The notes under the pieces: model-generated
Seen by the model: only the letters and a program-made list of their open reading frames with translations
Told to the model about the DNA's origin: nothing
Database searches by the model: none
Made by a program: the position numbers and the translations under genes
Shown: one piece after another, positions 1 to 29,000 of the stretch
Layout of the letters: each line of letters starts with the position of its first letter
Position numbering within the stretch: position 1 is the first letter of the stretch
IMG/VR virus record: IMGVR_UViG_3300042905_001408
Span: 1-29,000 of that record
Direction: 5' to 3' (one strand)
DNA: 29,000 nt
From: a virus

Positions 1-1350
1 GCTGTGTATACTACAGCCTTCACACCTTCTATTACTCCACTGACAGTGACAGCAAATACTACATTATTGGCATGCCAGAGTAATAGATACCGAGATAATA
101 GTATAAACAATCTTTCTTTTACTGTATCTAACGGTACTCCCAGTGTCCAACGATTCCAACCCTTTAGTCCTCCGGCGGCATACACTCCGGCTCTATACGG
201 TGCCAGTGCGTATTTTGATGGTACTGGAGATTCATTACAAACAACCAATAATCCGTTATTAAATCTGCCTGGAGATTTTACGATTGAATTGTGGGCTTAT
301 TTCACGGTACTAAGTGGCAACCGCATATTATTAGAGCGTTGGGCATCCACAATTAGTGGCACCTGGCAATTTTATTGGAGAGGCACCGGTACATCAATAG
401 TCTGGTATGTAGTGGATACTATTATAATTCAAGATCCGTCAGCCACTACAATTGCCGTAAACACATGGAATCACATTGCAGTTTCACGTTCAGGTACTAC
501 AGTTAGAATGTTTATTAATGGTGTTCAGGTAGGTTCAGCTACAAACAGCAACACTCTTACAAATACACAAACATTGAGTGTGGGACGACAAGCATCAACC
601 GGTACAAATGATTTTATTGGTTATATGTGTGATGTCCGTATTACAGCATCGGCGTTATATACCAGTAACTTTACACCACCTACCCAACCATTGCAACCAG
701 TTGCTAATACACAGTACTTGTTGAATGTCAACAATGCAGCAATTTATGATCGCACCGGTAATAATGACTTAGAAACATTGGGCGGTGCACAAACAGTCAC
801 TAGCGTTCGCAGACTGGGCGCGGGGTCTATGTATTTTGATGGAAATGGAGATTATCTGAATATTCCTTCAGGGCCCATTAATAATCTGACTCAATCTAAT
901 TTTACTATAGAATTTTGGATGTATCCCACTGCTACTCCCGCAACCGCAGGATGGCTGTATGCCAACGTTGTTTCTGGCGCTACTTATGCAGTATCTTTGT
1001 CCTATCGCTCAACAAATAGATTTGAAATCTATTTCAAAACCACAGGTGGTACAACATTCGGTCTGACAACTTCTACGGGCACTGCTCCGTTAAATACATG
1101 GAGTTACATCACACTCACAGTTTCAGGTTCAACTGCATATTTCTTTATAAACGGAGTACTAGATAGCACTATTGCATTATCCTCTAACATTGTTGGTGCC
1201 GGTACTCAATCATATATAGGATTTGAATCTCCAGCAGGCGCCAGTTCTTTCTTTTATACCGGATATTTAGATAATTTTCAAATTACTCGTGGTGTAGCCC
1301 GTTACACCGCAAACTTCACTACACCAGTAAATAATCCTATCTATCAATAA
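1..1350 (+). CDS. LamG-repeat tail/adhesin protein, 5' partial
   Basis: The frame is open at the left edge, so the gene begins upstream and only its last 449 codons are seen. Two concanavalin A-like LamG modules are visible. Each opens with a 'YFDGxGD' strand (near residues 70 and 278) followed by FTIE(L/F)W, then a WN/WS...I..SG..... FING strand pair, and each closes with a 'YTSNFTPP'/'YTANFTTP' segment. Such LamG_3 tandem repeats are common in the distal tail fibres and adhesins of large phages, where they are thought to bind glycans on the host surface. Composition is rich in Thr, Ser, Asn and Gly with no cysteine pairs, as in secreted or virion beta-proteins. The role as a virion receptor-binding or decoration protein is inferred from the domain and from virion genes further right. 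The methionine-type codon at 4 (GTG) is unlikely to be the true start. Confidence 0.75.
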   Translation, partial: AVYTTAFTPSITPLTVTANTTLLACQSNRYRDNSINNLSFTVSNGTPSVQRFQPFSPPAAYTPALYGASAYFDGTGDSLQTTNNPLLNLPGDFTIELWAYFTVLSGNRILLERWASTISGTWQFYWRGTGTSIVWYVVDTIIIQDPSATTIAVNTWNHIAVSRSGTTVRMFINGVQVGSATNSNTLTNTQTLSVGRQASTGTNDFIGYMCDVRITASALYTSNFTPPTQPLQPVANTQYLLNVNNAAIYDRTGNNDLETLGGAQTVTSVRRLGAGSMYFDGNGDYLNIPSGPINNLTQSNFTIEFWMYPTATPATAGWLYANVVSGATYAVSLSYRSTNRFEIYFKTTGGTTFGLTTSTGTAPLNTWSYITLTVSGSTAYFFINGVLDSTIALSSNIVGAGTQSYIGFESPAGASSFFYTGYLDNFQITRGVARYTANFTTPVNNPIYQ

Positions 1351-1388
1351 TTAAAACTTGATCGTAATACTATATTAGTAAATACACA

Positions 1389-1832
1389 GTGAATATATTT
1401 CAATTAAATTACGAACAAAGATTAAAACATTGGCATCAACTTAGAATAGATTTAGAAAATTCTGACACTAAAACAAAGTGTATAGAAATAGATAAATTTT
1501 GGCAAGCCGTACCCCTAGTAAATCATTACTTGCATACTGACTACATCCATGAATGGCCTGACCCATGGGAATTAATTAGTGACAATGAATATTGTGTCTA
1601 TTCAAGAAGTTTGGGCATGATTTATACACTAATGCTATTGGGCATTAATGATATTGACTTTGTTGACGCAAAAGACGATAATAATGAAGATGTGATATTA
1701 GTCATGGTAGACCACGCAAAATATATAATGAATTACTGGCCCAATACGGTAGTAAATAACTGTCTACAAGATTTCAAAATCACCAAGCGTCACAACTTAA
1801 CACCCATAATTAAAAAAATAGGTCAAATATGA
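1389..1832 (+). CDS. hypothetical protein, 147 aa, ahead of nrdA
   Basis: Starts with GTG at 1389 and ends in an ATGA overlap with nrdA, so the two are probably translationally coupled. The protein is acidic and rich in aromatic residues (W-Q-A-V-P-L-V, W-P-D-P-W-E-L). It has a central hydrophobic stretch (SLGMIYTLMLLGI, near residues 74-86) that looks like a buried helix rather than a membrane span. I recognise no catalytic motif. I recall similar small proteins with a WPDPWEL-type motif in large T4-like phages but cannot name a family. The position suggests co-expression with nucleotide metabolism, which is inference only. Confidence 0.7.
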   Translation: MNIFQLNYEQRLKHWHQLRIDLENSDTKTKCIEIDKFWQAVPLVNHYLHTDYIHEWPDPWELISDNEYCVYSRSLGMIYTLMLLGINDIDFVDAKDDNNEDVILVMVDHAKYIMNYWPNTVVNNCLQDFKITKRHNLTPIIKKIGQI

Positions 1833-4141
1833 AAATATACGTTACCAAACGATCTGGACAAAAAGAACCTTTAACCTTAGAAAAATGGCAAAATCAAATA
1901 CAAAAAATATGTAGTGGAATAGCTGATATAAGTCAGTCTATGATAGAAATCAAAGCACAGCCACACTTTTATGATGGAATTACAACACGCGAAATTGATG
2001 AAATCACACTTCGCGCCGTAGTTGATTTAATTGATGTAGAAAGCAATCCTGATGTTGGTCATACCAATTATCAATATGCTGCGGGCAAACAACGCCTTAG
2101 TATGCTACGCAAAGATGTATACGGTGATTACAATCCTCCGAAACTATATGAAATTGTCAAAAGAAATATTGAAGTAGGATTGTACACTCCTGAATTGTTG
2201 TCCTGGTATTCTGAAGATGACTGGGATAAAATGGATTCGTTCATTGATCATAGCAAAGATGAACTTTACAGTTACGCCGCCATTGAACAATTGATTGAAA
2301 AATATCTAGTAAGAAACCGTAGTACTAAACAAACATATGAGACACCTCAGGTTCGTTATATGGTTGCTGCCGCTACAGTCTTTCATAAAGAAGAACCTAA
2401 TAACGCAAGAATGCGCTACATTAAGGAGTATTATAATGCTGCTTCGGATGGTTTGTTTACTCTTGCTACTCCTGTCCTCGCTGGCCTTGGCACACCGACC
2501 AAGCAGTTTAGTTCATGTGTCCTTATTCGTAGTGACGATGATTTGGATAGTATATTTGCTTCGGGTGAAATGATGGCTAAGTATGCTAGCAAGCGTGCCG
2601 GCATCGGTTTAGAAATTGGTCGTTTGAGGCCTCTTGGTTCTCCTATTCGTGGTGGCGAGATTATGCACACAGGCATGATCCCTTTCTTGAAGAAATGGTT
2701 TGGTGACCTGCGTAGTTGCAGTCAAGGAGGTATTCGCAATGCAAGTGCTACAGTTTTTTATCCTATTTGGCATCATCAGTTTGATGATCTTATTGTCCTT
2801 AAGAACAACCAAGGAACAGAAGAAACCCGAGTCCGTCATATGGATTATGGGGTTGTGTTGTCAGCTTTCTTCTGGAGACGATTTAAGAACAAAGAAAACA
2901 TAACATTCTTTGATCCTAATGAAGTACCTGATTTATATGAAGCATTCTATTCAAACACAGAAAAGTTTGAAGAACTATATGTAAAGTATGAAAAACAAAA
3001 GGGCTTGCGTAAGAAAACTATGTCAGCCGAAGAAGTTTTTAAGAGTGGTATACTAAAGGAGAGAACTGATACAGGTAGAATTTATCTTGTGTTCATTGAC
3101 AATGTAATGAATCAAGGTCCATTTGACCCTGAGTACCACACAATTTATCAGTCAAACTTATGCTGTGAAATACTTTTACCTACTAAGCCTTTTAAGCGTC
3201 TTGACGATGATAGTGGTCGGATCGCTTTATGTACTCTGGGAAGCATTAACTGGGGAGCTTTCCGTAATCCAGAAGATATGCGTAGGGCTTGCCGCATCTT
3301 GCAGCGTAGCCTTTGCAATATATTGGATTACCAAGATTTTCTTAGCATACAGTCCAAACTAAGCAACGACGAAATTCAGCCATTAGGCATTGGTGTAACC
3401 AATCTTGCTTATTGGCATGCAAAGCGTAGTCTTAAGTATGGCGAGAAAGATGCATTACAAGAAGTTAAATCTTGGATGGAACATCAGGCATTCTACTTAA
3501 CAGAAGCTACAGTTGAACTTGCCAAAGAAAGAGGCAAGTGTTTAGATAGTGATAAGACACGATATGGTCAAGGTGTGTTCCCTTGGGAGCTTAGAGCGAA
3601 GGGTGTAAATGAATTGGCTAACTTTACTCCTGAATTAGACTGGGAACCGTTACGCGAACAAATGAAACAGTACGGTGTTCGTAATGCAACACTGATGGCT
3701 ATTGCTCCCGTAGAGTCTAGTTCTGTTGTTATTAATAGCACAAATGGTATTGAAATGCCAATGTCATTGATTTCAGTAAAAGAAAGTAAGGCAGGGTCAT
3801 TCACTCAAGTAGTACCAGAATATCATAAACTAAAGAACAAATATCAATTAATGTGGGAACAAAAAGACTGTGCAGGATATCTTAAGACTAGTGCTGTATT
3901 GGCAGCATATGTTGATCAAAGTATTAGTACCAATACTTTCTACAACCCTGCGCATTTCCCAGACCGTAAAGTACCAACTACATTGATTGCTAAAAACTTA
4001 ATGAACTTCTACTACTGGGGCGGAAAGACACTATATTACTCACTTATCAACAAGCAAGGTGCTAAAGTACAAGAAGAATCACATACGCCGTTAATAGAAG
4101 AAACATATGAAGAGGAAGACTGCGAGGCTTGCAAACTATGA
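1829..4141 (+). CDS. nrdA: class Ia ribonucleotide reductase, large (alpha) subunit
   Basis: Catalytic subunit that reduces ribonucleoside diphosphates to deoxyribonucleotides for phage DNA synthesis, working with NrdB. At 770 aa it matches the E. coli length (761). An N-terminal ATP-cone-like region (VTKRSGQKEPLTLEKW) is followed by the barrel. The three active-site cysteines are present: C230 (FSSC), C445 in SNLCCE with E447, and C468 (ALCTLGS). The radical-path tyrosine pair is Y736-Y737 (KTLYYSLI), and the C-terminal redox pair is CEAC at 765-768, which is re-reduced by glutaredoxin or thioredoxin. The start at 1829 overlaps the previous stop by four bases (ATGA), and the 3' end overlaps nrdB in the same way, so the genes are an operon. 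Assignment is secure. Confidence 0.97.
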   Translation: MKIYVTKRSGQKEPLTLEKWQNQIQKICSGIADISQSMIEIKAQPHFYDGITTREIDEITLRAVVDLIDVESNPDVGHTNYQYAAGKQRLSMLRKDVYGDYNPPKLYEIVKRNIEVGLYTPELLSWYSEDDWDKMDSFIDHSKDELYSYAAIEQLIEKYLVRNRSTKQTYETPQVRYMVAAATVFHKEEPNNARMRYIKEYYNAASDGLFTLATPVLAGLGTPTKQFSSCVLIRSDDDLDSIFASGEMMAKYASKRAGIGLEIGRLRPLGSPIRGGEIMHTGMIPFLKKWFGDLRSCSQGGIRNASATVFYPIWHHQFDDLIVLKNNQGTEETRVRHMDYGVVLSAFFWRRFKNKENITFFDPNEVPDLYEAFYSNTEKFEELYVKYEKQKGLRKKTMSAEEVFKSGILKERTDTGRIYLVFIDNVMNQGPFDPEYHTIYQSNLCCEILLPTKPFKRLDDDSGRIALCTLGSINWGAFRNPEDMRRACRILQRSLCNILDYQDFLSIQSKLSNDEIQPLGIGVTNLAYWHAKRSLKYGEKDALQEVKSWMEHQAFYLTEATVELAKERGKCLDSDKTRYGQGVFPWELRAKGVNELANFTPELDWEPLREQMKQYGVRNATLMAIAPVESSSVVINSTNGIEMPMSLISVKESKAGSFTQVVPEYHKLKNKYQLMWEQKDCAGYLKTSAVLAAYVDQSISTNTFYNPAHFPDRKVPTTLIAKNLMNFYYWGGKTLYYSLINKQGAKVQEESHTPLIEETYEEEDCEACKL

Positions 4142-5238
4142 GCAAACAACAATATAACTTACACACAAAGACAGATTATTTGAATAGAAAAATGTTTTTG
4201 GATCCACAGGGTCCAGTTACTATTCAACGGTTTGAGGAAGTCAAATATAACAAAATTGCAGATTTTGAAAAAACAGCAAGAGGTTTCTTTTGGGTTCCAG
4301 AAGAAATTAGTTTAACTAAAGACGCAAATGATTTCAAAGATTCTAGTGATGCAGTTAAGCATATCTTTACTAGCAACCTATTACGACAAACAGCACTAGA
4401 CAGTTTGCAAGGTCGTGGTCCTAGTCAAATCTTTACCCCAGTAATCAGCTTACCTGAATTAGAGGCACTAGTTTATAACTGGACATTCTTTGAAACAAAT
4501 ATTCACAGTCGCAGTTATAGTCACATCATTCGCAACATTTATAATGTGCCAAAAGATGTTTTCAATAGTATCCATGACACTAAAGAAATCATAGACATGG
4601 CAAGTAGTGTTGGCAAGTACTATGATAAGTTGCATGAGGCAAATTGTAATAAAGAAGCCGGCATGTATGTTGAAGAAGATTATCATATCAAAGCAATCTA
4701 TCTTGCATTGCATGCCAGTTACGCACTAGAAGCATTTAGATTTATGGTATCATTTGCTACAAGTTTGGCGATGGTAGAAAACAAAATCTTTATTGGTAAT
4801 GGCAACATTATCAGTTTGATTTTACAAGACGAATTGCTGCATAAGGGCTGGACAGCATATCTTATCAATCAAGTGGTTAAAGAAGATAGCCGTTTTGCTA
4901 AGATTGCAGAAGAATGTAAATCAGAAGTAATTCAAATTTATACTGATGTAATCAACGAAGAAAAAGCATGGGCCGATTATTTGTTTAAGAAAGGCCCTGT
5001 GATTGGTCTGAATGCAAATATTCTTAAAGACTTTGTAGACTATACAGCAGTAAACGCACTTAAAGATATTGGCATAAAGTATTGGGAGCATGCTCCTAAA
5101 ACTACTCCGATACCTTGGTTTAACAAACATTCTGACACCAGTAAAAAGCAGGTTGCACTTCAAGAAAATGAATCAACAAACTATGTCATAGGTGTAATGG
5201 ATTCAACTATAAATTATGATGAATTGCCTACTCTATAA
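4138..5238 (+). CDS. nrdB: class Ia ribonucleotide reductase, small (beta) subunit
   Basis: Diiron-tyrosyl radical subunit of ribonucleotide reductase. I start it at ATG 4138, which overlaps the nrdA stop (ATGA), rather than the TTG at 4129. It then has 366 aa, close to E. coli NrdB (376). Visible iron ligands are the Asp in ALDSLQG, the Glu in LEAFRF, and Glu/His in QDELLH. The radical tyrosine is Y127 in IHSRSY. The C-terminal tail has the conserved Tyr (NYVIGVMD) that passes the radical to NrdA and ends in an acidic peptide that docks on NrdA. One oddity: the Glu and His before the radical Tyr are four apart (E119 to H123) instead of the usual three (E115/H118 in E. coli). The gene's last 25 bases overlap a convergent endonuclease gene. 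Confidence 0.96.
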
Positions 5239-5771
5239 CGACAATTATCAAAATGATAGCGTTTCATTGCATTGAACCCTCCTTCTAAACTGCAATGGGG
5301 GCAAATTATTTTGTATTTTTCACCTAATTTTTTGCCCTTCATTTTATTAGGAATACCCTTGTTCCATGCTGTGTAGCCTCTTGCTTTAGGACTTATCTTT
5401 CTTGCTGCAACCACATTTGCTATATGTTCTGTGGTTTTCTTTTTTCCGATCAACTTAGCACTAGCATTTTTTCTAAAATTCTCAGTCCTAACTGCACCCG
5501 CCGCACCTTCCCCTCCGTCTGTTTTGTTATGAAGAATTCCTGTACCTAAATCTTTTCTACCATGCCATCTGATCATCCTTCTTTCTATCGCAAATGCCCC
5601 CACTTCCGATAAGTTGGATTCCATAAATATTATTTTAGATTTATCTTTTGGAGTATGAACGCCTCCCGTCTTTGTCCGGTGAGACTGAAAGGCGCGATTT
5701 CCTGAGCCTTTGCCAATATAATAAGGGGTGCCATCTTTTCTTAGATAGGCATAAACATAATAAATACACAT
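5214..5771 (-). CDS. GIY-YIG homing endonuclease with NUMOD3-like and zinc motifs
   Basis: Free-standing homing endonuclease on the opposite strand, tail to tail with nrdB. The N-terminus carries the GIY-YIG core (YYVYAYL...PYYIGKG, residues 4-22), followed by the conserved Glu ([13 protein letters not shown]) and Asn (HNKTDGGEG). The middle has NUMOD3-like DNA-binding repeats ([13 protein letters not shown] and [12 protein letters not shown]) and a [10 protein letters not shown] segment. The C-terminus has a Cys2-His-Cys zinc site (CPHC...HFDNC). T4-like phages often carry such genes next to or inside nrd genes (I-TevIII in T4 nrdB is a known case). No intron is apparent in nrdB here. The 3' end overlaps nrdB by 25 bp, and no matching Shine-Dalgarno site is strong upstream of ATG 5771. 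Its target site is unknown. Confidence 0.88.
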
Positions 5772-5848
5772 GCTGATTGCTCCTATAAGCGTTAGAGTAG
5801 TTGGGAATCCCCATTCCGCGAACTACACTTTTATTTATGCCGGATAAG

Positions 5849-5877
5849 TTGCTTTTGTCAGGCATTAGTATTATAAT
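5849..5877 (+). promoter_or_regulatory. sigma70-like promoter for glutaredoxin operon
   Basis: TTGCTT (5849-5854), 17-base spacer, TATAAT (5872-5877). An overlapping alternative, TTGTCA (5855-5860) - 17 - TATAAT (5878-5883), would place the start inside the ribosome binding site, so the first is preferred. AAGGAG follows at 5885-5890. Just upstream, GTAGTT and AACTAC (about 5797-5826) flank an imperfect hairpin that may separate this unit from the reverse-strand endonuclease. Confidence 0.65.
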
Positions 5878-5896
5878 TATAATAAAGGAGAAAATT

Positions 5897-6130
5897 ATGA
5901 AAAAAGCAATTATCTGGAGCCGATACCACTGCCCTTTTTGCGACCAAGCTAAAGCATTATTAACACAAAACGGATATGAAATTGAAGAACGAAAAATTGG
6001 TGACGGATATACAAAAGAAGAATTGTTAGAAGCAATCCCAACAGCTAGAACAGTACCGCAAATTTTAATCAATGATCAATATATTGGTGGATTTCAGGAA
6101 CTAAAACAACACTTTGCAAAGGCAGCATAA
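5897..6130 (+). CDS. glutaredoxin
   Basis: Small thiol-disulfide oxidoreductase of 77 aa with a single thioredoxin fold. The redox site is C12-P-F-C15, followed by the cis-proline loop TVP (near residue 52) and the GGF glutathione-binding turn near the C-terminus. It is expected to reduce the C-terminal CEAC pair of the nearby NrdA, as T4 NrdC does for T4 reductase. The ATG at 5897 is chosen because AAGGAG lies seven bases before it; an in-frame extension further upstream would include the promoter region. The stop overlaps the next start (TAATG). Confidence 0.93.
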   Translation: MKKAIIWSRYHCPFCDQAKALLTQNGYEIEERKIGDGYTKEELLEAIPTARTVPQILINDQYIGGFQELKQHFAKAA

Positions 6131-6432
6131 TGAAATTTGAAATAGGAAAAATATACACACTAAAGTTTAACAGTGGCGAAGAAATGGTCGCCAAAGTACA
6201 ATCAGAAAATACAGATAATACAATTACAGTGTCAAACCCTGTTAGTATTGCGCCAAGCGCACAGGGCATGGGATTAGTGCCCAGTATGTTCACCGCAGAT
6301 CCCGACCAAATTATAACGATAAATACTAACAGTATTGCTATGTACGGAGTTACCGAAGATAATGTTCAAACTAAGTACATTCAAGCAACAACTGGTATTC
6401 AAATACCAGAAAAGAAAATCGTAATGGGATAA
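6130..6432 (+). CDS. small phage protein, possible Sm/SH3-like barrel
   Basis: A 100-aa protein with alternating short beta strands (KFEIGKIYTLKFNSGEEMVAKV, then NTITVSNPVSIAP, and DQIITINTNSIAMYGV). This pattern resembles an Sm-like or SH3-like barrel that begins with a 'G-x-x-Y-x-L...G-E-x-x-x-A-K-V' hairpin. Similar small proteins occur in T4-like phages of aquatic bacteria. No catalytic residues or cysteines are seen. It overlaps glutaredoxin (TAATG) and lies 1 base ahead of the PAAR gene, so it belongs to an operon that runs from nucleotide metabolism into virion genes. The fold is inference; the function is unknown. Confidence 0.75.
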   Translation: MKFEIGKIYTLKFNSGEEMVAKVQSENTDNTITVSNPVSIAPSAQGMGLVPSMFTADPDQIITINTNSIAMYGVTEDNVQTKYIQATTGIQIPEKKIVMG

Positions 6433-6433
6433 T

Positions 6434-6715
6434 ATGCCACAATTAAGTCGTAAGGGTGATCAAAATACAACAGGAGGTAGAATAATTAGAGGGGCAGGAA
6501 CTGTCTTCGCTAATGGTATCCCTGTTGGATTGCATGTAAGTGATATCACACCTCATGCCCCTTTCGGCAGACCCCATCCACCGCATAAAGCTGCAAAAAC
6601 AACAGAAGGTAGCCCAACTGTGTTTTGTGAAAATGTGCCTGTGTTAAGAGTTGGATCTGGTAATACATGTGGGCATAAAATAGTCCAAGGCAGTCAAAAT
6701 ATCTATTGTCCCTAA
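6434..6715 (+). CDS. PAAR-motif baseplate spike tip protein
   Basis: A 93-aa PAAR-type protein. It contains the characteristic pattern of short beta turns with conserved His, Gly and Cys: residues 1-12 are the polar lead, a TVFANGIPV strand comes next, then HAPFGRPHPPH (His cluster), SPTVFCENVPV, and finally GNTCGHKIVQGS. PAAR proteins bind a metal through His/Cys and form the sharp tip of the central spike of contractile tails (gp5.4 in T4). Its neighbours are two large virion-like proteins, which fits a baseplate module. The length is typical for the family (about 90-100 aa). Confidence 0.87.
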   Translation: MPQLSRKGDQNTTGGRIIRGAGTVFANGIPVGLHVSDITPHAPFGRPHPPHKAAKTTEGSPTVFCENVPVLRVGSGNTCGHKIVQGSQNIYCP

Positions 6716-6718
6716 ATC

Positions 6719-8158
6719 ATGGCATCTACTGGAAAACAAACACCGTTAGGCGTTAATGTCAACAGTTCTGTATTACAAAATATAGGATTTCACATTAATC
6801 CAGTAGCCGCCGGCTATATGGGTGCAAGCCGTGTTAATACTGAATATAGTTTTGGTAGTTTAGTTCAAGGTACTGTACTGAGATTATTGACATGGGCTAT
6901 TCACGATGGATACAATAGAGGTCCCGGTGGATCAGCCGCAACACTAACAACAAGCACATACAATAATTTAATTACTATTGGTCAAGGCGTACTTGAATCA
7001 ATGGGTAATAGTAAGCCACCTACATATCAAGCTGTTGATCCTTCAGGCAGATGGACAGCAGCAGGCACACCAGCAACAACGACTTACCCTATATCAGGTA
7101 ATACAGGACAAGGACAATCTGCATCTTGGATCCCATACTTAATGACTAACCCTAATCATTCAGTAACACAATGGGGATTTATTAGATGTTGGGCATTGCA
7201 AGCTTGGAATGAATTTAACTACAATGGTGTACCTACAGGTTCAGGAATGCCAGAGTATAAAGACTTTACATCCTCATTTTTATCTAGCGATAGCTTTGTA
7301 AATTTTTCAAATGTTTCTATCAATGCTATGCAAAATAGCAAAACATTTTTAAAAGGTACATTCAGTAACGCAGATGATTTGATGACGGGTGATATAGCTG
7401 GTGTAACGCTAGCTACAAAAATATTTGGTCAAGATTGTATTGCGTTAGGCAAAGCAATTGATTTATCTTCTATACAAACATTTGGCATGCCAAGTGGATT
7501 ATTAATAAATTTAAAAAAGAATAATGTATTAACGCAATCACTAAGTCTTGCTTTATTGTCCGCTGGATTAACTGTTGAAGATATTGATAATATTACGAAT
7601 AGTGTTGTAGCACCGACTAAAACACAAGAACAACAAATATATGGCGCGTTTTTAATAATTATGGGCCAAGACTTGCAAGATATATTGGTTGTATTAAATT
7701 GCAAAACACAGAATTTAGAAACATTAGCTGATTTATTAAATATTAAAAAATTATTTCCTAATAGTTATAAATCTTTAACTGTACCTGTTTACAACACTAA
7801 TCCAGGACCTACTAATAGTAAAACATATTACCCAATATACGAAGGTAATAATACTAATGTAAGACTTGAAAGCCCTGTTATTGCTGAACAAATAGGCACA
7901 GTAGTTCCTCCAATTGATCCGCCGATTGTTGAACCTGCTACACCGGCATTATCTGTGACAACTGTTATAGAAAATAAACCTATAGAAGTTACTACTGCGC
8001 AAGTTATAGCAAGCGTATCAACAGAAGAAGTGCGACAAATAATTGAAGCAATTGCTCCGATTATACCCGTTACTGACGTTGCACCTCAAGATGTACCTGG
8101 CAGGAGTGGCGGTAGCGCAAGTATATTAGAAAGAAATGATCAACTGGTGCAAAAATAA
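6719..8158 (+). CDS. putative virion/baseplate protein, 479 aa
   Basis: Starts three bases after the PAAR gene stop and overlaps the next gene (TAATG). The N-terminal 220 residues are rich in Gly, Ser, Thr, Asn and aromatic residues (VNTEYSFGSLVQGTVLRLLTWAIHDGYNRGPGG). The middle (about 230-370) is more helical (QSLSLALLSAGLTVEDIDNI). The C-terminus is low-complexity, with Pro, Val and Thr (VVPPIDPPIVEPATPALS). There is no signal peptide or enzyme motif. Comparable proteins follow PAAR genes in T4-like phages of aquatic hosts and are usually reported as structural. I infer a tail or baseplate role from context only. Confidence 0.7.
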   Translation: MASTGKQTPLGVNVNSSVLQNIGFHINPVAAGYMGASRVNTEYSFGSLVQGTVLRLLTWAIHDGYNRGPGGSAATLTTSTYNNLITIGQGVLESMGNSKPPTYQAVDPSGRWTAAGTPATTTYPISGNTGQGQSASWIPYLMTNPNHSVTQWGFIRCWALQAWNEFNYNGVPTGSGMPEYKDFTSSFLSSDSFVNFSNVSINAMQNSKTFLKGTFSNADDLMTGDIAGVTLATKIFGQDCIALGKAIDLSSIQTFGMPSGLLINLKKNNVLTQSLSLALLSAGLTVEDIDNITNSVVAPTKTQEQQIYGAFLIIMGQDLQDILVVLNCKTQNLETLADLLNIKKLFPNSYKSLTVPVYNTNPGPTNSKTYYPIYEGNNTNVRLESPVIAEQIGTVVPPIDPPIVEPATPALSVTTVIENKPIEVTTAQVIASVSTEEVRQIIEAIAPIIPVTDVAPQDVPGRSGGSASILERNDQLVQK

Positions 8159-10086
8159 TGGCAGATGAATTTAATTATCAAGTAGCAGCCGTAGGATTCG
8201 GTTCATATTTAGATGGCATCGTACCAAAAGATGTAGCTATTGCTGCTGGCGCCTTTGCCGCAACCATGCAGCAAGTTAAAAATATTGAAAATGCAGAGTT
8301 TGAAAAGTTTGCACAGATCGTTACTAATATTGAAACTGCTAAGGGTTTAGATTTAATAGGCGGCACAGATGTTCCAGTTAACTTACCATTGGCTAATCAA
8401 GGGCAAACATTAACAGCCTTAGGGTCCGGACCATACGGCACATTCACTATGAGTGATTTCTTTGGATGTATGTCAGGACTTCCTTATCCTTGGAAAGATT
8501 TGCAAAATAGTATTAATGAATTAACTACTACAAAATTATCAAATATCTACCACGAATTGTTTTTAGCAGTAACATGGGAAAGAGCAGAAGTTTCTATTAC
8601 ACAAACAATATATAATGTAGAAATACAACCTTATATTCCACCTGACCCATCAGCAATCCCTCCAGTTGCAGGACAGCCACGAATTGACGATTGGTATTAT
8701 ACTGTATCATCTTCGCTCACACAAGACGGTGGTGGATATGGTCGCGGAAATGCTCCTGCACCTTTAATAAGTTTTTCTCCTAACAACTGCGGCGCGTCTG
8801 CAACATGCACAATTGGTACTAATAATCAAAGTGCCGCTTCATTGGGCGGAGGAACATTTGGTAGAGTAACTTCATATAGTTTTAATGCCGGCACTGCATT
8901 TAAATATACAACAACTTCTGTCAATCAACCCGGACCACCTGCTACCCCGGCTGCACCAGTAGAATATGTTACCATTCAATCAGCACCTACCGCAGCTTTA
9001 CCAGTGCAATCCAATGGTCAACGAGCCACCGGAGGCACAAACAGTGCCGGCACCACAAAAGGTTCAGATGGCAGCACAACTATCTTAGAAGCCGGATGGG
9101 CATCACCAATGAATGGTGTTGTTCAAGGATACATTGATCAAGCAAATCAAGAAATTGCATTTATTAAAACTCGCTCCCCATTAAGAGCGAAAAATAATAA
9201 TGTACTTTATGATGCATGTGGATTGCAACTTACTAGAGAACAAAGAGCTAGATATACTGGTTTGCCTCCTGTACCTATTCCAAGAGATACATGGTTAAAC
9301 TTATTCCCTACTGCACTATATGTTTTTACAGATTCAGTTCCTACATTAGGCTTGAACACAAATCCCCATATGAGTGCTCAAACTTTAGAAGCCATTAGTA
9401 ATTTAAGTACAGTTGGTGGACAAAGTGTTATTGGAATGATGCGTGAAAGCAGAAATGAAAATAGATTAGTAGAAATAGGTGTTGAATTAGATAATCAGAT
9501 CCCGGGTGACTTTGATCCCGATATCGGAAATCTATTACTTATAAATGGTACTGTTCCTGTAGCCCTTGAAGGTATACCCGTTATTGGTATTAACGGCAAT
9601 CCAACAGATCCTGTTGTTTCGTATACCTTGCCCAGTACGCTGGTACAAACTGACAATGACGGTAATTTAATAACCCCGCAAACATTGGGTTACTTAGATC
9701 CTAATATTAATAAATTTGTTGTAACACCTGACATTATAGATTACAATAATAACAATCCTATAGAAAATATTTTAAATACAACTAACTTAGCTCCGAACGG
9801 TGAAAGCGTTTTAGGGCCGTATGGAGATGGCACAGGACCTGCTCTACCAAACTCACCCGTTGCTATAGTTACTGCAGGAACTACTGCGCCCACTGGTTTG
9901 GGTAGCAACTTAGATACTGGGCAAGCTATAGCTCCCGGCAGCTTCGCAGGCTCTAGGTTCTCAAATCTATTGCCCAATACATTAAATACTACATATGCGG
10001 GAGGAAATATGCTTCCCGGTTCATATTCCGTACAAGAAGCAATTGATCAAGTTATTGCATGTAACTGTGATTGCTGGGTAGATTAA
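8158..10086 (+). CDS. putative large virion structural protein, 642 aa
   Basis: Directly coupled to the preceding gene (TAATG overlap). The N-terminus is helical (DVAIAAGAFAATMQQVKNIENAEFEKFAQIV shortened here), followed by GSGPYGTFTMSDFFGCMSGL (near residues 90-108), a pattern I associate with phage virion proteins. A central Gly/Thr/Ser-rich region (near 190-320) includes ASLGGGTFGRV and SGTT/GGTN turns. The C-terminal third is rich in Pro, Asn and Thr and ends in CNCDCWVD, a compact four-residue cysteine/tryptophan tail that is unusual for a virion protein. Function beyond a structural role cannot be read from sequence. Confidence 0.7.
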   Translation: MADEFNYQVAAVGFGSYLDGIVPKDVAIAAGAFAATMQQVKNIENAEFEKFAQIVTNIETAKGLDLIGGTDVPVNLPLANQGQTLTALGSGPYGTFTMSDFFGCMSGLPYPWKDLQNSINELTTTKLSNIYHELFLAVTWERAEVSITQTIYNVEIQPYIPPDPSAIPPVAGQPRIDDWYYTVSSSLTQDGGGYGRGNAPAPLISFSPNNCGASATCTIGTNNQSAASLGGGTFGRVTSYSFNAGTAFKYTTTSVNQPGPPATPAAPVEYVTIQSAPTAALPVQSNGQRATGGTNSAGTTKGSDGSTTILEAGWASPMNGVVQGYIDQANQEIAFIKTRSPLRAKNNNVLYDACGLQLTREQRARYTGLPPVPIPRDTWLNLFPTALYVFTDSVPTLGLNTNPHMSAQTLEAISNLSTVGGQSVIGMMRESRNENRLVEIGVELDNQIPGDFDPDIGNLLLINGTVPVALEGIPVIGINGNPTDPVVSYTLPSTLVQTDNDGNLITPQTLGYLDPNINKFVVTPDIIDYNNNNPIENILNTTNLAPNGESVLGPYGDGTGPALPNSPVAIVTAGTTAPTGLGSNLDTGQAIAPGSFAGSRFSNLLPNTLNTTYAGGNMLPGSYSVQEAIDQVIACNCDCWVD

Positions 10087-10095
10087 TACCCAAAA
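10087..10095 (+). promoter_or_regulatory. TACCCAAAA motif upstream of promoter
   Basis: The nine bases TACCCAAAA sit right after the upstream stop codon and three bases before the -35 box. The same nine bases precede the promoters at 15155 and 21510 with gaps of two and four bases. Confidence 0.4.
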
Positions 10096-10098
10096 TTT

Positions 10099-10134
10099 TT
10101 GCTTTAAAATATAAATTCTGTTATAGTACAGAAT
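10099..10134 (+). promoter_or_regulatory. promoter with palindromic operator over the -10 box
   Basis: TTGCTT (10099-10104), 17 bases, TATAGT (10122-10127). The -10 box is exactly the six-base centre of a perfect inverted repeat, ATTCTGT (10115-10121) and ACAGAAT (10128-10134). A repressor bound there would block the promoter. The core CTGT-N6-ACAG resembles a LexA box but is two bases shorter than the enterobacterial spacing. It would control the lysin operon that starts at 10166. Confidence 0.6.
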
Positions 10135-10165
10135 TACCAGCAAATTAAGAGAAAGGAAAAGTTAA

Positions 10166-10705
10166 ATGGAGTTTTCATTTAAGACTATCAATAGCCTTAT
10201 TGGACTGGTGTTGGTTGCATTTCTAATCAATGCGGTAATGTCTTTTAAGTTCGGTGATCCCAAAGAAGTTATTATAACAAAACCAAAGTCATATGTTTCG
10301 GTTGAGAATGTAGACCGCCAACTTGATTGTTTGGCAATGAATATCTACAAAGAAGCAGGTCATGAACCATTTGAAGGTAAAGTGGCTGTAGCACAAGTTA
10401 CACTAAACCGTGTAGACAATCCTAAGTTTCCTAAGGATATTTGTGCTGTTGTCTATCAGAAAAATGTAGTAATGGAAAAAGTAGTTTGCCAGTTTAGTTG
10501 GCATTGCGAAGGCTCGGCAACTAAAAAGCCAAAAGATAAAGCTTATCAAGAAAGCTATGCTGTAGCGAAGAAAGTTTTACTTGAAGGTTTTAGATTGGAC
10601 AGTTTATCAGATGCGTTGTACTTTCATGCGGTATATGTTAATCCTGCCTGGCCCCATGAAAAAATTGGCAGAATCGGTAACCATGTATTTTATAAAGGTC
10701 GTTAA
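10166..10705 (+). CDS. SleB-family cell wall hydrolase with N-terminal membrane anchor
   Basis: Peptidoglycan hydrolase, likely the phage lysin. Residues about 8-26 (INSLIGLVLVAFLINAVM) form one hydrophobic span, so the enzyme is tethered or exported as a signal-anchor protein. The catalytic domain (about 50-179) matches the SleB/Hydrolase_2 pattern: LDCLAMNIYKEAGHEPFEGK with the catalytic Glu, AVAQVTLNRV, CAVVYQ, CQFSWHCEG, then ALYFHAVYVNPAW and IGNHVFYK at the end. SleB enzymes are lytic transglycosylases, first known from Bacillus spores, and are widespread in phages. A good ribosome binding site (GAAAGGAAA) precedes ATG 10166. The next gene, a small membrane protein, starts two bases after the stop, a typical lysis pairing. 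Confidence 0.88.
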   Translation: MEFSFKTINSLIGLVLVAFLINAVMSFKFGDPKEVIITKPKSYVSVENVDRQLDCLAMNIYKEAGHEPFEGKVAVAQVTLNRVDNPKFPKDICAVVYQKNVVMEKVVCQFSWHCEGSATKKPKDKAYQESYAVAKKVLLEGFRLDSLSDALYFHAVYVNPAWPHEKIGRIGNHVFYKGR

Positions 10706-10707
10706 TT

Positions 10708-11031
10708 ATGAATAAACTTATTTTAATTTATCAGTATGTTTACAACAGTATCCATGACTTCTTAACCAATAAGTTGAGTAAAGTCAGTGCTGATACCCTT
10801 GGATGGTTGGGAAATATTACACTACATGCCGCAACAATTCCCTCATTGCTAGCAATGATGACTGGTGTAACTGATAAACCACCTTCAGTTGATGTAGTAT
10901 TGATGTTGTGGGCGGCTCTAGCACTATTGTTCTTCCGTAGTGTGTTGATGCGAGACTTGTTGAATATCATTACAATTGGTGTTGGCTTTATGATTCAGGC
11001 TATGTTGCTTGTTTTAATTTTCTTTAAGTGA
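10708..11031 (+). CDS. small membrane protein, holin candidate
   Basis: A 107-aa protein with three predicted hydrophobic segments: about 29-51 (TLGWLGNITLHAATIPSLLAM), 61-80 (DVVLMLWAALALLFF) and 84-106 (LLNIITIGVGFMIQAMLLVL). The N-terminus is short and polar. Size, topology and position two bases behind a membrane-anchored lysin fit a holin or lysis accessory protein, but holins share little sequence, so this is inferred from context. The stop overlaps the next start (GTGA). Confidence 0.75.
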   Translation: MNKLILIYQYVYNSIHDFLTNKLSKVSADTLGWLGNITLHAATIPSLLAMMTGVTDKPPSVDVVLMLWAALALLFFRSVLMRDLLNIITIGVGFMIQAMLLVLIFFK

Positions 11032-11498
11032 CTAAATCTAATTCAGCAAAGGGAAGAGAGAGTTATGACAGTACGGCTGGTGACTCTCTAATCCACTTTT
11101 TCAATCGCAATGTAACTCCCTATCCTACGGAAAGTTCGGGCCCTAAGTTTGATTTGATTCCAGTAGAGAAACAAAAAGACATAATGGTAAATGTAGCTAG
11201 ACTACATGCCCAACAAGAATATGATAGGATCATGGAACTTGTAAGTGTCTTGCAAAAGCAAGCTGAACAAATAAAAAGAAGGTTAGAGATTACTGATATG
11301 GTTCATCAAGCCAAATATGATTTTCAAATAGCACATGGAAATATATATTGGTTAGTTTATGATAACAATAAAAATTGTACGAGATTGTCCATAACAGGAC
11401 CGAACGATTGGTTTACTGGTAAGCCTGTGACATACGAGTATATTTGTAAAGTTAAGTGGATGGGTGACTATACTTGGTTAGAGGTCAATGATGAGTAA
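11028..11498 (+). CDS. DUF2452-like phage protein
   Basis: Starts at GTG 11028, overlapping the upstream TGA by four bases. The first 60 residues are polar and may be disordered; a coiled-coil-like helix (QEYDRIMELVSVLQKQAEQI) follows at about 66-86. The C-terminal half (about 93-155) has the conserved pattern YDFQIAHGNIYWLVYD...L...GPNDW and YEYICKVKWMGDYTWLEV, which I recognise as the DUF2452 family seen in phages and some bacteria. The function is unknown. Overlap with the next gene suggests co-translation. Confidence 0.78.
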   Translation: MTKSNSAKGRESYDSTAGDSLIHFFNRNVTPYPTESSGPKFDLIPVEKQKDIMVNVARLHAQQEYDRIMELVSVLQKQAEQIKRRLEITDMVHQAKYDFQIAHGNIYWLVYDNNKNCTRLSITGPNDWFTGKPVTYEYICKVKWMGDYTWLEVNDE

Positions 11499-12030
11499 TT
11501 TGCGTAAAAGCCCACAGCGCGGTAGCTTCCAACTTGACAACTTGTTAAAGAGAGTTGAAAGTGGAGATACCTCTGTTGAACAGGCCGATGAACTGAAAGA
11601 ACTTTATCAGTCTTGGGATCAACAAACATTAGAAAAAGAACAAACTAAAGAATGGCGTATTAATAATATGGAATATGATTTGCGCACTAGTGAATATATT
11701 GCTGAGAAATGCAAGAAAGATAGTTACGCACAAAATCTATATGCCGCAATGTGTAATAACGACTTTGTAAAAAATGATGTTTGGCCTCTTTTAAAAGGAG
11801 AAACATGGAGTTGCAGTTGGCGTTATGCTGGCGGAATTATTGCCAACATTAGAGAAGAAGGTGATTATATTGATTGGTATTGTTCAGGTATCCGCGGCGG
11901 ATATGACATGGGTGGCGGCCCTGAAGAAGATAACCGTGGGTATGTTGGTGAAGGTTTTGTAACGGATGAGATCCGCGATGACCTACTTAAAGTGGGTTGG
12001 GTAGTTGTAGACGATGCAAATACAGAATGA
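11488..12030 (+). CDS. hypothetical protein, 180 aa
   Basis: Overlaps the previous gene by 11 bases; ATG at 11488 or 11491 is possible. The N-terminal half is charged and helical (VESGDTSVEQADELKELYQSW). The C-terminal half is aromatic and Gly-rich (WSCSWRYAGGIIANIREEGD, then YCSGIRGGYDMGGGPEED) and ends in an acidic VTDEIRDDLLKVGWVVVDD. Related proteins occur in T4-like phages, in my memory without a named function. No enzyme motif stands out. Confidence 0.72.
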   Translation: MMSNLRKSPQRGSFQLDNLLKRVESGDTSVEQADELKELYQSWDQQTLEKEQTKEWRINNMEYDLRTSEYIAEKCKKDSYAQNLYAAMCNNDFVKNDVWPLLKGETWSCSWRYAGGIIANIREEGDYIDWYCSGIRGGYDMGGGPEEDNRGYVGEGFVTDEIRDDLLKVGWVVVDDANTE

Positions 12031-12057
12031 TAAATATCTTTGACTCAAGGAAATATT

Positions 12058-12213
12058 ATGCTAAGTTTAAACCGTCTACATGCTGGAAAACAATTACTTC
12101 AGCAAATCTGGGCGCAAGGAAAACAACCATCAAACACATTGTCTAAGCAGGGAATATTAGGCTCAACTCAATTACCAAAAAATTCTTTACCCCCGAAGAA
12201 CTTTCAAAAATAA
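12058..12213 (+). CDS. small hypothetical protein, 51 aa
   Basis: ATG at 12058 follows a weak CAAGG site eight bases upstream and the near-late-promoter sequence GATAAATA (about 12030). The product is basic and Gln/Asn/Pro-rich with an amphipathic N-terminus (LSLNRLHAGKQLLQQIW). The same frame stays open after the TAA at 12211 right through the next gene to 12532, so the two could once have been one reading frame. No family recognised. Confidence 0.5.
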   Translation: MLSLNRLHAGKQLLQQIWAQGKQPSNTLSKQGILGSTQLPKNSLPPKNFQK

Positions 12214-12244
12214 TTAATAAGTGAGGCGTTTATAAGTAATCCAA

Positions 12245-12534
12245 ATGAAAAAATCAAAAATTCTAAACGTCGGCACAAAGATGAAACAGCAATAAACAAA
12301 CAAGTAAAGATTGCTAAATCGCATGGATTTAATAGCAAAGATAAAGTTGTAAAAGAACCACATAGGTTAGCTAAACATCATGCAATGGATTGTGGAAATC
12401 CAGATTGCTATATATGCGGAAATCCTAGAAAAACGCATAAAGATAAATTAACTAAACAAGAGCAGAGTTTTTACCAAGATTTAGATTCTGTTAGAGATAA
12501 ACATAGTAACGGATCCCCTCCAGTTGATGATTAA
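12245..12534 (+). CDS. conserved small zinc-type protein, frameshifted in an A6 run
   Basis: From ATG 12245 the zero frame ends after 16 codons. A -1 shift on the AAAAAA that follows the ATG enters a frame open to 12534. That frame encodes a protein I recognise from phages and bacteria: RRHKDETAINKQVKIAKSHG, then EPHRLAKHHAMDCGNPDC, YICGNPRKTHKDKLT. The four cysteine/histidine cluster (DCGNPDCYICGNP) suggests a small zinc site. Because the conserved part lacks its own ATG, either one A is missing from the run (sequence error or mutation) or the shift is programmed. The stop overlaps the GNAT gene start. The function is unknown; conservation of the C-terminal part argues that it is a real gene. 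Confidence 0.6.
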
Positions 12535-12985
12535 ATTAATTGATTTCGCAACCATACTTCAAGTATGGCAAAAAAACCTTTGGCCCAATCGTGTATCAGC
12601 TATTGAATCTAATAGTGCCATGATTTATTTAGGTGGTATAGAAGGTAAAAACATGTTAACAACTCCTACCTTCTTTGGTTACTTCCACGACAATAATTTA
12701 GCCGGTGTGAACAGCGGGCATTTATGTGCAGACAATTCATACAGATCACGGGGACTATATGTATTTCCCGAATATCGTGGTATGGGCATTGGCAGTAAGT
12801 TATTAACTGCTACTATACAACAAGCTGAAGTAGAAGAAGCAACATTAGTGTGGAGCTTGCCTAGACGAACTAGCTGGAACACCTATAGGCGCGCCGGCTT
12901 TACTCAAACTAGTGATTGGTTTAAAACTGAAACATCTGATGAAAATGCCTACTGCGCATTTGATTTAATGGGCAAACAAATCTAA
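12527..12985 (+). CDS. GNAT-family N-acetyltransferase
   Basis: A 152-aa single-domain acetyltransferase. The acetyl-CoA binding motif A is clear: GLYVFPEYRGMGIGSKLLTA (about 80-99), with the R/Q-x-x-G-x-G/A signature as RGMGIG. A WNTYRRAGF segment near the C-terminus matches motif B (Y..GF). It would transfer an acetyl group from acetyl-CoA to an unknown amine, perhaps a host protein. I use ATG 12527; it overlaps the preceding gene's stop by eight bases, so it may be co-translated. Confidence 0.85.
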   Translation: MIKLIDFATILQVWQKNLWPNRVSAIESNSAMIYLGGIEGKNMLTTPTFFGYFHDNNLAGVNSGHLCADNSYRSRGLYVFPEYRGMGIGSKLLTATIQQAEVEEATLVWSLPRRTSWNTYRRAGFTQTSDWFKTETSDENAYCAFDLMGKQI

Positions 12986-13049
12986 ATAGTAGCATATTAA
13001 GAGGTAGGGCAAGTTATAAGTACATTGTGCTCTACTACATGGTTTTGTT

Positions 13050-13388
13050 ATGAATGGTTGTTTTACTTGTTTAAATTGTGGCAAAATTAATTCAATTAAA
13101 GGTCATAGTTATACCAACAAATATTGCAATAACAGTTGTCAACAACAGCACCGTTCTCGCTTATTAATAAAAGAATGGAAAGAACATCCAGAACAAAAAT
13201 CCTGGAGACAAGTTCCCGAATGGATCAAAAAATATCTAATTCAGGCACGAGGACACAAATGTGAAGTGTGCGGTATTACTGAATGGTTAGGCGAACCCGC
13301 ACCATTAGTAGTTTATTACAAAAATAACGTTAGCCATGCAGAAGAAAACTTACAGTTAATTTGTCCCAACTGTAAGAGTCAAAAATAA
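13050..13388 (+). CDS. HNH-like zinc protein with lost catalytic residues
   Basis: A 112-aa protein with two cysteine clusters. An N-terminal treble-clef-like finger (CLNC...YCNNSC, residues 7-31) is followed by WIKKYLIQARGHKCEVCGI and AEENLQLICPNCKSQ. The layout is that of short phage HNH endonucleases, whose active segment normally reads DH..G...N....NL..LCP.CH. Here that stretch is APLVVYYKNN: the Asp-His pair is replaced by Tyr-Tyr and the last His by Lys. The zinc fold is probably kept and nuclease activity lost. There is no convincing ribosome binding site before ATG 13050. It may be a decaying homing endonuclease or a repurposed DNA-binding protein. Confidence 0.72.
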   Translation: MNGCFTCLNCGKINSIKGHSYTNKYCNNSCQQQHRSRLLIKEWKEHPEQKSWRQVPEWIKKYLIQARGHKCEVCGITEWLGEPAPLVVYYKNNVSHAEENLQLICPNCKSQK

Positions 13389-13414
13389 TTTCATTACACA
13401 CAAGGAGAAACACA

Positions 13415-13960
13415 ATGAAAACAATCGGTGATAAGGTAACAGAATTTGCAATTACAGGTGTTAAGCCTGGTGCACTAACACCAGACAATGCTTTTGAAAC
13501 TATTACGGAAAAGAGTTTTGAAGGCAAGTGGAAAGTAATCGTTTACTATCCTAAGGATTTTACTTTCGTATGTCCTACAGAAATCGTGGCATATGACAAG
13601 TTGGCAAAGGACTTTGCTGACCGTGATGCTATTCTATTGACAGGCAGTACCGACAATGAATTCTGTAAGTTGGCATGGCGTAATGCTCATGAGGATCTAA
13701 AGAAAACCAACAGTTGGATGTTTGCTGATGTTGCCCGTGGCGAGCTATCATTAGCAGAACAACTAGGCATTTTCTATGCTCCTGCTGGTGCCGCACTTCG
13801 TGCTACATTCATTGTTGATCCTGACAATGTTATTCAGCATGTCACAGTAAACAACTTAGATGTTGGTCGTAACCCAGACGAAACATTGCGTATTCTTGAC
13901 GCATTGCAGACTGGCGAACTATGCCCATGCAGTCGCCCAATCGGTGGTGAGACTCTATAA
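13415..13960 (+). CDS. ahpC: 2-Cys peroxiredoxin (alkyl hydroperoxide reductase C)
   Basis: Reduces hydrogen peroxide and organic peroxides. The peroxidatic cysteine is C53 in DFTFVCPTE, and the C-terminal ELCPCSR (C170, C172) carries the resolving cysteine, so this is a typical 2-Cys enzyme. At 181 aa it is of usual length. A strong AAGGAG precedes ATG 13415. The stop overlaps the class II aldolase start (TAATG), and AhpD, the usual reductant for AhpC in actinobacteria and others, is two genes downstream, so the three genes look like one operon against oxidative stress. Carried by a phage, it is an auxiliary metabolic gene. Confidence 0.95.
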   Translation: MKTIGDKVTEFAITGVKPGALTPDNAFETITEKSFEGKWKVIVYYPKDFTFVCPTEIVAYDKLAKDFADRDAILLTGSTDNEFCKLAWRNAHEDLKKTNSWMFADVARGELSLAEQLGIFYAPAGAALRATFIVDPDNVIQHVTVNNLDVGRNPDETLRILDALQTGELCPCSRPIGGETL

Positions 13961-14622
13961 TGTTAGAAACTGTTTCTGATTTATTTCAAGAAGCATACAA
14001 GCGGAACTGGATTACTGCCCGCGACGGCAACGCCAGTATCCGCTGGCATGATAGAAATCATATGTACATCACGCCCAGTGGTATTAGAAAACAATATCTT
14101 CAACCAGAAATGTTTAAAAAGATTAAGTTTTCTACGGTTATGAGTGCAGTACCTCCATTTCTTACTGATATTTGGGAAGAAATGGAATACACTGATATAA
14201 GTAAAAATCTAAAGCCTAGTGGTGAGTTACCAATGCATTTTGCATTGCAAGGTAAGATTGATACTGAAGTTAGGGTAGTATTGCATTTCCATCCAACATA
14301 TACTGTAGCAGCCATGCATGCTGGTATACAACTGCCTGACTTGTTAAAAGAGTTTCCGGAACTAAGTAGGTATACCAGTGTTGCACCCAATGTTCCGTTG
14401 CTCCCACCTATTACACAGGATTTGGCTGATGCTTGTGTTAAAAATTTAGAATTTGATAAAGCAACAGGTAAAGTTCCCTATAATATTGTGGGAATGGACA
14501 GGCATGGAGTGGTGGCAGTTGACACTAGCCCATGGCGTGCATTTGAGCACATAGAAAGGCTAGAACATATTTGTAAAATAGTTTTATCAAGTAAAGGATA
14601 TAAAAATGACAATAACACTTAA
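13960..14622 (+). CDS. class II aldolase/adducin family protein
   Basis: A 220-aa metal-dependent class II aldolase/epimerase-type protein. The N-terminus has GNASIRW (phosphate-loop Gly-Asn) and the ITPSGI pattern typical of the family. The catalytic Glu is in PSGELPMH (near residue 87), the zinc ligands are in VVLHFHP (near 109-111), and DRHGVVAV (near 184-188) supplies the third His. Substrates for the family are sugar phosphates such as fuculose-1-phosphate or ribulose-5-phosphate; which one applies here cannot be told. It lies between ahpC and ahpD with overlaps on both sides (TAATG, then 17 bases), an unusual arrangement. Its role may be scavenging aldehydes or sugar intermediates. Confidence 0.87.
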   Translation: MLETVSDLFQEAYKRNWITARDGNASIRWHDRNHMYITPSGIRKQYLQPEMFKKIKFSTVMSAVPPFLTDIWEEMEYTDISKNLKPSGELPMHFALQGKIDTEVRVVLHFHPTYTVAAMHAGIQLPDLLKEFPELSRYTSVAPNVPLLPPITQDLADACVKNLEFDKATGKVPYNIVGMDRHGVVAVDTSPWRAFEHIERLEHICKIVLSSKGYKNDNNT

Positions 14623-15142
14623 TGGTAATTGGATAGAGCAAGTCAAAGAATCTATCCCTGATCATGCAAAAGATATTAGATTGAATTTAGATTCTGCAAT
14701 CAATCGCAGTCCCCTAGATCCAGTAGATACTCATGCTGTAGCTTATGTGTCAGCATTGGCAGCAGGCAACGGTGGATTAGCATTTGAGATTGAACACAAT
14801 AGCCCATTGTTTACCGCAGAAAAAGAGCGCGAAGCTGCAAAGACTGCGGCTGCATTAATGGGTATGAACAATGTGTATTATCCATTTGTTGAAATGACAC
14901 AAGATCCTGAACTAAAAGGATTGCCACCTGGTTTAAGAATGCAAGCATACGCAACACACGGTGGTGTCACCAAGAAGCAATTTGAAATGTACGCATTGGC
15001 TGCTAGTATTGTGGGCAAATGCCACTTTTGTGTAAAGAATCATTATGATACACTAAAGAAAGAAGGCATGACTGTACAAGAATTACAACACGTGGGCAAG
15101 GTTGCAAGCATTGTTAACAGCATTGGCAAGATTGCAATTTAA
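14606..15142 (+). CDS. ahpD: AhpD-like alkylhydroperoxidase (carboxymuconolactone decarboxylase fold)
   Basis: A 178-aa all-alpha protein of the AhpD/CMD family. The redox centre is GKC139-HFC142-VKNH146, the E...CxxCxxxH pattern of AhpD, in which the cysteine pair reduces AhpC. Upstream helices carry FEIEHNSPLF and AAKTAAALMGMNN. AhpD and AhpC in one operon suggests that this phage makes its own peroxidase and reductant. ATG 14606 has a good site (AAAGGA) and overlaps the aldolase stop by 17 bases. A hairpin follows the stop at 15197-15221. Confidence 0.9.
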   Translation: MTITLNGNWIEQVKESIPDHAKDIRLNLDSAINRSPLDPVDTHAVAYVSALAAGNGGLAFEIEHNSPLFTAEKEREAAKTAAALMGMNNVYYPFVEMTQDPELKGLPPGLRMQAYATHGGVTKKQFEMYALAASIVGKCHFCVKNHYDTLKKEGMTVQELQHVGKVASIVNSIGKIAI

Positions 15143-15143
15143 T

Positions 15144-15152
15144 TACCCAAAA
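15144..15152 (+). promoter_or_regulatory. TACCCAAAA motif upstream of promoter
   Basis: Second copy of TACCCAAAA, immediately after the ahpD stop and two bases before the TTGACA at 15155. Confidence 0.4.
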
Positions 15153-15154
15153 AG

Positions 15155-15183
15155 TTGACAACTATTCAAAATACAGTTACACT
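15155..15183 (+). promoter_or_regulatory. sigma70-like promoter, possible small RNA unit
   Basis: TTGACA (15155-15160), 17 bases, TACACT (15178-15183). The predicted start, near 15190, lies just before a hairpin and about 250 bases before a strong terminator, with no long gene between. Confidence 0.65.
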
Positions 15184-15194
15184 CATAAAAATTG

Positions 15195-15221
15195 AAAAAA
15201 CACGCATTATTTGCGTGTTTT
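15195..15221 (+). terminator. hairpin terminator behind ahpD or 5' hairpin of small RNA
   Basis: AAAACACGCA (15197-15206) pairs with TGCGTGTTTT (15212-15221), with a five-base loop and T-rich end. It would end the ahpC-ahpD transcript. Because a promoter lies between ahpD and the hairpin, it could also be the 5' hairpin of the next RNA. Confidence 0.6.
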
Positions 15222-15406
15222 GTTAACCAGGAATAAATAAACTTACTATGAATAACTTTACTTGTAACATACTGAAACATCAGGCATCATGGTCTATAGC
15301 CATGATTACCTTTGCGCCAGTATATCCTACAAGTATCCGTGGCTCAGAGTATAATCAAAGAGGGCTCCCGGGGACTAGGTAAAGTCTAAGTAGTAAAGAT
15401 TTATCA

Positions 15407-15438
15407 AGCCCCTGGGAAACTAAAAAGTCCCAGGGGTT
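15407..15438 (+). terminator. strong hairpin terminator
   Basis: CCCCTGGGA (15409-15417) pairs perfectly with TCCCAGGGG (15428-15436), followed by TTCTTACTTTATTT. It separates the candidate small RNA from the tRNA array. Confidence 0.65.
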
Positions 15439-15448
15439 CTTACTTTAT

Positions 15449-15477
15449 TTGACAGAAAATGGAAAAACAGATACAGT
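15449..15477 (+). promoter_or_regulatory. sigma70-like promoter ahead of the tRNA array
   Basis: TTGACA (15449-15454), 17 bases, TACAGT (15472-15477). The predicted start near 15484 would transcribe the leader and then tRNA-Gln and its followers. Confidence 0.65.
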
Positions 15478-15620
15478 ACGAAAAATTGAAATTTACAGAT
15501 TGGTCAAGGCATGTGACATTGACACCCGAACAACGAAATAAATTGATTCAGGAAAAGATTGAACGAGCCAAGATTCAATATCTGGCTACGCAGAAGTTAC
15601 CTTTAAAAGTAACTCAGTAG
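15459..15620 (+). CDS. possible small protein, 53 aa
   Basis: Open frame from ATG 15459 to TAG 15620. The peptide looks protein-like: charged and helical (TLTPEQRNKLIQEKIERAK). However, its start lies inside the promoter at 15449-15477 and has no ribosome binding site, so from that promoter only a truncated message would form. It may be translated from read-through or be an accident. No family recognised. Confidence 0.35.
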   Translation: MEKQIQYEKLKFTDWSRHVTLTPEQRNKLIQEKIERAKIQYLATQKLPLKVTQ

Positions 15621-15621
15621 C

Positions 15622-15740
15622 AAAGTGTGTGTAGGAAACGTGGTCCTGAGGCGCACTTAAAACATGTCTTAAACGGGCGGACTGAAGGATGGAGCTTCTC
15701 TTGTGAAGCAAAAAATCTCAGGCTAGGGTATAGCTCTAGC
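15622..15740 (+). ncRNA. structured leader with TnpB omega-RNA-like features
   Basis: GC-richer stretch without a gene. CCTGAG (about 15645) and CTCAGG (about 15717) could close a domain that contains GGACTGAAGGATGGAG and the hairpin GCTTC-TCTTGT-GAAGC. A second hairpin GCTAG...CTAGC follows. The GGATGGAG-stem-GAAGC pattern reminds me of right ends of IS200/IS605 elements, where TnpB's guide RNA is made. No tnpB gene is present. A 12-codon open frame ending in VVLRRT precedes it and might be a gene remnant. This is pattern recognition, not proof. Confidence 0.3.
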
Positions 15741-15836
15741 ATAGCGTAGAAATACGCTATTCTATAATACATTGAAGAACAAAGCCCTATACTTTTGATG
15801 TATAGAACAGGCATTCAGTGTATTATAGAATAGCGT
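15741..15836 (+). repeat. long inverted repeat with competing hairpin before tRNA-Gln
   Basis: An 18-base arm at 15754-15771 (ACGCTATTCTATAATACA) pairs perfectly with 15819-15836; one wobble pair and four more pairs extend it to 23 bp. The loop holds CTATAC/GTATAG. A separate perfect 8-bp hairpin with a GAAA loop (15741-15760) uses part of the left arm, so the two cannot form together. The right arm ends seven bases before tRNA-Gln. Confidence 0.7.
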
Positions 15837-15842
15837 TTCAGT

Positions 15843-15917
15843 TGGAGGTTCGCCAAGTGGTAAGGCCCCGGATTTTGATTCCGGTATGCATAGGTTCGAA
15901 TCCTATACCTCCTGCCA
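15843..15917 (+). tRNA. tRNA-Gln (TTG)
   Basis: Cloverleaf with anticodon loop ATTTTGATT region giving TTG, T arm AGGTTCGAATCCT, and encoded GCCA end. Positions 1 and 72 are an unpaired T-T, in line with the weak first pair that glutaminyl-tRNA synthetase prefers. First tRNA of the array. Confidence 0.93.
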
Positions 15918-15923
15918 AACATT

Positions 15924-15998
15924 GCCTCATTAGCTCAGTGGTAGAGCAATCGCTTGATAAGCGATAGGTCCGTGGATCGTTCCCACGATGAGGCACCA
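15924..15998 (+). tRNA. tRNA-Ile (GAT)
   Basis: Perfect acceptor stem GCCTCAT/ATGAGGC, D arm AGCTCAGTGGTAGAGC, anticodon stem ATCGC/GCGAT with loop TTGATAA (GAT), encoded ACCA. Six bases behind tRNA-Gln. The T loop, GATCGTTC, is slightly atypical. Confidence 0.93.
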
Positions 15999-16003
15999 GT
16001 TTT

Positions 16004-16064
16004 AGGATACTAACAGCAAATTTTATACATTAGACTTTTAATCTAAACCGTAAAAATGTATCCT
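16004..16064 (+). ncRNA. ACAGCAA-element RNA, copy in the tRNA array
   Basis: Closing stem AGGATAC (16004-16010) pairs with GTATCCT (16058-16064). Two bases later comes ACAGCAA (16013-16019), then a perfect 5-bp hairpin TTAGA-CTTTTAA-TCTAA that looks like a lysine anticodon arm (TTT). Only 11 bases follow, so there is no T arm, and the 3' end is GTTA, not CCA. It shares its plan with three elements upstream of the Ro60-like gene (21563, 21728, 21932), and its 3' flank ATCCTGTTATTTT is identical to that at 21712. Either a new RNA family or a degenerate tRNA-Lys. Confidence 0.5.
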
Positions 16065-16076
16065 GTTATTTTCAAT

Positions 16077-16152
16077 GGTGCTCTTAGTGTAGTGGTCTGC
16101 ACACCATGTTGTGACCTTGGTAGTATGAGTTCAATCCTCATAGAGTACCCCA
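16077..16152 (+). tRNA. tRNA-His (GTG)
   Basis: Anticodon loop TTGTGAC gives GTG. The extra 5' G of histidine tRNAs is encoded (16077) and pairs with the C before CCA. The 7-bp acceptor is GTGCTCT/AGAGTAC with one wobble. T arm TGAGTTCAATCCTCA. Confidence 0.92.
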
Positions 16153-16170
16153 ATTATTAAGGAGATTAAA

Positions 16171-16266
16171 ATGAATTGGGAACAAATGTGCGAGACACAC
16201 AAAGAAAGTATTCAAGCATGGGATAATCTTTGTGAGGTCTATAGGGGGTGCCTTTACGCACTCTGA
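16171..16266 (+). CDS. very small protein, 31 aa
   Basis: ATG 16171 follows AAGGAG by seven bases, a strong site that argues for real translation. The peptide starts MNWEQMCETHKESIQAWDNL and has two further cysteines at the C-terminus. It sits between tRNA-His and tRNA-Arg. No relative recognised. Confidence 0.5.
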   Translation: MNWEQMCETHKESIQAWDNLCEVYRGCLYAL

Positions 16267-16274
16267 GATTATAA

Positions 16275-16351
16275 GCATCCGTAACTCAGTGGATAAGAGT
16301 ACTGTGCTACGAACGCAGGAGTCGGAGGTTCGAATCCTTCCGGATGCGCCA
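16275..16351 (+). tRNA. tRNA-Arg (ACG)
   Basis: Acceptor GCATCCG/CGGATGC, anticodon loop CTACGAA (ACG), T arm GGAGGTTCGAATCCTTC, encoded GCCA. The A34 would need deamination to inosine by the host TadA to read CGN codons. Confidence 0.94.
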
Positions 16352-16357
16352 GTTATG

Positions 16358-16432
16358 GCTGATGTAGCGTAGTGGTAGCGCACTATCTTGGTAAGATAGG
16401 GGTCATGAGTTCAATCCTCATCATCAGCACCA
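16358..16432 (+). tRNA. tRNA-Thr (GGT)
   Basis: Perfect acceptor GCTGATG/CATCAGC, anticodon stem CTATC/GATAG with loop TTGGTAA (GGT), encoded ACCA. A second threonine tRNA (TGT) is at 18179. Confidence 0.94.
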
Positions 16433-16443
16433 ATAAATAAAAC

Positions 16444-17073
16444 ATGCAATCAGTTCCTAGAATTTCTTTAGCATGTGGACCTGCTGATGATGTTAGAACA
16501 TTTAATTTGAAATTACCTTTCTTACAAAGAAGAATTGGTGTTCTAGTCAGCGGCGGATTAGATAGTGCGTTGTTGTATTATTGTTTACGATTAATAGAAA
16601 ATGAAAACTATACAGTAACGCCTTATACTATCACTAGAAATGATGGTTCTAGTACACATGCACAACAGGTAATTGATTGTGTGAATAATATTCTTAATAA
16701 AAAAACACAGACTACTACAATAGTTACTATATCTGAACAGAATAGCGAATTACAAGTTTCTGCAGGTATGAGAGTATTATTCAATACTAATCATAATATA
16801 TTTTATATTGGATTAATAGAAACATTATCAGAACATGCAATTGGAGTTCCGAAACCATGGACTCCCGTAGATAGTTTAAGGGTTAATTTTCCCTTTAAGA
16901 ATTTAAATAAATCACATATTGTTGATTTAATTTATAAATTTGATATTACTGAATTATTAAACATTACACATAGTTGTGTTTATCCAACAGGTAGATGCAA
17001 TGTGTGTAATAGATGCAACGAAAGACAATGGGCATTCACTAAATTAGGTTTAGTGGATCCCGGCACCAGTTAG
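16444..17073 (+). CDS. QueC-like 7-cyano-7-deazaguanine synthase
   Basis: PP-loop ATPase of 209 aa. The nucleotide-binding loop is S36-GGLDS41 (VLVSGGLDSA). The zinc site near the C-terminus is C178...C185-NVC188-NRC191, the CxnCxxCxxC arrangement of QueC, followed by the VDP ending typical of the family. QueC turns carboxydeazaguanine into preQ0, the precursor of queuosine in tRNA and of 7-deazaguanine in some phage DNA. It lies inside the tRNA array. No queD, queE, folE or tgt is visible in the window, so the target (tRNA or DNA) is open. The ribosome binding site is weak. Another PP-loop function is possible but the cysteine pattern favours QueC. Confidence 0.82.
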   Translation: MQSVPRISLACGPADDVRTFNLKLPFLQRRIGVLVSGGLDSALLYYCLRLIENENYTVTPYTITRNDGSSTHAQQVIDCVNNILNKKTQTTTIVTISEQNSELQVSAGMRVLFNTNHNIFYIGLIETLSEHAIGVPKPWTPVDSLRVNFPFKNLNKSHIVDLIYKFDITELLNITHSCVYPTGRCNVCNRCNERQWAFTKLGLVDPGTS

Positions 17074-17137
17074 GGATACTTACAGAAAATACTAACCAAA
17101 CGATAGGTCGTTGGGTCAATCCCACTACTGGACACCA
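17064..17137 (+). pseudogene. tRNA remnant, 3' half of a Met-type tRNA
   Basis: The 3' part is clearly tRNA-like: AACCAAACGATAGGTCGTTGGG, loop GTCAATC, and ACTGGACACCA with encoded CCA, resembling an elongator tRNA-Met. The 5' part does not fold as a D arm or as the other half of the anticodon stem. Instead it reads AGGGATACTTACAGAAAAT, close to the start of the ACAGCAA element at 16004. It overlaps the end of the queC-like gene. Confidence 0.5.
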
Positions 17138-17153
17138 ACAGAAAGGAAATATC

Positions 17154-17402
<249 letters not shown>

Positions 17403-17404
17403 AT

Positions 17405-17433
17405 TTGACATAAATTATATTTTGTGTTACACT
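17405..17433 (+). promoter_or_regulatory. sigma70-like promoter before tRNA-Arg (TCG)
   Basis: TTGACA (17405-17410), 17 bases, TACACT (17428-17433). The -10 box ends one base before the tRNA, so the expected start falls inside it; the promoter may serve downstream genes. Confidence 0.55.
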
Positions 17434-17434
17434 A

Positions 17435-17510
17435 GGGACATTAACTCAGTGGACAGAGTGCTTGGCTTCGAACCAAGTGGTCAGGGGTTCGAATCCTCTA
17501 TGTCCCTCCA
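17435..17510 (+). tRNA. tRNA-Arg (TCG)
   Basis: Perfect acceptor GGGACAT/ATGTCCC, anticodon arm CTTGG-CTTCGAA-CCAAG (TCG), T arm AGGGGTTCGAATCCTCT, encoded TCCA. Confidence 0.94.
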
Positions 17511-17559
17511 GTAAGGCTCTAAATAAATGTAGACAGGCATAAAGAAAGCGAGGTTTATA

Positions 17560-18120
17560 ATGGCTGTTCTAGCACTAGATATAAGTGGAGTTCCCCGGCA
17601 ATGGATCTCTTACGATGATGCAATTACTTACCAAGCTAAAAATGCTGTGGCATGGTCTATGGGAGAAGTTGTTGCAAGATATCGCGGTGGAATCCAGAAT
17701 GACGGCACATTGAGTTATCTGGAAACGCCTAGTATCATTGCCATTAAGGGTCATGGATTTGATCCGTATAAGCATGCACAAGTCGCATTAAGTAACAGAA
17801 CATTGTTTGGTCGTGACCGACATGTATGTGCATATTGCGGTGGGCATTTTGCTAACTATCATTATCTAAGCCGTGATCACATTCTGCCTAAGAGCCGTGG
17901 TGGTGAAAACACTTGGATGAATGTTGTTACCGCATGTAAAGAATGTAATGGAAAGAAAGGTAATAAGACGCTTAAGGAAGCCCGTATGGAACTTCTATAC
18001 GCACCTTATGTGCCTAATCACTTTGAAAACATGATTCTACAGAATCGCAATATTATTGCAGATCAGATGGAGTATCTATTGACAGGTGTTCCTAAGCATA
18101 GTAGAATTTTGAAAAATTAG
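17560..18120 (+). CDS. HNH endonuclease
   Basis: A 186-aa HNH nuclease. The ββα-metal core is at about 85-140: RHVCAYCGG (first zinc pair), then SRDHILPKSRGGENTWMN with the catalytic DH and Asn, and TACKECNGKKGNKT (second zinc pair and C-terminal Asn/Lys). This is the common phage and bacterial McrA-like HNH type, often free-standing and behaving as a homing enzyme. It has a GCGAGG site before ATG 17560. It sits between tRNA genes, and its base use does not differ obviously from its neighbours. Confidence 0.9.
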   Translation: MAVLALDISGVPRQWISYDDAITYQAKNAVAWSMGEVVARYRGGIQNDGTLSYLETPSIIAIKGHGFDPYKHAQVALSNRTLFGRDRHVCAYCGGHFANYHYLSRDHILPKSRGGENTWMNVVTACKECNGKKGNKTLKEARMELLYAPYVPNHFENMILQNRNIIADQMEYLLTGVPKHSRILKN

Positions 18121-18132
18121 GATAACATGGGG

Positions 18133-18162
18133 TTGACAAAAAAATCAACTCTATGTTATACT
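18133..18162 (+). promoter_or_regulatory. sigma70-like promoter before tRNA-Thr (TGT)
   Basis: TTGACA (18133-18138), 18 bases, TATACT (18157-18162). The predicted start is about ten bases before tRNA-Thr (TGT), so it would drive Thr, Asn and the following genes. Confidence 0.65.
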
Positions 18163-18178
18163 TAATAAATATTGAGAA

Positions 18179-18252
18179 GCCCTTGTAGTATATTGGTATT
18201 ACAATTGCCTTGTAAGCATTAGAAGATGGTTCGATTCCATACTGGGGCACCA
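18179..18252 (+). tRNA. tRNA-Thr (TGT)
   Basis: Anticodon loop CTTGTAA gives TGT; T loop GGTTCGATTCC; encoded ACCA. The acceptor has one T-T mismatch and one wobble, and the anticodon stem one T-T mismatch, so it is a somewhat weak cloverleaf. Confidence 0.86.
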
Positions 18253-18258
18253 AACAAT

Positions 18259-18333
18259 TCCAGATTAGCTCAGAGGTAGAGCAGTTGACTGTTAATCAAT
18301 TGGTCCCTGGTTCGATCCCAGGATCTGGAGCCA
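18259..18333 (+). tRNA. tRNA-Asn (GTT)
   Basis: Perfect acceptor TCCAGAT/ATCTGGA, anticodon arm TTGA-CTGTTAA-TCAA (GTT), T arm CCTGGTTCGATCCCAGG, encoded GCCA. A queuosine-type (GUN) anticodon. Confidence 0.95.
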
Positions 18334-18347
18334 AATAATTTAATTGT

Positions 18348-18554
18348 ATGCTATTCAACGAACACGAAACATTTCAGTACCATTGCGATATAAACAAATA
18401 TTGTATTAGTGGTATTGATTATTATGATGTACATTTTTACACAGTATATTTGGATGCTAAAAATCCAAATGAAAAGCATACAAAATTAAGAATGAATTTA
18501 ACTCAATCTGAATTTAGTTCATTCTGTAAAATTTTTAAAAATTATCAGGAGTAG
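18348..18554 (+). CDS. small hypothetical protein, 68 aa
   Basis: A 68-aa aromatic, mixed-charge protein (FQYHCDINKYCISGIDYYDV; LTQSEFSSFCKIFKNYQE). It lies one base ahead of the SpeD-like gene and carries that gene's AGGAG at its end, so they are probably co-translated. No family recognised and no clear ribosome binding site of its own. Confidence 0.6.
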   Translation: MLFNEHETFQYHCDINKYCISGIDYYDVHFYTVYLDAKNPNEKHTKLRMNLTQSEFSSFCKIFKNYQE

Positions 18555-18555
18555 T

Positions 18556-18918
18556 ATGTCACATTGGGGTTATCATTTAATGCTTGATTGCAGTGGATGC
18601 AATACAGGTATCGCTAGTAAAGACACAATCTATAATTTTGTCAAAGATTTAGTTAAGCGTATAGATATGGTTTCACACGGTGAACCTATTATTGAATATT
18701 TGTTACCCGGAGATCCTAAACAAGGATATAGTCTATTACAATTGATTACTACTTCCAACATTAGTGCTCATTTTATGGAATTGGATGGCACTGCATATTT
18801 TGATATTTTTAGTTGTAAACCTTTTGACATTGAAACTGCAAAAAATATAGTTTCAGAATATTTTAGTCCAAAAAAAATGAGAGTAAACTTTATTACTCGC
18901 CACGCCGATATAGATTGA
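18556..18918 (+). CDS. S-adenosylmethionine decarboxylase-like protein (SpeD family)
   Basis: A 120-aa protein with the SpeD/AdoMetDC layout: GYHLMLDCSGC at the start (residues 5-15), GYSLLQLIT, then SNISAHFMELDGTAYFDIFSCKPFD (68-92; quoted in part here as ISAHFMELDG) and AKNIVSEYF. SpeD makes the aminopropyl donor for spermidine and self-cleaves at a serine in an H-S-F-P-E type motif to form its pyruvoyl group. Aligned on the Phe and Glu, that position here is H72, with S70 two residues earlier. The protein may therefore be a diverged or inactive paralogue, or process at another serine. Phages of aquatic bacteria are known to carry speD-like genes. Confidence 0.75.
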   Translation: MSHWGYHLMLDCSGCNTGIASKDTIYNFVKDLVKRIDMVSHGEPIIEYLLPGDPKQGYSLLQLITTSNISAHFMELDGTAYFDIFSCKPFDIETAKNIVSEYFSPKKMRVNFITRHADID

Positions 18919-18952
18919 CTAATAATCACTAGTGTAGTAAAGTACACACTTA

Positions 18953-19030
18953 CTGGCGTTAGCTCAGTTGGATAGTAGCAACAGCCTTCTAAGCTGTAGG
19001 TCAGGGGTTCGAATCCCTTACGCCAGGCCA
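18953..19030 (+). tRNA. tRNA-Arg (TCT)
   Basis: Perfect acceptor CTGGCGT/ACGCCAG, anticodon arm CAGC-CTTCTAA-GCTG (TCT), T arm AGGGGTTCGAATCCCTT, encoded GCCA. Reads AGA/AGG codons, often useful to AT-rich phages. Confidence 0.94.
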
Positions 19031-19036
19031 AATAAT

Positions 19037-19110
19037 ATCTCCTTAGTGTAACGGCAGCATACGGGTCTCCAAAACCCTTGGTGGGAGTTCGAATCTCTCA
19101 GGGGATGCCA
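19037..19110 (+). tRNA. tRNA-Trp (CCA)
   Basis: Acceptor ATCTCCT/AGGGGAT with one wobble, anticodon loop CTCCAAA (CCA), T arm GGGAGTTCGAATCTCTC, encoded GCCA. Confidence 0.9.
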
Positions 19111-19141
19111 AGAAAAGGTAAACAAAATTTTTAAAAAATGT

Positions 19142-19170
19142 TTGACAATAAATCAGAACTGTTATATACT
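19142..19170 (+). promoter_or_regulatory. near-consensus promoter, duplicate of the tRNA-Leu promoter
   Basis: TTGACA (19142-19147), 17 bases, TATACT (19165-19170). The same TTGACAATA start is found at 24369 and 25275. Confidence 0.72.
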
Positions 19171-19190
19171 AGCATCTGTTGATTGATTAA

Positions 19191-19200
19191 TGTTCTTTAA
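19191..19200 (+). promoter_or_regulatory. boxA-like antitermination site
   Basis: TGTTCTTTAA about 14 bases behind the predicted start. It matches the boxA of proteobacterial rRNA leaders, the RNA site for NusB-S10. Also seen at 24424 and 25311. Confidence 0.5.
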
Positions 19201-19218
19201 AAGTTAAGTAAGTTTTTT

Positions 19219-19244
19219 GCCCGGGTGGTGAAATAGGTAGACAC
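19219..19244 (+). pseudogene. truncated tRNA-Leu, 5' part only
   Basis: GCCCGGGTGGTGAAATAGGT and the next six bases match the acceptor and D arm of tRNA-Leu (compare 25336). The sequence then turns into the leader of an HNH endonuclease gene, and no 3' half exists. Promoter and boxA are still in place. Confidence 0.75.
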
Positions 19245-19271
19245 TATAATAATTACTTTCTTTGTGTTTAG

Positions 19272-19279
19272 TATAAATA
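19272..19279 (+). promoter_or_regulatory. T4-like late promoter box
   Basis: TATAAATA, the T4 late promoter consensus, 16 bases before the ATG region of the HNH gene at 19296. Confidence 0.5.
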
Positions 19280-19295
19280 CATTAAGGAGATTATT

Positions 19296-19754
19296 ATGAT
19301 TGTTTTGACTGAATACATCAAACGGGACAGAAGTGTGCGTAGGGCACATTTGGATTTGTCTGAGTCATGCCTTGAAAGAGGCGGAAATTCTACTAATCAT
19401 AAAGGTGTTCTCGCACAATTTTTAAATACAGATATTCCTTCTGGTAGAATTTTGCTTTGCCATGCTTGTCATAATGGAAAATGCTCAAACCCCAAACATT
19501 TGTATTGGGGAACGGACCGTGATAATCTTGAAGATGCTAAAGAAAATGGGACTCATAAAAGTCCTTGGGATAACCTTGTTGAAAAACATGGTTATGAAAA
19601 AGCATGTCAGATAAACAGTATCAAAATGCAAAATAACACTAATGGCTCAGGAAATGCAGGTAAATCTAAATCAGAGGAACACAAGAAAAATATTTCACTA
19701 AACCGCAAGGGTGGTAAACCTAAAGGTTGGCGAAAAAACAAATCTAGTGTATAA
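19296..19754 (+). CDS. HNH homing endonuclease inserted at a tRNA-Leu
   Basis: A 152-aa HNH protein. The core LLCHACHNGKCSNPKHLYWG (about 53-72) and TDRDNLEDAKENGTH match the short HNH_3 type that often inhabits introns and intergenic sites. The C-terminal part (GSGNAGKSKSEEHKKNISL) is a NUMOD3-like DNA-binding motif, with a basic tail. AAGGAG precedes ATG 19296. It begins 51 bases after the break in a tRNA-Leu and seems to have arrived with, or caused, loss of that tRNA. Confidence 0.87.
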   Translation: MIVLTEYIKRDRSVRRAHLDLSESCLERGGNSTNHKGVLAQFLNTDIPSGRILLCHACHNGKCSNPKHLYWGTDRDNLEDAKENGTHKSPWDNLVEKHGYEKACQINSIKMQNNTNGSGNAGKSKSEEHKKNISLNRKGGKPKGWRKNKSSV

Positions 19755-19765
19755 TAAAGTTTGTT

Positions 19766-19850
19766 GCGAGTGTGACGTAAGTGGTAGCCGTAGGAGACTT
19801 AAAATCTCCCGCCGTTAGGCGTGCCGGTTCGAGTCCGGCCACTCGCACCA
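19766..19850 (+). tRNA. tRNA-Leu (TAA)
   Basis: Class II tRNA with long variable arm (CGCCGTTAGGCG). Perfect acceptor GCGAGTG/CACTCGC, anticodon arm GGAGA-CTTAAAA-TCTCC (TAA), T arm CCGGTTCGAGTCCGG, encoded ACCA. Confidence 0.94.
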
Positions 19851-19970
19851 TATTGAAGCACATTGTAAGCCATTGCCGATGATCAAGGCAGCGTAGGGTG
19901 GCAGAAAGTAGATAATCGGCCGATACAGCTACTGAACCGCCTAGATAGTATAGTGTGTTTCAATATGGTG
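19846..19970 (+). ncRNA. structured RNA with long terminal stem, first copy
   Basis: CACCATATTGAAGCACA (19846-19862) pairs with TGTGTTTCAATATGGTG (19954-19970), a 17-bp stem with one wobble. The left arm begins in the CCA end of tRNA-Leu, and six bases after the right arm the next tRNA starts. About 90 bases inside have no open frame and contain GGTGGCAGAAAGT and an AGTAG/CTACT pair. A relative with the same stem lies at 24525-24638. Confidence 0.6.
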
Positions 19971-19975
19971 ATTTA

Positions 19976-20052
19976 GGGCCTATAGCACAATTGGTTAGTG
20001 CAAACGACTCATAATCGTTAGGTTACAGGTTCGAGTCCTGTTGGGCCCACCA
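19976..20052 (+). tRNA. tRNA with CAT anticodon (Met or lysidine-type Ile)
   Basis: Acceptor GGGCCTA/TGGGCCC, anticodon arm AACGA-CTCATAA-TCGTT (CAT), T arm ACAGGTTCGAGTCCTGT, encoded ACCA. The CGACTCATAATCG arm resembles minor tRNA-Ile2, which TilS converts with lysidine, but elongator Met is not excluded. Confidence 0.92.
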
Positions 20053-20061
20053 TTTAATTTT

Positions 20062-20153
20062 GGAGCGTTGACCGAGAGGCTGAAGGTAGCGGTTTGCTAA
20101 ACCGTCCACGTACTAAAATACGTGCATAGGTTCGAATCCTATACGCTCCGCCA
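20062..20153 (+). tRNA. tRNA-Ser (GCT)
   Basis: Class II tRNA with long variable arm (CACGTACTAAAATACGTG). Acceptor GGAGCGT/ACGCTCC, anticodon loop TTGCTAA (GCT), T arm ATAGGTTCGAATCCTAT, encoded GCCA. Confidence 0.94.
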
Positions 20154-20164
20154 AAGGACATAAT

Positions 20165-20527
20165 ATGCACTTTACTATTCCTGAAGAATATATTACTGAT
20201 GTTACAGTTAGGCATGAATACGATTATGTTAAAGATCGTAACAATCCTACACATGAAGACCTTATCAAAATCCTTAAGGGATATGATAAAGGATATAGTA
20301 TCAGTAGCAAAGACCACGATGAGTTTACTAAATTGCGTAACCAACTTGAAAGTGAAGGTTACATTAAGTGTGAGCGTGGTTGGTGGAATGGTGATCGTGT
20401 ATTAAAGCCGTTCTATTTGAATGAATGGAAGTTTAAAAAGAATCATAAGTTTCCTTGCGCGGCAGCAATGCGTACAGGTATTGACTGTGCTAGGAAATTT
20501 GGATGGAAAAGTATTTCAAGTTTATAA
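20165..20527 (+). CDS. hypothetical protein, 120 aa
   Basis: ATG 20165 follows AAAGGA closely behind tRNA-Ser. A basic 120-aa protein: an N-terminal part with THEDLIKILKGYDKGY, a likely helical SKDHDEFTKLRNQLESEGYI followed by a strand (KCERGWWNGDRV), which together resemble a winged-helix turn, and a basic C-terminus (WKFKKNHKFPCAAAMRTG). A DNA- or RNA-binding role is possible but unproven. Confidence 0.7.
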   Translation: MHFTIPEEYITDVTVRHEYDYVKDRNNPTHEDLIKILKGYDKGYSISSKDHDEFTKLRNQLESEGYIKCERGWWNGDRVLKPFYLNEWKFKKNHKFPCAAAMRTGIDCARKFGWKSISSL

Positions 20528-20540
20528 CAGAAAGGTAAAA

Positions 20541-20714
20541 ATGAAACCTACTTCAACTTTTAAATTGCCCAAGTCTACTAAGATGTTACTAGATAATATC
20601 TTGGATCCGCATCTCCGCGGATCAATGCGTAGAGATTATATTAAGGCAATTTTAGAAAATCAAGTAAAAGCGAAATCTAATAAAAAGGATCGCAATCAAA
20701 CTAACGATGAATAA
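20541..20714 (+). CDS. small basic protein, 57 aa
   Basis: I start it at ATG 20541, behind AGAAAGG, rather than in a longer overlapping frame. The product is basic and helical (KSTKMLLDNILDPHLRGSM, RRDYIKAILENQVKAK). Small phage proteins of this look are common, function unknown. Confidence 0.68.
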   Translation: MKPTSTFKLPKSTKMLLDNILDPHLRGSMRRDYIKAILENQVKAKSNKKDRNQTNDE

Positions 20715-20719
20715 TTAAT

Positions 20720-20804
20720 GTATCGGTGGCAGAGTGGTTGAATGCAACGGATTGCAAATCCGTACCGTATAGGCGCGTCGGTTCGAATCCGACCCGATAC
20801 TCCA
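20720..20804 (+). tRNA. tRNA-Cys (GCA) with extended variable region
   Basis: Perfect acceptor GTATCGG/CCGATAC, anticodon arm ACGGA-TTGCAAA-TCCGT (GCA), U73 typical of cysteine, T arm GTCGGTTCGAATCCGAC, encoded CCA. The variable region is about 13 bases instead of the usual 4-5, giving 85 nt in all. Confidence 0.9.
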
Positions 20805-20809
20805 TTAAT

Positions 20810-20899
20810 GGAAGCGTGGTAGAGCGGTTGAATACACTGGTCTTGAAAACCAGCGAACATGAAAGTGTTCCGTGAGTTCGAATCTCACCGCTTCCGCCA
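20810..20899 (+). tRNA. tRNA-Ser (TGA)
   Basis: Class II tRNA with long variable arm (GAACATGAAAGTGTTC). Acceptor GGAAGCG/CGCTTCC, anticodon arm CTGGT-CTTGAAA-ACCAG (TGA), T arm GTGAGTTCGAATCTCAC, encoded GCCA. Confidence 0.94.
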
Positions 20900-20914
20900 A
20901 CAAAGGAGTCTAAT

Positions 20915-21493
20915 ATGCCCAGCGTGTTTTTAGTAAGTGATACTCACTTCGGTCACGCCGGAGTGTGTAGATTTTTGCGTGATGATGGAACCAAACTGCG
21001 TCCCTGGGATGACCCCAATGAAATGGACGAAGAAATGGTCAAGCGTTGGAACGAAAGAGTAAAGCCTAACGATAAAGTTTATCATTTAGGTGATGTAGTA
21101 ATTAATCGTAAAGCACTGAACATCCTTCGTAGATTGAACGGGGATAAGGTGCTTATCAAAGGTAACCACGATATTTTTAAGTTGGAAGATTATACTGACC
21201 ACTTTAGAGATATTCGTGGCTATCATGTTATGAACGGTATGATTTTAAGTCATATCCCTGTCCATGAAGAAAGTTTGGGCCGTTTTGGTGTAAACATTCA
21301 CGGACATCTTCATGCAAACCGCGTTGTCAAAATCAAGCACAAGGGTGCTACACCTGAAGTTGATCACAGATATCATTGTGTTTGTGTGGAACAAACTGAT
21401 TTTGCACCTATCTTATTTGAGGATGTGTTAAAGCGAATCAAAGAAGAAGGTGGCGAAGTTGGCTTTAAAAATGGTAATGGTGTTGTTATGTAA
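20915..21493 (+). CDS. calcineurin-like metallophosphoesterase
   Basis: A 192-aa dinuclear metal phosphoesterase. All signature motifs are present in order: DTHFGH (residues 9-14), GDVV (near 59), KGNHD (near 86), SHIPVHEE (near 112) and the C-terminal HGHLH (near 129). It would hydrolyse phosphomono- or diesters; similar small phage and bacterial enzymes act on nucleotides or RNA/DNA ends, but the substrate is not visible. AAAGGAG precedes ATG 20915, and the gene directly precedes the structured-RNA and Ro60-like locus, which makes a role in RNA end repair or decay tempting. Confidence 0.92.
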   Translation: MPSVFLVSDTHFGHAGVCRFLRDDGTKLRPWDDPNEMDEEMVKRWNERVKPNDKVYHLGDVVINRKALNILRRLNGDKVLIKGNHDIFKLEDYTDHFRDIRGYHVMNGMILSHIPVHEESLGRFGVNIHGHLHANRVVKIKHKGATPEVDHRYHCVCVEQTDFAPILFEDVLKRIKEEGGEVGFKNGNGVVM

Positions 21494-21496
21494 CTT

Positions 21497-21505
21497 TACC
21501 CAAAA
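21497..21505 (+). promoter_or_regulatory. TACCCAAAA motif upstream of promoter
   Basis: Third copy of TACCCAAAA, four bases after the phosphoesterase stop and four bases before the -35 box at 21510. Confidence 0.4.
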
Positions 21506-21509
21506 TTAC

Positions 21510-21538
21510 TTGTCAACAAGTGACTTTGGTGACATAAT
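21510..21538 (+). promoter_or_regulatory. sigma70-like promoter for RNA/Ro60 locus
   Basis: TTGTCA (21510-21515), 17 bases, CATAAT (21533-21538). The predicted start near 21545 is about 18 bases before the first structured element. Confidence 0.6.
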
Positions 21539-21562
21539 AACATCATTGAGTTAGAGATTATA

Positions 21563-21716
21563 AGGATCGGTACAGCAACATTTACTTTATAGTGAATGGT
21601 CTGGGCATAGTATGGTACATGCTGGAGGGACAACCCGTTGAAGGTGTGTATTGAAATACTCCGGACGAACTCAGAGTGATGGCCTGAGTATAATAAAAGC
21701 AGTCAACAACGATCCT
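21563..21716 (+). ncRNA. ACAGCAA-element RNA A, upstream of Ro60-like gene
   Basis: Closing stem AGGATCG (21563-21569) pairs with CGATCCT (21710-21716). After two bases comes ACAGCAA (21572-21578), then at once an 8-bp hairpin (CATTTACT/AGTGAATG, 21579-21598). Further hairpins include GCAT...ATGC, GTAT/ATAC and CTCAG...CTGAG. The 154-nt element has no convincing open frame. ACAG can alternatively pair with CTGT at the 3' end of the stem. Confidence 0.55.
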
Positions 21717-21727
21717 GTTATTTTGTT

Positions 21728-21920
21728 AGGATGATGACAGCAATCTAAAACAATACTGCCTTGTTTTAGGGAAACCTAAACAGCCTGTTGGGGTTAGCCA
21801 ACTTTGTGTCTAGTCAAGATACTAGGATCGGTCATGTACGATACATGATAGGCTTGTGGTACAAACTCCCTTAGTGGTAGGGGGCAAGCAGAAATATAAA
21901 ATACCCGTATCGGTCATCCT
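21728..21920 (+). ncRNA. ACAGCAA-element RNA B, tandem second copy
   Basis: Closing stem AGGATGA (21728-21734) pairs with TCATCCT (21914-21920). Two bases, ACAGCAA (21737-21743), then a 9-bp hairpin CTAAAACAA/TTGTTTTAG. Inside are further perfect hairpins: CTAGT/ACTAG, TCATGTA/TACATGA and GCTTG...CAAGC around CTCCCT...AGGGGG. It begins 11 bases behind element A. Confidence 0.55.
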
Positions 21921-21931
21921 GTTAGAATTAG

Positions 21932-21987
21932 TGAATGCTAACAGCAACTTTTTATTCAAACTTGAAAATTGAAATAAAACGCATTCA
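21932..21987 (+). ncRNA. ACAGCAA-element D in the leader of the Ro60-like gene
   Basis: TGAATGC (21932-21938) pairs with GCATTCA (21981-21987). Two bases, ACAGCAA (21941-21947), then a U-rich run, a TTCAA/TTGAA hairpin and an A-rich run. The ribosome binding site GAAAGGA follows directly, so the element could also act as a translational control site. Confidence 0.5.
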
Positions 21988-22001
21988 GAAAGGAAAATGA
22001 A

Positions 22002-23417
22002 ATGAACGCATTTGTAAACGCAGTAGCGAACCAAGAAGCCCGTACCCAAAATGGTATGAAGGCTCGTAAGTCTAGTGCTAACGCACTGGTTGATCTGTTC
22101 TATAACATCGGTGCAAGCCGTGGTAAGAACATTGTACCTGCTTTTACCTCTGCCTATGTCCAAGATAAGGACTTGGCATTGCGTATCGCATTGTGGGCCC
22201 GCGATGCCCGTAGTGGAGCAGGCGAACGTCAATTGTTCCGTGATATCTTGACTCATTTGGAAAAGACTGATCCCGATGCGGCAGTCCGTCTGTTGAACAA
22301 GGTACCTGAACTTGGTCGTTTTGATGACTTGTTTGTTTTCAAGTCAAAGGACATGAAGGCTAAGGCTTACACTCTGTTGGGTGATAACCTTCGTGTTAAG
22401 AATGGTCTTGCGGCTAAGTGGACTCCTCGTAAGGGCCCTGTTGCCCGCGAAATCCGTGAGTTCTTCGGCATGAGTCCTAAGAACTACCGTAAGACTTTGG
22501 TCTCTATGACCAATGTCGTTGAATCACAAATGTGTGCCAACGACTGGGACAACATCAACTTCAGCCATGTTCCCTCACAGGCTGCACGAATCTACAAGAA
22601 GGCGTTCAACCGTCATTCTGTTAAGTTCGCAGAGTATGTACAGAAGTTGGTTAGTGGAGATAAGACTGTCAAGGTTAACGCCGGCGCGATCTATCCTCAT
22701 GATGTCCTGAAGGGTGTGATCAATGCATATGGTCGTGCGTCTTATGACAAGACCGAGTTGGATCACATTGTTGCGCAATGGGATGCATTGCCTAACTATG
22801 TTGGTGATGCTAACATCATGCCGCTTGTTGACGTTAGTGGTTCTATGACTTGCCCTGCAGGTAAGAACACTAACGTTCGTTGCTTGGATGTTTCAGTCTC
22901 ATTGGGATTGTACTTGGCTGATAAGAACAAGGGTGCGTTCCACGGAACCTTCTTGACTTTCAGCGAAAAGCCTGAATTGATGACCCTAAAGGGTAACATC
23001 GTTCAAAAGGCTGATCAAATGATCAAGTCAACTTGGGGCATGAGTACCAATCTACATGCGGCTTTTGACAAGATCCTTAGCACCGCAGTTAAGAATTCTG
23101 TTCCTAACAGCGATATGCCAAAGATGTTGTTGATCCTTAGCGATATGCAGTTCAACCAATGCGTCCGTCATGATGACTCAGCAATGGAAATGATTGAACG
23201 CAAGTATCGTGACGCAGGCTACGAAATGCCAGCAGTGGTTTTTTGGAACTTGAACAGTAGCGACAACGTTCCTGTCAAGTCAGACAAGAGTGGTGCGGCA
23301 CTTGTGTCAGGGTTCAGCCCAAGCATCATGACTAGTCTGTTGTCAGCAGACCCGCTGGAATTCACTCCAGAAGGTATGATGATGAAGACCATCATGGCAG
23401 ATCGTTACGATTGCTAA
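22002..23417 (+). CDS. Ro60-like TROVE/vWA RNA-binding protein (DUF2828 type)
   Basis: A 471-aa protein with the Ro60 plan: an N-terminal alpha-helical repeat region (about 20-250) followed by a von Willebrand A domain (about 270-470). The MIDAS metal site is complete: D277-VSGS281, T349 in MSTNLH and D381 in LSDMQ. The helical part has features I associate with DUF2828: ARSGAGERQLFRDIL, ELGRFDDLFVF, NYRKTL and then VPSQAARIYKKAF, RHSVKFAEYV, AGAIYPHDV. Ro60 is a ring that binds misfolded RNA ends and Y RNAs and, in bacteria, works with nucleases in RNA decay. The about 500 bases ahead of it hold structured RNA elements, and a strong terminator follows. Its base composition is more GC-rich and its codon use more biased than neighbours, suggesting high expression. 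Binding of the neighbouring RNAs is inference. Confidence 0.87.
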   Translation: MNAFVNAVANQEARTQNGMKARKSSANALVDLFYNIGASRGKNIVPAFTSAYVQDKDLALRIALWARDARSGAGERQLFRDILTHLEKTDPDAAVRLLNKVPELGRFDDLFVFKSKDMKAKAYTLLGDNLRVKNGLAAKWTPRKGPVAREIREFFGMSPKNYRKTLVSMTNVVESQMCANDWDNINFSHVPSQAARIYKKAFNRHSVKFAEYVQKLVSGDKTVKVNAGAIYPHDVLKGVINAYGRASYDKTELDHIVAQWDALPNYVGDANIMPLVDVSGSMTCPAGKNTNVRCLDVSVSLGLYLADKNKGAFHGTFLTFSEKPELMTLKGNIVQKADQMIKSTWGMSTNLHAAFDKILSTAVKNSVPNSDMPKMLLILSDMQFNQCVRHDDSAMEMIERKYRDAGYEMPAVVFWNLNSSDNVPVKSDKSGAALVSGFSPSIMTSLLSADPLEFTPEGMMMKTIMADRYDC

Positions 23418-23425
23418 TGGACTAT

Positions 23426-23457
23426 AAAGTTATATCGGATTAATCCGATATAACTTT
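23426..23457 (+). terminator. strong terminator after Ro60-like gene
   Basis: AAAGTTATATCGGA (23426-23439) pairs perfectly with TCCGATATAACTTT (23444-23457) around a TTAA loop, ending in T residues. Confidence 0.85.
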
Positions 23458-23477
23458 TCTAGGAGTTATAATTTAAA

Positions 23478-24083
23478 ATGTTTGAAAAATTACAATTAAT
23501 AAATCCTCATCCTAGCACAGAGTCTATATATGTAGGTGATATTCCTGCTGAAATTTTTTCAGAAATACAAACTAAGGTCAGTAAACTTCAAAAAAATTTT
23601 TTTGCAGTGTCTAAACTAACTTCTATGAATAAAAGTTTAGTTGGTCAAATAGAAAACTCGGTAAGAATGACTCCTCTACCTAGTTTAGAATCTTTCTTAA
23701 AAAACTTCTTTAAAGAAAATATATCAACTAAAGACATTGAAATTCATAGTAATTGGGTAAACTTTCAAAAGAAAACAGAATACAATCCCAATCATACTCA
23801 TACCGGTGACTGGGCATATGTGATATGGGTTAAAATACCCTTTTCATTTAATGAAGAGGACATAGCACCCAATTCTATTCATTCAAGCACGAAAACTAAT
23901 GGAAGATTTGAATTATCCTACATAAATGAAAATCTAGAAGTTACTTCAAAAAAGCTTGAAGTTGATTCAAAATTTGAAGGAAAATTTATTTTATTCAGAT
24001 CCAATACACGGCATTGTGTATATCCATTCTATACCTCAGATGACTATAGAATTTCTATGGCAGGAAATATTATATTTGTATAA
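23478..24083 (+). CDS. 2OG-Fe(II) oxygenase-like phage protein
   Basis: A 201-aa protein of the 2-oxoglutarate/iron oxygenase type found in many T4-like phages. The metal-binding stretch is NWVNFQKKTEYNPNHTHTGD (about 92-111) with closely spaced His and Asp. The distal part LFRSNTRHCVYPF...DDYRISMAGN gives the third His and the Arg that binds 2-oxoglutarate. The first 90 residues are a variable substrate region. The substrate is unknown; such enzymes hydroxylate proteins or small molecules. AGGAG precedes ATG 23478. The stop lies inside a TATAAATA box for the next unit. Confidence 0.8.
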   Translation: MFEKLQLINPHPSTESIYVGDIPAEIFSEIQTKVSKLQKNFFAVSKLTSMNKSLVGQIENSVRMTPLPSLESFLKNFFKENISTKDIEIHSNWVNFQKKTEYNPNHTHTGDWAYVIWVKIPFSFNEEDIAPNSIHSSTKTNGRFELSYINENLEVTSKKLEVDSKFEGKFILFRSNTRHCVYPFYTSDDYRISMAGNIIFV

Positions 24084-24086
24084 ATA
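24079..24086 (+). promoter_or_regulatory. T4-like late promoter box
   Basis: TATAAATA overlapping the oxygenase stop. No gene follows for more than 360 bases, only structured RNA, so its product may be non-coding. Confidence 0.5.
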
Positions 24087-24089
24087 AAA

Positions 24090-24366
24090 TTGCAACTAGG
24101 TAAGTGTATAACGACACTTTAAACAAGATTGTGGACGCACATGATTCGGCCTAGTTCAACGATCACTCGGCTTACACTTTGCCGTAATCAAAAGTGGGTA
24201 GGCAGTTACCATATCTGCCGGGTACGCACGAACTTGACCTTAAGGCCCGCGATGTATGGGCGACTTAAAAATATCGTGGGGCAGAACTTGACTGTCCATA
24301 TGGAGACAAGTAGGACGGAACCTTACACCCATGTCGGGGCTTGGTAGTGCGAGTAGCCGACATTCT
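24090..24366 (+). ncRNA. candidate late structured RNA, about 270 nt
   Basis: No believable gene lies between the oxygenase and tRNA-Lys. AACTAGG (24094-24100) pairs with CCTAGTT (24150-24156) around an AAGTGT/ACACTT hairpin. Then follow CGGC...GCCG, GGCAG...CTGCC, TTAAGGCCC...GGGC and ACTTG...CAAGT with TCCATATGGA at its tip. The last hairpin, TGTCGG (24332-24337) with CCGACA (24357-24362), is followed by TTCTTCTT and could end the transcript. A 72-codon open frame here lacks a start site and has an unlikely composition. Confidence 0.45.
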
Positions 24367-24368
24367 TC

Positions 24369-24397
24369 TTGACAATAATTCCTACTTAGTATATAAT
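24369..24397 (+). promoter_or_regulatory. perfect consensus promoter for tRNA-Lys unit
   Basis: TTGACA (24369-24374), exactly 17 bases, TATAAT (24392-24397): full sigma70 consensus. Expected start near 24404, followed by boxA at 24424. Confidence 0.85.
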
Positions 24398-24423
24398 AAG
24401 TGCATACGCTGAGAAATCGGCAA

Positions 24424-24435
24424 TGCTCTTTAACA
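24424..24435 (+). promoter_or_regulatory. boxA antitermination site
   Basis: TGCTCTTTAACA, identical to the boxA in E. coli rRNA operons, about 20 bases after the predicted start and 18 bases before tRNA-Lys. Confidence 0.65.
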
Positions 24436-24452
24436 GTTTATTGGTTTTATTT

Positions 24453-24529
24453 GGGACGTTAGCTCAGTTGGTAGCAGCACTCGGCTTTTAACCGATAGGT
24501 CATTGGTTCGAACCCAATACGTCCTACCA
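24453..24529 (+). tRNA. tRNA-Lys (TTT)
   Basis: Acceptor GGGACGT/ACGTCCT with one end mismatch, anticodon loop CTTTTAA (TTT), T arm TTGGTTCGAACCCAA, encoded ACCA. The 3' CCA is also part of the stem of the RNA that follows. Confidence 0.93.
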
Positions 24530-24638
24530 TATTAAAACACATTCAAGGCAAAGTACAAGCCTGGCAGAAGGTGCAGCCTTGCCCCGTATGGAGCAATGGT
24601 GGACGGTGCTACTCCGTCGAGTGTGTTTTAATATGGTA
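24525..24638 (+). ncRNA. structured RNA with long terminal stem, second copy
   Basis: TACCATATTAAAACACA (24525-24541) pairs with TGTGTTTTAATATGGTA (24622-24638). The left arm starts in the CCA of tRNA-Lys, and tRNA-Glu follows five bases after the right arm. Inside are CAAGGC/GCCTTG around CTGGCAGAAGGT, and GACGG-TGCTACT-CCGTC, a 5-bp stem with a 7-base loop like a tRNA T arm. Relative of 19846-19970. Confidence 0.6.
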
Positions 24639-24643
24639 TCTTT

Positions 24644-24719
24644 GCTCGGTTCGTCTATCGGTTTAGGACGCTAGCCTTTCACGCTGGAAAGACGGGTTCG
24701 ATTCCCGTACCGAGTACCA
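24644..24719 (+). tRNA. tRNA-Glu (TTC)
   Basis: Acceptor GCTCGGT/ACCGAGT with a wobble at the first pair, anticodon loop CTTTCAC (TTC), T arm ACGGGTTCGATTCCCGT, encoded ACCA. Confidence 0.93.
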
Positions 24720-24733
24720 GTATTAAATACAGT

Positions 24734-24928
24734 ATGATTGTTGAAACCGTTAAAACTTATACTCATTGGGCCCGTGATAATATTGTTACCAAACAATATG
24801 TCACCGAAGTGGACAATAGCAATAAAAGAGTTTTAACAGTTATTGAAAATTCTTACATGCCCTACAGTATCAGAGGTGAGTTGCAAAAAGAAGATACTAA
24901 AGGTAAACATATTGATGTAAAAGTTTAA
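24734..24928 (+). CDS. small hypothetical protein, 64 aa
   Basis: A 64-aa beta-looking peptide (ETVKTYTHWARDNIV, TKQYVTEVDNSNKRVLTV) with a charged tail. There is no good ribosome binding site, so expression is uncertain. It lies between tRNA-Glu and tRNA-Tyr. Confidence 0.55.
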   Translation: MIVETVKTYTHWARDNIVTKQYVTEVDNSNKRVLTVIENSYMPYSIRGELQKEDTKGKHIDVKV

Positions 24929-24931
24929 AAC

Positions 24932-25016
24932 GGAGATGAAGCATCAATGGTGATGCAGTGGACTGTAAATCCGCCGCCTTATGGCACGACTGGTTCGATC
25001 CCAGTAATCTCCACCA
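24932..25016 (+). tRNA. tRNA-Tyr (GTA)
   Basis: Class II tRNA with long variable arm (CGCCGCCTTATGGCACG region). Anticodon loop CTGTAAA (GTA), T arm ACTGGTTCGATCCCAGT, encoded ACCA. One mismatch at the seventh acceptor pair. A queuosine-type anticodon. Confidence 0.92.
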
Positions 25017-25023
25017 AGATATT

Positions 25024-25100
25024 GCACCGTTAGATCAGTTGGTTAGATCGCATGCCTGTCACGCATGAGGCCAGGGGTTCAAGTCCCCTACGGTGCGCCA
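25024..25100 (+). tRNA. tRNA-Asp (GTC)
   Basis: Perfect acceptor GCACCGT/ACGGTGC, anticodon arm ATGC-CTGTCAC-GCAT (GTC), T arm AGGGGTTCAAGTCCCCT, encoded GCCA. A queuosine-type anticodon. Confidence 0.95.
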
Positions 25101-25104
25101 AATT

Positions 25105-25181
25105 GGTCGGGTATCTTAAGAGGAAGTAGAGCCTCCCTCATAAGGAGGAATGTGGGATTTCGAGCGTCCCCCTGACCACCA
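25105..25181 (+). tRNA. tRNA with CAT anticodon, second (Met or Ile2)
   Basis: Acceptor GGTCGGG/CCTGACC with one wobble, strong anticodon arm CCTCC-CTCATAA-GGAGG (CAT), T loop TTCGAGC in stem GGGAT/GTCCC, encoded ACCA. The D arm (TATCTTAAGAGGAAGTAGAG) is unusual. Confidence 0.88.
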
Positions 25182-25196
25182 GATAAATAATTTTGT

Positions 25197-25273
25197 GCGG
25201 GTATAGTGTTTAACGGTAGCACGGCAGCCTTCCAAGCTTTAAGAGAGGAGTTCGAATCTCCCTACCCGCTCCA
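25197..25273 (+). tRNA. tRNA-Gly (TCC)
   Basis: Perfect acceptor GCGGGTA/TACCCGC, anticodon loop CTTCCAA (TCC), T arm GGAGTTCGAATCTCC, encoded TCCA. Shares its acceptor with the second glycine tRNA at 26850. Confidence 0.93.
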
Positions 25274-25274
25274 G

Positions 25275-25303
25275 TTGACAATATGTATGAAATCAAATAT
25301 ACT
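25275..25303 (+). promoter_or_regulatory. near-consensus promoter for tRNA-Leu (TAG)
   Basis: TTGACA (25275-25280), 17 bases, TATACT (25298-25303). Directly behind tRNA-Gly. Expected start near 25310, at the boxA. Confidence 0.78.
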
Positions 25304-25310
25304 TCATACT

Positions 25311-25320
25311 TGTTCTTTAA
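25311..25320 (+). promoter_or_regulatory. boxA-like antitermination site
   Basis: TGTTCTTTAA, identical to the site at 19191, followed in both places by AGTTTTTTGCCC and a tRNA-Leu. Confidence 0.5.
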
Positions 25321-25335
25321 GATAAATAGTTTTTT

Positions 25336-25420
25336 GCCCTGGTGGTGTAATTGGTAGCCACGCTGGTCTTAGAAGCCAGTGCTTAATCGCGTGTCGGTTC
25401 GAGTCCGACCTAGGGCACCA
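25336..25420 (+). tRNA. tRNA-Leu (TAG)
   Basis: Class II tRNA. Acceptor GCCCTGG/CTAGGGC with weak inner pairs, anticodon arm CTGGT-CTTAGAA-GCCAG (TAG), variable arm GCTTAATCGCGT, T arm TCGGTTCGAGTCCGA, encoded ACCA. Intact relative of the fragment at 19219. Confidence 0.93.
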
Positions 25421-25463
25421 CAATTTATTGGGAAATCACTTGCCTAGAGGAATAAATACTTAT

Positions 25464-26018
25464 ATGAAAAGAGTTTATATAAGTGATATGCCCTGGGAAG
25501 AAATACAAAGGCACTACAACGAAGGAATGTCTTTGCGTGATTTACAGAAAAAGTTCAGAATTAGTTTTAAAACTTTTCAAAAAGCAAAAAAATTGAACTT
25601 ATTTGTGCCTAGAGATTTATCATCAGCAATGAAAATAACTTTGATGATTAACCCTAGAAATTACTCACATATAAGAAAGAACAGGTCAGCACTTAAAAAT
25701 TATAGGGCTGATTGTACTTTTAAGTTTAACTTGTCAGATTATCCTGACGAATTCAATTTTGAATTGATTGAAAGCTATGGTTGGTATAAACCCAAAAATA
25801 GGGGCGATAATATCAATGGTGTTAGCAGAGACCATGCAGTAAGTGTAAAATACGGGTTCGACAACAATTTACCTGCTGAACATTTGGCTCACCCTGCTAA
25901 TTGTGTTTTAATGAGACACGGTGATAATGTGTCTAAATATAGCAAGATATCAATGTCTTATGAAGAATTGCTCAAACGCATTGAAGCATGGGACCAGAAA
26001 TATGGGGGATTGGTATAG
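25464..26018 (+). CDS. HNH-type endonuclease with N-terminal helix-turn-helix
   Basis: I start at ATG 25464 (184 aa); a TTG at 25428 is also possible. The N-terminus (WEEIQRHYNEGMSLRDLQKK...FKTFQKAKKLN) looks like a helix-turn-helix. The C-terminal half has the metal-finger nuclease pattern NGVSRDHAVSVKYGFDNN, HPANCVLMRHGDNVSKYSK, with catalytic Asp-His and the Asn/His that follow. I recall this as a free-standing HNH variant in phages. Its last 15 bases are the first 15 of tRNA-Ala, so the enzyme may recognise that tRNA gene or have settled exactly at its 5' end. Confidence 0.78.
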   Translation: MKRVYISDMPWEEIQRHYNEGMSLRDLQKKFRISFKTFQKAKKLNLFVPRDLSSAMKITLMINPRNYSHIRKNRSALKNYRADCTFKFNLSDYPDEFNFELIESYGWYKPKNRGDNINGVSRDHAVSVKYGFDNNLPAEHLAHPANCVLMRHGDNVSKYSKISMSYEELLKRIEAWDQKYGGLV

Positions 26019-26078
26019 TTGGGAACACGATGCCCTTGCAAGGCATAGTCAGCGGTTCGACCCCGCTATCCTCCACCA
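26004..26078 (+). tRNA. tRNA-Ala (TGC)
   Basis: Acceptor GGGGGAT/ATCCTCC with one wobble, anticodon arm ATGCC-CTTGCAA-GGCAT (TGC), T arm GCGGTTCGACCCCGC, encoded ACCA. The acceptor lacks the usual G3-U70 in plain form: the third pair here is G3-T70, as alanine identity requires. The 5' end overlaps the endonuclease gene. Confidence 0.94.
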
Positions 26079-26084
26079 ATCAAT

Positions 26085-26160
26085 TGCGGCCGAGGGAGAC
26101 AGTAACCCGCCAGTCTCATAAGCTGGAGATACCTGGTGCGACTCCAGGGGTTCGCAACCA
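26085..26160 (+). tRNA. tRNA with CAT anticodon, third, unusual T loop
   Basis: Anticodon arm CCAGT-CTCATAA-GCTGG (CAT). T arm CCTGG-TGCGACT-CCAGG has G where the near-universal second T (psi55) should be. The acceptor TGCGGCC/GTTCGCA starts with a T-A pair and has one mismatch; encoded ACCA. Initiator-like or degenerating; the D arm is also odd. Confidence 0.8.
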
Positions 26161-26203
26161 ATTAATATTTTTATTCTATATCTTATAGATAAGTAAGTTT
26201 ACT

Positions 26204-26279
26204 CTCGGATTAGTATAGCCTGGTAGTATCCGTGCTTTGGGAGCATGTGGCGGGGGTTCAAATCCCTCATCCGAGACCA
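26204..26279 (+). tRNA. tRNA-Pro (TGG)
   Basis: Perfect acceptor CTCGGAT/ATCCGAG, anticodon arm CGTGC-TTTGGGA-GCATG (TGG), T arm GGGGGTTCAAATCCCTC, encoded ACCA. Confidence 0.93.
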
Positions 26280-26296
26280 TTTAAATTGAGGAAAAT

Positions 26297-26428
26297 ATGG
26301 CAGCAAAAAGTGAACAAAGAAAGAGTGTTGTAAAGCGTACTAGTCAAGGCGGTAGTAGCCCCAAGACCAGTTCAATGAATAAAACTGAAAAGCGTAGTTT
26401 CAAAAAGAATAGAGGACAAGGCAAATGA
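26297..26428 (+). CDS. small basic phage protein, 43 aa
   Basis: A 43-aa, very basic protein (SEQRKSVVKRTSQGGSSPKT, KRSFKKNRGQGK). I recognise this pattern (QRKSVV.RT...TSSMNK...K.RGQGK) as a small conserved protein of T4-like phages; its role is unknown, and nucleic-acid binding is likely from the charge. GAGG precedes ATG 26297. Overlaps the next gene by four bases (ATGA). Confidence 0.75.
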   Translation: MAAKSEQRKSVVKRTSQGGSSPKTSSMNKTEKRSFKKNRGQGK

Positions 26429-26601
26429 GTGGCAAAGGTAGTAGTCCAAGACCTTTTAGTGTGTCTCAAGAAGAATACGCAAATCGCTGGGACGCTATCT
26501 TTGGACGAGATTTAACTGATGATCTTAAAGTTAAGGAAGATGAACAAGCATTGGACGAAGCTTTTGATCAAATAGAAACAGAGCAAGAAATTCGTAAATG
26601 A
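26425..26601 (+). CDS. small conserved phage protein, 58 aa
   Basis: A 58-aa protein starting SGKGSSPRPFSVSQEEYANR and continuing WDAIFGRD, a pattern I have seen in many phages (S.GS.PRPFSV....F...WD.IFG). The rest is acidic. Coupled to the previous gene by ATGA. The stop is seven bases before tRNA-Val. Function unknown. Confidence 0.78.
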   Translation: MSGKGSSPRPFSVSQEEYANRWDAIFGRDLTDDLKVKEDEQALDEAFDQIETEQEIRK

Positions 26602-26607
26602 AATATT

Positions 26608-26683
26608 GGATCGTTAGCTCAGTTGGTAGAGCGGCGCCCTTACAAGGCGTAGGTCGGCGGTTCGAACCCGTCACGATCCACCA
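26608..26683 (+). tRNA. tRNA-Val (TAC)
   Basis: Perfect acceptor GGATCGT/ACGATCC, anticodon arm CGCC-CTTACAA-GGCG (TAC), T arm GGCGGTTCGAACCCGTC, encoded ACCA. Confidence 0.95.
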
Positions 26684-26698
26684 ATAATAAATAATGTT

Positions 26699-26848
26699 AT
26701 GAAATTGTTTGAGGCAACAATAAGAGTTAATGGTAAAGAGTTTAAAGATAGAGTCGGCGCAAACAACGCTGAAGAAGCTAAACTCTTACTGCAACAACGA
26801 CATGGTCCAAGAGCCGTTCCTTATTTGCCAAAAATGATTCCAAGTTAA
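26699..26848 (+). CDS. small protein, 49 aa
   Basis: ATG 26699, between tRNA-Val and tRNA-Gly. The peptide MKLFEATIRVNGKEFKDRVG, then NNAEEAKLLLQQRHG, looks like a compact beta-beta-alpha fold; similar short proteins occur in phages. The stop is one base before tRNA-Gly. No clear ribosome binding site. Function unknown. Confidence 0.62.
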   Translation: MKLFEATIRVNGKEFKDRVGANNAEEAKLLLQQRHGPRAVPYLPKMIPS

Positions 26849-26849
26849 T

Positions 26850-26923
26850 GCGGGTATGATGTAAAGGTAACCTGAATCCTTGCCAAGGATTATTTGCGAG
26901 TTCGATTCTCGCTACCCGCTCCA
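26850..26923 (+). tRNA. tRNA-Gly (GCC)
   Basis: Perfect acceptor GCGGGTA/TACCCGC, anticodon arm AATCC-TTGCCAA-GGATT (GCC), T arm GCGAGTTCGATTCTCGC, encoded TCCA. Last tRNA of the array. Confidence 0.94.
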
Positions 26924-26925
26924 AA

Positions 26926-27507
26926 TTATTTTATCCCAATTACCATAAATCTTTTATACTCAAAGTGTGAGTAAACAATGGGTAACTCATCCTTAAACAA
27001 GATTTGTTCTAATGGGTATTTGTCTATAATAGAATCAATAGTGGGTGTATAGTCTTTTATATACCATGGATGATCTGTGATATCAATGTCGGTAGCTTGT
27101 AAACACACAATGCTACCTTTTTTTATGTTTGGAAACCAATCTCTGTTTTCAAGGTGTTCAATTGAACAGTTGATGTAAATCAAATCACCCTCATGATTGG
27201 TATAATCAATATGATTGATATCAACTAAATGATTTTGTATTTTAGGTTCTTCATAGTTCCAAGCATCAGTAATTTGATTCGCAATAGTTATAGATGAAGT
27301 ATCAATGTCGTAAGAATGAATTTCTTGATACTGATGACCTTTACGGACACTAAGCATAAAGCCCAAAATATTAGTCCAGCCGGCTAGAATATGCACATTG
27401 TACTTTACATCATTTTGTATAATATTTTCTAATTCATTGCATAGCCAAAGTTTGCTTTTAATCAAACCATGCTTGAACGATTCAAAAGTTTCAAACTCTT
27501 TTCCCAT
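26926..27507 (-). CDS. methyltransferase-like protein
   Basis: Reverse-strand gene of 193 aa that ends three bases from tRNA-Gly. The pattern HILAGWTNILGFMLSV (glycine-containing loop), then HSYDID (acidic residue after the second strand), NHLVDINHIDY, and GDLIYINCSIEHLENRDWF fits a class I S-adenosylmethionine-dependent fold. The first loop is more degenerate than GxGxG, so catalysis is not certain. I recall similar genes in T4-like phages of marine and freshwater bacteria. The target is unknown. Confidence 0.68.
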   Translation of the reverse strand: MGKEFETFESFKHGLIKSKLWLCNELENIIQNDVKYNVHILAGWTNILGFMLSVRKGHQYQEIHSYDIDTSSITIANQITDAWNYEEPKIQNHLVDINHIDYTNHEGDLIYINCSIEHLENRDWFPNIKKGSIVCLQATDIDITDHPWYIKDYTPTIDSIIDKYPLEQILFKDELPIVYSHFEYKRFMVIGIK

Positions 27508-27553
27508 AATCTTACTTAGTCATAATTTTGTAACAATTTTTTTATATACTCTG

Positions 27554-27561
27554 TATAAATA
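27554..27561 (+). promoter_or_regulatory. T4-like late promoter box
   Basis: TATAAATA, 16 bases before ATG 27577, with TAGAGGA as ribosome binding site between. Confidence 0.55.
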
Positions 27562-27576
27562 ATCGTAGAGGATATC

Positions 27577-28017
27577 ATGCTTCAATTCATCAAAGACCTA
27601 ACTGACAAACTACTAGAATTCATTAAAGATGATCCCGTTAGACCCGAAATTTCAAAAGATTTTCGTGTCAGTGACGGACGAATGGTTGCGGCATTAGTTG
27701 ATGAAGAACGGAACCCCGAAGCTATGGTATGCGTTAGCTTTCATGACTTTGTTCCTGAAACTGTAGAAGGATTGAACAAGACTACTCAAGTGCCCACAAC
27801 TGCGGTATTCTATACAATTTGGAGTTATAAGTCAGGCGCCGGTGCTGAATTGTTGGCTGCGGCTGTACATGGCATCAAAGAACAATACCCCAGTGTAACA
27901 AGGTTTGTTACTTTAAGCCCAAAAACAAACATGGCTAGACGATTTCATTTAAAGAATGGTGCTATTGTTTTTCGTGAGAACGATGACACAGTAAATTATG
28001 AGTACATTACCAGATAA
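27577..28017 (+). CDS. GNAT-like acetyltransferase fold protein
   Basis: A 146-aa protein. The second half matches the GNAT layout: FYTIWSYKSGAGAELLAAAV (strand and helix around the acetyl-CoA loop) and FVTLSPKTNMARRFHLKNGA (strand, Asn, and the ..F..KNGA helix end). The first 35 residues are a charged helix. The R-x-x-G-x-G loop is altered to KSGAGAE. The substrate is unknown. A late-promoter box and good ribosome binding site precede it. It overlaps the next gene by 20 bases. Confidence 0.72.
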   Translation: MLQFIKDLTDKLLEFIKDDPVRPEISKDFRVSDGRMVAALVDEERNPEAMVCVSFHDFVPETVEGLNKTTQVPTTAVFYTIWSYKSGAGAELLAAAVHGIKEQYPSVTRFVTLSPKTNMARRFHLKNGAIVFRENDDTVNYEYITR

Positions 28018-28447
28018 TGGTAAGATACAATTTATTTACAACACGGATACTTTTGATGGTGTCCGTGAAACTGTAATTACTAATCTTACAATCAAGGCTA
28101 GGAAATTTTTAGAACTTCCACCTAGCTTGGAAGTTGAATTTAAAAAATTACCTATGCATATGCATGCTGAAACATTATTGAATCCTAGATTCAATAACAG
28201 AATAAGACTGCAGGATATGCTAAACAGCAAAGAAGTTATTGTTCCCTACTTGCATGAACTTATACACATAAATCAAGTTTACAAAAAAATACTGATTCCT
28301 AGAAATAACTCCTATGTGTCATGGAAAAATAGGTTGTATGTTATACAAGCAAACCAATCTGATCCTGACGAGTGGGCCAAACTTCCATGGGAAATAGACG
28401 TTGCCAATCGGCTGCCTACTTTAGTTCAAAATATCCTATCGGCTTGA
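27998..28447 (+). CDS. HExxH zinc-metallopeptidase-like protein
   Basis: A 149-aa protein with H86-ELIH90 in a hydrophobic helix (VPYLHELIHINQVY), the two-histidine zinc motif with catalytic Glu. A Glu in PWEID (E132), about 42 residues later, could be the third ligand, as in gluzincin-like enzymes. No signal peptide, so it would act in the cytoplasm or virion. ATG 27998 lies inside the previous gene (20-base overlap). Function unknown; SprT-like or phage-specific protease are options. Confidence 0.68.
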   Translation: MSTLPDNGKIQFIYNTDTFDGVRETVITNLTIKARKFLELPPSLEVEFKKLPMHMHAETLLNPRFNNRIRLQDMLNSKEVIVPYLHELIHINQVYKKILIPRNNSYVSWKNRLYVIQANQSDPDEWAKLPWEIDVANRLPTLVQNILSA

Positions 28448-28503
28448 CAATAATTATTTGTTAGTAAGCACTCACTTACCAATATTGTAAGGAATCTGTA
28501 AGG

Positions 28504-28532
28504 TTGACAATAAATCAAATTGGGTATACAAT
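28504..28532 (+). promoter_or_regulatory. sigma70-like promoter for GIY-YIG gene
   Basis: TTGACA (28504-28509), 17 bases, TACAAT (28527-28532). The expected start coincides with the ATG at 28540, so the message may be leaderless. A second TTGACAATAA at 28444 has no good -10 box. Confidence 0.6.
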
Positions 28533-28539
28533 ATGAATT

Positions 28540-28875
28540 ATGTTGAAAGTTACCCGTAAGCGCAGATCCGATCGTAATCAGGTCATCTACTTCATTGAGG
28601 ATGTAGTGACCCGTGAGGTCTATATCGGTCTGACCGCACTCTCATTCAAAGGCAATGTGTTTCGTACCCTTCGCCGTCGTATGCAAAAGCATATGCAACG
28701 GGCCCTTGCTGAAAACAAGGATTGGGGTCTGAGCCGTGCATTGCGTGAGCGTGGTGCCGAGCGTTTTGTGTTCGGTGTTGTAGAGGTTGTGCGTGGTAAG
28801 AAAGCCGCTCATGCACGTGAGACCGAACTTATTAACACTATGCAACCCGCCCTTAACACTTTTGGAATCAAGTAA
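28540..28875 (+). CDS. GIY-YIG nuclease domain protein, 111 aa
   Basis: A single GIY-YIG domain: VIYFIEDVVTREVYIGLT (residues 14-31) with the Tyr pair, a central basic helix (RTLRRRMQKHMQRAL), then AHARETELINTMQPALN with the catalytic Glu and final Asn. The composition is more GC-rich and Arg-rich than neighbours, suggesting recent transfer. No ribosome binding site; the promoter ends eight bases before the ATG. Likely a free-standing homing or DNA repair-like nuclease. Confidence 0.85.
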   Translation: MLKVTRKRRSDRNQVIYFIEDVVTREVYIGLTALSFKGNVFRTLRRRMQKHMQRALAENKDWGLSRALRERGAERFVFGVVEVVRGKKAAHARETELINTMQPALNTFGIK

Positions 28876-28892
28876 ATAGCCTTCTTAGCCTT

Positions 28893-28918
28893 ATAGGGAC
28901 TTCGGTCCCTATTTTTTT
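28893..28918 (+). terminator. Rho-independent terminator with TTCG loop
   Basis: ATAGGGAC (28893-28900), loop TTCG, GTCCCTAT (28905-28912), followed by a run of T. It closes the GIY-YIG unit. Confidence 0.9.
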
Positions 28919-28934
28919 GGCTACCCAACCTACC

Positions 28935-28942
28935 TATAAATA
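28935..28942 (+). promoter_or_regulatory. T4-like late promoter box
   Basis: TATAAATA, 16 bases before the ATG of the last gene. Confidence 0.55.
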
Positions 28943-28958
28943 ATGTAGGAGCAGTAGC

Positions 28959-29000
28959 ATGATTCGGGCAAAAACACTATTGCGGGTTTTTAAGTACCTT
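28959..29000 (+). CDS. start of an unknown gene, 3' partial
   Basis: ATG 28959 follows TAGGAG by seven bases and a late-promoter box. Only 14 codons (MIRAKTLLRVFKYL) are inside the window. The basic, amphipathic start could be a helix; nothing more can be said. Confidence 0.6.
   Translation, partial: MIRAKTLLRVFKYL

Follow-up and report, generated by a model that had tools for sequence, protein, structure and literature searches.

Stem-framed small RNAs in the tRNA arrays of environmental phages and their resemblance to stable RNAs of phage T5

The DNA analyzed here (IMG/VR record IMGVR_UViG_3300042905_001408, positions 1 to 29,000; hereafter the window, 29,000 nucleotides) carries several tRNA genes; E1 to E3 below, their neighboring tRNAs and the Ro60-like gene lie on the + strand. 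Folding, arm pairing and tRNA calls identified a stem-framed RNA element (E1, 19846-19970) at the junction between tRNA-Leu(TAA) (19766-19850) and tRNA-Met(CAT) (19976-20052). A sequence-only reading of the window had proposed an RNA with a 17-bp terminal stem at this place. The element is real, and its stem extends over 22 positions when GU pairs are allowed; its folding z-score is -6.45, and none of the shuffled sequences was equally stable. The further claims of that reading on the layout also held. By pairing, the left arm (19846-19867) starts at the final base of the tRNA-Leu acceptor and takes in the CCA (19848-19850), the right arm (19949-19970) pairs with this upstream CCA through its UGG, and five bases separate the end of the right arm from the start of tRNA-Met at 19976. 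Upstream of the intact tRNA-Leu we observed a tRNA-Leu-like 5' part (19219-19250) followed by an open reading frame without a Pfam match (19296-19754), an arrangement suggestive of a tRNA gene that has been interrupted or duplicated.

The near-repeat of the stem that had been noted at 24525 was confirmed by folding as a second element of the same anatomy (E2, 24525-24638, z = -6.12), located between tRNA-Lys(TTT) (24453-24529) and tRNA-Glu(TTC) (24644-24719). We searched for similarity between the interiors of E1 and E2, and none was detectable. The interior of E2 is predicted by folding to be multibranched, with one D-arm-like and one T-arm-like hairpin. A third element had been overlooked (E3, 15754-15836): it was found by pairing, its 23-bp stem shares the ACAUU/AGUGU core and the U-G wobble, and tRNA-Gln(TTG) (15843-15917) follows 6 nt downstream. 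E1, E2 and E3 are the only stems of at least 20 bp in the window, compared with a mean of 0.03 and a maximum of 1 in 100 dinucleotide shuffles of the window. The noncoding stretch upstream of tRNA-Lys (24084-24445) is weakly structured (z = -1.84) and shares 93% identity over 355 nt with two related contigs (L004 and L005). Further downstream, Rfam finds two tRNA-like genes (24932-25013 and 26086-26156), both of which are missed by ARAGORN.

A first set of relatives comprised 80 contigs linked via the Ro60-like gene of the window; the contigs used here are fragments and partly redundant. Stems of at least 16 bp were present in 57 of 259 unique inter-tRNA gaps (31-319 nt) from this set; after shuffling, 6 of the 259 gaps had one. 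The majority of tRNA gaps in these arrays lack such a stem. A scan with the shared-core pattern matched at least 120 contigs, and the 80 loci listed from it yielded 83 unique elements. The left arm lies exactly on a tRNA CCA in 59 of these; several of the remainder come after sequences that end in CCA but are not recognized as tRNAs by ARAGORN. Such uncalled, structured and CCA-terminated sequences were seen upstream of elements in L104, L132, L113, L116, L112/L117 and L141 and are comparable to RNAI and RNA3 of phage T5. When no sequence pattern was used, stems of at least 17 bp in related viral loci numbered 304 near tRNAs versus 46 elsewhere, corresponding to 4.7 versus 0.42 per 10 kb, or an approximately eleven-fold higher density. 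In the pattern-selected set, the element was on the strand of the neighboring tRNAs without exception (642:0). The core pattern was absent from about 85,000 scanned bacterial and archaeal genomes, and therefore the class looks like a feature of lytic phages. No element matched an Rfam 15 family at the gathering score, and Rfam searches at gathering and relaxed thresholds returned only tRNAs, one tmRNA in another phage and chance matches. We conclude that E1 is one member of an extensive class of small RNAs that phages carry within their tRNA arrays and that have a long terminal stem as a frame, a conclusion that is well supported. Members are laid out with a stem of about 20 bp that runs from the end of one tRNA, often to the start of the next.

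To describe the stem, we counted positions from the first C of the CCA in 119 CCA-anchored elements that had been found by pairing alone. Positions 2-17 are paired in at least 95% of them, apart from the two positions with a character of their own: only 48% of the elements are paired at position 8 (A-C in 43, C-A in 7, U-U in 5), and 73% have a U-G wobble at position 16. Since pairing was required for finding these elements, its amount in this set is no evidence, but where the mismatch and the wobble fall was not selected. Three positions are left free by the core pattern. In the pattern set, free pairs 1 and 2, which adjoin the mismatch, were paired in 83 of 83 and 82 of 83 elements, through several types of pair (71.8 and 47.1 of 83 on average in shuffles), and the third free position, which is stem position 8, was paired in 30 of 83, again with A-C as the commonest mismatch. 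Homologous interiors carried by different stems showed 25 double pair-keeping, 26 single pair-keeping and 5 pair-breaking changes. Some of the covariation counts are drawn from sets selected by pairing. Compensatory changes, which the sequence-only reading had suggested looking for among relatives, were also found between E2 and its three homologs (L034, L201 and L085), with 7 pairs changed on both sides across the 4 sequences. The helix is about 17 bp long, with the left arm anchored on the upstream CCA and the UGG at the far end as its pairing partner, and the frame is fixed: a first run of about 7 bp leads to a recurrent 1x1 mismatch at position 8, and a second of about 9 bp contains the U-G wobble at position 16. 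Selection acting on an RNA helix predicts covariation, constant orientation and a placed mismatch and wobble, and the observed pattern fits this prediction, bearing out, at the level of RNA, the earlier claim that selection has kept the stem.

The interiors are diverse and are exchanged between stems and tRNA junctions. A set of 296 interiors fell into 185 similarity clusters, 136 of which were singletons, so that a conserved cargo is shown for a minority only. Members of one interior cluster occurred at different tRNA junctions and within different outer stems, for example in L098/L100/L127, L094/L133/L154 and L141/L159. The E2 homolog in L201 keeps both the D-arm-like and the T-arm-like hairpin, and its canonical T-arm abuts the right arm. 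Overall, the interiors are structured and at least partly conserved, without a single fold. Anticodon-loop mimicry in the long-stem interiors was rejected for this class (1 observed versus 1.75 expected). Two further framed RNAs were observed in the related loci. One is a separate family of about 150 nt (GGUAUCGUGU...GGACGC...) with its own framing stem, located between tRNA-Glu and various tRNAs; its structure is kept in twelve sequences (L033, L044, L064, L073, L089, L096, L101, L109, L124, L127, L148 and L150), and double changes were seen at 31 of the 36 consensus pairs. The other is longer, at about 250 nt, and has GGTTACCAA and GGTCACGCTGGA-like boxes that are conserved (L087:12209-12457, L096:1362-1608 and L111:5641-5899).

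Among isolate phages, nucleotide searches with E1, E2 or a consensus element gave chance matches only, and members were found via folding of tRNA gaps. Synechococcus phage BUCT-ZZ01 carries a member directly after tRNA-Lys (ATAATTATCTTAAAGCACATTGA; L203:4635-4729), whose stem shows C-A mispairing at position 9 of the arm together with the U-G wobble. Additional members precede tRNA-His in Vibrio phage Hades (L208:13940-14125) and Enterobacter phage fGh-Ecl01. According to Rfam, the tRNA array of BUCT-ZZ01 also contains a permuted tmRNA (L203:10780-11076).

In phage T5 (AY543070), RNAIII, RNAIV and RNA2H, which carry the annotation "stable RNAs with unknown functions", each sit within a terminal stem that reaches beyond the annotated ends. 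Like members of the class, they are situated in a tRNA array and enclosed by a terminal stem, here of 18-22 bp. RNAIII also resembles E1 and E2 in that its left arm starts in the CCA of RNAI, the RNA before it, while the right arm reaches into tRNA-His. Irregularities comparable to those of the environmental stems are a U-G wobble in RNAIII, an A-C mismatch in RNAIV and a bulge and a mismatch in RNA2H. The annotated 5' end of RNAIII coincides with stem position 8, and its 3' end abuts the annotated tRNA-His; the 5' end of RNAIV is the A of the A-C mismatch, and that of RNA2H lies beside the bulge. Taken from the annotated ends, which are those of the record and for which no mapping method is stated there, the 3' overhangs amount to 2 nt for RNAIII, 1 nt for RNAIV and 3 nt for RNA2H (one of the 3 being bulged). 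These ends look like staggered cuts that leave 3' overhangs. The T5 RNAs differ from the environmental class in sequence, and the AAACACAUU/AGUGUGUUU core is absent. At the RNAIII junction of nine T5-like phages, four interiors were found (79, 120-122, 135 and 149 nt including arms), while the stem was retained with its inner half changed on both sides. These swaps imply that cargo is exchanged within a kept frame in culturable relatives also, and interior exchange with a covarying stem is common to the environmental class and the T5-like phages.

We consider that RNAIII, RNAIV and RNA2H fit the same class. We found no paper on these T5 RNAs; literature coverage was incomplete, so any claim of novelty for the class is provisional. 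The assignment would bring hundreds of uncharacterized environmental phage RNAs and the orphan stable RNAs of T5, a classic laboratory phage, under one architecture and one concrete processing hypothesis. Further, the role of the non-tRNA RNAs in T4- and T5-like tRNA clusters becomes directly testable in Escherichia coli.

The release of the RNA from between its flanking tRNAs, as proposed in the sequence-only reading, is suggested by the placement of the elements and by the T5 stable RNAs, which have the same anatomy and annotated ends inside the stem. We propose, with a probability of about 0.6, that the RNA is transcribed together with its neighboring tRNAs, cut out within the stem by RNase III-type cleavage and kept as a stable, structured RNA. 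A double-strand endonuclease would cut across the stem near position 8 and leave 3' overhangs. The upstream tRNA would thereby be detached with a few extra 3' bases after its CCA, to be trimmed by an exonuclease, and the downstream tRNA with a short leader, to be removed by RNase P. The freed RNA would measure about 60-220 nt and retain a closing stem of 9-11 bp, with the interior as its putative functional cargo. If E1 is cut as the T5 RNAs appear to be, with its 5' end at stem position 8 and a 2-nt 3' overhang, the mature RNA would span 19855-19963; the corresponding prediction for E2 is 24534-24631. Cleavage near position 8 would account for the ends of the T5 RNAs, for the mismatch that recurs there and for where the elements lie. 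The simplest candidate for the enzyme is the host RNase III. Several observations count against this mechanism. A search of 20 large contigs gave no RNase III of the phages' own, so that a host enzyme has to be assumed. Position 8 is paired in the E1 (G-C) and E2 (A-U) of the window itself, both of which have the wobble, and in length the stem falls short of a classical RNase III substrate unless stacked on the acceptor stem. The CCA-UGG pairing may allow such stacking, which would offer the enzyme about two helical turns. More tentatively, the elements could form a modular system in which a standard stem serves as a shared handle for the release and stability of tradeable, trans-acting structured RNAs in tRNA arrays, directed against the host or its defenses, with T5 RNAIII, RNAIV and RNA2H as the first known members; we regard this broader view as possible, though somewhat doubtful.

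The stem could instead act in cis only, as a cleavage signal that separates the tRNAs of a polycistronic transcript, with the interior as a disposable loop. Such a spacer would account for stem and placement being constant while interiors are highly diverse (185 clusters from 296). It would not account for the compensatory changes that preserve the structure of some interiors, for the recurrence of some interiors across phages and junctions, for the annotation of the T5 versions as stable RNAs or for the lack of the stem in most gaps of the same arrays, and we consider it unlikely. That the elements are degenerate tRNAs with a replaced and extended acceptor stem appears quite improbable. Canonical T-arms, present in 12 of 161 elements (0.15 expected), and the two tRNA-like hairpins of L201 would agree with such an origin, yet most interiors have no T-arm; at least three central-loop branches are predicted in only 28 of 161, and 64 of 161 are predicted to be unbranched.

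A DNA-level explanation would treat the arms as terminal inverted repeats by which elements insert, or cassettes are exchanged, beside tRNA genes. It draws on the presence of one interior at different tRNA junctions with different outer stems and on the interiors swapped at one T5 junction. However, elements are always oriented as the tRNAs are (642:0), and compensatory changes, together with a mismatch at a fixed place and a G-U wobble, suit RNA pairing rather than the ends of a DNA repeat; moreover, reverse transcriptase was found in 0 of 20 contigs and the pattern is absent from bacterial genomes. We therefore hold mobile DNA or its remnants to be highly improbable as the explanation. Recombination scars alone, which the sequence-only reading had named as the competing interpretation of the repeats, are insufficient, though interiors are clearly exchanged, and recombination may bring about this exchange in addition. 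A miniature transposon with terminal inverted repeats, expected to insert in either orientation, was rejected on the same 642:0 count, and a retron noncoding RNA on the missing cognate reverse transcriptase (0 of 20 contigs).

The gene at 22.0 kb (22002-23417; phrog_850; DUF2828/DUF7788) encodes a genuine Ro60-like phage protein, and the sequence-only reading had put E1 forward, by its likeness to Y RNAs, as a possible partner. The long terminal stem, the distance of only 2 kb to the gene and the canonical T-arms mentioned above speak for this pairing, the last because bacterial YrlA RNAs have a tRNA-like module of which these T-arms are reminiscent. Against it, of roughly 30 large contigs with the element only 5 encode phrog_850 (one of the five having been reached via that gene), a TROVE domain is present in 0 of 20 element contigs and a Ro60-like gene nowhere in the stretch of T5 read, and no Rfam match was obtained; as contigs are possibly incomplete, a missing Ro60 gene weakens the partnership rather than kills it. 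The class thus shares the terminal stem, and in a few members a tRNA-like arm, with bacterial Y RNAs and YrlA, but is not consistently accompanied by a Ro60 gene. Known Y RNAs and YrlA have a bulged Ro60 site, and the class has a fixed 1x1 mismatch in its place. Tested as a partner, the gene found no support, and we give the Y RNA reading the least credence. The interpretation offered by the sequence-only reading is, as a whole, partly supported. A more likely partner for the Ro60-like protein than the hairpins is the noncoding leader of its own gene (21494-22001, about 500 nt), which is similar in 39 of 40 relatives and contains ACAGCAA/CTGTT modules. In L040, at most 540 nt upstream of the Ro60-like gene, an ACAGCAA module encloses a sequence resembling a circularly permuted tRNA, in the order T-arm, acceptor hairpin, D-arm.

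RNA C and RNA D of phage T4 (species 1 and 2) are, like the members of the class, small stable RNAs of a tRNA cluster; they lack a terminal stem of about 20 bp and were rejected as direct relatives. GOLLD and ROOL are likewise phage RNAs encoded near tRNA islands (PMC12286853). Unlike the class, which has no Rfam match, they are 600-800 nt long with elaborate conserved cores.

A second recurrent RNA element with covarying stems, GGATNN-NN-ACAGCAA ... NNATCCTGTT, was observed in the related loci, with 169 modules compared with 2-7 for control motifs. Among the short ACAGCAA-NNATCCTGTT modules, 29 of 69 contain a mimic of an anticodon stem-loop (0.38 expected). The loop is mostly CUUUUAA (Lys), and Cys-, Tyr-, Asn-, Thr-, Ile- and Ser-like loops also occur. 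These modules could possibly be decoys for anticodon nucleases. The copy in the window (16005-16067) reads TTAGA-CTTTTAA-TCTAA.

What the first reader, a model, noticed from the sequence alone, without database searches (positions are those of the whole stretch)
21497..23457. Phage Ro60-like protein preceded by tandem structured RNAs: a possible Y-RNA-like system
The gene at 22002 has the Ro60 plan, helical repeats plus a vWA domain with full MIDAS (D277, S279, S281, T349, D381). Between its promoter (21510) and its start lie about 450 bases with no gene but three consecutive stem-closed elements, each starting with a 7-bp stem, two bases and ACAGCAA. Known cellular Ro60 proteins bind Y RNAs, which are stem-closed and often encoded beside them; bacterial ones are tRNA-like, and this locus lies in a tRNA array. 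That the RNAs bind the protein is inference. The family looks like DUF2828, for which I know no RNA partner.
Basis: partly seen in the sequence, partly recalled or inferred. Interest (0 to 1): 0.88.

Follow-up and report, generated by a model that had tools for sequence, protein, structure and literature searches.

The report
Phage Ro60 with tandem Y-like RNAs
A phage gene for a relative of the human Ro60 protein sits behind three small structured RNAs that very probably are its binding partners, and the same pairing recurs in many phage, bacterial and archaeal sequences, often with RNAs that imitate pieces of transfer RNA.

Summary
Confirmed. Three RNA elements (21563-21716, 21728-21920, 21932-21987), each a 7-bp closing stem, two bases and ACAGCAA, lie between a promoter-like site and the Ro60-like gene (22002-23417); a fourth (16004-16064) lies among tRNA genes. 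Stems are kept by compensatory changes. The predicted protein matches Ro60 over ring and vWA domain (Z 20.4). The motif follows the gene: 78 of 89 further viral loci and 63 of 80 cellular loci (permuted words: mean 4.7 and 3.6), but 1 of 19 TROVE-type loci. Some relatives carry larger versions with a circularly permuted tRNA domain resembling Rfam's YrlA Y RNA, below its cut-off. I conclude: Y RNAs of a DUF2828-type Ro60. Phage Ro60 proteins and phage Y RNAs are already in print; I found no description of this motif family in the papers held. Unexpected: elements up to 70 nt often end in an anticodon-arm mimic (CUNNNAA loop in 21 of 163; Lys-UUU in the window). The third element abuts the ribosome-binding site, suggesting autoregulation. 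Binding and function remain inference.

The parts
21510..21538 (+). sigma-70-like promoter site, TTGTCA-17-CATAAT
   Evidence: a similar site upstream of the array in 42 of 49 loci
21563..21716 (+). Y-like RNA 1 (M1), 154 nt, stem AGGATCG/CGATCCT
   Evidence: consensus fold of 21 sequences: 33 pairs, 15 with changes on both sides
21728..21920 (+). Y-like RNA 2 (M2), 193 nt, stem AGGATGA/TCATCCT; most relatives keep a covarying H-type pseudoknot near the 3' end
21932..21987 (+). Y-like RNA 3 (M3), 56 nt, stem TGAATGC/GCATTCA, ends 14 nt before the start codon
21989..21994 (+). Shine-Dalgarno-like AAAGGA directly after M3
   Evidence: sequence; such a site between M3 and the start codon in 47 of 48 loci
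22002..23417 (+). Ro60-like protein, 471 aa (DUF2828 + DUF7788; phrog_850): helical-repeat ring plus vWA domain with MIDAS
16004..16064 (+). fourth, dispersed mini Y-like RNA, 61 nt, stem AGGATAC/GTATCCT, between tRNA-Ile and tRNA-His
16030..16046 (+). anticodon-arm mimic at the tip of that RNA: TTAGA-CTTTTAA-TCTAA (loop of tRNA-Lys UUU)
   Evidence: the window's own tRNA-Lys (24453-24529) has the same loop

Best explanation
The locus encodes a phage ribonucleoprotein of the Ro60/Y RNA kind. Shown by computation: the Ro60 fold, the covarying elements, and the coupling of motif and gene. Inferred: one promoter starts a transcript carrying three Y-like RNAs and the mRNA of the Ro60-fold protein, and a fourth RNA comes from the tRNA array; the protein binds each RNA at its closing stem plus CAGCAA internal loop; the RNAs are cut out at the AU-rich linkers; their differing interiors (permuted tRNA domain in relatives, anticodon-arm mimic, the large M1 and M2 domains) are effector modules that tether or gate Ro60, as Y RNA does with PNPase in Deinococcus, so that the particle serves RNA quality control, most likely of tRNAs, during infection. 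M3, which abuts the ribosome-binding site, probably lets surplus protein shut off its own translation.
For: Ro60 is the top fold match over 407 residues (Z 20.4, 12% identity; best non-Ro chain Z 9.5). Test on 89 further viral loci fetched only by protein: strict motif in 42 on the gene's strand, 0 on the other; CAGCAA form in 78 against 4; permuted words mean 4.7 loci, maximum 17; after removing near-duplicates 60 of 68. Cellular loci: 63 of 80, many in tandem arrays upstream, against 8 on the other strand and a permuted mean of 3.6, maximum 17; dereplicated 60 of 76. Covariance model of the short elements: 12 of 13 gene-bearing phage records match, 0 of 4 records without the gene (partly by construction). 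End-to-end YrlA matches at L077 (40.1 bits, E 2.1e-5) and L094 (40.1 bits, E 2e-5). M1: 15 of 33 consensus pairs with changes on both sides. M3 ends 13-17 nt from the ATG in 48 of 49 loci; a short element sits there even where an ORF separates it from the others (L004, L064).
Against: No RNA or binding data for this phage. The window's own elements match no Rfam family at gathering, and the M1-M3 stretch none beyond chance level; no YrlA-type member was found in this phage. Some gene-bearing loci show no element: 11 of 89 viral and 17 of 80 cellular in the CAGCAA form; 4 of 12 named phages within about 2.5 kb of the gene (Ci1, KVP40, OC, XbC2), though the model finds one in KVP40 about 7 kb away; S13 is missed by the model but has one strict element. 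A 26.0-bit YrlA hit in L045 (1846-1951) lies across ordinary tRNA genes, so hits near 26 bits may be chance. In the one Listeria relative with RNA-seq, the only top-expressed region with stated coordinates is not the motif array.
Confidence: 0.75

Rival explanations
1. The elements are only cis-acting leader structures: protein-binding or attenuation sites in the mRNA that control the Ro-like gene, not free RNAs.
For: M3 is followed by a Shine-Dalgarno-like site in 47 of 48 loci; 93 of 161 held-out viral elements lie within 700 nt upstream of the gene.
Against: Copies lie 6 kb away in the tRNA array (16004), far up- and downstream in L051, and just downstream of the gene in mycobacteriophage DuncansLeg and Klebsiella phage KP13-26 and for 41 of 161 held-out elements; some hold whole tRNA-like domains and resemble YrlA.
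Confidence: 0.12
2. The short elements are degenerate or minimal tRNAs used in translation, not Ro60 ligands: 7-bp acceptor-like stem, two linker bases (often TT or TA), and an anticodon arm near the canonical position.
For: Anticodon-like triplet centred near position 33 (tRNA 34); CTNNNAA loops far above shuffles; real anticodons.
Against: CAGCAA stands where the D-arm would be; 3-12 nt where the T-arm would be; the 3' flanks printed do not begin with CCA; 110 of 163 have no perfect 5-bp/7-nt arm; ARAGORN and Rfam do not call the window's elements tRNA; they follow a Ro60-like gene.
Confidence: 0.05
3. The conserved elements arise from shared ancestry, processing signals of tRNA transcripts, or a mobile cassette, without any tie to the Ro-like protein.
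For: Many loci are related, and elements often sit in tRNA arrays.
Against: The same signature accompanies 34-37% identical proteins in Listeria, mycobacterial, Campylobacter and Bacillus phages and occurs beside the gene in bacterial and archaeal contigs; 0 of 4 records without the gene match the model although T4 carries a tRNA array.
Confidence: 0.05

Closest known systems
YrlA bacterial Y RNA (Rfam RF02553)
   Same: Closed by a terminal stem next to a Ro60-type gene, internal loop above it, sometimes tandem; in some relatives a circularly permuted tRNA domain, with Rfam matches end to end in L077, L094, L045, L051 and partial in L054 and L091 (26-40 bits)
   Different: All below the 69-bit cut-off; the loop signature is NCAGCAA two bases after a 7-bp stem instead of the AUGC after the YrlA stem; the window's four elements have no tRNA elbow domain
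Ro60/Rsr (TROVE-vWA): Xenopus 1YVR, Deinococcus 2NVO, Thermus phage phiLo 9L5Y
   Same: Same two-part fold over about 400 residues with complete MIDAS
   Different: 10-17% identity; Pfam calls DUF2828 + DUF7788, not TROVE
Y RNAs of phages, reported by Chen et al. 2014 (abstract recalled: near Ro60 in >250 bacterial and phage species) and proposed for Listeria phage CKA15 (PMC12282133, passages read)
   Same: Ro-like gene with noncoding RNAs beside tRNA genes in phage; CKA15 itself has three motif elements at 25290-25552, upstream of its Ro-like gene
   Different: No CAGCAA motif, M1-M2-M3 array or anticodon-arm minis in the passages I could read; the 2014 paper itself was not held, so overlap cannot be excluded
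T4 stable RNAs C and D
   Same: Stable noncoding RNAs in a phage tRNA cluster (annotation)
   Different: No match to the model in T4, and no Ro-like gene found there

Membership tests
Ro60/Rsr protein | Ring of helical repeats followed by a vWA domain | tested here: met
   AF2 pLDDT 88.8, pTM 0.88; all nine PDB hits at E<=0.001 are Ro60/TROVE entries; Z 20.4 over 407 residues
Ro60/Rsr protein | Complete MIDAS in the vWA domain | tested here: met
   D277, S279, S281, T349, D381 invariant in 43 sequences
Ro60/Rsr protein | Sequence match to Pfam TROVE (PF05731) | tested here: not met
   Only DUF7788 and DUF2828 at E<=0.01; so a Ro60-fold protein of another sequence family
Ro60/Rsr protein | Binds Y RNAs and misfolded RNA ends | not testable with these tools
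   needs biochemistry
Y RNA (general) | Termini paired in a stem with a conserved internal loop, encoded near a Ro60-type gene | tested here: met
   that these are the termini of the mature RNA is inferred
Y RNA (general) | Stable free RNA bound by Ro60 | not testable with these tools
   no RNA data for this phage
YrlA (RF02553) | Rfam score at or above the gathering cut-off | tested here: not met
   No YrlA at gathering in the window or in 16 sampled DUF2828-type loci; best 40.1 of 69 bits in relatives
YrlA (RF02553) | Circularly permuted tRNA-like domain | tested here: not met
   Not seen in the window's elements by fold or pattern; present by pattern in 5 of 153, 2 of 22, 9 of 129 and 3 of 129 distinct elements of the four sets (the pattern is strict and may miss some)
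tRNA | Called by ARAGORN or Rfam | tested here: not met
   No call at 16004-16064 or 21545-21990

The most novel reading that the evidence does not exclude
DUF2828-type Ro60 proteins form a second, widespread Ro60/Y RNA lineage of phages, bacteria and archaea, defined by the stem-NN-NCAGCAA site, whose Y RNAs are modular tRNA imitations: one class copies the tRNA body without the anticodon loop (permuted, YrlA-like), the other copies only the anticodon arm. In phages the anticodon-arm minis (Lys-UUU in this window) are Ro60-bound baits that divert or sense the anticodon nucleases of host defence, or tRNA-modifying enzymes, and so protect the phage's tRNA array.
Probability: 0.3. Interest if true: 0.9.

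Novelty: new variant of a known kind. Interest (0 to 1): 0.78.

Why it matters
Ro60 is a major human autoantigen whose basic job is still debated (recalled). A motif that predicts its RNA partner from sequence, in a gene family found in 682 phage records and in many gut bacteria, would turn an uncharacterised 'DUF' into a testable RNP system in easily grown phages. The anticodon-arm minis would link Ro60 RNPs to tRNA damage, a battleground between phages and bacterial defences, and would help explain why such genes often sit in tRNA arrays.

Tried and rejected
Considered and rejected: (1) T4 RNA C/D family: no match in T4. (2) Known Rfam family for 21450-22050: only chance-level hits at E<=10. 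(3) Nucleotide relatives in named phages: only short, weak pieces. (4) Permuted tRNA genes as such: permuted order seen in L051 and L054, but Rfam finds them YrlA-like. (5) The stated top-expressed Listeria CKA15 region as our motif array: 26,236-26,727 maps to about L090 989-1480, which has no CAGCAA element; the motif array of CKA15 is at 25290-25552, and the passages I read give no coordinates for the other two top-expressed regions. (6) First AF2 model, shallow alignment, pLDDT 69.7: replaced. (7) DUF2828 in print: 4 papers, plant work by title. (8) Y-type RNAs elsewhere in the 108-kb sister contig: only scattered, weaker matches on both strands.

Three of the 89 held-out viral loci (L096-L098) are 98-100% relatives of the DuncansLeg protein, whose locus was already seen. 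The 38 short elements of alignment A3 were selected for perfect stems, so the 100% pairing is by construction; searches are the unbiased tests. Of 52 listed short elements seven were dropped as false or doubtful before (45 used), two more were left out of A2 (43), and five of A2 were dropped because they misaligned at the 3' end (A3, 38). The CUNNNAA pattern was first noticed in the discovery set (6 of 45) and then tested on the other sets; shuffles there keep only base composition. The CAGCAA form was widened from ACAGCAA after seeing the first held-out result, so only ACAGCAA is a blind test on the viral set; the cellular set was untouched by that choice. The pseudoknot script is loose: 25 of 26 against a shuffled mean of 9.6 (maximum 14), and in the window, L045 and L051 it picked a knot at another place, leaving 22 of 26 at the shared place by my reading. 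The 19 TROVE loci (10 + 9, two genomes giving two overlapping loci each, 17 genomes) are only 2.8-4.0 kb long, several match only part of the TROVE profile, and their printed orientation was not verified, so both strands are counted: one element, in L285.
Full report
WHAT IS THERE. The window (a 29-kb virus record) carries 26 ARAGORN tRNA genes. Within this array, after a phosphoesterase gene (20915-21493, phrog_547), lies a block of about 500 bases with no + strand ORF of 60 aa and no tRNA, then a 471-aa gene. The block holds a promoter-like site at 21510-21538 and three consecutive elements of identical plan: a 7-base arm, two bases, ACAGCAA, an interior, and the exact complement of the arm. 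M1 is 21563-21716, M2 21728-21920, M3 21932-21987. A fourth, 61-nt element stands at 16004-16064 between tRNA-Ile and tRNA-His.

NOT CHANCE. In the window 5 of 9 ACAGCAA words are preceded, at a gap of exactly two bases, by a 7-mer whose perfect complement follows within 250 bases; for the 104 permutations of the same letters the figure is 5 of 286. In 48 non-redundant relatives it is 131 of 197 against 96 of 4119; in 12 named phages 17 of 27 against 15 of 736. Relatives were found by protein: the best 80 of 286 viral loci, 76-100% identical. Of these and the window, 71 of 81 had 520 bases upstream, 49 of them non-redundant. The last 400 bases before the gene are free of + ORFs of 60 aa and of tRNAs in 41 of the 49, although tRNA genes crowd around; in L004 and L064 (and their near-duplicates) an ORF is inserted there.

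THE STEMS COVARY. Reading the stem columns from the alignment without requiring pairing, M1 is fully paired in 38 of 41 rows with seven different stems, M2 in 31 of 43, M3 in 39 of 43. M1 of 21 sequences folds to 33 consensus pairs, 15 with changes on both sides. M2 (193-263 nt) keeps, in 22 of 26 by my reading, an H-type pseudoknot whose two helices change in concert, e.g. GGAAC/GTTCC, GTGCC/GGCAC, GTAAC/GTTAC (loose script).

THE MOTIF FOLLOWS THE GENE. Elements occur in 79 of the 80 first viral loci and beside the gene in 8 of 12 named phages (not in Ci1, KVP40, OC, XbC2). The motif was then tested on 89 viral loci fetched only with the Mycobacterium and Synechococcus phage proteins. ACAGCAA elements occur in 42 of 89 on the gene's strand and 0 of 89 on the other. 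Inspection of the misses showed TCAGCAA and GCAGCAA; with CAGCAA and a 3-base gap the numbers are 78 and 4 of 89, 161 of 438 words against 285 of 10,819 permuted, permuted words reaching 4.7 loci on average and 17 at most; without near-duplicates 60 of 68. Of the 161 elements, 93 lie within 700 bases upstream of the gene and 41 just downstream. A further untouched set, the best 80 bacterial and archaeal contigs (many Ruminococcus and other Firmicutes, also Chloroflexi and contigs labelled Lokiarchaeota and Woesearchaeota; some may be proviral or contaminant), has elements in 63 of 80, often arrays of two to six upstream of the gene, against 8 on the other strand and a permuted mean of 3.6, maximum 17; dereplicated 60 of 76. 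A covariance model of the short elements matches 12 of 13 gene-bearing phage records at E<=0.05 (not S13) and none of T4, phiKZ, SPO1 and RB49, in which the protein search finds nothing. Part of this is by construction, but the KVP40 hit (about 7 kb from the gene) and all three BUCT-ZZ01 hits were outside the model. By contrast, 19 loci with a classical TROVE gene (from 8 of 349 and 9 of 398 genomes of two phyla) show one element on either strand; one of them, L272, carries two standard YrlA RNAs with a different loop.

THE PROTEIN. Pfam calls DUF2828 and DUF7788, PHROGs 'RNA-binding protein'. Relatives occur in 682 phage records, some already named 'Ro-like RNA binding protein' or 'putative Ro sixty-related protein'. 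A model from 43 sequences has pLDDT 88.8. All nine PDB matches at E<=0.001 are Ro60/TROVE entries, including the Ro60 of Thermus phage phiLo; Xenopus Ro60 aligns over 407 residues at Z 20.4, the best other protein at 9.5. All five MIDAS residues are invariant.

WHAT KIND OF RNA. Three size classes share the same end. The 80-140-nt class includes elements with a tRNA 3' half followed by a 5' half, so that the anticodon stem runs into the closing stem (L051, L054, L077, L094, L096, L200 and others). Rfam finds several YrlA-like but below its cut-off of 69 bits: end to end L077 40.1, L094 40.1 and 32.5, L045 30.2, L051 26.4; partial L054 33.6, L091 27.3; one further 26.0-bit hit in L045 lies across ordinary tRNA genes and is probably chance. 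This ties the motif to Y RNAs by an independent route. In 16 sampled DUF2828-type loci only tRNA families reach Rfam's cut-off. The class over 140 nt (M1, M2) is commonest in the window's group (73 of 153 distinct elements, against 2 of 22, 14 of 129 and 10 of 129 in the other sets). The class up to 70 nt is the commonest in the other three sets (11 of 22, 63 of 129, 75 of 129).

THE SHORT ONES IMITATE ANTICODON ARMS. Many short elements end in a hairpin of exactly 5 pairs and 7 loop bases. After seeing this in the first set I tested the other sets: 20 of 57 viral and 23 of 66 cellular minis (shuffles 1.8 and 3.0), with a peak at loop length 7. Loops CTNNNAA, a common anticodon-loop form (432 of 934 tRNAs in these data fit it), number 10 and 8 against 0.018 and 0.026 in shuffles. 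In all sets, 53 of 163 distinct minis have the 5-bp/7-nt hairpin and 21 the CTNNNAA loop; the triplets are Asp, Asn, Lys, Arg, Thr, Phe, Cys, Ser, Tyr, Met and Leu anticodons; none begins with A although A makes up 41% of the interiors; 17 of 21 loops are identical to an anticodon loop of a tRNA in the data (45% expected), the four misses all being CTGTCAA. The triplet is centred near position 33 from the 5' end, as in tRNA (34), but only 3-12 bases, not a T-arm, follow. The other 110 of 163 minis lack a perfect arm of this kind; in the first set 9-base loops were commoner (17 of 45). The window's 16004 element has TTAGA-CTTTTAA-TCTAA, 15 of 17 identical to a tRNA-Lys arm of a relative and with the loop of the window's own tRNA-Lys. 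M3 reads TTCAA-A-CTTGAAA-A-TTGAA, a CTNNNAA loop behind an A.A mismatch (my reading). Thus one Y class copies the tRNA body and another the anticodon arm.

HOW IT PROBABLY WORKS. Shown: predicted fold, elements, covariation, coupling. Inferred: the Ro-like protein binds the stem plus CAGCAA loop; interiors act as effector modules, as in Deinococcus, where Y RNA tethers Rsr to PNPase (as stated in PMC12282133, passages read). The setting in tRNA arrays and the two kinds of tRNA mimicry point to tRNA surveillance or baiting of tRNA-cleaving or tRNA-modifying enzymes. tRNA cleavage by bacterial defences is documented (PMC12409363 and PMC11042736, search listing and start of abstract only). M3 ends 13-17 bases before the start codon in 48 of 49 loci with a Shine-Dalgarno-like site in between in 47 of 48, and a short element sits there even when an ORF separates it from the rest (L004, L064); this position predicts autogenous repression.

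WHAT IS KNOWN. Phage Ro60-like proteins and phage Y RNAs are in print: PMC12282133 (passages read) proposes that highly transcribed noncoding regions upstream of the Ro-like gene CKA15_055 may be Y RNAs, cites Chen et al. 2014 for mycobacteriophage Y RNAs, and reports the protein in purified virions (20 peptides, 57.1% coverage). CKA15 has three motif elements at 25290-25552, but the one top-expressed region whose coordinates I saw is elsewhere. [quoted passage not shown] PMC7824862 (passages read) notes TROVE proteins in jumbo phages. Chen 2014 and the Wolin reviews were not held. I found no description of the CAGCAA family or of anticodon-arm Y RNAs in the listings of ten searches of the held library or in the passages read. 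I therefore file it as a new variant of a known kind.

Noticed in passing
L090 about 989-1480 (Listeria phage CKA15 26,236-26,727): A roughly 490-nt region between tRNA genes, judged noncoding by its authors, is among the most highly transcribed parts of phage CKA15 (PMC12282133) and has no CAGCAA element; it may be another large phage RNA.
   Followed up: partly
L084 4396-4638 and L083 4391-4625: In Cronobacter phage S13 and Citrobacter phage Ci1, tRNA-like genes of 113-121 nt (annotated tRNA-Ser, tRNA-OTHER or pseudo-tRNA, or called by Rfam) lie just downstream of the Ro-like gene; they may be misannotated or intron-bearing tRNA-derived RNAs.
   Followed up: no
L004 3632-3913; L064 3065-3904: ORFs inserted between the RNA array and the Ro-like gene, without a PHROGs match; a short 40-41-nt AGTTTAG-type element follows each, directly before the gene.
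   Followed up: partly
window 24932-25013 and 26086-26156: Rfam calls two further tRNA genes (36.0 and 31.1 bits) that ARAGORN does not list.
   Followed up: no
window 16444-17073: ORF with a C-terminal match to QueC-like queuosine biosynthesis (phrog_1550, E 3.8e-13 over 64 residues) inside the tRNA array.
   Followed up: no
window 17560-18120: HNH endonuclease gene inside the tRNA array.
   Followed up: no
L090 2165-2220; L094 4135-4188; L089 4379-4435: A second recurrent tip of the kind ATTGGA/ATCGGA in short elements that lack the anticodon-like loop; TATTGGA-type loops also recur in the held-out set.
   Followed up: no
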